A stretch of DNA of 64,000 nt, taken from positions 1,162,001 through 1,226,000 of the forward strand of contig NZ_CP072913.1 in NCBI RefSeq assembly GCF_017968885.1, read 5' to 3'. How positions within the stretch are numbered: the stretch's first letter is position 1; each line of letters begins with the position of its first letter. Made by a program: the position numbers and the translations under genes. The DNA comes from Pseudomonas sp. Tri1 (lineage in GTDB: Bacteria; Pseudomonadota; Gammaproteobacteria; Pseudomonadales; Pseudomonadaceae). Below, piece by piece: positions 1 through 64,000 of this stretch. The notes under the pieces are model-generated. The model did not search any database. It saw nothing but the letters and a program-made list of their open reading frames with translations, and was not told the origin of the DNA.

Positions 1-613
1 AACGGCCAGCAGCGACATAGGCCAGGTCCAGGCTCGCAGCACCGGCGCGGCGGATGCCGGCGGTCTGGCCGACCAGGGCGCGGAACATGCCCAGGTAGTT
101 GTCCAGGTTGTCCATCTGGTCGTCACGGAACGGGAAGCCGGTGCCCAGCAGGGCGCCGTCCAGGCTGGTGCGGCCGCTGACGCGCAGGCGACGACCGTTC
201 AGTTGGGCGCCACGGCCACGGCTGGCGGTGAATTCTTCCTGGCGAACCGGGTCCAGCACAACGGCGTGTTCCAGGCGGCCACGGTATTTGCAGGCGATGC
301 TGACAGCGAAATGAGGAATGCCGCGCAGGAAGTTGGTGGTGCCGTCCAGCGGATCGATGATCCACAGGTACTCTTCGCCTTCGATGCCGGTGCCGGCGTG
401 CATGCCGGTCTCTTCACCCAGGATCGAGTGGTTCGGGTAAGCCTTGCGCAGGGCGTCGACGATTTTTTGCTCGGCGGCGCGATCAACCTCGGACACGTAG
501 TCCTTGGCGTCTTTTTCATCGACCTTGATGGTATCCAGGCGCTCGATGGAGCGGAAGATCAGTTCACTGGCGCTGCGGGCGGCGCGCAGCGCGATATTCA
601 GCATGGGCTGCAT
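1..613 (-). CDS. suhB: Inositol-1-monophosphatase SuhB, partial (C-terminus beyond window)
   Basis: This is the N-terminal 204 residues of an inositol monophosphatase-family protein read leftward off the window edge. It hydrolyses myo-inositol monophosphate with Mg2+, and in bacteria SuhB also acts in rRNA transcription antitermination. The metal-binding motif DPLDGTTNF is at about residues 87-95 and GEE at 66-68, both diagnostic. The start ATG at 613 gives MQPMLNIALRAAR, the usual Pseudomonas N-terminus; a second in-frame ATG lies three codons inside. The gene is divergent from trmJ, with about 145 bp between the two starts. No defect is seen in the visible part. Confidence 0.95.
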   Translation of the reverse strand, partial: MQPMLNIALRAARSASELIFRSIERLDTIKVDEKDAKDYVSEVDRAAEQKIVDALRKAYPNHSILGEETGMHAGTGIEGEEYLWIIDPLDGTTNFLRGIPHFAVSIACKYRGRLEHAVVLDPVRQEEFTASRGRGAQLNGRRLRVSGRTSLDGALLGTGFPFRDDQMDNLDNYLGMFRALVGQTAGIRRAGAASLDLAYVAAGR

Positions 614-757
614 GGATGTGTCACCTAAGGTTGTTAAAGAAAGCCGCGCATTCTATCAGAAAGTTTTCTCAGGAGAAGGTTGGTGTTCGCTTTCATAGCT
701 TAACGGTAGGTGCTTATGTAAGATTTGCTCCCTTTATCGTGTTCGAGAGCGCCTCCC

Positions 758-1528
758 TTGTTGCAGAACATTCGTGTCGTCCTGGTCAATACCAGCCATC
801 CGGGTAACATCGGCGGAGCTGCGCGGGCCATGAAGAACATGGGCCTGTCGCGGCTGGTGCTGGTCGAACCGCGCTTGTTTCCCCACCACGAAGCCGATGC
901 GCGGGCCTCCGGTGCCGGCGACATTCTCGCCAATGCCCAGGTCGTCGCCACCCTGGAAGACGCCCTGGTGGGGTGCAACCTGGTGCTCGGCACCAGCGCC
1001 CGCGACCGCCGTATTCCCTGGCCGCTGCTCGATCCCCGCGAATGCGGCACCAAAGTGGTCGAGGAGGCCGCGCAAGGCTTTGAAATCGCCCTGGTGTTCG
1101 GCCGTGAAGACTCCGGCCTGACCAATGACGAGCTGCAGCGATGTCACTTTCACGTGCATATCCCTTCCGACCCCGAGTTCAGTTCCTTGAACCTGGGGGC
1201 GGCGGTGCAGGTGTTGAGTTATGAAGTGCGCATGGCCTGGCTGGCAGCTGAAGGCCGGCCAAGCAAAGTGGAAAAAACCGAGGTCACGTCGCCACGCAGT
1301 GAGACACTGGCGACCATGGACGAGTTGGAACGATTCTATGAGCACCTGGAGCAGACCCTGGTGGACATCGAGTTCCTCGACCCGGAGAAGCCGCGGCACT
1401 TGATGGCGCGCCTGCGTCGGTTGTACGGACGAAGCTCGGTCAGCCGGGCGGAGATGAATATATTGCGCGGCATCCTCACGGAAACCCAGAAGGCGGCCCG
1501 TGGCGAGCTGATTAAGCGGAAGAAATAA
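758..1528 (+). CDS. trmJ: tRNA (cytidine/uridine-32-2'-O)-methyltransferase TrmJ
   Basis: SPOUT-class methyltransferase that 2'-O-methylates nucleotide 32 of the tRNA anticodon loop using S-adenosylmethionine; about 256 residues, the normal length. The N-terminal SPOUT signature [12 protein letters not shown] is at about residues 14-25, and the knot region [10 protein letters not shown] lies in the middle. The start is uncertain: TTG at 758 gives [11 protein letters not shown], which matches the family's N-terminus, with a weak GAGAG about 9 bases upstream. An earlier in-frame TTG at 725 would add a non-homologous stretch. The stop is one base from the cysE start, so the two genes are probably co-transcribed. 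Confidence 0.92.
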
Positions 1529-1529
1529 A

Positions 1530-2306
1530 ATGTTCGAACGTTTGCGTGAAGATATCCAAAGTGTTTTCCATCGTGACCCGGCGGCGCGCAATGCCTTTGA
1601 AGTGCTGACCTGCTACCCGGGGATGCACGCGATCTGGATCCATCGCCTGTCCGGCGCCTTGTGGAACATGGGCTGGAAATGGCTGGCGCGGCTGGTCTCG
1701 AACTTCGGCCGCTGGTTGACCGGAATCGAGATCCATCCGGGGGCCAAGGTCGGTCGCCGTTTCTTCATCGACCACGGCATGGGCATCGTCATTGGCGAAA
1801 CTGCCGAGATTGGCGACGACGTGACCCTGTACCAGGGCGTGACCCTCGGCGGCACCAGTTGGAACAAAGGCAAGCGCCACCCAACGCTGGAAGACGGCGT
1901 GGTGGTGGGTGCGGGCGCCAAGGTGCTTGGGCCGTTCACGGTGGGGGCGGGGGCGAAAGTCGGCTCCAACGCCGTGGTCACCAAGGCCGTGCCGCCCGGT
2001 GCGACCGTGGTCGGTATTCCGGGACGAGTCATTGTCAAGTCCGATGACGAACAGGATGCCCGGCGCAAGGCCATGGCCGAGAAGATTGGCTTCGACGCCT
2101 ACGGTGTCGGCGAAGACATGCCCGACCCGGTCGCCCGCGCCATCAACCAGTTGCTCGATCACCTGCAGGCCGTCGATGGACGCCTGGAGGGGATGTGCGG
2201 GGCTCTGAAGGAGCTGGGCAGTAATTACTGTGCCAAGGACCTGCCTGAACTGCGCGAGGAAGATTTTGCGTGTGTGAAGGACAAGGATGAGACCCAAGCC
2301 AGCTGA
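1530..2306 (+). CDS. cysE: Serine O-acetyltransferase CysE
   Basis: Transfers acetyl from acetyl-CoA to L-serine, giving O-acetylserine for cysteine synthesis. The protein has 258 residues with an N-terminal helical domain and a left-handed beta-helix of hexapeptide repeats. The motif [16 protein letters not shown] is at about residues 81-96 and [12 protein letters not shown] at 107-118, which contain the conserved active-site histidines. It lies directly after trmJ and upstream of the isc operon; cysteine is the sulfur source for IscS, so the neighbourhood makes metabolic sense. A REP pair separates it from iscR, so it is probably a separate transcript from isc. Confidence 0.97.
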
Positions 2307-2320
2307 AACCCTGCTGGCCT

Positions 2321-2417
2321 CATCGCGAGCAAGCTCGCTCCCACAATTGGGTTTGTGGTGTACACAAATTGTGCCGCCACCCAAGACCCCTGTGGGGGCG
2401 AGCTTGCTCGCGATGAA
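2321..2417. repeat. REP pair (REPIN-like) between cysE and iscR
   Basis: Two inverted copies of the Pseudomonas REP palindrome: ATCGCGAGCAAGCTCGCTCC on the left and its reverse complement at about 2393-2415, separated by about 50 bases. Such pairs sit at transcript ends and are mobilised in trans by RAYT transposases. No RAYT gene is present in this window. Confidence 0.9.
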
Positions 2418-2509
2418 CGATAACGCGGTATAGCTGGTCGCCACTGGCCAGCCTTTGCTATCATGCGCGCGCTCTTTCGCGGGTAAACCCGAGTAACCCA
2501 CTAGGTCTT

Positions 2510-2542
2510 ATACTTGACTTAAATACTCGGGAATTGCATACT
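2510..2542 (+). promoter_or_regulatory. iscR promoter with overlapping type-1 IscR site
   Basis: A 25-base imperfect palindrome at 2510-2534 (ATACTTGACTTAAATACTCG then GGAAT) fits the type-1 IscR operator, which is bound by [2Fe-2S]-IscR. It overlaps a good sigma-70 promoter: -35 TTGACT at 2514-2519, a 17-base spacer and -10 CATACT at 2537-2542. Holo-IscR should therefore repress the whole isc operon when Fe-S clusters are plentiful. Only the sequence match is seen; binding is inferred. Confidence 0.8.
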
Positions 2543-2574
2543 CGCCCCCATTCCGAACTCCGTGGTAATTGTCC

Positions 2575-3066
2575 ATGCGACTGACTACAAAAGGCCGATA
2601 CGCCGTGACCGCGATGCTGGATCTGGCATTGCACGCGCAGCACGGGCCGGTGTCCCTGGCCGATATCTCCGAGCGCCAGGGCATTTCCCTGTCTTACCTT
2701 GAGCAGCTGTTCGCCAAGCTGCGCCGTAGCAACCTGGTTTCCAGTGTTCGCGGCCCGGGCGGTGGCTACCAGCTGTCGCGCGACATGCAGGGCATCCAGG
2801 TTGCCCAGGTGATCGATGCGGTGAACGAATCGGTCGATGCGACCAAATGCCAGGGCCTTGGCGACTGCCATGGCGGCGATACTTGCCTGACCCACCACTT
2901 GTGGTGCGACCTCAGCCTGCAGATCCACGAATTTCTGAGCGGTATCAGCTTGGCTGACCTTGTAACTCGCCGTGAGGTGCAAGAAGTAGCCCAGCGTCAG
3001 GACCAGCGTCGTTGCAATAGCAAGGCGCCGCACCTGGACAAGATTGAAGCGTCCGCCGTCGAATGA
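2575..3066 (+). CDS. iscR: Fe-S cluster assembly transcriptional regulator IscR
   Basis: Rrf2-family winged-helix regulator of 163 residues that senses Fe-S cluster supply. The N-terminal helix-turn-helix begins [15 protein letters not shown]. The [2Fe-2S] ligands C92, C98 and C104, with a histidine at 107, are all present, so cluster-dependent repression should be intact. ATG 2575 is chosen over TTG 2569 because it gives the invariant MRLTTKGRY start. It is the first gene of the isc operon and sits directly behind its own operator. Confidence 0.97.
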
Positions 3067-3116
3067 CCGCCGCAGAGCAAGCGGAACGCCAGCCAGCCTG
3101 ATTTAGGAGAGAGTCC

Positions 3117-4331
3117 ATGAAATTGCCGATTTACCTTGATTACTCTGCGACCACCCCGGTTGATCCGCGTGTCGCGCAAAAAATGAGTGAATGCCTGCTG
3201 GTCGACGGAAACTTCGGTAACCCGGCGTCCCGCTCCCACGTGTTTGGCTGGAAAGCCGAAGAGTCGGTCGAAAACGCCCGTCGCCAGGTCGCTGACCTGG
3301 TCAATGCCGACCCGCGTGAAATCGTCTGGACCTCCGGTGCCACCGAGTCCGACAACCTGGCAATCAAGGGTGTCGCGCACTTCTATCACACCAAGGGCAA
3401 GCACCTGATCACCTCCAAGATCGAGCACAAGGCTGTCCTGGACACCATGCGCCAACTGGAGCGTGAAGGTTTCGAAGTCACCTACATCGAACCGGGTGAA
3501 GACGGCATCATCACCCCGGCCATGGTGGAAGCCGCGCTGCGCGACGACACCATCCTGGTTTCGATCATGCACGTGAACAACGAAATCGGCACCATCAACG
3601 ACATCGCGGCCATCGGCGAACTGACGCGCTCCAAGGGCGTTCTGTTCCATGTCGACGCGGCGCAGTCCACCGGCAAGGTCGCGATCGACCTGTCGCAGTT
3701 GAAAGTCGACCTGATGTCGTTCTCTGCCCACAAAACCTACGGCCCTAAAGGCATCGGCGCGCTGTACGTGAGCCGCAAGCCGCGTGTTCGCCTCGAAGCG
3801 ACCATGCACGGTGGCGGTCACGAGCGTGGCATGCGTTCCGGCACCCTGGCGACCCACCAGATCGTCGGCATGGGTGAAGCCTTCCGCGTGGCCAAGGAAG
3901 ACATGGCTGCCGAGAACGTGCGCATCAAGGCCCTGAGCGACCGCTTCTTCAAGCAGGTCGAGCACCTGGAAGAGCTTTACGTCAACGGCAGCATGATCGC
4001 CCGCGTTCCGCACAACCTGAACCTGAGCTTCAACTATGTTGAAGGTGAGTCGCTGATCATGGCGCTCAAGGATCTGGCCGTGTCGTCCGGTTCGGCGTGC
4101 ACCTCGGCATCGCTGGAGCCTTCGTACGTGCTGCGCGCCCTGGGCCGCAACGACGAACTGGCTCACAGCTCGATCCGCTTCACCTTCGGGCGCTTCACCA
4201 CCGAAGAAGAAATCGATTACGCCGCGCAGAAAGTCTGCGAGGCCGTTACCAAGCTGCGCGCTCTGTCGCCGCTGTGGGACATGTACAAAGACGGCGTCGA
4301 CATTTCGAAAATCGAGTGGGCGGCGCACTGA
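3117..4331 (+). CDS. iscS: Cysteine desulfurase IscS
   Basis: PLP-dependent class-V aminotransferase-fold enzyme that takes sulfur from L-cysteine, forms a persulfide and passes sulfur to IscU and other acceptors. Length is 404 residues, as usual for the housekeeping enzyme. The PLP lysine is K206 in [12 protein letters not shown]104 is present, and the persulfide cysteine is C328 in [19 protein letters not shown] strong ribosome binding site (TTAGGAGAG) precedes the ATG. It is the second gene of the isc operon, 50 bases after iscR. Confidence 0.98.
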
Positions 4332-4373
4332 GAAGTCGCCACCAGAGCGACTCACTGATGAGGATTGAAGCAA

Positions 4374-4760
4374 ATGGCATATAGCGAAAAGGTCATCGAC
4401 CACTACGAGAACCCGCGCAACGTCGGCAAGATGGACGCGCAGGATCCTGATGTCGGCACCGGCATGGTCGGCGCCCCGGCGTGCGGCGACGTAATGCGCC
4501 TGCAGATCAAGGTCAACGAGCAAGGCATCATCGAAGATGCCAAGTTCAAGACCTATGGCTGCGGTTCCGCCATCGCGTCCAGCTCCCTGGCCACCGAGTG
4601 GATGAAGGGCAAGACCCTTGATGAAGCCGAAACCATCAAGAACACCCAGCTGGCTGAAGAACTGGCCTTGCCGCCCGTGAAGATCCACTGCTCGGTACTC
4701 GCCGAAGACGCCATCAAGGCCGCTGTTCGCGATTACAAGCAGAAAAAAGGCTTGATCTGA
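4374..4760 (+). CDS. iscU: Fe-S cluster scaffold protein IscU
   Basis: Scaffold of 128 residues on which IscS builds [2Fe-2S] clusters. The conserved ligands C37, C63, H105 and C106 are all present, as is the HscA recognition motif LPPVK at residues 99-103. ATG 4374 gives the standard MAYSEKVIDHYENPRN start; an in-frame codon at 4365 would add MKQ. It sits between iscS and iscA in the normal order, and HscB/HscA encoded downstream release the cluster from it. Confidence 0.98.
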   Translation: MAYSEKVIDHYENPRNVGKMDAQDPDVGTGMVGAPACGDVMRLQIKVNEQGIIEDAKFKTYGCGSAIASSSLATEWMKGKTLDEAETIKNTQLAEELALPPVKIHCSVLAEDAIKAAVRDYKQKKGLI

Positions 4761-4784
4761 TCTGTGCACAGGTAAGGAGTTTCC

Positions 4785-5108
4785 ATGGCTATCCAGATGA
4801 CAGAAGCGGCAGCTAAGCATGTCCAGCGCTCCCTCGCGGGGCGCGGCAAGGGCGAGGGTATCCGCCTGGGTGTTCGCACCACGGGCTGCTCTGGCCTTGC
4901 CTACGTGCTGGAATTCGTCGACGAAGTAGGCGAAGACGATCAGGTGTTCGAAAGTCATGGTCAGAAAGTGATCATCGACCCGAAAAGCCTGACGTACCTG
5001 GACGGCACTGAACTGGATTTCGTCAAGGAAGGGTTGAACGAAGGCTTCAAGTTCAACAACCCTAACGTGCGCGGTGAATGTGGCTGCGGCGAAAGCTTCA
5101 ACATCTGA
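4785..5108 (+). CDS. iscA: A-type Fe-S carrier IscA
   Basis: HesB/IscA-family carrier of 107 residues that takes Fe-S clusters or iron to target proteins. The three conserved cysteines are at C35 (TTGCSGLAY), C99 and C101 (GECGCGESF). A clear GTAAGGAG ribosome binding site precedes the ATG. It is part of the isc operon, with hscB starting eight bases past its stop. Confidence 0.98.
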
Positions 5109-5116
5109 GGCGGCTT

Positions 5117-5638
5117 GTGGGTACTCCTTGTCATTTTGCGTTGTTCCAGATGCAGCCTGCGTTCCAGCTGGATCTTGACCAGTTGTCCGCGCGTTATCTG
5201 GAATTGGCCCGTGGTGTCCACCCGGACCGTTTTGCTGACGCCTCCGAAGCCGAGCAGCGGCGGGCGCTCGAGCAGTCTGCGAACCTCAACGAGGCGTACC
5301 AGACGCTCAAGAGTCCTGCCAAGCGCGCGCGTTACCTGCTCGCTATCAGCGGTCATGAGCTGCCCCTGGAAGTCACCGTCCACGATCCCGAGTTTCTTTT
5401 GCAGCAGATGCAATGGCGCGAAGAGCTCGAAGACCTGCAGGACAGCGCCGACCTGGCCGGTGTCGCGGTATTCAAGCGCCGCTTGAAAGATGCCCAGCAC
5501 ACATTGAACGAAAGCTTCGCAGCCTGCTGGAACGATGCCGCGCAACGTGAACAGGCCGAACGCCTGATGCGGCGCATGCAGTTCCTCGACAAGCTCACCT
5601 ACGAAGTGCGCCAGCTCGAAGAGCGCCTCGACGATTAA
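5117..5638 (+). CDS. hscB: Fe-S cluster co-chaperone HscB
   Basis: J-domain co-chaperone of 173 residues that brings IscU to HscA and stimulates its ATPase. The HPD motif is at residues 35-37, in GVHPDRF, and a C-terminal helical IscU-binding domain follows. The start is GTG 5117 ([10 protein letters not shown]), preceded by TGAGG that overlaps the end of iscA, which suggests translational coupling. An upstream ATG in frame at 5078 lies inside iscA and adds unrelated residues. Confidence 0.95.
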
Positions 5639-5688
5639 CCCAGTGCCGCTCCGGTCGCACGCCTGATTACAGATAAGTCCTGATTACG

Positions 5689-7551
5689 ATGGCCCTACTG
5701 CAGATCGCCGAACCCGGCCAAAGTCCACAACCGCACCAGCGTCGCCTGGCTGTGGGAATCGACTTGGGTACTACCAATTCCCTGGTCGCTGCCTTGCGCA
5801 GCGGTCTTTCCGAACCGCTGGCCGACGAGCAGGGGCAGGTGATCCTGCCGTCCGCCGTGCGCTATCACGCCGATCGCGTTGAAGTGGGCGAGTCAGCCAA
5901 GCTGGCCGCCGCGACCGATCCGCTGAACACCATTGTCTCGGTCAAGCGCTTGATGGGTCGTGGTCTGTCCGACGTCAAGCAATTGGGCGATCAACTGCCG
6001 TACCGCTTTGTTGGCGGCGAATCGCACATGCCGTTCATCGAAACCGTGCAGGGCCCGAAAAGCCCGGTGGAAGTCTCGGCCGATATCCTCAAGGTGCTGC
6101 GCCAGCGCGCTGAAGCGGCACTGGGTGGGGAATTGGTTGGTGCGGTCATCACCGTCCCGGCCTATTTCGACGACGCCCAGCGCCAAGCCACCAAGGACGC
6201 GGCCAAGCTGGCCGGCCTGAACGTGCTGCGCCTGCTCAACGAGCCGACCGCCGCTGCCGTGGCGTACGGCCTGGACCAGCACGCCGAAGGCCTGGTAGCG
6301 ATCTACGACCTGGGCGGCGGCACCTTCGATATTTCGATTCTGCGCCTGACCGGCGGCGTCTTTGAAGTCCTGGCCACCGGTGGCGACAGCGCCCTGGGCG
6401 GCGATGACTTCGACCACGCCATTGCCGGCTGGATCATCGAGCAAGCGGGCCTGTCCGCCGATCTCGATCCGGGTGCCCAGCGCCATCTGCTGCAAACCGC
6501 CTGCGCCGCCAAGGAAGCCTTGACCGACGCTGCCACCGTTGAAGTCGCTTATGGTGACTGGAAAGCTTCCCTGAGCCGCGAAGCGTTCGATGCGTTGATC
6601 GAACCCATGGTCGCCCGCAGCCTCAAGGCCTGCCGCCGTGCCGTGCGTGATTCCGGCGTGGAGTTCGAAGACGTCAAGGCCGTGGTCATGGTCGGTGGTT
6701 CGACCCGCGTGCCTCGGGTTCGCGAAGCCGTTGCCGAGGCCTTTGGCCGCCAGCCGCTGACCGAAATCGACCCGGACCAGGTGGTCGCCATCGGCGCCGC
6801 GATCCAGGCCGATACCCTGGCTGGCAACAAGCGAGACGGTGGCGAGCTGCTGTTGCTCGACGTGATTCCGCTGTCTCTGGGCCTGGAAACCATGGGCGGT
6901 CTGATGGAGAAGGTGATTCCGCGCAACACCACTATTCCCGTTGCCCGCGCCCAGGACTTCACCACCTATAAAGACGGTCAGTCGGCGATGATGGTCCACG
7001 TGCTGCAAGGCGAGCGTGAACTGATCAGCGACTGCCGCTCCCTGGCTCGTTTCGAATTGCGCGGCATCCCGCCGATGGTGGCCGGTGCGGCGAAGATTCG
7101 CGTGACCTTCCAGGTCGATGCCGATGGCTTGCTCAATGTCTCCGCTCGCGAACTGGGTTCGGGCGTCGAGGCGAGCATCCAGGTCAAGCCGTCCTACGGC
7201 CTGACCGACGGCGAAATCGCCAAGATGCTCAAGGATTCGTTCCAGCATGCCAGCGACGACAAGGTGGCTCGCGTGCTGCGCGAGCAGCAGGTCGACGCCC
7301 AACGCCTGATCGAAGCCGTGCAAGGTGCCCTTGAAGCCGATGGCGAGCGCTTGCTCGACGCCGAAGAGCGCATGGTCATCGAGCTGCAAATGCAGGAACT
7401 GTCCGAATTGATCAAAGGTACCGATGGTTATGCCATCGAGTTGCAGACCAAGCGTCTGTCGCAAGTCACCGATGCCTTTGCTGCCCGCCGCCTGGACTCG
7501 ACGGTCAAAGCCGCCCTGGCGGGGCGCAACCTGAATGAAATCGAGGAATAA
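5689..7551 (+). CDS. hscA: Fe-S assembly Hsp70 chaperone HscA
   Basis: DnaK-type chaperone of 620 residues specialised for IscU. The N-terminal ATPase domain carries [12 protein letters not shown] at about residues 21-32, [13 protein letters not shown] and [13 protein letters not shown]. The C-terminal substrate domain should bind the LPPVK motif seen in IscU upstream. It starts 50 bases after hscB and its stop is followed three bases later by fdx. Length and motif order are normal for HscA rather than DnaK. Confidence 0.98.
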
Positions 7552-7554
7552 CTG

Positions 7555-7896
7555 ATGCCGCAGATCATTTTTCTGCCACACGCCGAGCATTGCCCGGACG
7601 GTATGGTGGTAGAGGCCGAAACCGGCAAATCCATTCTTGAAGTGGCCCACGATAACCACATCGAGATCGAGAGCGCCTGCGGCGGCGTCTGTGCCTGTAC
7701 CACGTGCCATTGCATCATTCGCGAAGGTTTCGACTCGCTGAATGAGGCCGATGAGCTGGAAGAGGACTATCTTGATCGGGCCTGGGGTCTGGAACCGACG
7801 TCGCGCCTGACGTGCCAGGCCAAGGTCGGCACCGAGGACCTGGTGGTCGAAATTCCGAAATATTCGCTTAACCATGCGGCCGAAGCGCCGCACTGA
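7555..7896 (+). CDS. fdx: ISC-type [2Fe-2S] ferredoxin Fdx
   Basis: Adrenodoxin-type ferredoxin of 113 residues that supplies electrons during cluster assembly on IscU. Cluster ligands are C42, C48, C51 and C87 (motif ACGGVCACTTC and LTCQAK); two further cysteines at 46 and 53 are seen in some homologues. It follows hscA by three bases, which indicates coupling. Confidence 0.97.
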   Translation: MPQIIFLPHAEHCPDGMVVEAETGKSILEVAHDNHIEIESACGGVCACTTCHCIIREGFDSLNEADELEEDYLDRAWGLEPTSRLTCQAKVGTEDLVVEIPKYSLNHAAEAPH

Positions 7897-7909
7897 TGGT
7901 GACACTGTC

Positions 7910-8110
7910 ATGAGCTATGGTTGGAATGATGTACAACGCATCGCAGAAGAATTGGCCGAAGCCAAGCCGGACGTGAACCCGATGGCTGTCAATTTCGTCG
8001 AGTTGCAGCACTGGATCATGGAGCTTCCCGATTTCGACAACACCTCTGGCCGTTGTGGCGAGAAGGTCTTGGAGGCCGTCCAACAGCTCTGGATCGAAGA
8101 AATCGACTGA
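7910..8110 (+). CDS. iscX: Fe-S assembly regulator IscX
   Basis: Acidic protein of 66 residues, the exact family size, which binds IscS and is proposed to bind iron or tune desulfurase activity. Start ATG 7910 gives MSYGWNDVQRIAEELAE; an in-frame upstream codon at 7874 overlaps fdx and is not homologous. It is the last gene of the isc operon and is followed by a terminator. Confidence 0.96.
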   Translation: MSYGWNDVQRIAEELAEAKPDVNPMAVNFVELQHWIMELPDFDNTSGRCGEKVLEAVQQLWIEEID

Positions 8111-8139
8111 TCCACCTGGCAGGTTAGGCAATACCCCTG

Positions 8140-8170
8140 AACCCGCGTATAATTCGCGGGTTTAATTTTT
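8140..8170 (+). terminator. isc operon terminator (also spans a TATAAT)
   Basis: Stem AACCCGCG / CGCGGGTT with loop TATAATT, followed by TTAATTTTT: a rho-independent terminator for the isc operon. The loop contains a consensus -10 hexamer TATAAT at 8147-8152, so part of the ndk promoter may overlap the terminator. The corresponding -35 (TTAGGC) is weak. Confidence 0.8.
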
Positions 8171-8198
8171 CGCAAATTACCGTTTCTGGAGTTACACC

Positions 8199-8624
8199 AT
8201 GGCTGTTCAACGTACTTTCTCCATCATCAAGCCTGACGCCGTTGCTAAAAACGTGATCGGCAAGATCGTTACCCGTTTCGAAGACGCTGGCCTGCGCGTT
8301 GTAGCTTCGAAAATGAAGCAACTGTCCAAAGCCGAAGCCGAAGGCTTCTACGCTGAGCACAGCGAGCGCGGTTTCTTCGGTGAACTGGTTGCTTTCATGA
8401 CTTCCGGTCCGGTTGTCGTTCAGGTGCTGGAAGGCGAAAACGCCATCGCTCGCAACCGTGAGCTGATGGGCGCTACCAACCCTAAAGAAGCTGCTGCCGG
8501 TACCATCCGCGCTGACTTCGCCGAGTCGATCGACGCCAACGCCGTTCACGGTTCGGACTCCGAAGCCGCTGCTGCTCGCGAAATCGCTTACTTTTTCTCC
8601 GCTACTGAAGTAACCACTCGCTAA
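8199..8624 (+). CDS. ndk: Nucleoside diphosphate kinase Ndk
   Basis: Moves the gamma-phosphate from ATP to NDPs through a phosphohistidine. Length is 141 residues. It begins [18 protein letters not shown], the phospho-acceptor is H117 in NAVHGSDS, and the whole reading matches the family. Codon use is strongly biased to optimal codons, typical of a highly expressed gene. rlmN follows in the same direction. Confidence 0.98.
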
Positions 8625-8652
8625 GCCCAGGCTTTTGAGTGAAGGTGAATCC

Positions 8653-9801
8653 ATGACTACATCGAACGGCAAAACCAACCTGTTGGGCCTGACCCAGCCG
8701 GAAATGGAGAAATTCTTCGACTCGATCGGGGAGAAGCGTTTCCGTGCCGGCCAAGTGATGAAGTGGATTCACCACTTTGGCGTCGACGATTTCGACGCCA
8801 TGACGAATGTCAGCAAGGCCTTGCGCGAAAAGCTCAAGGCAGTTGCTGAGATTCGCGGTCCGGAAGTGGTCAGCGAGGACATCTCCAGCGACGGCACCCG
8901 TAAGTGGGTGGTGCGCGTGGCGTCCGGCAGCTGCGTCGAGACCGTCTACATTCCCCAGGGCAAGCGCGGCACCTTGTGCGTTTCGTCCCAGGCAGGCTGT
9001 GCCCTGGATTGCAGTTTCTGCTCCACCGGCAAGCAAGGCTTCAACAGCAACCTCACCGCCGCCGAAGTGATCGGCCAGGTGTGGATTGCCAACAAATCCT
9101 TTGGCAGCGTCCCGGCGACCGTCGACCGTGCCATCACCAACGTGGTGATGATGGGCATGGGTGAGCCGCTGCTGAACTTCGACAACGTCATCGCCGCCAT
9201 GCACCTGATGATGGATGACCTGGGCTATGGCATCTCCAAGCGCCGGGTGACCTTGTCCACCTCGGGCGTGGTGCCGATGATCGATGAGCTGGCCAAGCAC
9301 ATCGACGTCTCCCTGGCGCTGTCGCTGCACGCACCCAATGACGCATTGCGTAACCAATTGGTGCCGATCAACAAGAAGTATCCGCTTAAGATGCTGCTGG
9401 AGTCGTGCCAGCGCTACATGTCGTCCCTGGGCGAAAAGCGCGTACTGACCATCGAATACACCTTGCTCAAGGACGTGAACGACAAGGTCGAGCATGCGGT
9501 CGAGATGATCGAGTTGCTCAAGAACATCCCGTGCAAGATCAACCTGATCCCGTTCAACCCGTTCCCGCACTCCGGTTACGAGCGTCCGAGCAACAATGCG
9601 ATTCGTCGCTTCCAGGATCAGCTTCATCATGCCGGCTTCAACGTCACTGTGCGCACCACCCGCGGCGAAGACATCGATGCCGCGTGTGGCCAATTGGTAG
9701 GACAGGTGCTGGATCGCACCCGTCGCAGCGAGCGCTACATTGCCGTGCGTGAATTGAACGCCAGCGACGATGTGGCGCAAAACGCTGCGAACAGTCACTA
9801 A
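8653..9801 (+). CDS. rlmN: Dual-specificity RNA methyltransferase RlmN
   Basis: Radical-SAM enzyme that methylates C2 of A2503 in 23S rRNA and A37 of some tRNAs. The [4Fe-4S] motif CALDCSFC gives ligands C116, C120 and C123; the acceptor cysteine lies near the C-terminus in DIDAACGQL. Length is 382 residues. ATG 8653 ([14 protein letters not shown]) is preferred over a codon at 8635. It lies just upstream of pilF, as in other pseudomonads. Confidence 0.97.
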
Positions 9802-9813
9802 GAGAGGAACTCT

Positions 9814-10572
9814 ATGTCCCTGCGCTTCGCGCTCATCTTGCTGTTGGCCGGGCTGTGCACCGGTTGTGTTCTGTCGGGTGACTACAACCCGATGAAAACC
9901 AGCAAGGGACGCGACGAGGCACGTGTGGCCTATGTGCAACTGGGCATCGGCTATTTGCAGCAGGGCATGACCGAACGGGCCAAGGTCCCGCTCAAGAAAG
10001 CCCTGGAGCTGGACAGTTCAGACCCTGACGCCAACGCGGCCTTGGCCCTGGTATTCCAGGCCGAGATGGAACCGGAACTGGCCGACGAGCATTTTCGCAA
10101 GGCGCTGTCCGGCCGCCCGCAGGATGCCCGGATCCTGAACAACTACGGCAGCTTCCTGTTCGAACAGAAGCGTTACAAGGACGCCTACGAGCGGTTTGAG
10201 CAGGCCGCCGCCGACACCCTTTATCCCGAGCGTTCGCGAGTTTTCGAGAACCTCGGCATGACGGCATCGAAACTCGGCCAGCGTGACCTGGCCCGCCAGC
10301 AGCTCGAAAAGGCGCTGCGGCTCAACCATCAGCAACCGCGCGCATTGCTGGAAATGGCTGAGTTGTCCTACGAAGACAGGCAATATGTGCCCGCCCGCGA
10401 CTATTACGAACGTTTTAGCCTGCTGAGCGAGCAAAATGCACGTAGTCTATTGCTCGGCGTTCGGCTGGCACATGTGTTTGAAGATCGCGACAAGGCTGCC
10501 AGTTATGGCCTGCAACTAAAAAGACTCTATCCCGGTACGCCGGAATATCAGCAATACCTGTCGGAGCAATGA
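9814..10572 (+). CDS. pilF: Type IV pilus biogenesis lipoprotein PilF (PilW)
   Basis: Outer-membrane lipoprotein pilotin that helps the secretin PilQ reach and assemble in the outer membrane. Length is 252 residues. The signal peptide ends in lipobox LCTGC, so the mature lipoprotein would start at about C18. The rest is a run of TPR helices (for example YVQLGIGYLQQGM and NLGMTASKLGQ). Its stop overlaps the rodZ start region, so the two are translated together. Confidence 0.93.
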   Translation: MSLRFALILLLAGLCTGCVLSGDYNPMKTSKGRDEARVAYVQLGIGYLQQGMTERAKVPLKKALELDSSDPDANAALALVFQAEMEPELADEHFRKALSGRPQDARILNNYGSFLFEQKRYKDAYERFEQAAADTLYPERSRVFENLGMTASKLGQRDLARQQLEKALRLNHQQPRALLEMAELSYEDRQYVPARDYYERFSLLSEQNARSLLLGVRLAHVFEDRDKAASYGLQLKRLYPGTPEYQQYLSEQ

Positions 10573-11582
10573 TGAAAGCGGCGCATCCTGAAGTTGTAGC
10601 AGCGACTCGCGTAAATCCCGGTGAGACCCTGCGTCAAGCCCGCGAAAGCAATGGTTGGTCGCTGGCCGAAGTGGCCCTCAAGCTCAATCTCACCGTGGCT
10701 TCCCTGGGCAATCTGGAAAGCGGCGCGTTCGACAAGCTGCCAGGGCATACCTTCGCCCGCGGGTACATCCGCGCCTATGCCAAATTGCTCGGCATGGACC
10801 AGACCGTGCTGGTCCAGCAATTCGATCAGTACACCGGTTCCGATGCCCAAGGCAGCAACGTGCACAGCCTGGGTCGCATCGAAGAGCCGGTGCGCGTTTC
10901 CCACACCATCTTGCGCATCGTCAGCCTGTTGTTGCTGATCGCGGTGATTGGTGGCGGTTTTGTCTGGTGGCAGGATCAGGCTTCCTTGCGCAACAAGGAA
11001 CCGGTAGCCATGAACCCTGAGCACGTCGAAGTCGAAGGTGCCGACGGCACCACCCAGATCCATCCGTTGGACGAGCCGGAAGACCAGGCCGTCATGGAAG
11101 GCCAGGCCGAAGGCGAAACCGCTCTGGCGCTGCCTCAAGGCCAAGATGGCGCGGATGCCGAAGCTGGCGCCGAGCCGGTTGCTCCTGCACCTGCTCCGGC
11201 TGCCCCGATCACCGGCAGCGCGCCGATTGCCACGGCACCTGCCGCGCCGACCGCGCCAGCGCCGAGCGTGGCTGCGCCTGCGACCCACGCCGCTCCAGTC
11301 GTTCCGGCAGCGCCAGTGGCTCCGGTGGCGCCTGCCGCTGGTGAAGGCCAGGTACAGATTCAATTTATCGCCGATTGCTGGACGCAAGTCACCGACGGCA
11401 ACGGCAAGGTGCTGTTCAGTGGCCTCAAGCGCAAGGGCGATAGCACCTCCATCAACGGCAAGCCGCCCTTTGCCGTGCGCCTGGGTTATGCCCGTGGCGC
11501 GCAGGTCAGCTACAACGGCCAGCCGGTCGACATCGCTCCGTTCACCAGTGGCGAGACCGCTCGCCTGAAGTTGGGTCAATAA
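10572..11582 (+). CDS. rodZ: Cytoskeleton protein RodZ
   Basis: Bitopic membrane protein that links MreB to the wall-elongation machinery. It has an N-terminal helix-turn-helix of Cro/XRE type (residues about 15-85), one transmembrane segment at about 113-133, an Ala/Pro-rich periplasmic linker at about 195-255 and a C-terminal DUF4115 domain. Length is 336 residues. ATG 10572 has better spacing to GGAG than the ATG at 10569, which would add one Met. It is coupled to pilF by overlap and is followed three bases later by ispG. Confidence 0.93.
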   Translation: MKAAHPEVVAATRVNPGETLRQARESNGWSLAEVALKLNLTVASLGNLESGAFDKLPGHTFARGYIRAYAKLLGMDQTVLVQQFDQYTGSDAQGSNVHSLGRIEEPVRVSHTILRIVSLLLLIAVIGGGFVWWQDQASLRNKEPVAMNPEHVEVEGADGTTQIHPLDEPEDQAVMEGQAEGETALALPQGQDGADAEAGAEPVAPAPAPAAPITGSAPIATAPAAPTAPAPSVAAPATHAAPVVPAAPVAPVAPAAGEGQVQIQFIADCWTQVTDGNGKVLFSGLKRKGDSTSINGKPPFAVRLGYARGAQVSYNGQPVDIAPFTSGETARLKLGQ

Positions 11583-11585
11583 GTC

Positions 11586-12695
11586 ATGCACGGCGAATCT
11601 CCAATCAAACGTCGCGAGTCCCGCAAGATCTGGGTGGGTAACGTGCCTGTCGGCGGCGATGCGCCTATCGCTGTGCAGAGCATGACCAACAGCGACACCA
11701 ACGACGTGGCCGCCACGGTCGCGCAGATCAATCGCCTGGAAGCCGCCGGTGTCGACATCGTGCGGGTTTCGGTGCCGGACATGGACGCCGCCGAGGCGTT
11801 CGGCAAGATCAAACAGTTGGTCAAGGTGCCGCTGGTGGCCGACATCCATTTCGACTACCGCATTGCCCTGCGCGTGGCCGAGCTGGGTGTGGACTGCCTG
11901 CGCATCAACCCGGGCAACATCGGTCGCGAAGACCGCGTACGCGCCGTGGTGGATGCTGCCCGCGACCGTGGCATTCCGATCCGTATCGGTGTGAACGCCG
12001 GTTCCCTGGAAAAAGACCTGCAAAAGAAATACGGCGAACCGACCCCGGCTGCGCTGGTGGAGTCGGCCCTGCGCCATGTCGAGCACCTCGAACGCCTGAA
12101 TTTCCAGGACTTCAAGGTCAGCGTGAAGGCTTCCGACGTGTTCATGGCCGTTGAAGCCTACCGCTTGCTGGCCAAGGAAATCGTCCAGCCACTGCACCTG
12201 GGCATCACTGAAGCCGGTGGGTTGCGTTCGGGCACGGTGAAATCCGCCGTCGGCCTCGGTATGCTGCTCGCCGAAGGGATTGGCGATACCATCCGCATCT
12301 CGTTGGCGGCTGATCCGGTCGAGGAAGTGAAAGTCGGCTACGACATTCTCAAATCTCTGCACCTGCGTTCCCGTGGGATCAACTTCATCGCCTGCCCGAG
12401 CTGCTCGCGGCAGAACTTCGATGTGGTCAAGACCATGAACGAGCTGGAAGGGCGCCTCGAAGACCTGCTGGTGCCGCTGGATGTCGCGGTGATCGGTTGC
12501 GTGGTCAACGGGCCGGGCGAAGCCAAGGAGGCCCATATCGGCCTGACTGGCGGTACGCCGAACCTGATTTACATCGACGGCAAGCCGTCGCAGAAACTGA
12601 CGAATGACAATCTGGTGGATGAGCTGGAAAGGCTGATCCGCCAGAAAGCGGCCGAAAAGGTCGAAGCCGACGCAGCGGTCATCGCACGCGGCTGA
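11586..12695 (+). CDS. ispG: 4-hydroxy-3-methylbut-2-en-1-yl diphosphate synthase IspG (GcpE)
   Basis: Fe-S enzyme of the MEP isoprenoid pathway that converts MEcPP to HMBPP. Length is 369 residues. The [4Fe-4S] cysteines are in [10 protein letters not shown] and [10 protein letters not shown] near the C-terminus, and the N-terminal TIM barrel has the RGGDAPI-like start region and SVPDMDAA. It lies three bases after rodZ and 25 bases before hisS in the usual gammaproteobacterial order. Confidence 0.97.
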
Positions 12696-12720
12696 GCAAA
12701 CGAATTTTTAAGGATTACCT

Positions 12721-14010
12721 GTGAGCAAGTCTCTGCAAGCCATTCGTGGCATGAACGACATCCTGCCCGAGCAGACGCCCCTGTGGCGCTATTTCGAGGG
12801 CACCGTGGCGCGTTTGCTGGATAACTACGGTTACCGGCAGATCCGCATGCCGATCGTCGAGTTCACCGAGCTGTTCAAGCGCTCCATCGGTGAAGTGACC
12901 GACATCGTCGAAAAAGAGATGTACACCTTCGACGACCGCAACGGCGATTCCCTGACCCTGCGCCCGGAAGGCACGGCGGCCTGCGTGCGTGCGGTGCTCG
13001 AGCACGGCATCACCGGCGGCGGCCAGGTGCAGAAGCTCTGGTATATCGGCCCGATGTTCCGTCACGAGCGTCCGCAGAAAGGCCGCTATCGCCAGTTTCA
13101 TCAGATCGGTTGCGAGGTGTTCAACCTCGACGGCCCGGACATCGACGCCGAACTGATCGTGCTGACCTGGCGCCTGTGGGGCGAGTTGGGCATTCGTGAT
13201 GCAGTCAAGCTTGAGCTCAACAGCCTCGGCACCGCCCAAGCCCGCGCTCGCTACCGTGACGCACTGGTGGAGTTTCTCTCGGCCCGCCTCGAGCACCTGG
13301 ACGAAGACAGCCAGCGCCGGTTGAAGACCAACCCGCTGCGAGTGCTGGACACCAAGAACCCGGACACGCAGGCCGTACTGGTGGATGCGCCAAAAATGGC
13401 CGACTACCTCGACGAAGAGTCCCGCGTGCACTTCGAGGGGCTCAAGGCCCGCCTGGACGCCGCCGGTATTCCTTACGTGATCAACCCGAAACTGGTTCGT
13501 GGCCTGGATTACTACAGCAAGACCGTTTTCGAATGGGTCACTGACAAGCTCGGCGCCCAGGGCACTGTGTGTGCCGGCGGCCGTTACGACGGCCTGGTGG
13601 AACAGATGGGCGGCAAGCCGACGTCGGGCGTGGGTTTCGCCATGGGCATCGAGCGCCTGGTGCTGATGCTTGAGGCCCTGGACAAGGTGCCGGAGGAACT
13701 GGCCCGTCAGGTCGACGTTTACCTGTGCGCCTTCGGCGAGGCAGCCGAACTGGCGGCCCTGACGTTGAGCGAACGGGTCCGCGACCAGTTGCCCAACCTG
13801 CGCCTGCAGATCAACGCCGGCGCCGGCAGTTTCAAGAGCCAATTCAAGAAGGCCGACAAGAGCGGTGCGCTGTATGCACTGATCCTCGGTGACGACGAAC
13901 TGGCCCAACAAGTGGTAGGTTTCAAACCCCTGCGTGGCCAGGGCGAACAACAAAGTATTGCCTGGGATGCGCTTGCTGCACACCTGGCCACCTGCGTCGT
14001 GCAGGGTTGA
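12721..14010 (+). CDS. hisS: Histidyl-tRNA synthetase HisS
   Basis: Class IIa aminoacyl-tRNA synthetase of 429 residues. The class II motif 2 region ([19 protein letters not shown]) is followed by the histidine-specific [15 protein letters not shown] and motif 3 [11 protein letters not shown]. It starts with GTG after AAGGATTACCT; ispG is upstream and yfgM downstream on the same strand. Confidence 0.98.
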
Positions 14011-14050
14011 AGCTGTCAAACAGCCGATTTAGCGATTAAGGAGTATTGGG

Positions 14051-14692
14051 GTGTCGAGTACCGAAGATGAACAGCTGGCGGATTTGAAGGACTGGTGGAC
14101 GCGCAACGGCAAGCCGCTGGTCACTGGCGGCCTGTTGGCGCTGGTCATCGTGTTCGGCTGGCAGGCCTACCAGAAATACCAGAGCAACCAGTCGCAAGGC
14201 GCCTCGGTGCTCTACCAGCAATTGCTGGAAACCACCCTGACCCCGGACGGCAAGCCTGACCCTGCCCGTGTGGCGGACCTGTCCGGCAAGCTCAACAGCG
14301 AATTCGGCGGCACTGCCTACGCGCAATACGGTCGCCTGTTCGTGGCCAAGGTTGCCGTGGACAGCGGCAAGCTGGACGACGCTGCCACCGAACTCAAAGC
14401 TATCGTCGACAAGCCGGCCAACCCGACCCTGGGCGAAGTGGCCCGTCAGCGCCTGGCGCAGGTGCTGGCGGCACAGAACAAGGCCGAAGACGCATTGAAG
14501 CTGCTCGACGGCGATGCCGACAAGGCCTTCCTGGCGACCCGCGAAGAACTCAAGGGCGACCTGCTGGTACAGCTGGGTCGTGCTGATGAGGCCCATGCGG
14601 CCTACCAAAAAGCCAAGGCTGCGCTGTCGGATGAAGCCGCAGTCGGTGGCCTGCAAATCAAGCTGGACGACCTGGCCAAAGGGGATGCGTGA
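14051..14692 (+). CDS. yfgM: Ancillary SecYEG translocon subunit, YfgM-like TPR membrane protein
   Basis: Single-pass membrane protein of 213 residues with a short cytosolic N-terminus (SSTEDEQLADLKDWW), one transmembrane helix at about 21-39 and a periplasmic TPR domain. YfgM binds SecYEG together with PpiD and passes secreted proteins to periplasmic chaperones. It starts with GTG 14051. The stop overlaps the first codons of bamB, the usual neighbour. Confidence 0.92.
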   Translation: MSSTEDEQLADLKDWWTRNGKPLVTGGLLALVIVFGWQAYQKYQSNQSQGASVLYQQLLETTLTPDGKPDPARVADLSGKLNSEFGGTAYAQYGRLFVAKVAVDSGKLDDAATELKAIVDKPANPTLGEVARQRLAQVLAAQNKAEDALKLLDGDADKAFLATREELKGDLLVQLGRADEAHAAYQKAKAALSDEAAVGGLQIKLDDLAKGDA

Positions 14693-15836
14693 CGTGATCC
14701 GTTGGAAACATGCAGCATTGCTGGCTCTGGCCATTCTGGCCGCGGGTTGCAGCAGCAACAGCAAGAAAGAACTGCCTCCGGCCGAGTTGACCGACTTCAA
14801 AGAAGAAGTCGTGTTGCAGAAGCAGTGGAGCCGCTCCATCGGTGACGGCCAGGGTGAAACCTACAACATGCTGGTTCCAGCCATCGACGGCGACACCATC
14901 TATGCCGGTGATGTCACTGGCGTGGTTATGGCGATGGATCGCAGCAACGGCGACGTCAAGTGGAAGAAAGATCTCGAACTGCCCGTCTCCGGCGCCGTTG
15001 GCGTGGGTTACGGGCTGGTCATGATCGGCACGCTCAAGGGTGAGATCGTTGCCTTGGACGCGAGCAGCGGTGAAGAAAAATGGCGCGCCCGCGTGACCAG
15101 TGAAGTGCTCGCACCGCCTGCAACCAACGGTGACGTGGTCGTGGTCCAGACCCAGGATGACCGTCTGATCGGCCTGGATGCCGCTACCGGTAACCAGCGC
15201 TGGTTGTATGACAGCACCCCGGCAGTACTGACCTTGCGTGGCACCAGTGCGCCAGTCGTCACCAACCGCCTCGCGGTGGCTGGGTTGTCGACCGGTAAAG
15301 TGGTCGCCCTGGATATTTCCAACGGCGTGCCGGTCTGGGAACAGCGCGTAGCCATCCCGCAAGGCCGTTCGGAACTGGAGCGCGTGGTCGACATCGACGG
15401 CGGCCTGCTGCTGTCCGGCGGTACGCTGTATGTCGCCAGCTACCAGGGTCGCGTTGCGGCGCTGGACCTGGAAAGCGGTCGTCCGTTGTGGCAGCGCGAT
15501 GCGTCCAGCTACGCCGGTGTCGCCCAGGGCTTTGGCAGCGTCTACGTAAGCCTGTCCTCGGGCACGGTTGAAGGCGTCGACGAGCGTTCCACCACTGCGT
15601 TGTGGAGCAACGACTCCCTGGCCCGTCGTCAACTGTCGGCTCCGGAAGTGTTCTCCAGCTACGTTGCAGTGGGTGACCTGGAAGGTTACCTGCACCTGCT
15701 CAGCCAGGTGGACGGCCGTTTCGTCGGCCGTGAGCGCATCGACAGCGACGGCCTGCGTGCCCGTCCGCTGGTGGCGGGCAACATGATTTATGTGTATGGC
15801 AACAGCGGCAAACTGGAAGCCCTGACCATCAAGTAA
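14685..15836 (+). CDS. bamB: Outer-membrane assembly lipoprotein BamB
   Basis: Lipoprotein of the BAM complex that inserts beta-barrel proteins in the outer membrane; 383 residues forming an eight-bladed PQQ-like propeller. The signal peptide MRDVIRWKHAALLALAIL is followed by lipobox LAAGC with the lipidated cysteine at 22. Repeated blade motifs such as VVALDISNGVPVW and VAALDLESGRPLW are visible. ATG 14685 overlaps yfgM by 8 bases; GTG 14694 is a shorter alternative. A terminator follows. Confidence 0.96.
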   Translation: MRDVIRWKHAALLALAILAAGCSSNSKKELPPAELTDFKEEVVLQKQWSRSIGDGQGETYNMLVPAIDGDTIYAGDVTGVVMAMDRSNGDVKWKKDLELPVSGAVGVGYGLVMIGTLKGEIVALDASSGEEKWRARVTSEVLAPPATNGDVVVVQTQDDRLIGLDAATGNQRWLYDSTPAVLTLRGTSAPVVTNRLAVAGLSTGKVVALDISNGVPVWEQRVAIPQGRSELERVVDIDGGLLLSGGTLYVASYQGRVAALDLESGRPLWQRDASSYAGVAQGFGSVYVSLSSGTVEGVDERSTTALWSNDSLARRQLSAPEVFSSYVAVGDLEGYLHLLSQVDGRFVGRERIDSDGLRARPLVAGNMIYVYGNSGKLEALTIK

Positions 15837-15868
15837 GACTATGCTTGGGCTAATCCCCCAAGCGGCTT

Positions 15869-15904
15869 CACCTGTGGGAGCAAGCAAGCCTGTTCCCACA
15901 GTGC
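15869..15904. repeat. Diverged REP-like palindrome after bamB
   Basis: CCTGTGGGAGCAAGCAAGCC followed by TGTTCCCACAG forms a short-armed palindrome related to the outer arms of the REP repeat, with a degenerate core. It lies just before the bamB terminator. Confidence 0.6.
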
Positions 15905-15917
15905 TGCCCCGAGCACC

Positions 15918-15947
15918 AGCCGCTGCCTAGCAGCGGCTTTTGTATTT
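15918..15947 (+). terminator. Terminator after bamB
   Basis: AGCCGCTG / CAGCGGCT stem with a short loop and TTTTGTATTTT tail. It should end the pilF-to-bamB transcript before der. Confidence 0.85.
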
Positions 15948-15973
15948 TCTGAAATAACGAAGTGGAGAGCCGC

Positions 15974-17446
15974 ATGGTTCCCGTAATCGCCCTGGTGGGC
16001 CGACCGAACGTCGGCAAGTCCACCTTGTTCAACCGCCTGACCAGGACTCGCGACGCCATTGTCGGCGACTTGTCCGGTCTGACCCGTGATCGCCAATACG
16101 GTGAGGCCAAGTGGCAAGGGCGTACCTATATTCTGGTCGACACCGGCGGCATCTCCGGTGATGAACACGGCATGGACGAAAAAATGGCCGAGCAATCGCT
16201 GCTCGCCATCGAAGAAGCCGATGTGGTGCTGTTCCTGGTAGACGCCAAGGCCGGTTTTACCGCCGCCGACCAGATGATCGCCGAGCATTTGCGCAAACGT
16301 AACAAGCGTTCCTACGTGGTCGCCAACAAGGTCGACAACATCGACCCGGACATGGCCCGCGCCGAGTTCGCCCCGCTGGGCATGGGCCAGGCGATCCCGA
16401 TCGCCGGTGCCCACGGTCGTGGCATCACCCAGATGCTGGAAATCGCCCTGGCTGATTTCCCGAAAGACGACGAAGACGAGCCGGAAGACGGCGAGGAAGA
16501 GGTCGTTGCCGAAGGCGAGGAAGCCAAGCGCATTCCCGGCCCGAGCGAAAAAGACGGGATCAAGATCGCCATCATCGGTCGCCCGAACGTCGGCAAGTCG
16601 ACGTTGGTCAACCGCATGCTCGGCGAAGACCGGGTGATCGTGTACGACCAACCCGGCACCACCCGCGACAGCATCTACATCCCCTTCGAGCGTAACGAAG
16701 AGAAGTACACGCTGATCGACACCGCCGGTGTGCGCAAGCGCGGCAAGATCCACGAAGAAGTCGAAAAATTCTCCGTGGTCAAAACCTTGCAGGCGATCAA
16801 GGACGCCAACGTGGTGATCTTCGTGATGGATGCCCGCGAGGGTGTGGTCGATCACGACCTCAACCTGCTGGGCTTTGCCCTGGAAGCCGGTCGTGCGTTG
16901 GTTATCGCGATCAACAAGTGGGACGGCATGACGCCGAGCGAGCGGGATTTCGTCAAGGTCGAATTGCAGCGTCGGCTGTTCTTCGTCGACTTTGCCGATA
17001 TCCACTTCATCTCGGCCCTGCACGGTACCGGCGTGGGCAACCTCTACGCCTCTGTGCAGAACTCGTTCAAGTCGGCGGTCACCCGCTGGCCGACCAACCG
17101 CCTGACCCAGATTCTCGAAGACGCCGTTGGCGAGCACGCGCCACCGATGGTTAACAACCGCCGGATCAAGCTGCGTTACGCCCACTTGGGCGGTGCCAAC
17201 CCGCCGATCATCGTGATTCACGGTAACCAGATCGAGAAGGTGCCCAAGTCGTACGTCCGTTACCTGGAAAACACCTATCGTCGCGTCCTGAAGCTGGTCG
17301 GCACGCCGATCCGTATCGAGTTCAAGGGCGGCGAAAACCCGTACGAAGGCAACAAGAACACGCTCACCGACCGCCAGGTCAACAAGAAGCGCCGCTTGAT
17401 GTCGCACCACAAGAAGGCTGACAAGAAGCGTCGTGACAAGCGCTGA
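15974..17446 (+). CDS. der: Ribosome biogenesis GTPase Der (EngA)
   Basis: Double GTPase of 490 residues needed for 50S ribosome assembly. The first G domain has GRPNVGKS at residues 9-16 and the second an identical GRPNVGKS near 201-208; each is followed by its DTAG-type switch (DTGG, DTAG) and NKxD motif (NKVD, NKWD). An acidic linker joins the domains and a KH-like domain closes the protein. ATG 15974 ([10 protein letters not shown]) is the family start. Confidence 0.98.
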
Positions 17447-17466
17447 TCGATAGTCACCGCAGTTCC

Positions 17467-17562
17467 ACTGTGGGAGCGAGCTTGCTCGCGATAGCGGCAG
17501 TACATCAACAGGGATGCACGCTGATCCACCGCCATCGCGAGCAAGCTCGCTCTCACAGGGTA
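17467..17562. repeat. REP pair after der
   Basis: Inverted copies TGTGGGAGCGAGCTTGCTCG and CATCGCGAGCAAGCTCGCTC about 45 bases apart. The right copy carries a C-to-T change in its outer arm (CTCTCAC). Confidence 0.9.
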
Positions 17563-17581
17563 TGAGTTGTGTCAGCGTAAG

Positions 17582-17608
17582 AAGGGTGCCCTGTGTGGCA
17601 CCCTTTTT
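17582..17608 (+). terminator. Terminator after der
   Basis: AAGGGTGCC / GGCACCCTT stem with CTGTGT loop and a T tail, placed after the REP pair. It separates der from the downstream aminotransferase transcript. Confidence 0.85.
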
Positions 17609-17683
17609 CATGCCCGGCGATTGGGCTATCCTCGACCTCTCCCGTGCCGCACCAGAGCCGGGTGCAGACCCAGGGAACCCTCG

Positions 17684-18832
17684 ATGATCACCAGCAAGTT
17701 GCCGAATGTCGGCATCACTATTTTCACCCAGATGTCCCAGCTCGCCGCGCAGACCGGCGCGCTCAATCTGTCCCAGGGGTTTCCCGATTTCGATGGTCCG
17801 CAGGCCCTGCGCGATGCAGTCGGCCGGCATATCGCCCAAGGCCATAACCAATACTCGCCCATGACCGGTTTGCCGGCGCTGCGCCAGCAGATCGCGGCGA
17901 AGATCGCCCGCAGTTACGGCGCCAGCGTCGATGCCGATCAAGAAGTGACCGTGACTCCCGGCGCGACCCAGGCGATTTTCTGTGCCATTGCGGCGGTGGT
18001 TCACAGCGGCGACGAAGTGATCGTGTTCGACCCTTGCTATGACAGTTACGAGCCGGCGGTGCAGTTGGCCGGCGGGCGTTGCGTGCATGTGCAGTTGGGC
18101 CTGGATGACTTCGCCATCGATTTCCAGAGGCTCAGCGAAGCGTTGAGCCCGCGTACGCGGATGATCATCCTCAATAGCCCCCACAATCCCAGTGGCGCCC
18201 TGATCAGTCGCGCCGAACTGGATCAACTGGCGGCACTGATTCGCGACCGCGACATTTACCTGATCAGCGACGAGGTCTACGAACACCTGGTGTTCGACGG
18301 CGTCGCCCACGCCAGCGTCCTGGCCCATGAAGAGCTGTATCGGCGGGCCTTCGTGGTCAGCTCGTTCGGCAAGACCTACCACGTCACCGGCTGGAAAACC
18401 GGCTACGTGGTGGCGCCAGCGGCCCTGACGGCGGAGCTGCGCAAGGTGCATCAATACGTCAGCTTCTGCGGCGTGACGCCGTTGCAATACGCCCTGGCCG
18501 ACTACATGGCCGAGCATCCGGAGCATGTCGAAGAATTGCCGGATTTCTACCAGGCCAAGCGCGACCTGTTCTGCGATCTACTGGCGCCGTCGCGGTTCAG
18601 CTTCAAGCGAGTGACCGGTACTTATTTCCAGTTGGTGGATTATTCGCAAATCCGTCCGGACCTGAATGACGTCGACATGGCGGTATGGATGACCCGTGAG
18701 CACGGCGTGGCGACGATCCCAGTCTCGGTGTTCTACCAGAACCCACCCGAAGGCCAGCGCCTGGTGCGCCTGTGCTTTGCCAAGCGCGAGGAGACGCTGC
18801 GTGAAGCGGCGGAAAAACTATGCGTGATCTGA
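17684..18832 (+). CDS. Methionine-type PLP aminotransferase (YbdL/KAT family)
   Basis: Fold-type I aminotransferase of 382 residues, close to E. coli YbdL (methionine aminotransferase) and glutamine transaminase K. The PLP lysine is at about residue 230 in SSFGKTYHVTGWK; NSPHNPSG and the C-terminal RLCFAKREETL arginine motif are present. ATG 17684 gives MITSKLPNVGITIFTQMS. It overlaps the omega-amidase gene by 13 bases. Together the pair fits methionine salvage: transamination of the keto acid with glutamine, then deamidation of the alpha-ketoglutaramate formed. Confidence 0.9.
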   Translation: MITSKLPNVGITIFTQMSQLAAQTGALNLSQGFPDFDGPQALRDAVGRHIAQGHNQYSPMTGLPALRQQIAAKIARSYGASVDADQEVTVTPGATQAIFCAIAAVVHSGDEVIVFDPCYDSYEPAVQLAGGRCVHVQLGLDDFAIDFQRLSEALSPRTRMIILNSPHNPSGALISRAELDQLAALIRDRDIYLISDEVYEHLVFDGVAHASVLAHEELYRRAFVVSSFGKTYHVTGWKTGYVVAPAALTAELRKVHQYVSFCGVTPLQYALADYMAEHPEHVEELPDFYQAKRDLFCDLLAPSRFSFKRVTGTYFQLVDYSQIRPDLNDVDMAVWMTREHGVATIPVSVFYQNPPEGQRLVRLCFAKREETLREAAEKLCVI

Positions 18833-19611
18833 CTGCGTTGCCCAACCTGAATGTGGCGCTGGTCCAGACCACCCTGGCCTGGCACGACCGCCAGGCCAAC
18901 CTGGAGCATTTCGAAGGTTTGCTTGCACAGGCGCGTGGCGCGGACCTGATCATCCTGCCGGAAATGTTCACCACGGGGTTTTCCATGGAGTCCGAGCGCC
19001 TGGCGGAGCCGGAGCACGGCCCTGCGCACAAGTGGCTCAAGGCCCAGGCGGCGAAGCTGGACGCGGTCATCACCGGTAGTGTGATCATTCAGGCGGCGGA
19101 CGGCAGCCACCGCAATCGTCTGCTCTGGGCGCGCCCGGACGGCGAGGTATTGCATTACGACAAGCGCCATCTGTTTCGCATGGCCGGGGAGCACAACCAT
19201 TACACGCCGGGCGAGCGCCAGGTGCTGTTCGAACTCAAGGGCTGGCGCATTCGCCCGCTGATTTGCTACGACCTGCGCTTCCCGGTCTGGAGCCGTGACG
19301 CCGAGGACACCGACCTGTTGCTGTACACCGCCAACTGGCCAGGCGCCCGGCGCCAGCATTGGAATCGGCTGCTGCCGGCCCGGGCAATCGAGAACCTGTG
19401 CTACGTGGCGGCAGTGAACCGCATCGGCACCGACGGCAAGGGTTTCGCCTACACCGGTGATAGTCAGGTGCTGGATTTCCAGGGCGAGACTCTGCTCAGT
19501 GCCGGCGAGGCAGACGGGGTGTTCACGGTGTGCTTGAACGCGGTGGACCTGGCAGCGTATCGGGCGCGGTTTCCGGCGAACCTGGATGCCGACCGCTTCG
19601 AATTCATCTGA
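18820..19611 (+). CDS. Omega-amidase, nitrilase superfamily (YafV-like)
   Basis: Carbon-nitrogen hydrolase of 263 residues with the Glu-Lys-Cys triad: E48 in ILPEMF, K115 in YDKRHLF and C149 in LICYDLRF. These motifs are those of Nit2/YafV omega-amidases, which convert alpha-ketoglutaramate to alpha-ketoglutarate and ammonia. The gene overlaps the aminotransferase stop by 13 bases, strong evidence for a shared role. Substrate is inferred from family and context. Confidence 0.9.
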   Translation: MRDLTALPNLNVALVQTTLAWHDRQANLEHFEGLLAQARGADLIILPEMFTTGFSMESERLAEPEHGPAHKWLKAQAAKLDAVITGSVIIQAADGSHRNRLLWARPDGEVLHYDKRHLFRMAGEHNHYTPGERQVLFELKGWRIRPLICYDLRFPVWSRDAEDTDLLLYTANWPGARRQHWNRLLPARAIENLCYVAAVNRIGTDGKGFAYTGDSQVLDFQGETLLSAGEADGVFTVCLNAVDLAAYRARFPANLDADRFEFI

Positions 19612-19678
19612 TTGAAACGATTCAGCCCTTCAGGAACGGGATTGGATGCCGATAAACGGTCAGCCAAGGAGAATGCTC

Positions 19679-20095
19679 ATGACCAGTATCAGCGCAACCA
19701 CCGTCAACCCGTACCCGATGTCAGCCTCTAAAGTTTCTATCAAGGGGGCGGAAGAAGAGAAAACGGTCAGTCCTGTCGCCGCGACTGAAACTGATGATGA
19801 CAAAGACAAGACACTACAGGTCGACACTCGTGGCGCAAACGTCGCCGGCGCGGGTGCCGAGACGGGTGACAGCACCATCGAGCAGTTGAAGAAGCAGATC
19901 GAGCAGGCCGAAAAACTACTGGCCCAGCAGCAAGCCCAACTGGCCCGCGTGCAGAAGAGCCAAGCCAGCGAAGAGCAGAAAGCCCAGCAGGCGATGGCTC
20001 TCCAGACCCAGATCATGGGCACCCAGGCGACGCTGCAAACCCTGCGGGCGTCGCTGTTGCAAGCGATGACAGTCTCGATTGATACCCATGCCTGA
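19679..20095 (+). CDS. Hypothetical small coiled-coil protein
   Basis: Protein of 138 residues not assigned to a named family. It is polar and Gln/Lys-rich, with a predicted coiled coil over about residues 60-120 (IEQLKKQIEQAEKLLAQQQ). No signal peptide or membrane segment is evident. ATG 19679 is chosen because AAGGAG lies seven bases upstream; ATG 19673 and 19646 are in frame but badly spaced. It ends 43 bases before the IS110 element. The layout resembles small FlxA-like proteins of pseudomonads, but this is only a resemblance. Confidence 0.75.
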   Translation: MTSISATTVNPYPMSASKVSIKGAEEEKTVSPVAATETDDDKDKTLQVDTRGANVAGAGAETGDSTIEQLKKQIEQAEKLLAQQQAQLARVQKSQASEEQKAQQAMALQTQIMGTQATLQTLRASLLQAMTVSIDTHA

Positions 20096-20120
20096 CATCT
20101 CGGTTGCCTGACAGGCCGCC

Positions 20121-20138
20121 ATCGCGAGCAAGCTCGCT
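20121..20138. repeat. Left half of a REP interrupted by the IS110 element
   Basis: ATCGCGAGCAAGCTCGCT is the left part of a standard REP. The expected continuation CCCAC is found 1169 bases later at 21308. The break falls after a CT dinucleotide that is repeated at the far end of the element. Confidence 0.92.
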
Positions 20139-20160
20139 TGTATGTTTAGACTTGAAGGGG

Positions 20161-20300
20161 TGGGCGGGACTAAAAGCTCGATTCCGACTCTAGCCAGTAC
20201 GGACCGTGGGAGACTTCTCGTTCCGCCCTTTCTACCTAAAGCGCCGATAAGGAATTCATCGGTAAAACCGACGATAGAGGCAAGCCAGCGCAAAGGTAGA
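20161..20300 (+). ncRNA. Predicted IS110 bridge (seek) RNA
   Basis: The left non-coding end can fold into two hairpins with internal loops. Loop 1: outer stem 20162-20169 with 20221-20228 (8 pairs, one G-U) and inner stem 20183-20186 with 20200-20203. Its 5' side AAGCTCG (20174-20180) equals the target left of the core, and its 3' side GTGGGAG (20206-20212) is the reverse complement of CTCCCAC, core plus right target. Loop 2: outer stem TCTACCT / AGGTAGA (20231-20237 with 20294-20300) and inner stem TCGGT / ACCGA (20259-20263 with 20267-20271). Its GGAATTC (20251) and AGGCAAG (20278) fit the element's right and left ends with wobbles. Transcript limits are inferred. Confidence 0.75.
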
Positions 20301-20339
20301 CCCCGACAAGCACCTAAACCCTAGCTCCGAGGATTCGTC

Positions 20340-21302
20340 ATGACAATCCTTAACTCACCAACGGTTATTGGTATCGATGTAGCGAAGGCCGAAATCGTCG
20401 TTTACCGCGAAGACCTGAAAATCACTCAAGCCATCGCCAACAATCGCGAAGCTCTTGGCCGGTGGCTCAAAACGCTACCAGCCCAAAGCTCGATTGCGCT
20501 GGAAGCCACCAGTTTTTATCACCTGGACACAGCTGAGCTGGCCCATGGAATGGGGTTTCATGTTTACGTTGTGGATCCTTATCGGGTGGCCCATTACCGT
20601 GAAAGTATTGGGCTGCGGGCTAAAACTGATCCTTGTGATGCGCGTTTGCTGGCTCGTTATCTAACGAACGAGCAAGCAAGGCTGCGTATCTGGAGCCCAC
20701 CTCCAGAAGCCTACAAAGTGTTAAAAAACCTGCTTAGAAAACGTGCGGCACTCATCAAGGCCCGTGTCAGTATCGTGCTGAGTTTTTCGAACGAACCGTG
20801 CCTAAAGGACATCTTGGCCCGGCAGTTGGAGGTCTTCAAAGAGTCCGATCAGGCCATTCAGAAGCTAATGCGTGAGGCCAGCCAAGCGGTAGGGATCACT
20901 GAAAACATCAACCGCTGCAAAGCCATTGAAGGGATTGGTGAACTGACGGCCATTGGCTTGGCGACCGCATTCATGCGCGGTCACTTTGTCAGTGGCGATG
21001 CATTCATTGCTTTCTTGGGGATGGATTTGCGTCCAAAAGACTCAGGGAAGAAGCACAGTCCTCGTCACTTGAGCAAAAAAGGGGACGGGGAGCTACGACG
21101 CCTGGCGCACAACGCCGCGATGGCGGCCTGTCGGTCTCCTGCCTGGAAACCTTACTATGAGGCCTTCTTGGCACGAGGCCTGGCCAGAACTCAGGCCTTG
21201 GTTATCCTTGCCCGCAAGTTGTGTCGGGTAGCATTCGCCCTGATGAAAAATCAGAGCGAATACCAACCAAATTCACGGTTGCAGGGTTCCCCTGCAACAT
21301 AG
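20340..21302 (+). CDS. IS110-family DEDD transposase/recombinase
   Basis: Recombinase of 320 residues that acts with a bridge RNA to excise and insert the element. The RuvC-like DEDD residues are D13 (IGIDVAKAE), E55 (ALEATSFY), D97 and D100 (KTDPCDARLLARY). The C-terminal transposase_20 domain has IEGIGELTAIGLATAF, and the catalytic-serine region is GMDLRPKDSGKK. ATG 20340 follows a GAGGA ribosome binding site. Codon use and GC are lower than in the neighbours, as expected for mobile DNA. The reading frame is complete, so the protein may be functional. Confidence 0.93.
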   Translation: MTILNSPTVIGIDVAKAEIVVYREDLKITQAIANNREALGRWLKTLPAQSSIALEATSFYHLDTAELAHGMGFHVYVVDPYRVAHYRESIGLRAKTDPCDARLLARYLTNEQARLRIWSPPPEAYKVLKNLLRKRAALIKARVSIVLSFSNEPCLKDILARQLEVFKESDQAIQKLMREASQAVGITENINRCKAIEGIGELTAIGLATAFMRGHFVSGDAFIAFLGMDLRPKDSGKKHSPRHLSKKGDGELRRLAHNAAMAACRSPAWKPYYEAFLARGLARTQALVILARKLCRVAFALMKNQSEYQPNSRLQGSPAT

Positions 21303-21307
21303 AATCT

Positions 21308-21368
21308 CCCACATTTGATCTGTGTTCACCGCAGATCCAGTGTGGGAGCGAGCTTGCTCGCGATGAGG
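21308..21368. repeat. Right half of the interrupted REP plus its inverted partner
   Basis: CCCAC at 21308-21312 completes the REP broken by the IS. An inverted full REP (TGTGGGAGCGAGCTTGCTCG at 21341-21360) follows, so the element sits inside the left member of a REP pair. Confidence 0.9.
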
Positions 21369-21401
21369 CCGGAACAGCCAGCGCAATAATATCAGCGAAA
21401 C

Positions 21402-21436
21402 AAAAAGGCCCCAGGGTTCACACCCCGGGGCCTTTT
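21402..21436 (-). terminator. leuA terminator
   Basis: On the minus strand AAAAGGCCCCGGGG pairs with CCCTGGGGCCTTTTT, followed by a T-rich tail. It lies directly after the leuA stop. The plus-strand reading could also stop transcripts leaving the IS110 gene. Confidence 0.85.
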
Positions 21437-21452
21437 GCATTTCATCAGAGGA

Positions 21453-23132
21453 TCAGGCCGCCTTGGCTTCCGGCTGGCTCAGCGAGCGGTTCAGCGCGCT
21501 GAACAGGGCCTTGAAGCTGGCGGTGGTGATGTTTTCGTCAATGCCTACGCCGTGCACCGCACGCTCACCGTTGACCCGCAGTTCGATATACGCCGCAGCC
21601 TTGGCATTGGTGCCGGCGCCGATGGCGTGTTCGTTGTAGTCCATGATCTCCACTGGAATCGGCAACCCGGCCACCAGCGCCTCCAGTGCGCCGTTGCCCT
21701 TGCCGCGCCAGTGCAGGTTGGTTTCGCCCTGGCCCTTGCTGGCCACTTCCACTTCCACGGCGCTGTTGCCGTTTTCTTCCTGCAGGCGATGGCTGACCAG
21801 CGCGTACGGAGTGTTGGCTTGCAGGTATTCGCGTTGCAGCAGGCTGTGGATCTGCTGGGCGGTCATTTCCAGGCCCAGGCGATCGGTCTCGCGCTGTACC
21901 ACCTGGCTGAATTCGATCTGCATGCGGCGCGGCAGGCTGATGCCGTACTCCTGCTCCAGCAGGTAGGCGATACCGCCCTTGCCGGACTGGCTGTTGACCC
22001 GAATCACTGCCTCGTAGCTGCGGCCAATGTCGGCCGGGTCGATCGGCAGGTACGGCACTTCCCACAGCCCATCGGATTTCTGCTGTGCGAAACCTTTGCG
22101 GATGGCGTCCTGGTGCGAGCCGGAGAACGCGGTGTGAACCAGGTCGCCCACGTACGGATGACGCGGGTGCACCGGGATCTGGTTGCACTCTTCGACCACT
22201 TTGCGCACGCCGTCGATGTCGGAGAAATCCAGCTCAGGGTCGATGCCCTGGGTGTAGAGGTTCAGTGCTACGGTCACCAGGTCGACGTTGCCGGTGCGCT
22301 CGCCGTTGCCGAACAGGCAGCCTTCGACACGGTCGGCGCCAGCCATCAGGCCCAGCTCGGTGGCCGCGACGCCAGTGCCACGGTCGTTGTGGGTGTGCAG
22401 GCTGATGATCACGCTGTCACGACGGGTGATGTTGCGACCGAACCATTCAATCTGGTCGGCGTAGATGTTCGGGGTGGCGACTTCCACGGTGGCCGGCAGG
22501 TTGAGGATCACCTTGCGCTCAGGCGTCGGGTTCCACACTTCGATCACCGCGTCGCAGACTTCCTTGGCGAACTCCAGCTCGGTGGCGCTGAAGGTTTCTG
22601 GCGAGTACTCGAACTGCCACTGGGTTTCTGGCTGCTGCGCGGCGTATTTGACGAACAGCTTGGCCGCGTTCACCGCGATTTCCTTCACGCCTTCCTTGTC
22701 CTGGTTGAACACGATGCGGCGGAACGACGGGCTGGTGGCGTTGTACAGGTGGACGATGGCTTTTTTCGCCCCGTGCAGGGATTCGAAGGTACGGGCGATC
22801 AGGTCTTCACGAGCCTGGGTCAACACCTGGATGGTGGTGTCGTCCGGGATGTGGCCTTCTTCGATGAGGGTGCGCACGAAGTCGAAATCGGTCTGCGAAG
22901 CCGCCGGGAACGATGCTTCGATTTCCTTGACGCCCACGGCCACCAGGGTTTTCCAGAAGCGCAGTTTTTTCACCGCGTCCATTGGCTCGATCAGCGACTG
23001 GTTGCCGTCGCGCAGGTCGGAACTGCACCAGATCGGCGCGGCGGTGATGGTCTTCGACGGCCAGGTGCGATCCGGCAGGTTGATGGTCGGGAAGGCGCGG
23101 TATTTGGAAGACGGGTCTTTGAGCATGCTCAT
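21453..23132 (-). CDS. leuA: 2-isopropylmalate synthase LeuA
   Basis: First enzyme of leucine synthesis: condenses acetyl-CoA with 2-ketoisovalerate. Length is 559 residues, the long type. The HMGL-like barrel has [11 protein letters not shown] near residue 40 and the metal-binding [11 protein letters not shown] and GNGERTGN motifs; the C-terminal third is the LeuA allosteric domain that binds leucine. ATG 23132 ([14 protein letters not shown]) follows AAGGATTCCTCCG. A candidate leader peptide is encoded 92 bases upstream and a terminator follows the stop. Confidence 0.97.
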
Positions 23133-23223
23133 CGGAGGAATCCTTATTGTCGTGGCCGGAAAGAGGCGGCCTGCCGGTGGTTCGAATGGGGTTGGCTTCA
23201 GAGCCGGAGCGAGGTGCCGCGAT

Positions 23224-23301
23224 TCAGCCCGGCAGTCGTGCGCTGACGAGGCACAGGCTGCGATGCTGGCGAAGCTGGATGAGGGTGTGAGAGGTTTTCA
23301 T
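23224..23301 (-). CDS. Candidate leuA leader peptide
   Basis: A 25-codon ORF reading [20 protein letters not shown] then ARLPG, ending 91 bases before the leuA ATG on the same strand. AGGG and GAGGG lie just upstream of the ATG. Five of 25 residues are leucine and four are arginine. A short GC-rich stem (GGCCG / CGGCC) can form between it and leuA, but no clear T-run terminator follows, so if it regulates, translation-dependent control is as likely as classic attenuation. The call rests on position, start signal and composition. Confidence 0.55.
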
Positions 23302-23477
23302 GCCCTCAACCCTAACCGCGTGAGGGGCGGATCGCAAGCAGTCGGGAAAAATTGAGAGAAGTTCTGTTTTTGGAAGGGTTTGCGAGATTTAATCGCGTGT
23401 TATTGGGGGATTTGTAGTTTTATTGCGTCGATGTTTGTAGCTCGGCAATCCATGGGGAGGTGGTGATGCTACTCCCG

Positions 23478-23567
23478 TCATCGCGAGCAAGCTCGCTCCC
23501 ACAGGTACAGCGGCGTTTTTCAGAACGCCGAAATACCCATGGGGGAGCGAGCCTGTTCGCGAAGAGG
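23478..23567. repeat. REP pair between M23 peptidase gene and leuA
   Basis: CATCGCGAGCAAGCTCGCTC at 23479 and an inverted, slightly diverged copy GGGGGAGCGAGCCTGTTCGC at 23541. The rest of 23302-23587 shows no convincing gene; it probably holds the leuA promoter. Confidence 0.88.
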
Positions 23568-23587
23568 CCAGTAGCCTTGCGCAAGGC

Positions 23588-24409
23588 TCAGGGCTGAAAC
23601 GCCCCAATGAAAATCGCCGGATCCACCCGCGCATCGTTCAGACTGATGTTCCAGTGCATGTGCGGCCCGGTCGCCCGGCCGGTGGCGCCGACCTTGCCCA
23701 CCACCGTGCCGCGGGCCAGTTGCTGGCCGACCTTCACGTCGATCTTCGACATGTGGCAGAACATGCTGATGAAGCCTTGGCCGTGATCGACGAATACCGT
23801 GTTGCCATTGAAGAAGTAATTGCCGGTGAGGATCACTTTGCCGGCGGCCGGGGTCTTGATCGGCGTGCCGGCGGGCACGGCGAAGTCCAGGCCGGCGTGG
23901 GGGTTGCGTTCTTCGCCGTTGAAGAACCGACGCACGCCGAACTTGCTCGACAGCGGGCCGTTGACCGGTTTGTCCAGCAGCAGGTTGCTGGGGATGTTCG
24001 GGCTGAAGCTGCGGTAGGCCTTCAGTTGCACGGCCAGTTCGGCGTCGATGCGCTTGAGGTCTGCCGGGTTTGGGTTGACCTGGCGTTTATTCTTCAGGGT
24101 GATGTGTTGTTCCGGGTACTTTTTATAGCCGACCACGAACGGCTGGGTGCTGCCGCCACTGCTGATCTGCTGGGTGCCGGGTTGAACTGTCAGCGGGATG
24201 CCGACAATCGCCAGCCAGTTGTCCTGCTCCTTGACCACCAGCACCGGTTTGCCCTGGTAACTGGCTTTCGGCGCCTTGGCCGCGCTGCCCAGGTCCACCA
24301 CGGCCACGCCGCCGGGCACCGGTTTGTTCAACAGGCGGCTGATGTAGCTGTCGGCGTGGGCGTTGAAGGTCAGGCACAGCAGGAGCAATGGGGCGAGATA
24401 TCGCGGCAT
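23588..24409 (-). CDS. Periplasmic M23 (LytM-type) peptidase
   Basis: Protein of 273 residues with an N-terminal signal peptide (MPRYLAPLLLLCLTFNAHA) and a C-terminal LytM domain. The zinc-site motifs are HAGLDFAVP (HxxxD) and HMHWN (HxH), with an upstream histidine in MFCHMSK. The family cuts peptidoglycan cross-links and is often implicated in cell separation or envelope growth. It begins four bases after the xseA stop on the minus strand, so both are probably co-transcribed. Confidence 0.92.
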   Translation of the reverse strand: MPRYLAPLLLLCLTFNAHADSYISRLLNKPVPGGVAVVDLGSAAKAPKASYQGKPVLVVKEQDNWLAIVGIPLTVQPGTQQISSGGSTQPFVVGYKKYPEQHITLKNKRQVNPNPADLKRIDAELAVQLKAYRSFSPNIPSNLLLDKPVNGPLSSKFGVRRFFNGEERNPHAGLDFAVPAGTPIKTPAAGKVILTGNYFFNGNTVFVDHGQGFISMFCHMSKIDVKVGQQLARGTVVGKVGATGRATGPHMHWNISLNDARVDPAIFIGAFQP

Positions 24410-24412
24410 GAA

Positions 24413-25792
24413 TCAATCCAGTAAAGAAAGGGTGACCGGCGTCAGGTGATTGTCTTCGACCCGCACCAGCAGTTCGCCTTCGCCAAGCTTGGCGGTCAGG
24501 CGTTGGCCGGTCTGGGTTTGCCCGGCGCTGCGGATCGCCTGGCCGCGTTCGTCGAGCAAAATGCTGTAGCCCCGGCCAAGGGTCGCCAGGGGGCTGACGA
24601 TGTGCAACGTCTGCATTTGGTTGTGCAATTGTACCCGGCGCGTCTTCAGGCCTTCGCGCATGGCCCGGGGTAGGCGTTCAGCGAGGCTGTCCAGGCGCTG
24701 GCGCAGCAATGCCAGTTGCCGGCCCGGGTGTTGCCCGGCCAGGCGGGTTTCCAGGCGGATCAGCCGTTCGCGGCGGGTATTGAGGCTGCGCTCGAAGGCC
24801 CGGCGCATGCGCATGTCCAGGTCGTCGAGGCGTTGGGCTTGCTGGCGCAGGCGTTCACCGGGATGACGCAGGCGGCGGGTGAGGCCTTCGAGGCGCAGTT
24901 GATCGCGCATCAGACGGTCGCGCATGCGCATCACTAGCCGGCGATGCAGGCTTTCGACCCGACGTACCAGATCGCCCGCATCCGGGGCCAGTAGCTCGGC
25001 GGCGGCGGACGGGGTAGGGGCGCGCACGTCGGCGACGAAATCGCTGATGGACACGTCGGTCTCATGGCCGACGGCGCTGACGATTGGCGTGACGCAGGCA
25101 TCCACCGCGCGGGCCACGGCCTCTTCGTTGAAGCACCACAAGTCCTCCAGCGAACCGCCGCCGCGGGCCAGGATGAGCGCATCGAAACCCCGGGCATCGG
25201 CCAGTTTCAGGGCGCGGACGATTTGCGCGGTGGCTTCGCGGCCCTGCACGGCAGTAGGAATCAGGGTCAGGGCGATCTGCGGTGCCCGGCGGCGGAAGAC
25301 GCTGATGATGTCGCGGATCACTGCGCCGGTGGGCGAGCTGATGATGCCGATGCGTTGCGGATGGGCCGGTAGCGGCACCTTGCGCTCGGCGCTGAACAGG
25401 CCTTCGGCGCTGAGCTTTTCCTTCAGGGCATCGAAGGCCAGGCGCAGGGCGCCATCGCCGGCCGGCTCCACGGTGTCGAGGATCAGTTGGTAGTCGCCAC
25501 GGCCCTCGAACAGCGAGACCTTGCCGCGCACCTTCACCGCCAGCCCGTCTTTCAAGGCCTGGCGTACCCGTGCGGCGTTCTGCCGGAACAGCGCGCAACG
25601 CACCTGGGCGCCGCTGTCCTTGAGGGTGAAATACACGTGGCCGGAAGCCGGACGGGCGAGGTTGGAGATCTCGCCCTCGACCCAGATGTTGCTGAATACG
25701 TCTTCGAGCAACACCCGAGCACGGCCGTTGAGCTGGCTGACAGTCAGGACCTCGCGGTCCAGGCCCAGTCGGGCAAAGGGATCTTTAATCAT
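24413..25792 (-). CDS. xseA: Exodeoxyribonuclease VII large subunit XseA
   Basis: Catalytic large subunit of the single-strand-specific exonuclease VII, 459 residues. An N-terminal OB-fold (VSQLNGRARVLLED, WVEGEISNLARP) is followed by the exonuclease domain with the conserved GRGDYQLI, SPTGAVIRDI and ARGGGSLEDLW motifs and a long C-terminal coiled coil. ATG 25792 (MIKDPFARLG) is the usual Pseudomonas start; 25801 would add MPP. The small subunit XseB is not in this window. Confidence 0.95.
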   Translation of the reverse strand: MIKDPFARLGLDREVLTVSQLNGRARVLLEDVFSNIWVEGEISNLARPASGHVYFTLKDSGAQVRCALFRQNAARVRQALKDGLAVKVRGKVSLFEGRGDYQLILDTVEPAGDGALRLAFDALKEKLSAEGLFSAERKVPLPAHPQRIGIISSPTGAVIRDIISVFRRRAPQIALTLIPTAVQGREATAQIVRALKLADARGFDALILARGGGSLEDLWCFNEEAVARAVDACVTPIVSAVGHETDVSISDFVADVRAPTPSAAAELLAPDAGDLVRRVESLHRRLVMRMRDRLMRDQLRLEGLTRRLRHPGERLRQQAQRLDDLDMRMRRAFERSLNTRRERLIRLETRLAGQHPGRQLALLRQRLDSLAERLPRAMREGLKTRRVQLHNQMQTLHIVSPLATLGRGYSILLDERGQAIRSAGQTQTGQRLTAKLGEGELLVRVEDNHLTPVTLSLLD

Positions 25793-25859
25793 GGGCGGCA
25801 TGATAAGGGCATTCGCCGGTGAATCTCCATGTGTGCAGACAATTAGACCGAGTCGTCTG

Positions 25860-25937
25860 CATCGCGAGCAGGCTCGCTCCCACACTGGATCTTCGCTGCG
25901 ACACAGATCCCCTGTGGGAGCGAGCCTGCTCGCGATT
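25860..25937. repeat. REP pair between xseA and TauE-like gene
   Basis: Inverted copies ATCGCGAGCAGGCTCGCTCC and TGTGGGAGCGAGCCTGCTCG, both with a G at the centre of the AGGCTCG arm, placed between divergent genes. Confidence 0.9.
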
Positions 25938-26021
25938 GCAATGGGTCAGTCACCACAAATGCTGGATGTGTCGCCCTGGATCTGGCTAAAGTCGCCCCCT
26001 TCGTCACCAAGGAAGTCGGCA

Positions 26022-26789
26022 ATGGATTTTCTGTCATGGTTAGGCCAATGGGCATTCGCGCCAACGCAATGGCTGGTGATCGGCCTGGCCATCGCTCTGG
26101 CCTACATCGTGTTCGGCATCGCCGGGTTTGGCACGGCGCTGGTGGCCGGGCCGATTCTGCTGCTGTTCATGCCGTTGTCGAAAATCGTGCCGCTTTTAGT
26201 GCTGCTGGATTTTGTCGCCGCCTTTGGCAATCTGCTGCCGTCGCGTCGGGACGTCTCCCGGCCGGAGTTGCTGCGGTTGCTGCCTTGCATGGCAGTAGGC
26301 TGCACCCTGGGGGTGATTTTCCTGCTCAGCCTCAAGTCCGACCTGTTGCTGTTGTTGATGGGGCTATTCATCAGCGCCTATGCGCTCTACAGCCTGTTGA
26401 TAAAAAGGCGGCCGGCGCAGTTGTCGGCGCTATGGGCGTTCCCGATGGGCACGGTGGGCGGGATGTTCGGCGCATTGTTTGGCAGCGGCGGCTTTTTATA
26501 TGCCATCTACCTGAACAGCCGCTTGCCCAAGGAACCGGCCCGTGCCACCCAAAGTGCGCTGATCAGTTGCAGTACCGTGGTGCGTCTGAGTCTGTTCGCC
26601 GTCGCGGGTGTGTATGCCGAGCTACCCTTGCTGGTACTGGCGCTGTGTTTGTTGCCGGCCATGGCGCTGGGGCTGTGGGTAGGGCGTCGCTTGACCATGA
26701 AGATGTCGCGAGAGGCGTTCGTGCGGTTGGTCACCTGGCTGGTGCTTGCCAGCGGCCTCGCATTGATCGGGCGCTACCTGAGTGCTTGA
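26022..26789 (+). CDS. Sulfite exporter TauE/SafE-family membrane protein
   Basis: Integral membrane protein of 255 residues with about eight hydrophobic segments and the family's internal duplication (IVFGIAGFGTALVAGP near the N-terminus, GTVGGMFGALFGSGG in the second half). The family exports small organic anions such as sulfite or sulfoacetate; the substrate here is unknown. ATG 26022 follows AAGGAAG. It stands alone on the plus strand. Confidence 0.85.
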   Translation: MDFLSWLGQWAFAPTQWLVIGLAIALAYIVFGIAGFGTALVAGPILLLFMPLSKIVPLLVLLDFVAAFGNLLPSRRDVSRPELLRLLPCMAVGCTLGVIFLLSLKSDLLLLLMGLFISAYALYSLLIKRRPAQLSALWAFPMGTVGGMFGALFGSGGFLYAIYLNSRLPKEPARATQSALISCSTVVRLSLFAVAGVYAELPLLVLALCLLPAMALGLWVGRRLTMKMSREAFVRLVTWLVLASGLALIGRYLSA

Positions 26790-26859
26790 CCTGGCCCCAC
26801 CAGGGATTAAGCTGCCGGCCTTTGATCAGACCCTGCCAGGGGAATAGCCAGGCCTCGCC

Positions 26860-27408
26860 ATGAACTCGCAAAGCATCATCGTCCCGAAAATTTCCACCTT
26901 GCCAGTCCACGAGCCTCGGGCCCGGGCGATTGTGCGCTGGCTGGTGCGCAAGAATATCGTCGAAGAACAACTGACCACCTGCGGGCGCACCGGCAATCGC
27001 ATGGCCCACGCCATCGCCCCTGGTGCCCGCGACGTGGTCATGCACCCCGAAGCCTTGCCGTTTGGCGAAGCGATCAATGGCCTGGAAATCATCACCAAGC
27101 GCTGCATCTACACCCCGGCCAAAGGCTTTCTGGAGGAAGCGGGTTGTGCCGAGTGCCGCAAGGAAATCGGCGAGGCGTTGTTCGAAAGCCTGGAAGACTG
27201 GATGCCGGCCCGCACCGACAACTTCACCTGCCCTGAATGTGGCCACGAAGACGACATCAATGGCTTTCTGTTCCTGCAGCCCTGCGGCTTCTCGAATTTG
27301 GGTTTCATTTTCAATAATTGGCTGGAGGCGGGGTTCAAGCAGGCGTTTCTGGATGAGTTCGCCGATTGGCTGGACCAGCCGGTGAGTTGGGTGAAGGTGG
27401 AACTATAG
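26860..27408 (+). CDS. Conserved hypothetical zinc-ribbon protein
   Basis: Protein of 182 residues with no recognised catalytic domain. Two CxxC pairs at C96/C99 (CAEC) and C124/C127 (CPEC) are spaced like a zinc ribbon. The N-terminal half is basic (RARAIVRWLVRKNIV) and the C-terminal half aromatic and acidic. Homologues in pseudomonads are sometimes labelled sugar ABC transporter ATPase, but no Walker motif is present, so that label is not supported. RNA or DNA contact is possible but unproven. Confidence 0.7.
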   Translation: MNSQSIIVPKISTLPVHEPRARAIVRWLVRKNIVEEQLTTCGRTGNRMAHAIAPGARDVVMHPEALPFGEAINGLEIITKRCIYTPAKGFLEEAGCAECRKEIGEALFESLEDWMPARTDNFTCPECGHEDDINGFLFLQPCGFSNLGFIFNNWLEAGFKQAFLDEFADWLDQPVSWVKVEL

Positions 27409-27424
27409 AGGCGACGCGGTAACC

Positions 27425-27519
27425 GGTGTGGGAGCGAGCTTGCTCGCGAAAGCGGTGGGTCAGCTACATATAAGTGAATGACACCCCCGCCATCGCGAGC
27501 AAGCTCGCTCCCACAGGGA
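27425..27519. repeat. REP pair upstream of guaB
   Basis: TGTGGGAGCGAGCTTGCTCG and CATCGCGAGCAAGCTCGCTC in inverted orientation about 45 bases apart, after the zinc-ribbon gene. Confidence 0.9.
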
Positions 27520-27574
27520 AATGTGTTGGCAGTCAGGCATTGATTTAGCCCATCGATCACCCCGGCAATAATAG

Positions 27575-29122
<1,548 letters not shown>

Positions 29123-29145
29123 GGCCTCCAGTAAAACGTTAATCA

Positions 29146-29178
29146 CCGGGGCTGTTCATTCAGCCCCGAGTTGTTTCT
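29146..29178 (+). terminator. Hairpin between guaB and guaA
   Basis: CGGGGCTG / CAGCCCCG stem followed by AGTTGTTTCT. It looks like a weak rho-independent terminator or attenuator that could lower guaA relative to guaB. Confidence 0.55.
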
Positions 29179-29201
29179 GATTCACTACATGAGAATGAGT
29201 C

Positions 29202-30779
29202 ATGGCCCTCGACATTCACGCTCACCGCATCCTGATCCTCGACTTCGGTTCCCAGTACACCCAACTGATCGCCCGCCGCGTGCGTGAAATCGGCGTGTAC
29301 TGCGAATTGCATCCGTTCGACATGGATGATGAAGCGATTCGCGAATTCGCGCCTAAAGGCGTCATCCTCGCCGGCGGCCCCGAGTCCGTGCACGAAGCCA
29401 ACAGCCCGCGCTGCCCGCAAGCGGTGTTCGACCTGGGCGTGCCGGTCTTCGGTATCTGCTACGGCATGCAGACCATGGCTGAACAACTGGGCGGCAAGGT
29501 AGAAGGCTCCGACCTGCGTGAGTTCGGTTACGCCCGCGTTGACGTGGTCGGCAAGAGCCGCCTGCTGGACGGCATCGAGGACCATATCGACGCCGACGGC
29601 CTGTTCGGCCTCGACGTGTGGATGAGCCACGGTGACAAGGTCACCAAGATGCCGGAAGACTTCCACATCCTGGCCAGCACCCCGAGCTGCCCGATTGCCG
29701 GCATGTTCAACGATGACCGCCGTTACTACGGTGTGCAGTTCCACCCGGAAGTGACCCACACCAAGCAAGGTGGCCGTATCCTGTCGCGCTTCATCCTCGA
29801 CATCTGCGAGTGCGAAGCCCTGTGGACCCCGTCGAAAATCGCGGAAGACGCCATCGCCCAGGTCCGTGCTCAAGTCGGCACCGACAACGTGCTGCTGGGC
29901 CTGTCCGGCGGTGTGGACTCCTCGGTGGTTGCCGCATTGCTGCACAAGGCCATTGGCGACCAACTGACCTGCGTCTTCGTCGACAACGGTCTGCTGCGCC
30001 TGCACGAAGGCGAGCAAGTGATGGCCATGTTCGCCGAGAACATGGGCGTCAAGGTGATCCGCGCCAACGCCGAAGAGCAGTTCCTGAACAACCTGGCCGG
30101 CGAGTCCGACCCGGAGAAGAAGCGCAAGATCATCGGCCGCACCTTCATCGACGTGTTCGATGCCGAATCCTGCAAGCTGGACAACATCAAGTACCTGGCC
30201 CAGGGCACCATCTACCCCGACGTGATCGAGTCCGCCGGCGCCAAGAGCGGCAAGGCCCACGTGATCAAGTCCCACCACAACGTTGGTGGCCTGCCGGAAG
30301 AGATGAACCTCAAGCTGGTCGAACCGCTGCGCGAACTGTTCAAGGACGAGGTGCGTCGCCTCGGCCTGGAGCTGGGCCTGCCTTACGACATGGTCTACCG
30401 CCACCCATTCCCAGGCCCAGGCCTGGGCGTGCGGATCCTCGGTGAAGTGAAGAAGGAATACGCCGACCTGCTGCGTCGTGCCGACCACATCTTCATCGAA
30501 GAACTGCGCAAGGCCGACTGGTACCACAAGGTCAGCCAGGCCTTCGTGGTGTTCCAACCAGTGAAATCCGTTGGTGTGGTTGGCGATGGCCGTCGTTACG
30601 CCTGGGTCGTGGCCCTGCGTGCCGTGGAAACCATCGACTTCATGACTGCGCGCTGGGCGCACCTGCCGTACGAGCTGCTGGAGACCGTTTCCGGGCGGAT
30701 CATCAATGAGATTGAAGGCATCTCTCGCGTGACGTATGACGTGTCGAGCAAGCCGCCGGCGACGATTGAGTGGGAATGA
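29202..30779 (+). CDS. guaA: GMP synthase (glutamine-hydrolysing) GuaA
   Basis: Amidates XMP to GMP using glutamine and ATP. Length is 525 residues. The class I glutaminase domain has C86 in GICYGMQT and the FHPEVTHT histidine/glutamate motif; the ATP pyrophosphatase loop GLSGGVDSS is near residue 230. The C-terminal dimerisation domain ends ATIEWE. The guaA 3' end is a known island integration site in bacteria, which matters for the accessory block that follows. Confidence 0.98.
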
Positions 30780-30841
30780 GTCAGGCGTAAATACCGGTAC
30801 CGCTGAAGGTACCTGTATTGGTTTCGGCACCTGCCTTGATC

Positions 30842-30878
30842 AAAAGCCCTGTGGATAACTTCCACAGGGCTTTTTTCA
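30842..30878 (+). terminator. guaA terminator (direct-repeat copy 1)
   Basis: AAAAGCCCTGTGGA / TCCACAGGGCTTTT stem with TAACT loop and a T6 tail. A diverged copy of this sequence lies at 39140-39186 before the multicopper oxidase gene. Confidence 0.9.
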
Positions 30879-30975
30879 TTTCTGCAGGCCCATTCCAAGT
30901 TTCATCAAGCCTCCAACTGCAATGACATGCCGTGACAGCGTTGGAGGGCTGATGGCGATGCTGGGGAATAGAACA

Positions 30976-31426
30976 ATGGAATTTACCTTTACCTTGAAAT
31001 ATCAGCTTGCTGACGATGGCTGGGCCATGGATGCAGGTCAACGTTGCGAAAGAAGGCCGACGTTTACCTGGAGTGGCTTTCAAAGAGTTGGGAGCTTTAG
31101 TTGGGTGAGCGTCTTGGGACCTGATCGCCCGTACGGTCGAGGCCGCCCGCGCCCATGGCAAATGCGCCGGGCAAGCGCGTGACATCCTGCGTATTCACTC
31201 CTTCCGGCCGCCCTGGCCAAGGTGTCTGTGCTCAGCAGCTGCGTAAAGTCGTGTTTGAAATTGTGCTTAAATGCCGGCTTCCCCATCGTTGCTCTTGGCT
31301 TGTCCACGTTTGTCCGTCGCTCTCTGCAAGTGAATGCGCAATGCTGTCGGCCGCTCGCTAGAAGACTGCAAACTCCCATTCCAAGAACACCGTGCCGACA
31401 TACTCAGAAACGGTGTCACTGCCATT
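30976..31426 (+). pseudogene. Non-coding debris with gene remnants
   Basis: The 550 bases between the guaA terminator and the TPR gene hold no convincing intact gene. A frame from ATG 30976 begins MEFTFTLKYQLADDG, which resembles the start of small Pseudomonas proteins that begin FTLKY-LADD, but after about 14 residues the similarity is lost. Another frame near 31110-31190 reads DLIARTVEAARAHGKCAGQA, protein-like but isolated. These look like truncated fragments brought together by recombination. Identity is unsure. Confidence 0.4.
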
Positions 31427-33406
31427 ATGTTCAAACGCATCCTGTCCGCGCTGAGCGGCAAGAAATCCCGTACGTCGACACCTGTTTCTTCTGTGCACGC
31501 TGACGCGTCGCCCCCGTCGGACGAGAGTGAGCTGATCACGGTCTACGACAGCTACGGTCGTGAGATGAAGATCACCCGCAACGAGTGGCGCGACAACGTC
31601 TTGCTGCCCAATCTGCAACAGAAGTGGAGCGATGCCGATGAGCTCTACAGCCTGATTATCTCGGGATTGAACGACGGTTTCGTGGCCGATTTGATTCCGG
31701 CCGCTGCGCAACTTGTCGCAATCGACAGCAATCCCGAGCGCAGCCACGTGATCCAGGGCATCGTGCTGCTGGAGAACGGCCAGCTCGATGCCGCCGAAAC
31801 CACGCTGCGTGCGGGGATGGCGAAAGTCGGGGCAACGGGCACCCTGCTGACCAACCTGGCCAAAGTATTCACCGAACGAGGTGAGCAGGCGCTTGCCGAT
31901 GAGACGCTTTGGCGCGCGGTACAAACCGAACCGAATCTAGAGAATGGCATGCTCTGGTGGGCGGCCATTCAGCGGGAGCGAGCAGGTGAGGAGGGCTATC
32001 TGCAAGCACTGCGTACTGTGGCTGCGTTACCGGGCAGCTGGCGGGCGCAGTTGTGGCGGGCGCGGCATTATCTGGAGCACAACGACGTCGAACCGGCGCG
32101 AGCCCTCTATGCCGAGGTTCTGGCCGGGGGGCGGTTCGATGGCGGCGCGCTGATGATGATATCGGGCGACTTGGGCAATAACGGCCAGATTCCACTGATC
32201 ATTGAACTGATCGGGCCTGTCTACGACGAGCACAAGCACGACGCGATGGCGGGTATCAACCTGTTGCGCGCCTATCAGGAACTCGGCAACGCGGATGAAG
32301 GCCAGGCGCTGCTCGCCCGCCTGTATGCGCTCGGCTTCATGCCGATCAAAAGCCAGCTCGATCAGTTTGCGCAAGTCTTCGAGCAAATGCGCAAGCAAGA
32401 TGTACAGGGCGTACCGATCGATCCAGAAAGCCTGAAGTTCACGACGTTGGCGTTAAACCAGCCGATCTGGCACTACGGTCTGCGCAACGCCGATTGGTTC
32501 TTCGCGCAGAAACCGGAAGGCGCATCGCAGGTCGGTTTCTTCGCGTTTTCCAAAAGCACAGACGGGGCAGAACACGCCGAATCGCAACGCGAGGATGAAC
32601 TGGGGCGCCTCTCGCGCGCCATTCCTCTTTACCTGGCCGAAGCCGTGCACTACTGGAGCGACCATGTAGGCACTTGCTATATCCAAATCGTGGAAGGTGG
32701 CGGACCAGTGTTGTCTGGGGCCGAAGCCGACGGCCAGGCGCTCTTCGATATCGTGCCGCCGATGATGAAGTACTTCGTCACCGGCGAAATCGGCTGTTCG
32801 GGGGAGGATGACCAAGTCCAGTGGCAGATTGCCCTGAGTCTCTGGGACTGCGCGACCCGCACGAAATCGGCCACCGAAAGCGGCAGCGCGGTGAAGGCAG
32901 ACCTCGGCGCGCTGGTACTCGATCTTGAGACGCGCTTGCTGGCCGGCGTTGGACTGGGGCGCGAGGCGCCGCTGGATTCGTTCTACCTGCGTCCCACGGC
33001 CGAAGTCCTGCCGGTGTACCTGACTGAGCTGGGTCAATCCTTCATGTTGACGCTGCTGGCGAACGGGCATGTGCCCAAATCCTCGATGTGGGGGGAGCGT
33101 GCCATGCTCGACTGGCCGCTTAACATGGCGCTCCATTGGCCCACGCTCGAAGTGGCAAAGTTGATGTACATCTGCGGATTGGGCAAAGCCCTCGACTACC
33201 AATCGGACGTACTCGCCGAATACAAAGAGCGCAGCCTGCAAATGCTGCGCGAGTTGGAGCAGGCGCGCAGCCCGGCATTGCGCTTGGCGCCGCTGGTATG
33301 GAAGGTGTTCGGTATGCAAGCAGAGTTACACGCCTATATTCGGGAATTACCCGCTGATACAAGTCCCGAGCATAAGGCCTGGCTGGATCGAGTCAGCGAG
33401 TCATAG
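31427..33406 (+). CDS. Large tetratricopeptide-repeat protein of unknown function
   Basis: Soluble protein of 659 residues. Residues about 75-330 are TPR-like helical repeats (for example VLLENGQLDAAETTLRAGMA and LLRAYQELGNADEGQALLAR); the C-terminal half, with YGLRNADWFFAQ and SDHVGTCYIQI, is not recognised. No signal peptide or membrane segment is visible. ATG 31427 is used because the upstream extension to 31334 lies in debris and has no ribosome site. It has no partner in an operon. A scaffold or regulatory role is possible only by analogy with TPR proteins. Confidence 0.75.
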   Translation: MFKRILSALSGKKSRTSTPVSSVHADASPPSDESELITVYDSYGREMKITRNEWRDNVLLPNLQQKWSDADELYSLIISGLNDGFVADLIPAAAQLVAIDSNPERSHVIQGIVLLENGQLDAAETTLRAGMAKVGATGTLLTNLAKVFTERGEQALADETLWRAVQTEPNLENGMLWWAAIQRERAGEEGYLQALRTVAALPGSWRAQLWRARHYLEHNDVEPARALYAEVLAGGRFDGGALMMISGDLGNNGQIPLIIELIGPVYDEHKHDAMAGINLLRAYQELGNADEGQALLARLYALGFMPIKSQLDQFAQVFEQMRKQDVQGVPIDPESLKFTTLALNQPIWHYGLRNADWFFAQKPEGASQVGFFAFSKSTDGAEHAESQREDELGRLSRAIPLYLAEAVHYWSDHVGTCYIQIVEGGGPVLSGAEADGQALFDIVPPMMKYFVTGEIGCSGEDDQVQWQIALSLWDCATRTKSATESGSAVKADLGALVLDLETRLLAGVGLGREAPLDSFYLRPTAEVLPVYLTELGQSFMLTLLANGHVPKSSMWGERAMLDWPLNMALHWPTLEVAKLMYICGLGKALDYQSDVLAEYKERSLQMLRELEQARSPALRLAPLVWKVFGMQAELHAYIRELPADTSPEHKAWLDRVSES

Positions 33407-33546
33407 AACGCTCTGCACTGGGTGGATTTCACGGTCACCGTCAAGGCGACTGGCGGTACCGGTTGACGGGGGGCAAGCCCGAGGGGCGTCCTATACTCAC
33501 GGGCATCCAGTTACGGCAACAGACCCGCCGCAATAAGGAGCCTGCC

Positions 33547-33942
33547 ATGAATGACACCCAACGACTCGCCGCCTTGCGCATGGTTTTGATCGTTGTCGGC
33601 CTGATCGCCGTATTCGCGATCTGGCCGCTGATGAACCTGTGGCCGTCTGGCTGGGCGTGGCACAGCGGCCATTCCCACTATCCGCTGATGATTGTCGGAA
33701 TCTACGCGACCCTCGGCGTGTTCCTGCTGATGGCGTCGCGCGATCCGATGAAACACCTGAGCCTGATCTGGTTCACGGTATGGTCGAGTATCGTGCATGG
33801 CGCGATCATGGCCGTGCAGTCCTTCGACGTCGAGATGGATGGGACCCGCCATATGGGGCACTTACTCGGCGACGTGCCGGCGCTGTTCATCGTCGCGGCG
33901 GTGCTGGCGTTTTTTACGCCACGCGCTGACAAGGCACGCTAG
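33547..33942 (+). CDS. Small four-helix membrane protein (DUF6632-like)
   Basis: Protein of 131 residues with four predicted transmembrane segments (about 9-28, 45-65, 75-92 and 108-125) and little loop. A His-rich segment WHSGHSHYPLM lies between helices 1 and 2. It resembles the DUF6632 family, function unknown. ATG 33547 follows AATAAGGAG. It converges with the ABC permease gene on the other strand, 45 bases apart, with no obvious terminator between. Confidence 0.75.
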   Translation: MNDTQRLAALRMVLIVVGLIAVFAIWPLMNLWPSGWAWHSGHSHYPLMIVGIYATLGVFLLMASRDPMKHLSLIWFTVWSSIVHGAIMAVQSFDVEMDGTRHMGHLLGDVPALFIVAAVLAFFTPRADKAR

Positions 33943-33987
33943 CCTCATCGAGCGGGGTGATGGTGTTCCATTCCGGATCCGACCCGC

Positions 33988-35112
33988 CTAGTGCAAGGTG
34001 GCGACGGATCGACGGAACAGCATCAGGCTCATCGTGAGAAAGGTCACCCCCATCACCATGACCGTCAGGAACTCTTTCCAGACGATATCCAGATTCGCCC
34101 CTCGAAAAACGATCGCCTGGGTGAAACCTACATAGTGCCGCGAAGGGAAAAACCACGTCACGTACTGGACCCACTGCGGCTGGCTCTCGATCGGCGACAT
34201 CCCCCCCGACAGCATCATCATCGGCATCACCGTCATGATCATCAAAAGGGCGAACTGCGCCATGGTGCGGGCCAGCGTGCCCAGGAAGATGCCGATCGCC
34301 GCCGTGGCGAAGACGTAGATGACCGTTCCAAGCACCAGCAGGCTGCGTGAGCCAGCTATCGGCACATCGAGCAGATCCTCGATCACGAATAAAAGCGAGC
34401 AAATGAAGGCGATGACGATCACCAATCCGTTCGCCCAGACCTTGGCGAGCGCAATTTCGAAGGCCGTGAGCGGCATCACCAGCAAGTGTTCGATCGTGCC
34501 GTGCTCGCGCTCGCGCAAGAGTGCAGCGCCGGTCAGGATAATGATCAGCATCGACAGTTGATCGGCAAGGCTGACGACCGCGCGGAACCAGGATTGCGTG
34601 CCGTTTGGATTGAAGGCGCGGCGGATGACCAGATCGGAGGAGAGCCCCCCGGTATGTTTGATTTCCTGCCGATAGCGGTTGACCTCGTTGGTCACCATGC
34701 TCTGAATGTAGCCGGCACCCAGGGATGCCTGCTGGACCGCGGTGGCGTCCACGTTAACTTGAACTTCGACATCGCGTCCCTTGCGTACGTCCGCTTCAAA
34801 ACGTGGAGCAATGACCACGACAAAAGTGTAGAGACCTTTGTCCATTGCGCGGTCGATATCGGCGGTGCCTATCGTCTTGGGCGCCTGGAAATAAGGCGGA
34901 TAGAACAGCCCGGCGATCGATCGCGAGAGGCTGGAATGGTCTTCGTCAACGACCGCGACGGCGGCGTTGTTGACGGTCTCGCCGCCACCGGTCGACTGCA
35001 TATAGATGCTGAAGCCGAAGGACCAGATGATGAACAGGATCATCATCATGTCCTTCGAGAGAATGCGCAGCTCCTTGGTGCCGAGCCAGAATAGGTTGGA
35101 GAGGCTACGCAC
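33988..35112 (-). CDS. yhhJ: ABC-2 type permease (YhhJ-like)
   Basis: Membrane protein of 374 residues with an N-terminal transmembrane helix, a large extracytoplasmic domain (about 50-170) and five C-terminal helices typical of ABC-2 permeases (LREREHGTIEHLLVMP is the conserved coupling motif). It starts with GTG at 35112, one base after the RbbA stop, so translation is coupled. It is the last gene of a yhiI-rbbA-yhhJ-type operon and probably pairs with the permease half of RbbA. Confidence 0.88.
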   Translation of the reverse strand: MRSLSNLFWLGTKELRILSKDMMMILFIIWSFGFSIYMQSTGGGETVNNAAVAVVDEDHSSLSRSIAGLFYPPYFQAPKTIGTADIDRAMDKGLYTFVVVIAPRFEADVRKGRDVEVQVNVDATAVQQASLGAGYIQSMVTNEVNRYRQEIKHTGGLSSDLVIRRAFNPNGTQSWFRAVVSLADQLSMLIIILTGAALLREREHGTIEHLLVMPLTAFEIALAKVWANGLVIVIAFICSLLFVIEDLLDVPIAGSRSLLVLGTVIYVFATAAIGIFLGTLARTMAQFALLMIMTVMPMMMLSGGMSPIESQPQWVQYVTWFFPSRHYVGFTQAIVFRGANLDIVWKEFLTVMVMGVTFLTMSLMLFRRSVATLH

Positions 35113-35113
35113 G

Positions 35114-37855
35114 TTAGTTCTCCTGTTTGCGCAAGAACAGCGCGGATAGCAACAGGAAGACCGGACAAAACAGGGTCAGTGTCAGCAGGTCGGTTGTCAT
35201 GTCGCTGAAACCAAGCCCCTTGGTGAATGCGCCGACGCTCATATGCATGTAGTAGCTGGTGGGCCACAGCGACCCCATCAGGCGTGCACCGCCTTCCAGC
35301 GTCGAGACAGGCTGCATCATCCCGGAGAACTGCATGGTCGGCAGCAACGACAGTATTGCGCCGGCGAATACTGCGGCGACCTGGCTCGAGGTGAAGGTCG
35401 AGATGAACAGCCCGTAGCCGGTGGCCGCCGCTACATAGAGAAACGCGCCCAGGGCCAGGGTGAGCGCGTCACCCTTGATCGGAACTTTGAAGAGCAATAA
35501 CACGGTCGCCGTCATGATGAAAAAGTTGATCATGCCGACGCCGATGTAGGGCAACTGCTTGCCGATGAGAAATTCCAGTCGCGTCGTAGGCGTGGCGTAA
35601 AAGTTCGTAATCGTGCCGATCTCCTTTTCGCGGGCGACGCTGACAGCCATCAGGATGGCGAGAAACATCATGAGCAGCATAGCCGGCACTGCCGGCCCGA
35701 TTGAATAGATGCTCTCGGCGGTCGGGTTGTAACGGTAGCGGACCTCGATGCTGGTGGTCGGGCTTGCGCTCTGTGGGGCGTTGGACTCTCGGTCTCGCTG
35801 TTGGGTGAACAGGTTGTGTGCCTGCTCGACATAACCCTCGATGGTGCCGGCGCGGGAGGTGTTGGCGCCATCGATCCAGGCTGCGACCTGCCAGTCCGAG
35901 CCGCGTTTTACCAGGCGCCCGAAGTCCGGTGCGATCTCGATGGCCAGGGTTATGTCGTTTGATTTCAGGCGCTGTTGCATCTCATCGGCGCTGTGGATGG
36001 GCGTCTTTTCGGTGAAGTACGGCGAGCTTGAGAAGTTCGCCAGATAGGCCCGGCTTTGCGGCGTGTTGTCGTGGTCAAACGCCGCGTAGGTGAGGTTGGT
36101 CACGTCGCTGGAGACGCCGAAGCCGAAGATCAACAGCATGATGAAGGAGCCCAGGAACGCGAAGACGAGCCGCACCGGGTCGCGCATCAGCGACAGTGTC
36201 TCGCATTTGGCATAGGCGAGGAGGCGTCGCAGTGGCATGAAGTTCGAGCGTCTGGGGGACGAAGTCGCGACGGTCTTGAGGATCTGCCCTTGGGCCGGCG
36301 CTGTTTCGGGCGCGTGGGAGGCGCTCTCGGCGTCCTCGATATAGGCGATGAACGCCTCCTCCAGATCGGCGCCGCTTTTTTGGGCGATGACGTTCTGCGG
36401 CGTGTCGCAGACCAGGACCCGCCCCGCGTGCATCAATGAGATGCGGTCGCAACGCGTCGCCTCGCTCATGAAATGCGTGGAGACGAAGATGGTGACATTG
36501 CGGTTTCGCGACAGATCGCCCAGCAGCCTCCAGAACTCGTCACGTGCCTGCGGGTCGACACCCGAAGTGGGTTCATCGAGGATCAGCAACTCGGGATCGT
36601 GCACGATCGCCACGGCCAGGGAAAGACGTTGCCGCATCCCCAGCGGCAGCGAATGGGCTCCAGCGTCGGCATAGTCGACAAGACCGACGTCGATCAGGAG
36701 TTTGGCGATACGCTCCTTGGCGCGCTCGGCCGGCAGATGAAAAAGGCGGGCATGAAGAAGGAGGTTCTGCTGTACGGTGAGTTCGCCATAGAGTGAGAAC
36801 GCTTGCGACATGAAGCCGACGCGCTGGCGGATCGACAGGTCGTTGGCGTCGACCGGCTTTCCACAGACCTGGGCCTGCCCTTCGCTCGGCGCCAGCAATC
36901 CGGTCAGCATTTTCATGGTCGTGGTCTTGCCGCAGCCGTTCGAACCGAGGAACCCGAAGATTTCTCCGCGCTCGATGGAGAAGCTGACGTGATCGACAGC
37001 CGTGAAACTGCCAAAACGGCAAGTCAGGTTGGTCGCGACAATGACCGGGGGCTCGGTGCTCGGTTTGCGCGGCGAAATGACGAGGCGCCCAGAGGTGGAC
37101 TTTCGCCCCGGTTGCAGGGCGATAAAGACGGACTCGAGGTCTTGTTCACCGGTCTTCTCACGCAACTCATCGGCCGTGCCGCAGGCGAGCACTTTTGCGT
37201 GGTCCATCGCGATGAGCCAATCGCAGTAGCTCGCTTCATCCATATAGGCGGTGGAGACGATGACACTCATTGTCGGCCGCTCGCGCCGCAGGTCTGCGAT
37301 GAGATTCCAGAACTGCCGGCGCGACAGCGGGTCGACCCCGGTCGTCGGCTCGTCGAGAATAAGAAGATCGGGATCGTGAATAAGCGCGCAGCACAGGCCG
37401 AGCTTCTGCTTCATGCCGCCCGACAGTTTTGCCGCCGGTCGATCAAGAAAGGGCAGCAGGCCGGTCGCGGTCGCCAAGCGCCGAGTACGCGCCTCACATT
37501 CCGCCGCGCCCAGACCGAAAAGCGCACCAAAGAAGGCCAGGTTCTCGCGGACGCTGATTTCCTGATAGAGATTCCTGCCCAGACCTTGCGGCATATAGGC
37601 AATACGCGTGCAGACGGAACGCCGATGTCGTGCATTTCCCATGCTGCCGTCGAGCACGGTGACCGTTCCGGCCTGCAGCTTTCGCGCCCCGGCGATCAGC
37701 CCCAGAAGTGTGGATTTACCGGCGCCATCAGGGCCGATGCCCCCCGCCATCCGACCGCCTGGCACTTGAAGCGACACATTATCGAGCGCGCGAACCTTGC
37801 CGTAGCTATGGGTTACGTCGCGGATATCGGCGATCAAGGGTATGCGGGCTGGCAT
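35114..37855 (-). CDS. rbbA: Fused ABC transporter, two ATPase domains plus permease (RbbA-like)
   Basis: Protein of 913 residues. ATPase domain 1 (about 8-240) has Walker A GPDGAGKST, signature LSGGMKQ and Walker B LLILDEPTTGVD. ATPase domain 2 (about 275-500) has GSNGCGKTT, the atypical signature LPLGMRQ and LLILDEPTSGVD. The C-terminal ABC-2 permease has a large loop and terminal helices. This order is that of E. coli RbbA (YhiH), a membrane-linked ATPase found with ribosomes and related to efflux systems. ATG 37855 is chosen; TTG 37861 would add two residues. Substrate is unknown. Confidence 0.9.
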   Translation of the reverse strand: MPARIPLIADIRDVTHSYGKVRALDNVSLQVPGGRMAGGIGPDGAGKSTLLGLIAGARKLQAGTVTVLDGSMGNARHRRSVCTRIAYMPQGLGRNLYQEISVRENLAFFGALFGLGAAECEARTRRLATATGLLPFLDRPAAKLSGGMKQKLGLCCALIHDPDLLILDEPTTGVDPLSRRQFWNLIADLRRERPTMSVIVSTAYMDEASYCDWLIAMDHAKVLACGTADELREKTGEQDLESVFIALQPGRKSTSGRLVISPRKPSTEPPVIVATNLTCRFGSFTAVDHVSFSIERGEIFGFLGSNGCGKTTTMKMLTGLLAPSEGQAQVCGKPVDANDLSIRQRVGFMSQAFSLYGELTVQQNLLLHARLFHLPAERAKERIAKLLIDVGLVDYADAGAHSLPLGMRQRLSLAVAIVHDPELLILDEPTSGVDPQARDEFWRLLGDLSRNRNVTIFVSTHFMSEATRCDRISLMHAGRVLVCDTPQNVIAQKSGADLEEAFIAYIEDAESASHAPETAPAQGQILKTVATSSPRRSNFMPLRRLLAYAKCETLSLMRDPVRLVFAFLGSFIMLLIFGFGVSSDVTNLTYAAFDHDNTPQSRAYLANFSSSPYFTEKTPIHSADEMQQRLKSNDITLAIEIAPDFGRLVKRGSDWQVAAWIDGANTSRAGTIEGYVEQAHNLFTQQRDRESNAPQSASPTTSIEVRYRYNPTAESIYSIGPAVPAMLLMMFLAILMAVSVAREKEIGTITNFYATPTTRLEFLIGKQLPYIGVGMINFFIMTATVLLLFKVPIKGDALTLALGAFLYVAAATGYGLFISTFTSSQVAAVFAGAILSLLPTMQFSGMMQPVSTLEGGARLMGSLWPTSYYMHMSVGAFTKGLGFSDMTTDLLTLTLFCPVFLLLSALFLRKQEN

Positions 37856-37857
37856 CG

Positions 37858-38904
37858 TCAAGGCCCCGCATCGACCGGATCATCCTGAATGCGCTTTTGC
37901 AGGTAGGCCGGCCAATCGGGTGGGTTCGGATCGAGGCGTACATAGCCGACGCCACGAGCCCCCGTTTTCACCTGTTCGATGTGACGCTCGATGAGGCTTG
38001 TCGGTATGCGCAATTTGACCCGGAACATCAGCTTGTCGCGTTCACTGCGGGTTTCGACTTGTTTGGGCGTGAACTGAGCCTCTGGCGATACGAAGCTCAC
38101 TTTGGCCGGGACGGCGAAATCGGCACCGTCGAACTGAATTCGCCCTTGCGACCCGATTGGCACGCGCATGGCCTGCTCGGAGGGAAGATATATTTCCATG
38201 TAGATCTGCGACAGATCGATCAGCGTCAGGACCTTGCCTCCCGCTGAAAGGACTTCTCCGGGGTTGGCCAGGCGATAAAGAACGCGGCCCCGCACCGGTG
38301 CGCGCAGGAGGGTATCGGCGATCTGGGCGTCGACCTGATCGACCAGCGCTTGCGCGGCAGCGACCGACCGTTCGCGGGCTGTCACGGCCCTCTGCGCGGC
38401 ATCAAGGACTGCGCGCGCGGAGTCGTTTTCACTTTGTGCCTGATCGCGGTCGTCCTGACTGATCGCGCCGGTTTCGACGAGCTTGAGCGCCCGGCCAAGC
38501 TTGGCTTTCTTGAGCGCCAGTTCTGCCTGCCGTTGAGTGACAGTCGCCTTCGCCTCGAGCATCGAGGCCTGCTCTGATGCCACATCGGCAGCGTATTTGG
38601 CGCGTTGGGCCTGCAGTTCCGTGGTATCGATGCGCGCCAGCACTTGTCCCGCCATGACCAGGTCACCTTCCCGGACGAGCACCTCCTGAATGCGCCCGAC
38701 CGACTTCGCGGCAATGTCGACTTGGTCGGATTCGATGCGCCCATTCCCTGATACCAGCCCCTCTGGCAGCTTGCCCTGCTGGCCCTTCCACCAATACCAA
38801 GCGCCGCCAGCACCGCCTGCCAGGACTATGACAAGAACGAGAAGGACCTTTGCGGCAACACGCCGCCAAGAAGGTTTTGCATCGTTACTCGGGGTGGTCG
38901 TCAC
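37858..38904 (-). CDS. yhiI: HlyD-family membrane fusion protein (YhiI-like)
   Basis: Periplasmic adaptor of 348 residues with one N-terminal membrane anchor (about 14-35), a lipoyl-like half motif (SVGRIQEVLVREGDLVMAGQ), a long alpha-helical hairpin (about 95-200) and a beta-barrel end. It starts with GTG 38904 after AAGGA. It is the first gene of the operon with the RbbA-like ATPase and the permease. Such adaptors join an inner-membrane ABC exporter to an outer-membrane channel; none is encoded here. Confidence 0.9.
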   Translation of the reverse strand: MTTTPSNDAKPSWRRVAAKVLLVLVIVLAGGAGGAWYWWKGQQGKLPEGLVSGNGRIESDQVDIAAKSVGRIQEVLVREGDLVMAGQVLARIDTTELQAQRAKYAADVASEQASMLEAKATVTQRQAELALKKAKLGRALKLVETGAISQDDRDQAQSENDSARAVLDAAQRAVTARERSVAAAQALVDQVDAQIADTLLRAPVRGRVLYRLANPGEVLSAGGKVLTLIDLSQIYMEIYLPSEQAMRVPIGSQGRIQFDGADFAVPAKVSFVSPEAQFTPKQVETRSERDKLMFRVKLRIPTSLIERHIEQVKTGARGVGYVRLDPNPPDWPAYLQKRIQDDPVDAGP

Positions 38905-39076
38905 GATCAGATCCTTGGGCGCGGAGTGAGCACGTCAAGCGTTTATTGGGCTGTGAACATGTACCTGTCGAACGGCGAGAAGGAAATCGGACCGCGCGCT
39001 TCCATCAAAGGCGTCCTGTGAATAACCAAGTCAGCCTGTTCCTTTGGATGTTGCCCATTAACTGAGGGGCATGGCG

Positions 39077-39090
39077 TTGATCTTTATCAA
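39077..39090. promoter_or_regulatory. Perfect FNR/Anr-type palindrome
   Basis: TTGATCTTTATCAA matches the consensus TTGAT-N4-ATCAA exactly. It lies 190 bases before the multicopper oxidase ATG and 173 bases before the divergent HlyD-family gene, so it could serve either. Pseudomonads bind this site with Anr (oxygen sensor) or Dnr. The rest of 38905-39266 shows no gene. Confidence 0.6.
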
Positions 39091-39139
39091 TCAATTGAGC
39101 GCCTACTTGTCGTTGCCGATGGATGCGGAGGGAGATAGC

Positions 39140-39186
39140 CCTGTGGATATGTTCCCTAAGGTTTTTTTCATTTTTGCAGCCCTTAC
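39140..39186 (+). repeat. Diverged copy of the guaA terminator region (direct-repeat copy 2)
   Basis: AGCCCTGTGGATA, then TTCC, then a T run and TTTTTTTCATTTTTGCAG align without gaps to 30846-30892 after guaA, about 40 of 47 positions identical by eye. The right arm of the hairpin is broken here, so it is probably not a working terminator. Confidence 0.6.
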
Positions 39187-39266
39187 TGTTTCTCATCTGC
39201 GGGTGTATCGTATTCGCCTTTTGCGGGCCCACCGGTCCGTCGCGGATTCAAGAGGTGCTTGCGTTC

Positions 39267-40643
39267 ATGTCCTTTACCCGTCGCCAAATACTCGGTGGCC
39301 TGACCGGTCTTGTTGTCGTTGGCGTGGGTGCGGGAGGCGCGTCGCGCTACTGGTTGGGCAAGCGTGCCGATGCCGAGGCCGGTCACGACTATGAATTGAT
39401 CGCGGCACCCCTGGACGTCGAACTGGTGGCCGGGCACAAGACCCAGGCCTGGGCCTTCGGTCCGTCGGCACCGGGTACCGAATTGCGGGTGCGCCAGGGC
39501 GAATGGTTGCGGGTGCGCTTCATCAATCACCTGCCGGTCGCCACCACCATTCACTGGCACGGGATCCGTTTGCCGCTGGAGATGGACGGCGTGCCGTATG
39601 TCTCGCAACTGCCGGTGCTGCCGGGTGAGTACTTCGATTACAAATTCCGCGTGCCGGACGCCGGCAGCTATTGGTATCACCCCCACGTCAACAGCAGCGA
39701 AGAGCTCGGGCGTGGGTTGGTGGGGCCGCTGATCATCGAGGAGCGTGAGCCCACCGGCTTCAAATACGAGCAGACTCTGAGCCTCAAGAGTTGGCACGTG
39801 GATGAGCAGGGCCAGTTCGTGGCCTTCAGCATTCCTCGTGAAGCGGCCCGTGGCGGGACGGCCGGGCGCTTGGCGACCATCAACGGCGTACCAGAAGCGG
39901 TGATTGACCTGCCGGCCGGGCAGATCACCCGGGTGCGTTTGCTCAATCTGGACAACACCCTGACCTACCGGATCAATATTCCGGGCGTCGAAGCGCAGAT
40001 CTATGCGCTGGACGGCAACCCCATCGAACCGCGCCCGTTGGGCAAGGAATACTGGCTTGGCCCGGGCATGCGCATTTGCCTGGCGATCAAGGCGCCGCCA
40101 GCCGGGGAAGAGCTGTCGTTGCGCAATGGCCCGGTGCGCCTGGGAACGCTGCGTTCGGTGACCAACACCGATGCGCCGGGCCAGTGGCCGCCGGCGCTGC
40201 CCGCCAACCCGGTGTCCGAGCCGGACCTGGCCAATGCCGAGAAACTCAACTTCAATTTCGAATGGGTCGGTTCAGTATCGGTCAATGTCGACAACGGCAA
40301 GCCGCCGAGCCTGTGGCAGATCAACGGCAAGGCCTGGGACATTACCGACAAGACCTGCGCCGACCGGCCGATCGCCACGCTGAAAAAAGGCCAGAGCTAC
40401 ATTTTCGAATTGAAGAACATGACTCAGTACCAGCATCCGATCCACCTGCATGGCATGAGCTTCAAGGTGATTGCGTCCAACCGGCACAAGGTCATCCCGT
40501 ATTTCACCGACACCTACCTGCTGGGCAAGAACGAGCGGGCGCAGGTGGCGCTGGTAGCGGATAACCCAGGGGTGTGGATGTTCCATTGCCATGTGATCGA
40601 CCACATGGAAACCGGCCTGATGGCCGCCATCGAGGTGGCGTGA
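39267..40643 (+). CDS. Tat-exported multicopper oxidase
   Basis: Laccase-like oxidase of 458 residues with a twin-arginine signal (SFTRRQILGGLTGLVV). Three cupredoxin domains carry the copper motifs HWHG, YHPH, HPIHLHG and HCHVIDHMETGLM, which supply the type 1, 2 and 3 copper ligands, with Met as the axial type-1 residue. The enzyme should oxidise phenols or metal ions in the periplasm. ATG 39267 is chosen because it places the RR motif at the N-terminus; the longer frame from 39123 runs through the repeat copy. Its stop overlaps tadA (ATGA). Confidence 0.93.
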   Translation: MSFTRRQILGGLTGLVVVGVGAGGASRYWLGKRADAEAGHDYELIAAPLDVELVAGHKTQAWAFGPSAPGTELRVRQGEWLRVRFINHLPVATTIHWHGIRLPLEMDGVPYVSQLPVLPGEYFDYKFRVPDAGSYWYHPHVNSSEELGRGLVGPLIIEEREPTGFKYEQTLSLKSWHVDEQGQFVAFSIPREAARGGTAGRLATINGVPEAVIDLPAGQITRVRLLNLDNTLTYRINIPGVEAQIYALDGNPIEPRPLGKEYWLGPGMRICLAIKAPPAGEELSLRNGPVRLGTLRSVTNTDAPGQWPPALPANPVSEPDLANAEKLNFNFEWVGSVSVNVDNGKPPSLWQINGKAWDITDKTCADRPIATLKKGQSYIFELKNMTQYQHPIHLHGMSFKVIASNRHKVIPYFTDTYLLGKNERAQVALVADNPGVWMFHCHVIDHMETGLMAAIEVA

Positions 40644-41140
40644 TGCGCCAGATTCGTCCCGCCAGAATCATCGACCGCAGCCGTGACCAGGACTTCATGC
40701 GCGAAGCCCTGGCCCTCGCCGCCCAGGGCGCGGCCCTGGGCGAAGTACCGGTGGGCGCGGTGCTGGTGCAGGACGGCGAGATCATTGGGCGCGGCTTCAA
40801 CTGCCCGATCAGCGGCCACGACCCCAGCGCCCATGCGGAAATGGTCGCCATTCGCGCCGCTGCCCAGGCCGTGAGCAACTATCGCCTGCCCGGCAGTACC
40901 CTCTACGTGACGCTGGAGCCGTGCAGCATGTGCGCCGGCCTCATCGTCCACTCACGCATCGCCCGGGTCGTCTACGGGGCTTTGGAACCCAAGGCCGGTA
41001 TCGTCCAGAGCCAGGGGCAGTTTTTCAGCCAGGGTTTCCTGAACCATCGGGTGATGTTCGAGGGCGGGGTGTTGGCTGACGAGTGCAGTGCGGTGTTGAG
41101 TGAGTTCTTCAAGGCCCGCAGAGCCAAGCCTACAGACTGA
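40643..41140 (+). CDS. tadA: tRNA-specific adenosine deaminase TadA
   Basis: Converts A34 to inosine in the tRNA-Arg(ACG) anticodon. Length is 165 residues. Zinc motifs are HAEMVAI (HxE with the catalytic glutamate) and PCSMCAGL (PCxxC). ATG 40643 shares bases with the multicopper oxidase stop, an ATGA overlap that suggests coupled translation. Confidence 0.97.
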   Translation: MRQIRPARIIDRSRDQDFMREALALAAQGAALGEVPVGAVLVQDGEIIGRGFNCPISGHDPSAHAEMVAIRAAAQAVSNYRLPGSTLYVTLEPCSMCAGLIVHSRIARVVYGALEPKAGIVQSQGQFFSQGFLNHRVMFEGGVLADECSAVLSEFFKARRAKPTD

Positions 41141-41144
41141 ACCT

Positions 41145-41239
41145 GTTGTGGGAACGAGCTTGCTCGCGATGACGGCCTGACATCCAAGAAAGATGTTGCC
41201 TGACAGACCGCTATCGCGAGCAAGCTCGCTCCCACAATG
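41145..41239. repeat. REP pair between tadA and cmoB
   Basis: GTGGGAACGAGCTTGCTCGC and CTATCGCGAGCAAGCTCGCT in inverted orientation, with one change in the left outer arm, between convergent genes. Confidence 0.9.
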
Positions 41240-41264
41240 ATTTTCAGTGCCTGGAAGGCTGGGG

Positions 41265-42220
41265 CTATTTCCGCGCCACTATCACCGCCCGCATCGGCGC
41301 CGGCAGCCCTTCGATGGTTTTGCTATGGTCGGCGGGGTCGAGGAAGTCACTCAGCGACTGATACTTCATCCACTCGGTGCTGCGCTGCTCCTGCACGGTG
41401 GTCAGGCTTACGTCCACACAACGCACGTCGCTGAATCCGGCGCGGCGCAGCCAGCGTTCCAGGGCCGGTACCGAGGGCAGGAACCACACGTTGCGCATCT
41501 GCGCGTAGCGGTCCTCGGGAACCAGCACCTGATGTTCATCGCCCTCGATCACCAGGGTTTCCAGCACCAGTTCGCCGCCTTTGACCAGGCAGTCCTTGAG
41601 GGCCAGCAGATGCTCGATCGGCGAGCGGCGATGGTAGAACACGCCCATGGAAAACACCGTGTCGAAGCCTTCCAGCTCCGGCGGCAAGGCCTCGAACGGA
41701 AACGGCAGGTGCCAGGCGTTGGGCCGCGCGAGGTAACGCTGCACGGCCTGGAACTGGCAGAAGAACAGCCAGTTGGGGTCGACGCCGATCACCGTGTCGG
41801 CCCCGGCACCCAGCATGCGCCACATGTAGTAACCATTGCCGCAGCCCACGTCGAGGATGCGCTTGCCCTTGAGATCCAGGTGCGGCGCCACCCGCGACCA
41901 CTTCCAGTCCGAGCGCCATTCGGTGTCCACGTGCACGCCAAACAGGTCGAACGGCCCTTTGCGCCATGGCGACAGGCCCATCAGTGCGGTACGCATCTGG
42001 GCACGGGTTTCGTCTGAGCAATCGGTGTCGAGGGTCAGGCCGTTCAGCAGGTCGATTTCGCTGGGTTGCAGCACCGGCAAGGCATCGAGGGCGCTCTGCC
42101 AGCGCTCCAGGTCGCCGTGGCCCTTTTCCATTTTGCTGTCGAGTTGCGTCTGCAGCGTCGTGGCCCAATCGGCCAGGGGCGTGCCGGCCAGATGGCGGGC
42201 GAGGGGGATAGATCAATCAT
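41265..42220 (-). pseudogene. cmoB: tRNA U34 carboxymethyltransferase CmoB, frameshifted near the start
   Basis: CmoB transfers carboxymethyl from carboxy-SAM to 5-hydroxyuridine at tRNA position 34. The expected protein (about 318 residues) would start at ATG 42220, overlapping the cmoA stop by four bases, and read MIDLSP then [16 protein letters not shown]. Here a C-run (minus strand, 42203-42207) has five Cs where six are needed, so the frame is lost after codon 6. The frame from ATG 42131 (288 residues, [11 protein letters not shown]) is intact with the SAM motif [15 protein letters not shown]. It is either a real one-base deletion with internal restart, or a homopolymer sequencing error. 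Confidence 0.85.
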
Positions 42221-42960
42221 GGCAGGGCAATCAACGAGGCGAAGTTAAGACACTGGAACCACGGCACGACTTTCGAGAACCCGGCCGCCAACAGGCGTTC
42301 GCGGTGTTCCTCAAGGCTGTCGGGCTTCATGACGTTTTCGATGGCGCTGCGTTTCTGGGCAATTTCCAGCTCGCTGTAGCCGTTGGCGCGTTTGAATGCC
42401 ACATGCAGGTCGGTGAGCAGCGCATGCTCCTGGGCATCGTTGAAGCGCAGTTTTTCCGACAGGATCAGGGCGCCGCCGGGCAGCAGCGACTGGCGGATGC
42501 GGCTCAACAATGCGGTGCGCTGGTCCGGCGCGATGAATTGCAGGGTGAAATTCAGTGCCACCACCGAGGCCGGCTGGAACGTCAGGGCGAGGATGTCGCC
42601 TTCGATCACTTCAACGGGCAGCAGCTCCTGGAACATCGAGTCCTGGCCGTTGAGGTATTCGCGGCAGCGCTCGACCATGGCCGCCGAGTTATCCACAGCG
42701 ATGACACGGCAACCGTCGGTGCGCACATGGCGGCGTAGTGCCTGGGTCACCGCACCCAGGGACGAACCCAGGTCGTAGAGCACGCTGCCCGGCTGGGCGA
42801 ATTGGGCGGCGAGCACACCGAGGTTTTCGACAATGGTCGGGTAACCCGGCACCGAGCGCTTGATCATGTCCGGAAACACCCGCACCACGTCCTCGTTGAA
42901 GGCGAAGTCCGGCACTTGGGCCAGCGGTTGGGCGAATAGGCGATCGGGTTCTTTGCTCAC
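42217..42960 (-). CDS. cmoA: Carboxy-S-adenosylmethionine synthase CmoA
   Basis: Makes carboxy-SAM from SAM and prephenate for CmoB. Length is 247 residues. Rossmann motif [14 protein letters not shown] is near residue 60, and the family start [20 protein letters not shown] is clear. The ATGA overlap with the cmoB start at 42217-42220 shows that the pair is one operon. Confidence 0.97.
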
Positions 42961-43012
42961 GGCGGTTCCAGCGGCATGGGTGGTGAAAAGGCCGGCATTT
43001 TAACCAAAAAAC

Positions 43013-43105
43013 CGGTGGGAGCGAGCTTGCTCGCGATAGCGATGGTTCAGCCAGCCATAATGTTGACTGACAGACCATTATCGCGAGCAAGCTCGCTCCC
43101 ACATT
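43013..43105. repeat. REP pair upstream of cmoA
   Basis: GGTGGGAGCGAGCTTGCTCG and TATCGCGAGCAAGCTCGCTC inverted, about 45 bases apart. Confidence 0.9.
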
Positions 43106-43112
43106 ATTTGGC

Positions 43113-43754
43113 TCAGTGCGGCTTTCGGGTGAACGCCGACGCTGTAATCCCCCATTGCCCCAGCCAATAGCTGACGATGATCAGGTAAGGCGCGGCGTGG
43201 AAGGGCGCCACGAAGCGGTTGATGCCGATCAGACTGTCGGAGAAAACGAACGCCAGCGCCCCGATGGCGGCCAGCCAGGCCGAACGCTTGGGCACATCGG
43301 TGCCCAGCCGCGCCAACGCTCGCCAGAGCATGGCGCTGATGGCCAGGCCGTAGACAATCACCGGCACCAGCAACGGCCCAAGACCGTTCGAGGCCAGGAT
43401 CCCCAGCAGCACCGCGCCGATGCCCAACGCCAGGGCCAATGGCAACAGCGCCGGGCGGTGACAGTCGCTCAGGTAAGCTTTCAGGTAAGCCAGGTGCGCC
43501 AGCAGAAACGCGCCAAGGCCGAACACGAACAGATCCCCCGGCCAGGCCAGCAGCACATCGCCCACCAGCGAAAAAATCAGCCCGAGGCTGATCCAGCGCC
43601 GATACTCGCCTGGCGGCGCATCGTGCAGCCAACCGAGCAGGGCCAGCACCGGCATAGGCTTGACCAGCAGACACAGCAGCGTGGCGTGCATGGCCAGGCC
43701 GTACAGGTAAGTGGCTGCGCCCATCAGTGCAAGGATCAGCCAACCCACGGTCAA
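43113..43754 (-). CDS. Lysoplasmalogenase-family membrane protein (YhhN/TMEM86)
   Basis: Integral membrane protein of 213 residues with about eight transmembrane helices. Family-typical motifs are KPMPVLALLGW, LGLIFSLVGDVLLAWPGDLFVFGLGAFL (first aspartates) and FSDSLIGINRF. The family hydrolyses the vinyl-ether bond of lysoplasmalogens in animals; the bacterial substrate is not known. Its start overlaps the stop of the inhibitor lipoprotein gene by four bases. Confidence 0.88.
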   Translation of the reverse strand: MTVGWLILALMGAATYLYGLAMHATLLCLLVKPMPVLALLGWLHDAPPGEYRRWISLGLIFSLVGDVLLAWPGDLFVFGLGAFLLAHLAYLKAYLSDCHRPALLPLALALGIGAVLLGILASNGLGPLLVPVIVYGLAISAMLWRALARLGTDVPKRSAWLAAIGALAFVFSDSLIGINRFVAPFHAAPYLIIVSYWLGQWGITASAFTRKPH

Positions 43755-44143
43755 TTCACCGCAATGGCGCAGTCGAAGGTTTCCACGGGTGGTACTTCCG
43801 GAGCCCAGGGCTGTTGATAAGTCAGGCGCAGACGCCCAGTGCCGGCGTTGAACGCCTGGAAGCGCCAGGTCGAGACCCCGGCGGCGCCGACGATGCCGGC
43901 GTCTTCCGGGTTGCGATAAACCTCGGGGCCCAGGCCTTTGAGCACGCCGCCGGCCGAATCCTGGATCGCCCAGCGATAACCGGTGGTGGGGTTGCTCGGC
44001 AAGCTCAAAATCAGGTTCTGCCCGTTATTGAGCCGCACCGGGCACTGGCTCAGTTTTTCCACGGTCACGTTGCGTCCGCTTTGCGTGGTGCAGGCGCTCA
44101 GCAGGGCGAGGCTCAAGGGGATGAGCAGGCGGGTGATGGACAT
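43751..44143 (-). CDS. Chagasin-like (I42) protease inhibitor lipoprotein
   Basis: Protein of 130 residues with a lipoprotein signal peptide (lipobox LLSAC) and a chagasin/I42 immunoglobulin-like domain. The inhibitor loop SNPTTGYRWAI is the family hallmark, followed by the WRFQAF and GRLRLTYQQPW motifs. It would inhibit papain-type cysteine proteases in the periplasm. ATG 44143 (MSITRLLIPLS) places the signal peptide correctly; 44167 adds eight residues. It is co-transcribed with the lysoplasmalogenase gene. Confidence 0.88.
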   Translation of the reverse strand: MSITRLLIPLSLALLSACTTQSGRNVTVEKLSQCPVRLNNGQNLILSLPSNPTTGYRWAIQDSAGGVLKGLGPEVYRNPEDAGIVGAAGVSTWRFQAFNAGTGRLRLTYQQPWAPEVPPVETFDCAIAVN

Positions 44144-44235
44144 AAGGGTGATGGCTCCGGCATTCACGACGAACGGCGAGCATAACCGAAGATGCTACTA
44201 GGTGTGTCAGGTGGGAAGGTGTTGGGTCTCATGGC

Positions 44236-44335
44236 CTCATCGCGAGCAGGCTCGCTCCCACAGGGTTTGGCGTGGATCACAAATGTTGTGAACGACACAA
44301 ATCCACTGTGGGAGCGAGCCTGCTCGCGATGAGGC
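44236..44335. repeat. REP pair after lon
   Basis: CATCGCGAGCAGGCTCGCTC and TGTGGGAGCGAGCCTGCTCG inverted, both of the GGCTCG variant type as at 25860. Confidence 0.9.
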
Positions 44336-44357
44336 TCGCACAGGCGCTACAGGACTA

Positions 44358-46772
44358 TCAGAACAACACCTTGGCCACATCCGCAAACCGCTTGGCAAAG
44401 TGCACCGTGACGCCTTCCTTGAGGTAGTCCGGCAGCTCTTCGAAGTTGCCCCGGTTGGCTTCCGGCAGGATCAGCTCGTTGATTTTCTGCCGCCGCGCCG
44501 CAATCACTTTCTCGCGCACACCGCCAATGGGCAGTACATGTCCGGTAAGGGTCAGTTCACCGGTCATGGCCACGCCTTTTTTCGGTGGCTGGTTACGGGC
44601 CAGGGACAGCAGGGCGCTGGCGATGGTGACCCCGGCACTTGGGCCATCCTTGGGTGTGGCGCCTTCCGGTACGTGCAGGTGAACGAAGGCCTCGTCGAAG
44701 AATTTCGGATCGCCGCCGAATTGCTTCAGGTGCGAACTGACGTAGCTATGGGCGATTTCCGCCGACTCTTTCATCACGTCCCCCAATTGCCCGGTCAGTT
44801 TGAAGCCGCGATTGAGGGTGTGGATGCGCGTGGCTTCGATGGGTAAGGTCGCGCCGCCCATGCTGGTCCAGGCCAGGCCGGTAATCACCCCGACGCCGGA
44901 CAGCACCTGCTCGTTACGGAACACCGGTTTGCCCAGGGAGGCCTCCAGGTCTTTCGGCCCGAGCTTGATCACCGCTTGCGGGTCGTCGATCAGCTTCATC
45001 ACGGCTTTGCGTACCAGTTTGCCCAGTTGTTTCTCCAACTGCCGCACCCCGGCTTCACGGGCGTAGCCGTCGATCAGGGCCTTGAGGGCGCTGTCGTTGA
45101 TGCTCAGGCTGGCCTTGGACACGCCAGCCTTGGCCAGTTGCTTGGGCCACAGGTGGCGCTTGGCGATGGCGACTTTTTCTTCGGTGATATAGCCCGACAG
45201 GCGGATCACTTCCATCCGGTCCAGCAATGGGCCGGGGATCGAGTCCAGGGTGTTGGCGGTGCAGATGAAGAGCACTTTCGACAGATCCAGGCGCAGGTCC
45301 AGGTAGTGATCGAGAAACTCGACGTTCTGTTCCGGGTCGAGTGTCTCCAGCAAGGCCGACGCCGGGTCGCCCTGGTAGCTCTGGCCCATCTTGTCGATCT
45401 CATCGAGCATGATCACCGGGTTCATCACTTCGACATCTTTTAGCGCCTGCACCAGCTTGCCCGGCTGGGCACCGATGTAGGTGCGCCGATGGCCCTTGAT
45501 TTCGGCTTCGTCGCGCATCCCGCCAACGCTGAAACGGTAGAACGGCCGTCCCAGGGATTCGGCGATGGACTTGCCGACGCTGGTCTTGCCCACACCCGGC
45601 GGGCCCACCAGCAGCACGATGGAGCCGCTGATCTCGCCTTTATAGGCGCCGACGGCGAGGAATTCCAGGATACGGTCCTTGATGTCGTCCAGGCCGGCGT
45701 GGTGCTGGTCGAGCACCTTGCGCGCATGCTTGAGATCAAGTTTGTCCTGGCCATACACGCCCCACGGCAGCGAGGTCGCCCAATCCAGGTAATTGCGGGT
45801 AACGGCGTATTCCGGCGAGCCGGTTTCCAGGATGGAGAGTTTGTTCATCTCCTCTTCGATACGCTTCTGCGCCTGGGCCGACAGCACCTTGCCTTCCAGC
45901 CGTTGCTCGAACTGTTCGATATCGGCGCTGCGGTCGTCCTTGGTCAGCCCCAGCTCCTGCTGGATGACCTTGAGCTGCTCCTTGAGGAAGAACTCGCGCT
46001 GATGTTCGCCGATCTTGTTGTTGACCTCGGCGGAAATCTCTTTCTGCAGCCGCGCCACCTCGACTTCCTTGCGCAGCATCGGCAGCACTTTTTCCATGCG
46101 CTTGAGCATGGGCACGCAGTCGAGCACTTCCTGCAATTCACTGCCGGTAGCGGAGGTGAGTGCCGCGGCGAAGTCGGTCAGCGGTGAAGGGTCGTTGGGG
46201 CTGAAGCGGTTGAGGTAGTTCTTCAGCTCTTCGCTGTACAGCGGATTGAGCGGCAGCAGTTCCTTGATCGCATTGATCAGCGCCATGCCGTAGGCCTTGA
46301 CCTCGTCGGTCGGTTCGCTCGGCTGGTGCGGGTATTCGACTTCCACCAGGTAGGGTGGCCGATGGTGCTTGAGCCAGGTACGGATGCGCACGCGGGTCAG
46401 GCCCTGGGCAACGAACTGCAGCTTGCCCGCCTCGCGACTGGCGTGATGCACCTTGACCAGCGTGCCATACAGCGGCAACGCCGAGGTGTCGAAATGGCGT
46501 GGGTCTTCCTGGGGCGAATCCATGAAAAACAGCGCCAGGGAGTGATGGTCGGACTTGGCCACCAGTTCCAGGGTTTCGGCCCACGGTTCTTCATTGACGA
46601 TGACCGGCAACACTTGGGCCGGGAAGAACGGACGATTGTGGATCGGAATGATGTAGACCTTGTCCGGCAGGTTCTGGCCGGGCAGCGCCAGGCCGGTGCC
46701 GGAAGCGGTGTGTTCGATGTGTTCGGAGTCAGCGTATTCGTTCGCGGCTTCAGTAGAGTGCTGGTCGCTCAT
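44358..46772 (-). CDS. lon: ATP-dependent Lon protease (second-type paralogue)
   Basis: AAA+ protease of 804 residues. The N-terminal LON domain has VYIIPIHNRPFFPAQVLP, the AAA+ module GPPGVGKTS and MLDEIDKMG, and the Ser-Lys protease domain PKDGPSAGVT with serine near residue 712. It degrades unfolded and regulatory proteins. ATG 46772 (MSDQHSTEAANEY) is used; 46787 is upstream in frame. The gene is not next to clpX and hupB, where the main Pseudomonas lon lies, so this is probably the second Lon. Confidence 0.93.
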   Translation of the reverse strand: MSDQHSTEAANEYADSEHIEHTASGTGLALPGQNLPDKVYIIPIHNRPFFPAQVLPVIVNEEPWAETLELVAKSDHHSLALFFMDSPQEDPRHFDTSALPLYGTLVKVHHASREAGKLQFVAQGLTRVRIRTWLKHHRPPYLVEVEYPHQPSEPTDEVKAYGMALINAIKELLPLNPLYSEELKNYLNRFSPNDPSPLTDFAAALTSATGSELQEVLDCVPMLKRMEKVLPMLRKEVEVARLQKEISAEVNNKIGEHQREFFLKEQLKVIQQELGLTKDDRSADIEQFEQRLEGKVLSAQAQKRIEEEMNKLSILETGSPEYAVTRNYLDWATSLPWGVYGQDKLDLKHARKVLDQHHAGLDDIKDRILEFLAVGAYKGEISGSIVLLVGPPGVGKTSVGKSIAESLGRPFYRFSVGGMRDEAEIKGHRRTYIGAQPGKLVQALKDVEVMNPVIMLDEIDKMGQSYQGDPASALLETLDPEQNVEFLDHYLDLRLDLSKVLFICTANTLDSIPGPLLDRMEVIRLSGYITEEKVAIAKRHLWPKQLAKAGVSKASLSINDSALKALIDGYAREAGVRQLEKQLGKLVRKAVMKLIDDPQAVIKLGPKDLEASLGKPVFRNEQVLSGVGVITGLAWTSMGGATLPIEATRIHTLNRGFKLTGQLGDVMKESAEIAHSYVSSHLKQFGGDPKFFDEAFVHLHVPEGATPKDGPSAGVTIASALLSLARNQPPKKGVAMTGELTLTGHVLPIGGVREKVIAARRQKINELILPEANRGNFEELPDYLKEGVTVHFAKRFADVAKVLF

Positions 46773-46874
46773 GGGGCACCTGCGCAATGGAGTATGGGTC
46801 TTAGATGGGGCAGGTGGGGGGTGGTTTCAATGGTGGGCGTTTGTTAGCTGTTATTTCATTGGCCGATTCTGCCC

Positions 46875-46972
46875 TGTAGGAGCTGCCGAGCGAAGCGAGG
46901 CTGCGGTCTTTCCCCTGACGCTTGAGTCTCAGCGAAGGGTCAAAAGATCGCAGCCAGCGGTAACTCCTGCGG
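46875..46972. repeat. Second-type inverted repeat between lon and MFS gene
   Basis: GTAGGAGCTGCCGAGCGAAG with GGCTGCGGTCTT, and an inverted partner AAAGATCGCAGCCAGCGGTA with ACTCCTGCGG. This is a common Pseudomonas intergenic repeat, distinct from the GCGAGCAAGCTCGC type. Confidence 0.75.
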
Positions 46973-46991
46973 GTTCGCGTCAGTCTTTCGT

Positions 46992-48305
46992 TCAGGCGAC
47001 CCTGTTCAAATCGTTATGGCGTGTTTCTTTCAGGCACAGCACCGCGATCACGCTGAGCACCGCAGCTCCCGACACATAGCCACCCACATAGCTCAAGCCG
47101 CCCATCGCCACTAGTTTCTGGGCGAAGAATGGCGCCGCCGAGGCGCCGACGATGCCGCCCAGGTTGTAGGCCGCCGACGCGCCGGTATAGCGCACGTGGG
47201 TCGGAAACAACTCCGGCAACAAGGCGCCCATGGGGGCGAAGGTCACGCCCATCAGAAACAGCTCGATGCACAGGAACAGTGCGACGCCGCCGGTCGAGCC
47301 GTGGGTCAGCAAGGGTTCCATGAGGAAACCCGAGGCAATCGCCAGCACGCCACCGATGATCAATATCGGTTTGCGGCCGTAGCGGTCGCTGGCCCAGGCG
47401 GACAGTGGCGTAGCGGCGGCCATGAACAGCACGGCAAAACATAGCAGGCCCAGGAAGGTTTCGCGGCTGTAGCCGAGGGTCGACACACCGTAGCTCAGGG
47501 AAAACACCGTCGAGATGTAGAACAGTGCGTAGCACACCACCATTGCCGCCGCGCCCAGCAATGTCGGCGCCCAGTACTGGCTGAACAGCTCGAGCAACGG
47601 GATCTTCACTCGCTCCTGGCGGGCCATGGCGTTGGCAAATACCGGGGTTTCATGGAGCTTGAGCCGTACATAGAGGCCAACCATCACCAGCACGGCACTG
47701 AGCAGGAACGGAATCCGCCAGCCCCAGGAGCGGAACTGCTCGTCGTCCAGGGTCATGGCCAGGGTTAGGAACAGCCCGTTGGCTGCCAGGAAGCCAATGG
47801 ATGGCCCCAGTTGGGGAAACATGCCGAACCAGGCGCGTTTGCCTTTGGGCGCGTTCTCGGTGGCGAGCAACGCCGCGCCGCCCCATTCACCGCCCAGCCC
47901 CAGGCCCTGGCCGAAACGCAGCAGGCACAGCAGGATCGGTGCCCAGGCGCCAATGCTGGCGTAACCGGGCAGCACGCCGATGAGGGTGGTGCACACGCCC
48001 ATCAGCAACAGGGACGCCACCAGCGTGGACTTGCGCCCGATCCGGTCGCCGAAGTGGCCGAACAGCGCCGAGCCCAGTGGGCGGGCGAGGAAGGCGATGC
48101 CAAAGGTCAGGAAGGACGACAGCATTTGTGCCGTACCTGAGGTTTGTGGGAAGAACACCGGTCCGATCACCAGGGCGGCGGCGGTGGCGTAGACATAGAA
48201 ATCGTAGAACTCGATGGCGGTGCCGATAAAACTCGCGGTCGCCACGCGGGTGGCAGAGTTCGTCGGCTGGGCCGACACAGCCTCGTTGCAGGTGGTGGTC
48301 GTCAT
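46992..48305 (-). CDS. MHS-family (metabolite:H+ symporter) MFS transporter
   Basis: Membrane protein of 437 residues with 12 predicted helices and cytoplasmic ends. The motif IEFYDFYVYATAAALV in helix 1 and the MFS loop GHFGDRIGRKS are typical of metabolite:proton symporters such as ShiA and YhjE. The substrate, likely an organic acid or osmolyte, cannot be told from sequence. ATG 48305 (MTTTTCNEAV) follows AGGG; 48326 is a longer option. It stands alone. Confidence 0.88.
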   Translation of the reverse strand: MTTTTCNEAVSAQPTNSATRVATASFIGTAIEFYDFYVYATAAALVIGPVFFPQTSGTAQMLSSFLTFGIAFLARPLGSALFGHFGDRIGRKSTLVASLLLMGVCTTLIGVLPGYASIGAWAPILLCLLRFGQGLGLGGEWGGAALLATENAPKGKRAWFGMFPQLGPSIGFLAANGLFLTLAMTLDDEQFRSWGWRIPFLLSAVLVMVGLYVRLKLHETPVFANAMARQERVKIPLLELFSQYWAPTLLGAAAMVVCYALFYISTVFSLSYGVSTLGYSRETFLGLLCFAVLFMAAATPLSAWASDRYGRKPILIIGGVLAIASGFLMEPLLTHGSTGGVALFLCIELFLMGVTFAPMGALLPELFPTHVRYTGASAAYNLGGIVGASAAPFFAQKLVAMGGLSYVGGYVSGAAVLSVIAVLCLKETRHNDLNRVA

Positions 48306-48557
48306 GCAGTTATCCCTGACAGTCATGTGCTCCGTTGGAGCGAATTATTATGGTCGAACACCCAAGGATGTGGGCGGGTGTCCTGTCGCTGTTTCAGGTA
48401 GGAACAGTCGCAAGGCTGACGCGGATTTTGCCGATGCGTTGGCCGGAACCGGCTGAGTGCTGGGTAAGCACAGGGTTCGGACGGGGCTGGGTAAGCGGCT
48501 TGAGTATAGGAAGGGGGCTAACGAATCGACAATATGTATTGATGGCGAAACGAGCTT

Positions 48558-48692
48558 TTATGGCGAGGGGATTTATTCCCGTTGGGGCGCGCAGCGGGCC
48601 CCAACCTGCTAGCCCAGCTGCATCAGGCTCAGCGCATTGTCTTTGTGGGACTGTTTCGCAGCCCTGCGGGGATAAATCCGCTCGCCACAACG
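48558..48692. repeat. Third-type inverted repeat in the 413-base gap 48306-48718
   Basis: ATGGCGAGGGGATTTATTCC with GCAGCGGGCCCCA, and an inverted partner CTGCGGGGATAAATCCGCTC with GCCACAA, form a palindromic pair. Apart from this pair the gap should hold the MFS promoter; no gene is seen. Confidence 0.75.
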
Positions 48693-48718
48693 GTGTTTCA
48701 CCTTGAGCCTGTTGGGAA

Positions 48719-49960
<1,242 letters not shown>

Positions 49961-49972
49961 CAGGGCCGTCCG

Positions 49973-50785
49973 TCAGATATGCAGGATATATTCACGGACC
50001 AGCTTGCTGCCGAAGTAAGCCAGCATCAGCAGGCAGAAACCGGCCAGGGTCCAGCGAATCGCTTTATGGCCACGCCAGCCGAGCCGGTTGCGGCCCCATA
50101 GCAACACGCTGAACACCACCCACGCCAGGCAGGCCAACAGGGTCTTGTGCACCAGGTGTTGGGCGAACAGGTTCTCGACGAACAGCCAGCCGGAGATCAG
50201 CGACAGCGACAGCAGGGTCCAGCCAGCCCAGAGGAAGCCGAACAGCAGGCTTTCCATGGTTTGCAGCGGCGGGAAATTGCGGATCAGCCCGGACGGGTGC
50301 TTGTGCTTGAGCTGGTGGTCCTGCACCAGCAGCAGCAAGGCCTGGAATACCGCGATGGTGAACAGGCCGTAGGCAAGGATCGACAGCAGGATGTGGGCCA
50401 GGATGCCGGGCTCTTCGTCGATGATCTGCACCGTGCCCGAAGGCGCGAACTGCGCCAACAGCACCGTGGTCAGCCCCAGCGGGAAAAGCAGCACCAGCAG
50501 GTTTTCCACCGGGATGCGCGAGCAGGCCACCAGCGTCAGGGCGATCACGGCCACGGCGATCAGGCTGGCGGCGTTGAAAAAATCCAGGCCCAGGCCGATT
50601 GGCGTCATCAAATGGGTATAAAGGCTGGCCGCGTGGCCGAGCACCGCCAGCACGCCAAGCGTGACCAGCAGGCGTTTGTTCGCCTTGGCTCCAGTGGCCA
50701 GGCGGGTGCCTTGATAGAAAGTCGCAGCGGCATAAAGGCAAGCGGCGGCGAGAGTGGCAAGCAAGCTGGGTGACAAGGGGAGCAT
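49973..50785 (-). CDS. CcsA/YpjD-like cytochrome c assembly membrane protein
   Basis: Integral membrane protein of 270 residues with about eight helices, matching the cytochrome c assembly (CcsA/CcmC-like) domain. Conserved histidines are in HAASLYTHLM and PGILAHILLSILAYG, the likely heme-contact sites. E. coli YpjD has the same position next to ffh; its role is not established. ATG 50785 (MLPLSPSLLATLAA) is used; the longer reading from 50911 would overlap the ffh promoter. It is divergent from ffh. Confidence 0.88.
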   Translation of the reverse strand: MLPLSPSLLATLAAACLYAAATFYQGTRLATGAKANKRLLVTLGVLAVLGHAASLYTHLMTPIGLGLDFFNAASLIAVAVIALTLVACSRIPVENLLVLLFPLGLTTVLLAQFAPSGTVQIIDEEPGILAHILLSILAYGLFTIAVFQALLLLVQDHQLKHKHPSGLIRNFPPLQTMESLLFGFLWAGWTLLSLSLISGWLFVENLFAQHLVHKTLLACLAWVVFSVLLWGRNRLGWRGHKAIRWTLAGFCLLMLAYFGSKLVREYILHI

Positions 50786-50890
50786 AAATCCTGTTAGGCA
50801 GGCCCGAAAGGCGCTGAGTTTGGCATAAACCCCCACCGCACGAAAGACCACCACAACCGACAGCGAGGTGTACGTCGCACGCTTCTTCGC

Positions 50891-50896
50891 TATAAT
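50891..50896 (+). promoter_or_regulatory. Putative ffh -10 element
   Basis: TATAAT lies 95 bases before the ffh ATG in the divergent gap with ypjD. No good -35 is seen at 17 bases, so the promoter is only suggested. Confidence 0.5.
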
Positions 50897-50990
50897 CCGC
50901 GACCTGCCCACGCCGCAGGCTCGCCGAGCACATTTTTCACGGTCTGGGCCGCCATTATCCCGGTCTTATCTGGGCCTGAAAGGATCGCGC

Positions 50991-52367
50991 ATGTTTGAAA
51001 ACCTAACCGACCGTCTCTCGCAGACGCTGCGCCATGTCACCGGCAAGGCGAAACTGACCGAGGACAACATCAAAGACACCCTGCGCGAAGTGCGCATGGC
51101 GTTGCTCGAAGCCGACGTCGCCCTGCCGGTGGTCAAGGACTTCGTCAATTCGGTCAAGGAACGTGCCGTTGGCACCGAGGTGTCGCGCAGCCTGACGCCG
51201 GGCCAGGCGTTCGTGAAGATCGTCCAGGCCGAACTCGAAAGCCTGATGGGTGCGGCCAACGAAGACCTCAACCTGAGCGCTGTGCCGCCTGCCGTGGTGC
51301 TGATGGCCGGCCTGCAAGGCGCGGGCAAGACCACGACGGCCGGCAAGCTGGCGCGCTTCCTTAAAGAACGCAAGAAAAAGTCGGTGATGGTGGTGTCCGC
51401 GGACATCTATCGTCCGGCAGCCATCAAGCAGCTGGAAACCCTGGCCAACGACATTGGCGTGACGTTCTTCCCGTCCGACCTTAGCCAGAAGCCGGTGGAC
51501 ATCGCCCAGGCGGCTATTAAAGAAGCAAAGCTGAAATTCATCGACGTGGTCATCGTCGATACCGCCGGTCGCCTGCACATCGACGAAGAGATGATGGGCG
51601 AGATCAAGGCGCTGCATGCCGCGATCAACCCGGTGGAAACCCTGTTCGTGGTCGACGCCATGACCGGCCAGGATGCGGCCAACACCGCCAAGGCATTTGG
51701 TGATGCCCTGCCGCTGACTGGTGTGATCCTGACCAAGGTCGACGGTGATGCCCGTGGCGGTGCCGCGCTGTCGGTGCGTGCCATCACCGGCAAGCCGATC
51801 AAGTTCATCGGTATGGGCGAGAAGAGCGAAGCGCTCGAGCCGTTCCACCCTGAGCGTATCGCTTCGCGCATCCTCGGCATGGGCGACGTGCTCAGCCTGA
51901 TCGAGCAGGCCGAACAGACCCTCGACAAGGACAAGGCCGACAAACTGGCCAAGAAGCTGAAGAAGGGCAAGGGCTTCGACCTCGAAGACTTCCGCGACCA
52001 GCTGCAACAAATGAAGAACATGGGCGGCCTCGGCGGGCTCATGGACAAACTGCCGAACATCGGTGGCGTGAACCTGGCGCAGATGGGCAACGCCCAGGGC
52101 GCGGCTGAAAAGCAGTTCAAGCAGATGGAAGCCATCATCAACTCCATGACCCCGGCCGAGCGCCGCGACCCTGAACTGATCAGCGGCTCGCGCAAGCGCC
52201 GTATCGCCATGGGTTCCGGCACCCAGGTGCAGGACATCGGTCGCTTGATCAAGCAACACAAGCAGATGCAGAAGATGATGAAGAAATTCTCCGCCAAAGG
52301 CGGGATGGCCAAGATGATGCGCGGCATGGGCGGTATGTTGCCCGGCGGCGGCATGCCCAAGATGTAA
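50991..52367 (+). CDS. ffh: Signal recognition particle protein Ffh
   Basis: SRP54 GTPase that binds signal sequences and 4.5S RNA and docks with FtsY. Length is 458 residues. The NG domain has GLQGAGKTTTAGKLA near residue 107 and VDTAGRLHID; the C-terminal M domain is methionine-rich (MKNMGGLGGLMDKLP, KMMRGMGGMLPGGG). ATG 50991 (MFENLTDRLSQTLR) follows AAAGGATCGCGC. Confidence 0.98.
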   Translation: MFENLTDRLSQTLRHVTGKAKLTEDNIKDTLREVRMALLEADVALPVVKDFVNSVKERAVGTEVSRSLTPGQAFVKIVQAELESLMGAANEDLNLSAVPPAVVLMAGLQGAGKTTTAGKLARFLKERKKKSVMVVSADIYRPAAIKQLETLANDIGVTFFPSDLSQKPVDIAQAAIKEAKLKFIDVVIVDTAGRLHIDEEMMGEIKALHAAINPVETLFVVDAMTGQDAANTAKAFGDALPLTGVILTKVDGDARGGAALSVRAITGKPIKFIGMGEKSEALEPFHPERIASRILGMGDVLSLIEQAEQTLDKDKADKLAKKLKKGKGFDLEDFRDQLQQMKNMGGLGGLMDKLPNIGGVNLAQMGNAQGAAEKQFKQMEAIINSMTPAERRDPELISGSRKRRIAMGSGTQVQDIGRLIKQHKQMQKMMKKFSAKGGMAKMMRGMGGMLPGGGMPKM

Positions 52368-52518
52368 AGAATCCAGGCGCCGGCAGTCATGCCGGTGCTG
52401 CCCACGGGGACGTGGGATCTCCAGCCAACCCGCCATCGGCGGGCGCTGACCGGCCGTTTTCAACGACGGCTTCATGGCAGATCTGAAAGGCATGCCGATA
52501 GGCGCCGGAAAAAGACAT

Positions 52519-52546
52519 TTGCAAAAGTCCGGATATTCCTTAGAAT
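52519..52546 (+). promoter_or_regulatory. rpsP operon promoter
   Basis: -35 TTGCAA at 52519-52524, a 16-base spacer and -10 TAGAAT at 52541-52546. The leader (about 65 bases) holds a small hairpin CGGGC / GCCCG before the rpsP start. Confidence 0.7.
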
Positions 52547-52618
52547 ATGCGGCCTTTCGGGCACCTATGCCCGCTGTGCATTTAGATTTGCAGCACCGAC
52601 TACAGGAACGATGTTCAC

Positions 52619-52870
52619 ATGCTAACAATCCGTCTTGCCCTTGGCGGCTCCAAAAAGCGCCCGTTTTACCACCTGACCGTAACCGACAGCCGCAACCCGC
52701 GTGACGGTTCCCACAAGGAACAGGTTGGTTTCTTCAACCCTGTTGCCCGTGGTCAGGAAGTTCGTCTGTCCGTGAACCAAGAGCGCGTAGCCTACTGGCT
52801 GAGCGTTGGTGCACAACCTTCTGAGCGCGTTGCTCAGTTGTTGAAGGAATCGGCTAAGGCTGCGGCCTGA
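52619..52870 (+). CDS. rpsP: 30S ribosomal protein S16
   Basis: Small-subunit assembly protein of 83 residues beginning [20 protein letters not shown]. It has strongly biased codons and is the first gene of the rpsP-rimM-trmD-rplS operon. An ACAGGAACG ribosome site precedes the ATG. Confidence 0.98.
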
Positions 52871-52875
52871 GCAAT

Positions 52876-53412
52876 ATGAACGCGACGCCAAAAGATGCTG
52901 ATGATTTGATCGTTGTCGGCAAGATCTATTCTGTTCATGGCGTTCGCGGCGAAGTGAAGGTGTATTCCTTTACTGATCCGATCAAAAACCTGTTGGACTA
53001 CAAAACCTGGACGCTCAAGCGCGAAGGTAGCGTGAAACAGGTTGAGCTGGTCAGCGGACGCGGGAACGACAAGTTCCTGGTCGCGAAGCTCAAGGGTCTC
53101 GATGATCGTGAAGAAGCGCGTCTTCTGGCCGGTTACGAGATCTGCGTGCCACGCAACCTGTTCCCTGAACTGACCGACGGCGAGTACTACTGGTACCAGC
53201 TGGTGGGTCTGAAGGTCATCGACCACCTTGGGCAATTGCTCGGGAAAATCGATCACCTGCTCGAGACCGGTTCGAACGATGTCATGGTGGTCAAGCCTTG
53301 CGTCGGCAGCCTGGATGATCGCGAACGCCTGTTGCCCTATACCGAGCAATGCGTGTTGGCCGTCGACCTTGCGGCAGGCGAGATGAAGGTGGAATGGGAT
53401 GCGGATTTCTAA
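52876..53412 (+). CDS. rimM: Ribosome maturation factor RimM
   Basis: Binds S19 and helps mature the 30S head. Length is 178 residues with an N-terminal RimM domain ([20 protein letters not shown]) and a C-terminal PRC barrel ([14 protein letters not shown]). It lies five bases after rpsP and two bases before trmD, so the genes are translated together. Confidence 0.97.
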
Positions 53413-53414
53413 AC

Positions 53415-54167
53415 GTGGCTAATTTGCGCGTTGAAGTCATCACATTGTTTCCCGAGATGTTTTCCGCCATCAGCGAGTACGGCATAACCAGCCGCGCGGT
53501 GAAACAGGAGCTGTTGCAGCTCACCTGTTGGAATCCGCGGGACTACACCACGGATCGACATCACACTGTGGACGATCGCCCGTTTGGCGGTGGTCCGGGC
53601 ATGGTGATGAAGATCAAGCCCCTGGAAGACGCTCTGGTTCAGGCCAGAACCGCAGCCGGGGAGGGTGCGAAGGTGATTTACCTGTCGCCCCAAGGCCGCC
53701 AGCTGACTCAGTCGGCGGTACGCGAGCTGGCGAATTCGGATGCATTGATCCTGATTGCCGGCCGTTATGAAGGCATTGACGAGCGTTTCATTGAAGCTCA
53801 TGTCGATGAAGAGTGGTCGATTGGCGACTATGTACTGTCTGGCGGCGAGCTGCCGGCGATGGTCCTGATCGATGCGGTTACACGACTGCTGCCTGGAGCT
53901 TTAGGGCATGCAGATTCCGCTGAGGAAGATTCCTTTACGGATGGTCTGCTGGATTGCCCGCACTACACCCGACCGGAGGTGTATGCGGATCAGCGTGTTC
54001 CCGACGTGTTGCTAAGTGGCAATCACGCGCACATCCGGCGTTGGCGTTTACAGCAGTCCCTTGGTCGGACCTATGAACGACGCGCCGATCTTCTGGAAAG
54101 CCGCTCGCTTTCTGGAGAAGAGAAGAAGCTGCTCGAGGAATACATCCGCGAGCGGGACGATAGTTAA
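53415..54167 (+). CDS. trmD: tRNA (guanine-37-N1)-methyltransferase TrmD
   Basis: SPOUT enzyme that makes m1G37 and prevents +1 frameshifts. Length is 250 residues. The knot motif is [11 protein letters not shown] followed by [13 protein letters not shown] and [13 protein letters not shown]. The start is GTG 53415 ([16 protein letters not shown]), two bases after the rimM stop. Confidence 0.97.
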
Positions 54168-54212
54168 CAACGTATCGATGGTAAGTCCGATGACTTGCCT
54201 TAGGAGCACAGC

Positions 54213-54563
54213 ATGACTAACAAAATCATCCTTGCACTCGAAGCAGAGCAGATGACCAAAGAAATCCCTACCTTTGCCCCGGGCGACACCATTGTCGTTC
54301 AGGTGAAAGTGAAGGAAGGCGACCGTTCGCGTCTGCAAGCGTTCGAAGGTGTCGTTATCGCCAAGCGTAACCGTGGTGTGAACAGTGCTTTCACTGTTCG
54401 TAAAATCTCCAACGGTGTTGGCGTAGAGCGTACTTTCCAGACCTACAGCCCGCAAATCGACAGCATGGCTGTGAAACGTCGCGGTGACGTGCGTAAAGCC
54501 AAGCTGTACTACCTGCGTGACCTGTCCGGTAAAGCAGCTCGCATCAAGGAAAAACTGGCTTAA
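54213..54563 (+). CDS. rplS: 50S ribosomal protein L19
   Basis: Large-subunit protein of 116 residues, [20 protein letters not shown] at the start and [20 protein letters not shown] in the core. It has a strong TTAGGAGCAC ribosome site, highly biased codons and a terminator after it; last gene of the rpsP operon. Confidence 0.98.
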
Positions 54564-54580
54564 GTCCAGCTTCCGATGCA

Positions 54581-54610
54581 AAAAAAGCAGCCTGCGGGCT
54601 GCTTTTTTGT
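54581..54610 (+). terminator. rplS operon terminator
   Basis: AAAAAAGCAGCC / GGCTGCTTTTTT stem with TGCG loop and T tail, 18 bases after the rplS stop. Confidence 0.93.
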
Positions 54611-54695
54611 TGCCTGCGATTTGCTCTTTGCGCACTCTGCCTGTCTTCATTTTCCATTTCGATGCAGCCTGTGCTCGCATCCTTCATGAGTTTTT

Positions 54696-55592
54696 ATGCC
54701 AGCCATCGATCACCCGCTGATAGATCAGTTTCTCGACACCCTGTGGTTGGAGAAGGGCCTGTCGGATAACACCCGTGATGCCTATCGCAGCGATCTGGCA
54801 CTGTTCAATGGTTGGTTGCAGGAAAAAGGCCTGGAACTGGCCAATGCCGGGCGGGAGTTGATCCTCGATCACCTGGCCTGGCGTCTTGAGCAGAACTACA
54901 AACCGCGCTCAACGGCACGGTTTCTCTCTGGCCTGCGTGGGTTTTATCGCTATTTGCTGCGAGAAAAACTGATCGCGGTAGATCCGACCCTGCGAGTGGA
55001 AATGCCGCAGTTGGGGCGGCCCCTGCCCAAGTCCTTGTCGGAAGCCGATGTCGAGGCATTGCTGGCGGCGCCGGACCTCAGCGAGGCCATCGGTCAGCGC
55101 GACCGGGCGATGCTGGAGGTCTTGTACGCCTGTGGCCTGCGGGTCACCGAGTTGATCAGCCTGACGCTGGAGCAGGTCAACTTGCGTCAGGGCGTGCTGC
55201 GGGTGATGGGCAAGGGCAGCAAGGAGCGCCTGGTGCCGATGGGTGAAGAGGCCATCGTCTGGGTCGAGCGCTACATGCGCGATGCGCGCCATGAGCTGCT
55301 GGGTGGGCGCCCCAGTGACGTATTGTTCCCAAGCCAGCGCGGCGAGCAGATGACCCGCCAGACCTTCTGGCACCGCATCAAGCACCAGGCCAAGGTGGCC
55401 GGGATCAGCAAGTCCCTCTCGCCCCACACCTTGCGCCATGCCTTCGCCACGCACCTGCTCAACCACGGTGCCGACTTGCGCGTGGTGCAGATGCTGCTGG
55501 GGCACAGCGACCTGTCCACTACCCAGATCTATACGCACGTGGCCCGGGCGCGGTTGCAGGACCTGCACGCCAAGCATCACCCGCGCGGGTAA
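54696..55592 (+). CDS. xerD: Site-specific tyrosine recombinase XerD
   Basis: Acts with XerC at dif to resolve chromosome dimers. Length is 298 residues with a SAM-like N-terminal core-binding domain and a catalytic domain. The active-site residues are in CGLRVTELISL (R), GKGSKERLVP (K), SPHTLRHAFATHLL (HxxR), LGHSDLSTTQIYTHV (H and nucleophile Y). It lies after the rplS terminator and before a REP cluster and dsbC. Confidence 0.96.
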   Translation: MPAIDHPLIDQFLDTLWLEKGLSDNTRDAYRSDLALFNGWLQEKGLELANAGRELILDHLAWRLEQNYKPRSTARFLSGLRGFYRYLLREKLIAVDPTLRVEMPQLGRPLPKSLSEADVEALLAAPDLSEAIGQRDRAMLEVLYACGLRVTELISLTLEQVNLRQGVLRVMGKGSKERLVPMGEEAIVWVERYMRDARHELLGGRPSDVLFPSQRGEQMTRQTFWHRIKHQAKVAGISKSLSPHTLRHAFATHLLNHGADLRVVQMLLGHSDLSTTQIYTHVARARLQDLHAKHHPRG

Positions 55593-55639
55593 ACCCCAGG
55601 GCGACTTATTATGAGCGCGAGCTTGTTGTCGGGGCCGCC

Positions 55640-55801
55640 GCCATCGCGGGCAAGCTCGCTCCCACGGGGTTGAGCAATGTTCGCCGATCCAGTATTCACC
55701 ACAGATCCCTTGTGGGAGCGAGCTTGCTCGCGATAGCGGTGGGTCAGCCGACATTGATGCTGCAGGTACTGGCCTTTTCGCGAGCAGGCCGCTCCCACAG
55801 A
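55640..55801. repeat. Cluster of three REPs between xerD and dsbC
   Basis: REPs at about 55641-55666, 55710-55736 (inverted) and 55776-55800; the third is diverged (TTCGCGAGCAGGCCGCTCCC). The gap 55593-55948 otherwise only holds the dsbC leader. Confidence 0.88.
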
Positions 55802-55948
55802 AAAAGCATCTACCTATGCCTTGTATCACCGGCATTCGGCCATGCGGGCCTTATGTGGTAGGCTTTGCCGGTTTGCACAGTGGGCGGCTGGAACCCGAAT
55901 CTGCGGGTCGGCGTTTCCCCGTCCCATTTGTTCGCCTCAGGAGTTCCC

Positions 55949-56680
55949 ATGCGTTTGATCCAGCTATTCACCGCCGCCGCCATTGCGTTGGCCAGTACCT
56001 TTGCCATTGCCGACGACGCAGCCGACAAGGCTATCCGCAAGAGCCTGGAAAACCTTCAGCTCGAAGTGCCGATCGAAGCCATCTCTGCCAGCCCCATGGC
56101 CGGCCTGTATGAAGTCAAGCTCAAGGGCAGCCGGGTGTTGTACGCCAGCGCCGACGGGCAGTACATCGTCCAGGGCAACCTGTTCGAGCTCAAGGACGGC
56201 AAGCCGGTCAATCTCACCGAGATCACCGAGCGCCAGGGCATTTCCAAACTGATCAACGGCATTCCGGTTGCCGAAACTGTGGTTTACCCTGCGGTCGGTG
56301 AAACCAAGTCCCACATCACGGTGTTCACTGATACCACCTGCCCGTATTGCCACAAGCTGCACGCCGAAGTGCCGGAGCTGAACAAGCGCGGCATCGAAGT
56401 GCGCTACGTTGCGTTCCCGCGCCAGGGCCTGGGCTCGCCGGGTGACGAACAGTTGCAGGCGGTGTGGTGTTCCAAGGACAAGAAAGCGGCGATGGACAAG
56501 ATGGTCGACGGCAAGGAAATCAAGGCCGCCAAGTGCGAGAACCCGGTTTCCAAGCAGTTTGCCCTTGGCCAGTCAATAGGTGTGAACGGTACGCCAGCGA
56601 TTGTTTTGGCCGATGGTCAGGTAATTCCGGGCTACCAGCCGGCGCCACAAGTCGCCAAACTGGCCCTTGGCGCGAAATGA
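55949..56680 (+). CDS. dsbC: Periplasmic disulfide isomerase DsbC
   Basis: Thiol-disulfide isomerase of 243 residues with signal peptide MRLIQLFTAAAIALASTFA. The N-terminal dimerisation domain is followed by a thioredoxin fold with active site CPYC in TTCPYCHKLH, the cis-proline GVNGTPAIV and a second cysteine pair (WCSK, KCEN). ATG 55949 follows CAGGAG. It lies just upstream of hom. Confidence 0.96.
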   Translation: MRLIQLFTAAAIALASTFAIADDAADKAIRKSLENLQLEVPIEAISASPMAGLYEVKLKGSRVLYASADGQYIVQGNLFELKDGKPVNLTEITERQGISKLINGIPVAETVVYPAVGETKSHITVFTDTTCPYCHKLHAEVPELNKRGIEVRYVAFPRQGLGSPGDEQLQAVWCSKDKKAAMDKMVDGKEIKAAKCENPVSKQFALGQSIGVNGTPAIVLADGQVIPGYQPAPQVAKLALGAK

Positions 56681-56771
56681 TCATGAGTGGTCCGTTTCTG
56701 AAGATATCGGCTCGGCGAAACCTTCGTCGGGCCGTTAAACACTGAGTCGCGTTACTGCGCGGCTGTATTTC

Positions 56772-56797
56772 ACGGCCGACCTTGCGTCGGCCGTTTC
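56772..56797. promoter_or_regulatory. Perfect hairpin in the dsbC-hom gap
   Basis: ACGGCCGAC / GTCGGCCGT stem with a CTTGC loop, followed by TTTCATGGGGAG that includes the hom ribosome site. It may be a weak dsbC terminator or a control element on hom; no leader peptide was found with it. Confidence 0.5.
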
Positions 56798-56811
56798 ATG
56801 GGGAGTCAAGA

Positions 56812-58116
56812 GTGAATCCGGTCAAAGTAGGCATCTGTGGGTTAGGTACCGTCGGTGGCGGCACCTTCAACGTACTTCAGCGTAACGCCGAGGAAATTTC
56901 TCGGCGTGCCGGGCGTGGAATCGAAGTGGCACAAATTGCCATGCGCACGCCAAAGCCTCAGTTCCAAACGACCGGTATTGCGATTACCAACGATGTTTTC
57001 GAAGTGGCCACGAACCCTGAGATCGACATCGTCATAGAGCTGATGGGCGGCTATACCGTTGCCCGCGAGCTGGTACTCAAGGCCATCGAGAATGGCAAGC
57101 ATGTGGTCACCGCGAACAAGGCGCTTATCGCCGTTCACGGTAATGAGATTTTCGCCAAGGCTCGCGAGAAGGGCGTGATCGTTGCGTTCGAAGCCGCCGT
57201 GGCCGGTGGTATTCCAGTGATCAAGGCGATCCGCGAGGGCCTGTCGGCCAACCGCATCAACTGGGTGGCCGGGATCATCAACGGTACTGGCAACTTCATC
57301 CTCACCGAGATGCGTGAGAAAGGTCGCACCTTCGAGGACGTGCTCGCCGAAGCTCAGGCCCTGGGTTATGCCGAGGCCGATCCGACCTTCGACGTGGAAG
57401 GTATCGACGCAGCGCACAAGCTGACGATCCTGGCGTCCATCGCCTTCGGTATCCCATTGCAGTTCGACAAGGCCTACACCGAAGGCATCACCCAGCTGAC
57501 CACCGCTGACGTGAACTACGCCGAAGCCTTGGGCTACCGCATCAAGCACCTGGGCGTGGCCCGCAGCACCGCCAGTGGCATCGAGCTGCGCGTGCATCCG
57601 ACGCTGATCCCGGCTGACCGCCTGATCGCCAACGTCAATGGCGTGATGAACGCGGTGATGGTCAATGGTGATGCCGCCGGCTCGACCCTGTTCTACGGTG
57701 CCGGTGCCGGTATGGAACCGACGGCGTCCTCGGTGGTGGCCGACTTGGTGGATGTGGTTCGCGCAATGACCTCCGATCCGGAGAACCGGGTGCCGCACCT
57801 GGCGTTCCAGCCGGATTCGTTGTCGGATCATCCGATTCTTCCGATCGAAGCATGCGAAAGTGCCTACTACCTGCGTATCCAGGCCAAGGACCATCCGGGT
57901 GTCCTGGCCCAAGTGGCGAGTATCCTTTCGGAGCGCGGCATCAACATCGAGTCGATCATGCAGAAGGAAGTCGAGGAGCACGACGGCCTGGTGCCGATGA
58001 TCCTGCTGACCCACCGTGTGGTCGAGCAGCGCATCAACGATGCCATCAAGGCGCTGGAGGCGCTCCAGGGCGTCGATGGCCCGGTGGTCCGTATCCGCGT
58101 TGAACATTTGAATTAA
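56812..58116 (+). CDS. hom: Homoserine dehydrogenase Hom
   Basis: NAD(P)H-dependent reduction of aspartate semialdehyde to homoserine. Length is 434 residues. The Rossmann motif VGICGLGTVGGGTFNVL is near the N-terminus, the catalytic region has GIINGTGNFILTEM, and a C-terminal ACT domain (AKDHPGVLAQVASILSERG) should give threonine feedback. The start is GTG 56812 after GGGGAGTCAAGA. It is followed by thrC. Confidence 0.97.
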   Translation: MNPVKVGICGLGTVGGGTFNVLQRNAEEISRRAGRGIEVAQIAMRTPKPQFQTTGIAITNDVFEVATNPEIDIVIELMGGYTVARELVLKAIENGKHVVTANKALIAVHGNEIFAKAREKGVIVAFEAAVAGGIPVIKAIREGLSANRINWVAGIINGTGNFILTEMREKGRTFEDVLAEAQALGYAEADPTFDVEGIDAAHKLTILASIAFGIPLQFDKAYTEGITQLTTADVNYAEALGYRIKHLGVARSTASGIELRVHPTLIPADRLIANVNGVMNAVMVNGDAAGSTLFYGAGAGMEPTASSVVADLVDVVRAMTSDPENRVPHLAFQPDSLSDHPILPIEACESAYYLRIQAKDHPGVLAQVASILSERGINIESIMQKEVEEHDGLVPMILLTHRVVEQRINDAIKALEALQGVDGPVVRIRVEHLN

Positions 58117-58119
58117 TTT

Positions 58120-58202
58120 AGCGGCAAGCGCCAAGCCGCAAGCTGCAAGTAGAAGCCGAGCCGCTTCTCACTTGCCGCTTGTCGCCTGAAGCTTGAAGCC
58201 CA
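58120..58202. repeat. Intergenic repeat between hom and thrC
   Basis: GGCAAGCGCCAAGCCGCAAG and CTTGCCGCTTGTCGCCTGAA form imperfect inverted arms with direct AAGCTTGAAGC-like units. It is a further class of Pseudomonas intergenic repeat. Confidence 0.65.
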
Positions 58203-58219
58203 AACCGAAGGTTTGCCCC

Positions 58220-59629
58220 ATGCGCTATATCAGCACCCGCGGCCAGGCACCGGCCCTGAATTTCGAAGATGTCCTGTTGGCTGGCCTGGCTACCGACGGC
58301 GGCCTCTATGTGCCGGAAAACCTGCCGCGTTTCACCCAGGAAGAAATTGCCTCCTGGGCCGGCCTGCCGTATCACGAGCTGGCCTTCCGGGTGATGCGTC
58401 CGTTCGTCGCCGGCAGCATTCCGGACGCCGATTTCAAGAAGATTCTGGAAGAGACCTATGGTGTCTTTTCCCACAACGCCATCGCACCGTTGCGTCAGCT
58501 CAATGGTAACGAATGGGTGCTGGAGCTGTTCCACGGCCCGACCCTGGCCTTCAAGGACTTCGCCCTGCAACTGCTCGGTCGCTTGCTTGACTACGTGCTG
58601 CAAAAGCGTGGCGAGCGGGTAGTCATTGTCGGTGCAACCTCCGGCGATACCGGTTCGGCGGCCATCGAAGGCTGCAAGCATTGCGAAAACGTCGATATTT
58701 TCATCCTGCATCCGCACAACCGCGTCTCGGAAGTGCAGCGTCGGCAGATGACGACGATTTTCGGCGATAACATCCACAACATCGCCATCGAGGGTAACTT
58801 CGATGACTGCCAGGAAATGGTCAAGGCCAGTTTCGCCGACCAGAGCTTCCTCAAGGGTACGCGGCTGGTGGCAGTGAACTCGATCAACTGGGCGCGGATC
58901 ATGGCCCAGATCGTTTATTACTTCCATGCGGCCCTGCAACTGGGTGGCCCGGCCCGTTCGGTGTCGTTCTCGGTGCCTACCGGCAACTTCGGCGATATCT
59001 TCGCCGGTTACCTGGCGCGCAACATGGGGCTGCCGATCAATCAATTGATCGTCGCCACCAATCGCAACGACATCCTGCATCGCTTCATGAGCGGTAACCA
59101 GTACGTCAAGGAAACCCTGCACGCCACGTTGTCGCCTTCGATGGACATCATGGTCTCGTCGAACTTCGAGCGCTTGCTGTTCGACCTGCACGGGCGCAAT
59201 GGCGCGGCGATTGCCGGCCTGATGGACAGTTTCCGCCAGGGCGGTGGTTTCAGTGTCGAGCCTGAACGCTGGACCGAAGCGCGCAAGCTGTTCGATTCCC
59301 TGGCGGTGGACGATGCGCAAACTTGCGAAACCATTGCCGAGGTGTTCGAGCAGAGCGGTGAATTGCTCGATCCGCACACTGCTATCGGCGTGAGAGCCGC
59401 CCGTGAGTGCCGTCGTAGCCTGGATATCCCGATGGTGATCCTGGGTACTGCGCACCCGGTCAAGTTTCCGGAAGCTGTGGAGAAAGCAGGCGTAGGAAAA
59501 GCACTTGAGCTGCCTGCTCATCTTTCTGATTTGTTTGAGCGAGATGAGCGTTGCACCGTGTTGCCTAACGATCTGAAAGCCGTGCAGGCCTTTGTCAGTC
59601 AGCATGGCAACCGCGGCAAGCCGCTCTAA
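58220..59629 (+). CDS. thrC: Threonine synthase ThrC
   Basis: PLP enzyme that converts O-phosphohomoserine to threonine. Length is 469 residues. The PLP lysine is in HGPTLAFKDFALQ, the phosphate loop in VGATSGDTGSAA, and the N-terminal TRGQAPALNFEDVLLAGLATDG is typical. ATG 58220 (MRYISTRGQ) is used. It works with hom upstream in threonine synthesis. Confidence 0.97.
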   Translation: MRYISTRGQAPALNFEDVLLAGLATDGGLYVPENLPRFTQEEIASWAGLPYHELAFRVMRPFVAGSIPDADFKKILEETYGVFSHNAIAPLRQLNGNEWVLELFHGPTLAFKDFALQLLGRLLDYVLQKRGERVVIVGATSGDTGSAAIEGCKHCENVDIFILHPHNRVSEVQRRQMTTIFGDNIHNIAIEGNFDDCQEMVKASFADQSFLKGTRLVAVNSINWARIMAQIVYYFHAALQLGGPARSVSFSVPTGNFGDIFAGYLARNMGLPINQLIVATNRNDILHRFMSGNQYVKETLHATLSPSMDIMVSSNFERLLFDLHGRNGAAIAGLMDSFRQGGGFSVEPERWTEARKLFDSLAVDDAQTCETIAEVFEQSGELLDPHTAIGVRAARECRRSLDIPMVILGTAHPVKFPEAVEKAGVGKALELPAHLSDLFERDERCTVLPNDLKAVQAFVSQHGNRGKPL

Positions 59630-59652
59630 CCGCTGAAACCTGTCACATTTTG

Positions 59653-59683
59653 AAGCCCGTCTCCTGACGGGCTTTCTTGTTTC
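59653..59683 (+). terminator. thrC terminator
   Basis: AAGCCCGTC / GACGGGCTT stem with TCCT loop and a TTCTTGTTT tail, 23 bases after thrC. Confidence 0.88.
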
Positions 59684-59749
59684 TGCATGCCAAACTGGCC
59701 GGGTTTTCGCCCTTGGAGGGATGGGCGGGTAATCTCGAAGGAAATGCAG

Positions 59750-61120
59750 ATGTTGTTTTTTATCAAAGGCAAACCAGCACTGGGCTGGGTGATGGGCCTG
59801 GCCTTGATGTGCTGGGGGGCGAAGGGTGGTGCGGCACAGTTGGCGGCCTTCGAAACGCCACCGTTCGAGCCCGGCGAGCGGGTGGTTCTGGACGTGCAGG
59901 AGTTGAAGTGGATCAAGGAGAACCCCCGCGTCATCGTGGCCTCTATGCAGTTTCCGCTGTACCTGTTCAAGAATGAACTGGGGCAGTGGGACGGGCTGAA
60001 CCATGAAATTCTCCAGCGTATTGCACAAATGACAGGGCTGGAGTTCGTACATCGGGAATCGTTTTCCCCCGGTCAGTTGCTGACGATGCTGGAGAATGGC
60101 GAGGCTGACATGACGACTCTCCTGGCAATGAACGATGAGCGTCGGGATTTCCTCAGTTTCAGCCATGCATTTGGCGGTTCCGGCTGGGTGTTCGTCGGCC
60201 GCGACGGGGAGTCGGTACTCCATTCGCTGAAGCAGCTTGAGGGCAAGGTCCTGGCGTTGCCGGCACGGCATGCCTTGGAGGCGGAAATCAGGCGCGACTA
60301 CCCGGCCATCGAATTGCGCACGACCAAGACGTATGGGGAGGCACGGGCGCTGGTGGAGAGCCGGGAGGCCTATGCCACCATCGAAAATGAAACCGGGGTG
60401 CATTTGTATCCGGCCGGACAGCTGCAGGTAGGAAGTGGCCTTGAGGGCAAGTGGGAACCGGACTATCTGGCGGTGCGCCAAGACCTGGCTCCGTTACTGA
60501 GTATCTTGAATAAAGCGCTGGAAATCTTCCCGGCCGAGGACATGCGCGCCCTGCGCGCCAAATGGATGGCGGGCATTACCCCAGCCCAGGCACCATCGAT
60601 CTGGTTGCGTATGTCTCGTTGGGGCTACTGGTGCGTGACCGTGGTCGTCTTGTTCGGCTTCCTGTCCCTGTTGTGGAACCGTCGCCTGCAGACACAGATC
60701 GATCAACGCCTCAAGGCCGAGGCCGTCCTCAAGGACCAGTTGATGCTCCAGAGAGCCTTGATGGATGCCATTCCCGATCCGATATTCATCCGTGATCTGG
60801 AAGGGCGCCTAGTCATGTGCAACAAAAGCTACGAAGAGCAGTTTGCGACTCGCTTCGAAAAACTGCGGGGTACGCGCTGGACCGACTCAGCAGCGTTTCC
60901 CCCGGCCACGGCGCAGTTGCTGCATGGGGAAGTGATGGAGCAACTGCGCACCGGCCAGTCTCGATTTGTCGATCGGCAGTTGCTGTTCAACAGCGGGCTG
61001 CGGGAGATTTACCATTGGTCGGTGCCCTTCTACGGGGCCGATGGGCAGCTGCGCGGCATTTTAGGCGGCTGGGTGGATGTCGGGCGGCGGTGGAGCCGCT
61101 CCGACAAATTCCTCGCTTGA
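59750..61120 (+). CDS. EvgS/BvgS-like sensor without kinase domain (SBP_bac_3, TM, PAS)
   Basis: Protein of 456 residues. Signal peptide (MLFFIKGKPALGWVMGLALM), one periplasmic solute-binding (SBP_bac_3) domain at about 45-275, a transmembrane helix at about 293-312 and a PAS domain at about 330-440 (AIPDPIFIRDLEGRLVMCNK). EvgS/BvgS-type kinases continue after the PAS with a coiled coil and histidine kinase; here translation stops at GGWVDVGRRW plus eight residues. No kinase sequence is found in any frame after it. It is a truncated kinase or a kinase-less sensor. ATG 59750 has AAGGA seven bases upstream; ATG 59744 and 59687 are alternatives. Confidence 0.75.
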   Translation: MLFFIKGKPALGWVMGLALMCWGAKGGAAQLAAFETPPFEPGERVVLDVQELKWIKENPRVIVASMQFPLYLFKNELGQWDGLNHEILQRIAQMTGLEFVHRESFSPGQLLTMLENGEADMTTLLAMNDERRDFLSFSHAFGGSGWVFVGRDGESVLHSLKQLEGKVLALPARHALEAEIRRDYPAIELRTTKTYGEARALVESREAYATIENETGVHLYPAGQLQVGSGLEGKWEPDYLAVRQDLAPLLSILNKALEIFPAEDMRALRAKWMAGITPAQAPSIWLRMSRWGYWCVTVVVLFGFLSLLWNRRLQTQIDQRLKAEAVLKDQLMLQRALMDAIPDPIFIRDLEGRLVMCNKSYEEQFATRFEKLRGTRWTDSAAFPPATAQLLHGEVMEQLRTGQSRFVDRQLLFNSGLREIYHWSVPFYGADGQLRGILGGWVDVGRRWSRSDKFLA

Positions 61121-61304
61121 GCGAGGCCGGTCGCCACATAAATGGCTTACCTAGAAGGTTGTTGTTTGCCTGTCATATTGGACGCGCATGCTCGGTTGAA
61201 CAGGTTTGGGGTGCCGGCTCGGTACGCTGACGAACTTTCTGCTGCAGCCCACGGTCACTTACTGGGTACATGCAGTTGTTTTCGGACTATTGAAGGGTGA
61301 GCGA

Positions 61305-61592
61305 ATGGAAAGTATCAACCTATTGCTAGGTGAGGCTTTAAGCCCGTATCAGGTTACGCTGACTCCCTCCGGCGCCAAGGGCGAATGCCGGGTGACGCTG
61401 ACGAATACCGCTGGGAGCATCATGGTTGAGCGGGTGTTCAACCAGGCTCAATTGACCGACAAGCGCCAACTGACGGACGTGGTCGATGGTCTGCACCGCG
61501 ATGTACTGATTGCCGAGGGTCGCCTGGAGCCCTGCGTGATCGCGGCGCTGCGCAATCTGGCGCGCGACAAGGTCATGACTGTCCCGAATTGA
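61305..61592 (+). CDS. DUF3509 family protein
   Basis: Protein of 95 residues of a small Pseudomonas family, function unknown. It reads MESINLLLGEALSPYQVTL, with a beta-rich middle (CRVTLTNTAGSIMVERVF) and a helical end. ATG 61305 lies after GAAGGGTGAGCG. No membrane segment is seen. The following 160 bases can form a structured RNA ending in a terminator. Confidence 0.85.
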   Translation: MESINLLLGEALSPYQVTLTPSGAKGECRVTLTNTAGSIMVERVFNQAQLTDKRQLTDVVDGLHRDVLIAEGRLEPCVIAALRNLARDKVMTVPN

Positions 61593-61618
61593 CCGAGATT
61601 TTGTGGGAACCTTCTTAC

Positions 61619-61748
61619 GTTCTGGAGAGTCAGATCTTTTACCAACAAGAGCGAGCATTGTGCTCCGGTGCTTGTCGCTTGTTGTACTGACCTCGAATGG
61701 TCACGTTTAACCCCGAGTCGTCTCCCCACTTCTCGGGGTTTCTTTTTG
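61619..61748 (+). ncRNA. Candidate structured small RNA or 3' UTR
   Basis: After the DUF3509 stop the sequence makes nested stems: GTCAG / CTGAC (61628-61632 with 61686-61690) around CAACAAG / CTTGTTG (61642-61648 with 61677-61683), extended by GCA / TGC. It ends in a strong terminator (61708-61746). No ORF or promoter is clear. It may be a 3'-UTR-derived or independent sRNA; the name of a known family could not be assigned. Confidence 0.45.
61708..61746 (+). terminator. Terminator after DUF3509 / candidate sRNA
   Basis: AACCCCGAG / CTCGGGGTT stem with a 14-base loop and a TCTTTTT tail. Confidence 0.9.
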
Positions 61749-61799
61749 TCCGGCATTTAAGATTACAGCTCGCTCAGCCAACTGAGCAGCGCTGAACCC

Positions 61800-61892
61800 G
61801 TGTGGGAGCGGGCTTGCTCGCGATAGCGGTGTGCCAGTCAACATCAAGTCGACTGAACCGATGCTATCGCGAGCAGACTCGCTTCCACAGTT
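61800..61892. repeat. REP pair after the candidate sRNA
   Basis: TGTGGGAGCGGGCTTGCTCG and CTATCGCGAGCAGACTCGCT inverted; both arms carry single changes. With the candidate RNA it fills the gap 61593-61942. Confidence 0.85.
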
Positions 61893-61942
61893 GATCTTCA
61901 GTGAACACAGCTTTTCGTTCACGGCAGATCCCATATGGTGCG

Positions 61943-63142
61943 TTAAATGGCTCCGTCGGCGCGCAATTTGGCGATCTGCTGTGCATCATAGCCAAGCTCC
62001 CCGAGTACCTGCGCATTGTGCTCCCCCAATGCCGGTCCGACCCATTCGCAGGTGCCCGGTGTGTCAGAGAGTTTCGGTACGATGCCCGGCATCTTGAACG
62101 CCTTGCCGTCTGGCAGCTTGGCCTGTAGGAACATTTCCCGGGCGAGGAACTGCGGGTCGCTGAACATATCCTCGGCGCTGAAGATCCGGCTGGCCGGGAC
62201 CCCGGCCTGGTTCAGTTGCTCGATAACGGCATCGAGCGGCAGTGAGTTGACCCAACGATCGATGACCCCGTACAACTCGTCGCGGCGGCTGTCACGGCCA
62301 TCATTGCTGGCCAGTTGCGGGTCATTGGCCAGGTCGTCACGGCCGATGATCTGCATGAAGCGCTTGAAGATCGCGTCGCCATTGGCGCCAATCTGCACAT
62401 GCTTGCCGTCGGCGCTGGTGTGGATGGATGAGGGGGTGATGCCGGGCATGATATTGCCGGTGCGCTCGCGGATGAAACCGAACACGTCGAATTCCGGCAC
62501 CATGCTTTCCATCATGGCGAAGATCGCTTCATACAACGCCACATCGACCACTTGTCCGGCCCCGCCATTGATCTCGCGGTGACGCAGGGCCATCAGTGCG
62601 CCAATCACGCCCCAGAGCGCCGCGATCGAGTCGCCGATGGAGATTCCGGTGCGCACCGGCGGGCGGTCCTCGAACCCAGTGATGTAGCGCAGTCCACCCA
62701 TGGACTCACCCACCGCGCCGAACCCGGGCTGGTCTTTCATCGGTCCGGTCTGGCCGAAGCCTGAAAGCCGGACCATTACCAGTTTCGGATTCAGTGCGTG
62801 CAACACATCCCAGCCCAGTCCGAGCTTTTCCAGCACGCCGGGGCGAAAATTCTCGATCAGGATGTCGGCTTCGCCGATCAATTTTTTCAGAATCGTCAGG
62901 CCTTCAGGGTGCTTGAGGTTCAGGGTCAGGGATTTTTTGTTGCGCGCCTGGACGAACCACCACAACGATGTCCCTTCATACAGCTTGCGCCACTTGCGCA
63001 GCGGGTCGCCGCCGTCAGGCGATTCGACCTTGATCACCTCGGCACCGAACTCACCGCAGATGCGCGAGGCAAAAGGCCCGGCGATCAAGGTACCCAGTTC
63101 GATGACTTTGACGCCGGCAAGGGGTTTGGCAGTTAGCGACAT
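61943..63142 (-). CDS. CaiB/BaiF-family (class III) CoA transferase
   Basis: Enzyme of 399 residues that moves CoA between carboxylic acids; the substrate is unknown. The N-terminal GVKVIELGTLIAGPFASRIC and EVIKVESPDGGDPLRKW are typical, and the catalytic aspartate is expected in the QPGFGAVGESMGG-containing region. ATG 63142 (MSLTAKPLAGVKV) follows CAGGATTTCTC. It is monocistronic on the minus strand, divergent from yaeQ. Confidence 0.9.
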   Translation of the reverse strand: MSLTAKPLAGVKVIELGTLIAGPFASRICGEFGAEVIKVESPDGGDPLRKWRKLYEGTSLWWFVQARNKKSLTLNLKHPEGLTILKKLIGEADILIENFRPGVLEKLGLGWDVLHALNPKLVMVRLSGFGQTGPMKDQPGFGAVGESMGGLRYITGFEDRPPVRTGISIGDSIAALWGVIGALMALRHREINGGAGQVVDVALYEAIFAMMESMVPEFDVFGFIRERTGNIMPGITPSSIHTSADGKHVQIGANGDAIFKRFMQIIGRDDLANDPQLASNDGRDSRRDELYGVIDRWVNSLPLDAVIEQLNQAGVPASRIFSAEDMFSDPQFLAREMFLQAKLPDGKAFKMPGIVPKLSDTPGTCEWVGPALGEHNAQVLGELGYDAQQIAKLRADGAI

Positions 63143-63289
63143 GAGAAATCCTGTAGGACAAAAGCAGAACGAATAGAGCGTTTTATCATAGGCCAGTGTC
63201 AGTCGCCGCAGGTTGATGGTCGGCAATTCGTGGATTGCCCGTGTCATCGGTTAGACTTGCCGCCTTTCCTCGTATCAAGAAGCCCGTTC

Positions 63290-63832
63290 ATGGCCCAGCC
63301 GTCCACGACCTATAAGTTTGAACTGAACCTCACTGACCTCGACCGCAATGTGTACGAGAACGTGAAGCAGACCATTGCCCGCCATCCCTCGGAAACCGAG
63401 GAGCGCATGACCGTGCGTCTGCTGGCTTACGCTTTCTGGTACAACGAATTGCTGGCATTCGGACGTGGTCTGTCAGACGTCGATGAACCCGCCTTGTGGG
63501 AAAAAAGCCTGGATGACCGTGTGTTGCACTGGATCGAAGTCGGCCAGCCCGACGCCGACCGCCTGACCTGGTGCTCGCGTCGCACCGAGCGCACCAGCCT
63601 GCTGGCCTACGGCAGCCTACGGGTCTGGGAGGGCAAGGTGATCCCGGCCGTCAAGAATCTGAAGAACGTCAACATCGCCGCTGTGCCTCAAGAAGTGCTC
63701 GAAACCCTGGCCCAGGACATGCCTCGCGTAATCAAGTGGGATGTAATGATCAGCGAAGGAACGATTTTCGTGACCGACGACCGTGGCCAGCATGAAGTGC
63801 AGTTGCAATGGTTGCTGGGTGAGCGCGGCTGA
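63290..63832 (+). CDS. yaeQ: YaeQ family protein
   Basis: Protein of 180 residues of the PF07152 family with a PD-(D/E)xK-like fold; biochemical role not established. It begins MAQPSTTYKFELNLTDLDRN, with SETEERMTVRLLAYAFWY and WCSRRTERTSLLAYG as conserved blocks. ATG 63290 is used; the longer frame from 63230 has no matching extension. It lies next to recJ, as in other pseudomonads. Confidence 0.93.
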   Translation: MAQPSTTYKFELNLTDLDRNVYENVKQTIARHPSETEERMTVRLLAYAFWYNELLAFGRGLSDVDEPALWEKSLDDRVLHWIEVGQPDADRLTWCSRRTERTSLLAYGSLRVWEGKVIPAVKNLKNVNIAAVPQEVLETLAQDMPRVIKWDVMISEGTIFVTDDRGQHEVQLQWLLGERG

Positions 63833-63898
63833 TCCCGCAATGCTGGACAGTGCAATAGACACAATCCCTACGATCCATAGAGAAATATCCGTCACCCC

Positions 63899-64000
63899 AT
63901 GCGCATAGAACCCCGCCAGCTACCCGACACCCTGCCATTTCTCGGTGACCTGCCGCCGCTGTTGACCCGCCTGTATGCGGCCCGTGGCGTGCAGTCCGAG
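63899..64000 (+). CDS. recJ: Single-strand-specific exonuclease RecJ, partial (start only)
   Basis: First 34 codons of a protein beginning MRIEPRQLPDTLPFLGDLPP then LLTRLYAARGV, the usual Pseudomonas RecJ N-terminus, cut by the window end. The position after yaeQ fits. RecJ degrades 5' single strands in recombination and mismatch repair. The catalytic DHH domain lies beyond the window. Confidence 0.8.
   Translation, partial: MRIEPRQLPDTLPFLGDLPPLLTRLYAARGVQSE

Follow-up and report, generated by a model that had tools for sequence, protein, structure and literature searches.

Bridge RNAs of the IS110 family, together with their covariation with target and donor DNA, have been established with IS621 (PMC11208160, PMC11208158). 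As described in these papers, bridge RNA structures are diverse (Durrant et al., PMC11208160), ISPpu10 is among the six elements for which bridge-RNA guides were predicted (Durrant et al. 2024, PMC11208160), and mutation of D11, E60, D102, D105 and S241 in the IS621 recombinase abolished recombination (PMC11208158). ISPpu9 and ISPpu10 are reported to insert in REPs (PMC1525189), and a natural redirection has also been noted for the seekRNA elements (PMC11187229). Since the IS621 work established the mechanism and ISPpu10 guides have been predicted, the mechanism is already known, and the element described here adds a member. No paper on this particular element was found in the literature searched (one library).

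The window, which is the whole stretch of 64,000 nucleotides analysed here from the genome of Pseudomonas sp. Tri1, contains an IS110-family insertion sequence of 1,171 bp, both CT cores included, on its forward strand. The left noncoding end of this element very probably encodes a bridge RNA that guides insertion into REPs, of the kind known from IS621 and ISPpu10, which is the best explanation of the whole. This reading is built from the element ends, the REP target, the guide matches, the covariation of guides with targets and of helices, and the conserved catalytic residues, all directly readable in the sequences compared. The features involved are as follows.

20130-20136, forward strand: left target (LT) AAGCTCG, left half of the interrupted REP (AAGCTCG in 8 of 9 copies, AGGCTCG in 1 of 9)
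20137-21307, forward strand: IS110-family insertion sequence, CT core to CT core (nine own-genome copies of equal length)
20137-20138, forward strand: left CT core (sequence, copy comparison)
20141-20146, forward strand: -10-like box TATGTT of the expected circle-junction promoter (junction comparison)
20151-20310, forward strand: predicted bridge RNA, about 160 nt (start placed from the -10-like box, end from the closing helix)
20151-20310, forward strand: closing helix, 20151-20154 and 20157-20160 with 20301-20304 and 20307-20310
20162-20228, forward strand: target-binding stem-loop, stem 20162-20170/20220-20228, inner stem 20183-20189/20196-20203
20174-20180, forward strand: left target guide (LTG) AAGCTCG (sequence match, covariation in relatives)
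20206-20212, forward strand: right target guide (RTG) GTGGGAG, spanning the core and RT (sequence match, covariation)
20213, forward strand: candidate target-loop handshake base A, its partner being T, the last right-end base before the core
20232-20299, forward strand: donor-binding stem-loop, 20232-20237 and 20241-20244 with 20288-20291 and 20294-20299
20251-20257, forward strand: left donor guide (LDG) GGAATTC, fitting the right end AGAAT (sequence; covaries in the relative L158)
20274-20284, forward strand: right donor guide (RDG) ATAGAGGCAAG, of which CAAG fits CTTG of the left end (sequence)
20285, forward strand: candidate donor-loop handshake base C, its partner being G, the last base of LT
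20340-21302, forward strand: IS110 recombinase, 320 aa (Pfam, NCBIfam, alignment with IS621)
21306-21312, forward strand: right CT core and right target (RT), CTCCCAC, the core at 21306-21307 and then 21308-21312

The noncoding ends, 203 bp on the left and 5 bp on the right with the cores counted, have the long-left, short-right layout of the IS110 group. Assignment to the IS1111 group was rejected in view of the 5-bp right end and of the predicted RNA lying upstream of tnp, not downstream. Both Pfam PF01548 (DEDD_Tnp_IS110) and PF02371 (Transposase_20) match the recombinase over their cut-offs, and NCBIfam NF033542 (“IS110 family RNA-guided transposase”) gives 177 bits for a cut-off of 140. 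By sequence, its solved relatives are ISCro4 and IS621, the IS621 protein being remote (78 bits); D13, E55, D97, D100 and S235 align with D11, E60, D102, D105 and S241 of IS621. A DEDD/RuvC N-terminal domain, followed by a Transposase_20 C-terminal domain with the catalytic serine residue aligned, places the element in the IS110 family (IS110 group), as does its core-dinucleotide-specific insertion, nine of nine copies being at a REP CT. A search of plasmids and phages found no DNA match to the element; remote proteins (<60% identity) are present in 2,210 plasmid records.

A palindrome, TTGCAGGG-TTC-CCCTGCAA, lies at 21279-21297, over the last recombinase codons and just before the right end, where it overlaps the expected -35. 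Some relatives, for instance L052 (TTTGGGGG/CCCCCAAA) and L070 (GTTGAGGG/CCCTCAAC), have other palindromes at the same place, and others, among them L054 and L151, have none; the palindrome might form a hairpin that serves to end the transcript or to mark the end of the element.

Nine full copies of the element are present in the 6.7-Mb genome (one contig), each of 1,171 bp, and all nine interrupt their REP at one and the same CT core and in one orientation (..AAGCTCG/CT..CT/CCCAC). Six are identical and the other three have three substitutions in common, a pattern suggestive of recent movement. This genome has 463 + 466 occurrences of the uninterrupted 14-mer AAGCTCGCTCCCAC (reversed control: 0) and 91 + 112 of its AGGCTCG version. 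With 929 AAGCTCG against 203 AGGCTCG sites on offer, the 8:1 ratio of insertions mirrors how common the sites are and is no sign of discrimination at guide position 2.

Several other features surround these copies. In the window, the element lies between a short ORF on the plus strand (19646-20095) and one on the minus strand (21453-23132), the latter being presumably a 2-isopropylmalate synthase gene. A second REP in inverse orientation (21341-21368) lies just 3' of the interrupted one, with the same target intact and unoccupied on the minus strand. Elsewhere in the genome, two REPs (L010, reverse strand, 4580986-4581034; L011, 4926368-4926427) carry no more than about 24-30 bases from the start of the left end (with a substitution in one case), followed by unrelated DNA, and the 3-kb loci contain no AGAATCT right end; they are probably what is left of deleted copies, and both break off near the same GGGG. 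Two Y1_Tnp (PF01797) proteins, encoded at 1706402-1706737 (L272) and 4971661-4971972 (L273), are possible REP-associated transposases. In another genome (G066, contig 45), two tandem copies 1,352 bp apart (L099, 124425-125351, and L100, 125777-126703) have identical left flanks.

Relatives were gathered from 298 genomes of the genus, 46 of which contain a homologue, and 369 genomes of the class, 17 of which do, own genome included in both cases, and from a named genome collection, of which 80 loci were kept out of 199. This gave 207 loci, window included. The left end is CTTGTATG in 194 of them, and 180 of the 194 also show an AG[A/G]ATCT right end in the range searched. The 13 loci without a usable left end comprise 12 lacking CTTGTATG (L159-L166, L212, L235, L236 and L264) and the incomplete L214. 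A further 14 have no right end in range and three (L157, L158, L167) no anchor, which leaves 177 rows in the fixed-register guide test. Because these rows include repeat fetches of the same copies, the statistics use distinct guides or distinct left ends; the sequences are akin to one another and unevenly sampled.

The earlier note on this DNA had recognised AAGCTCG as identical to the seven bases left of the CT core, and GTGGGAG as the reverse complement of core plus right target; both matches were confirmed in the sequence. Their role as bridge-RNA guides is further supported by the relatives, which sit at different sites and in which left guides covary with targets and a different right target goes with a different right guide. 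Left guides usually follow their sites, as with AAGCCAG, AAGCCGG, AAGCCCG and AGGCTCG, and also with AGCCGCC (G080), ATTCG (G018), AGTTCG (G094), and the guides TCCCTGG and TCCTTGG of L157 and L167. In a fixed register, with the commonest target taken for each of 25 distinct left guides, own pairing is 5.64 of 7 versus 4.08 when permuted (sd 0.20; 0 of 100,000 permutations), and identity 5.32 versus 3.38. The observed match at each of guide positions 2-6 was reached in 0 to 4 of 5,000 permutations; the signal at position 1 is weak (279 of 5,000), and position 7 varies too little to be judged in this way. The best match in the loop, for the 32 unique left ends of the first set, averages 6.51 versus 5.82 (0 of 20,000).

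In order to limit the effect of kinship, nearest-neighbour contrasts were drawn between relatives differing in both guide and target. Over 32 such contrasts, which are not fully independent since the same guide types recur, the own guide fits better than the swapped one in 24, worse in 3 and equally in 5; the guides of L157, L158 and L167 were placed by a pattern written post hoc, and two of the 24 favourable contrasts involve them. On the right side, RT CTCCCAC goes with RTG GTGGGAG in 56 of 56 unique left ends, and RT CTCCTAC with GTAGGAG in eight of nine (the RTG of L153 being GTAGGAG), the ninth, L219, being able to wobble; in L158, RT CTCGGCT goes with GAGCCGAG. The two sides of the target loop thus match opposite target strands and covary with the target, as expected of a bridge RNA.

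The fit is not perfect everywhere. Guide AGACTCG (16 rows) mismatches every observed target at one position and ATACCCG (3 rows) at two, AGCTCGT (14 rows) fits only with a one-base shift, and the RTG of G080, GTGAGAG, pairs at 6 of 7 positions with CTCCCAC. The guide fits the left flank poorly in L059, L061, L154 and L155. Insertion of the same left end at non-REP sites, which the earlier note had named as evidence against its reading, does occur, and is rare. In L061 (G186), whose right flank is normal, guide AAGCCCG faces an unmatched left flank, TTGGTAG; either insertion off target or rearrangement at a later time could account for this. Of three G018 copies retrieved, two lie in a sequence that does not resemble the canonical REP but ends in ATTCG, a match to the guide of that element.

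Could such matches be fortuitous? Single 7-mers are indeed not rare: in 50,000 dinucleotide-preserving shuffles of the left end, AAGCTCG appeared in 1,348 and GTGGGAG in 432, counted before any demand on position or order. Both together were found in only 6 of the 50,000, which agrees with the earlier view that a joint 7+7 match is unlikely by chance, and with the covariation of guides and targets across relatives the probability of a chance origin becomes negligible. Another explanation would be that the recombinase protein alone recognises the REP, the likeness of the left end being a captured or ancestral REP fragment. Element and REP do co-occur, and REP variants may be expected to correlate with host lineage. 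However, the likeness consists of two separate 7-mers in opposite sense, held at fixed places of the RNA fold, and not of a REP copy. Moreover, the guides change with the targets between left ends that are otherwise nearly alike: L148 and L134 differ by one base of 205 outside the guide, the difference between their targets falling at the same base as that between their guides, and the pairs L270/L259 and L231/L069 have left ends 98% and 93% alike. Recognition by the protein alone, which would also have to accommodate two Halomonas elements at quite different sites with a 7/7 guide fit (L219, AGCCTGG; L220, AGTTGCG), is therefore extremely unlikely.

The structured left end might also serve mainly as a 5' leader that regulates the transposase mRNA, a role proposed in the case of ISPpu9; its complementarity to the target would then be incidental. 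It lies directly upstream of the start codon, the 3' arm of the closing helix falls between donor loop and start codon, and ISPpu9 is described as having a 244-nt leader and two small RNAs (PMC8450116). Such a leader leaves the guide-target covariation on both target sides unexplained, and as the main function it is very unlikely; a second role as leader beside that of guide RNA is possible.

Turning to the structure of the putative bridge RNA, the element's left end in the window has a predicted folding energy of -66.1 kcal/mol (z -1.97), which 4 of 200 shuffles equal or better. The two target guides do lie in one internal loop, as the earlier note had it, but the stem counts given there, eight outer and four inner pairs, have to be revised to nine outer pairs (one G-U) and to 4+3 inner pairs around a one-base bulge. 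The perfect seven-pair stem claimed for the second loop was not reproduced, its place being taken by a four-pair GCGC stem and six pairs beyond an A-rich internal loop. The general plan of a target loop and a donor loop is supported by the covariation of guides with targets and of stems. Among 23 close relatives, 92.5% of cells are paired and 28 cells are two-sided, versus 8.6 when shuffled and at most 8 when slid. The number of pairs with two-sided change is unconvincing at this range (6 versus 3.9 shuffled; 26 of 500 as many), and there is no excess of pair types (11 further types versus 13.1 shuffled; 494 of 500).

A covariance model built from these 23 relatives found the RNA in 19 of 19 tested loci with CTTGTATG, with E-values of 1.5e-68 for L042 (whose left end is that of the window's element, a sequence included in the model) and 4e-37 to 5e-5 for the other 18. 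It matched neither of two plain REP loci and none of eight remote IS110 loci without the CTTGTATG left end, and gave faint matches to the left-end remnants L010 and L011 (0.0036 and 0.33). Over the 21 model matches, 36 of 47 pairs show two-sided change, with such pairs in each of the seven helices, and 131 cells are two-sided versus 34.4 shuffled and at most 21 slid. This alignment includes the two remnants and, being fitted to the structure, leans towards it, a bias answered by the slid controls. The weak RNAalifold result (30 pairs, 3 two-sided) stems from a MAFFT alignment of 32 left ends that misaligns the target stem between the two main clades. An Rfam search of 18000-24000 gave no match to the left end, its three hits below gathering score all lying elsewhere.

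The closing helix joins the segment before the target stem to the segment after the donor stem. It is invariant among the 23 close relatives; over the 21 model matches, 93.1% of its cells are paired and five of its eight pairs show two-sided change, and in L219 it extends to a run of 21 pairs. Across 18 clusters, its own energy is -30.6 versus -26.0 when the arms are swapped (0 of 20,000 permutations as low), own pairing being better than the swap mean in 14 of the 18, the exceptions being L045, L054, L157 and L217. In L045, which is the window's own cluster, 15 of 17 swaps are as good. L059 does not provide a fair comparison, since there is no donor loop in its left end; leaving it out gives 13 of 17 clusters and -30.8 versus -26.3 (0 of 20,000). 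L059 itself (G091:C1:3596876-3597781) has a left end of 127 bases in which the target loop is kept and the whole donor-binding stem-loop is missing, and is either a decayed copy or one needing a donor guide from elsewhere.

A 5' stem-loop ahead of the target loop is absent in the window's clade, the 5' region folding on itself at about -1 kcal/mol (L045, L202, L054). Distant relatives such as L151 and L153 do have one. This stem-loop was not treated as defining, because it belongs to the IS621 consensus and a diversity of structures is reported by Durrant et al. Relative to the known bridge RNAs, the closing helix is possibly a variant. In L151, L153, L154 and L155, a 5' stem-loop can be formed with the same strand as the closing helix, each excluding the other. 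It is conceivable, if rather doubtful, that the ISPpu10-like branch has closed its RNA into a three-way junction replacing the IS621 5' stem-loop, and that the exclusive forms in these four relatives could switch between guide RNA and transposase leader.

The junction sequences agree in part with the prediction of a circle-junction promoter. In 12 of the 22 junctions examined, a TATG[T/G]T box with 17-base spacing to its partner hexamer is among the two best pairs. The partners are TTGACC (L151, L157), TAGACA (L155), TTGAGG (L219), TTGATG/C (L054, L056), TTGTCC (L046), TTTACC (L045) and TTCCCC (L052, L064, L067, L070). The window has the poor TTCCCC, and two further weak pairs there equal or exceed its score.

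On the donor side, the earlier note had placed GGAATTC and AGGCAAG in the second loop, matching the element ends. GGAATTC (20251-20257) and the stretch ending in GGCAAG (to 20284) are indeed in that loop; GGAAT fits AGAAT with one wobble and CAAG fits CTTG, the RDG presumably pairing in a split manner as in IS621. These putative guides are placed from conserved matches and from one covarying relative, L158, which has right end AGGATCT and GGATCT in its donor loop; it is the sole covarying case because the element ends hardly vary. The two candidate handshake bases would fit the pairing described for IS621. Of 68 unique left ends, 63 have A directly after the RTG, and the base after the RDG is C opposite an LT ending in G in 64 of 67 rows counted. 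G080, which falls outside these tables with its right end beyond the search range, changes both handshake sides (LT ending in C, base G); G139 does not change both, having C against U, and L046 has a C,U mismatch.

By analogy with the known systems, the recombinase would excise the element as a circle, whose joined ends would form a promoter. Transcription from this junction through the left end would yield an RNA folding into a target loop and a donor loop, the latter pairing through GGAAU.. with the joined right end and through ..CAAG with the left end. The recombinase, with its RuvC DEDD and serine residues, would then exchange strands at the CT cores, the candidate handshake bases taking part, and so transfer the circle to a REP.

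What this locus and its relatives offer is a well-sampled natural series, in which one recombinase lineage appears to be re-aimed among REP types by a few guide bases, and a recombinase with more than 900 exact natural sites in its own Pseudomonas genome. The series makes the guide rules testable (wobble tolerance, weak position 1, right-guide compensation), as well as the role of the closing helix. Possible additions to the known kind are modest: the closing helix itself and the natural re-aiming of near-identical elements by guide changes.

Among the described systems, IS621 of E. coli has in common with the element a REP target, a CT core, a left-end RNA with target and donor loops, the order LTG-RTG-LDG-RDG and the DEDD and serine residues. 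The IS621 right donor, CTTGTAT as worked out from the pairs named in PMC11208158, is the same as the element's left end. The IS621 bridge RNA is described as starting with a 5' stem-loop (PMC11208160), whereas the window's clade has a helix closing the RNA around both loops; and four RTG bases pair in the IS621 structure as reported (PMC11208158), for seven contiguous matching bases here. ISPpu10 of P. putida KT2440 is likewise an IS110 element, for which seven of seven copies are reported to lie in REPs and to have a 2-bp repeat (Tobes and Pareja 2006, PMC1525189); a 67%-identical protein (P0099) bears that name in a source, and the likeness is drawn at this level, not guide by guide. ISPpu9 of P. 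putida shares the IS110 family, the REP insertion and a long structured 5' leader, and is described with antisense and downstream sRNAs, Asr9 and Ssr9 (PMC8450116), counterparts of which were sought in the window by Rfam only. In the seekRNAs of ISEc21 (IS110 type) and ISPa11 (IS1111 type), as reported, two short RNA stretches also choose the target, and in the window element as in ISEc21 the bottom-strand match precedes the top-strand match (PMC11187229). These elements stand on different branches, the ISPa11 RNA lying downstream of the transposase gene (PMC11187229).
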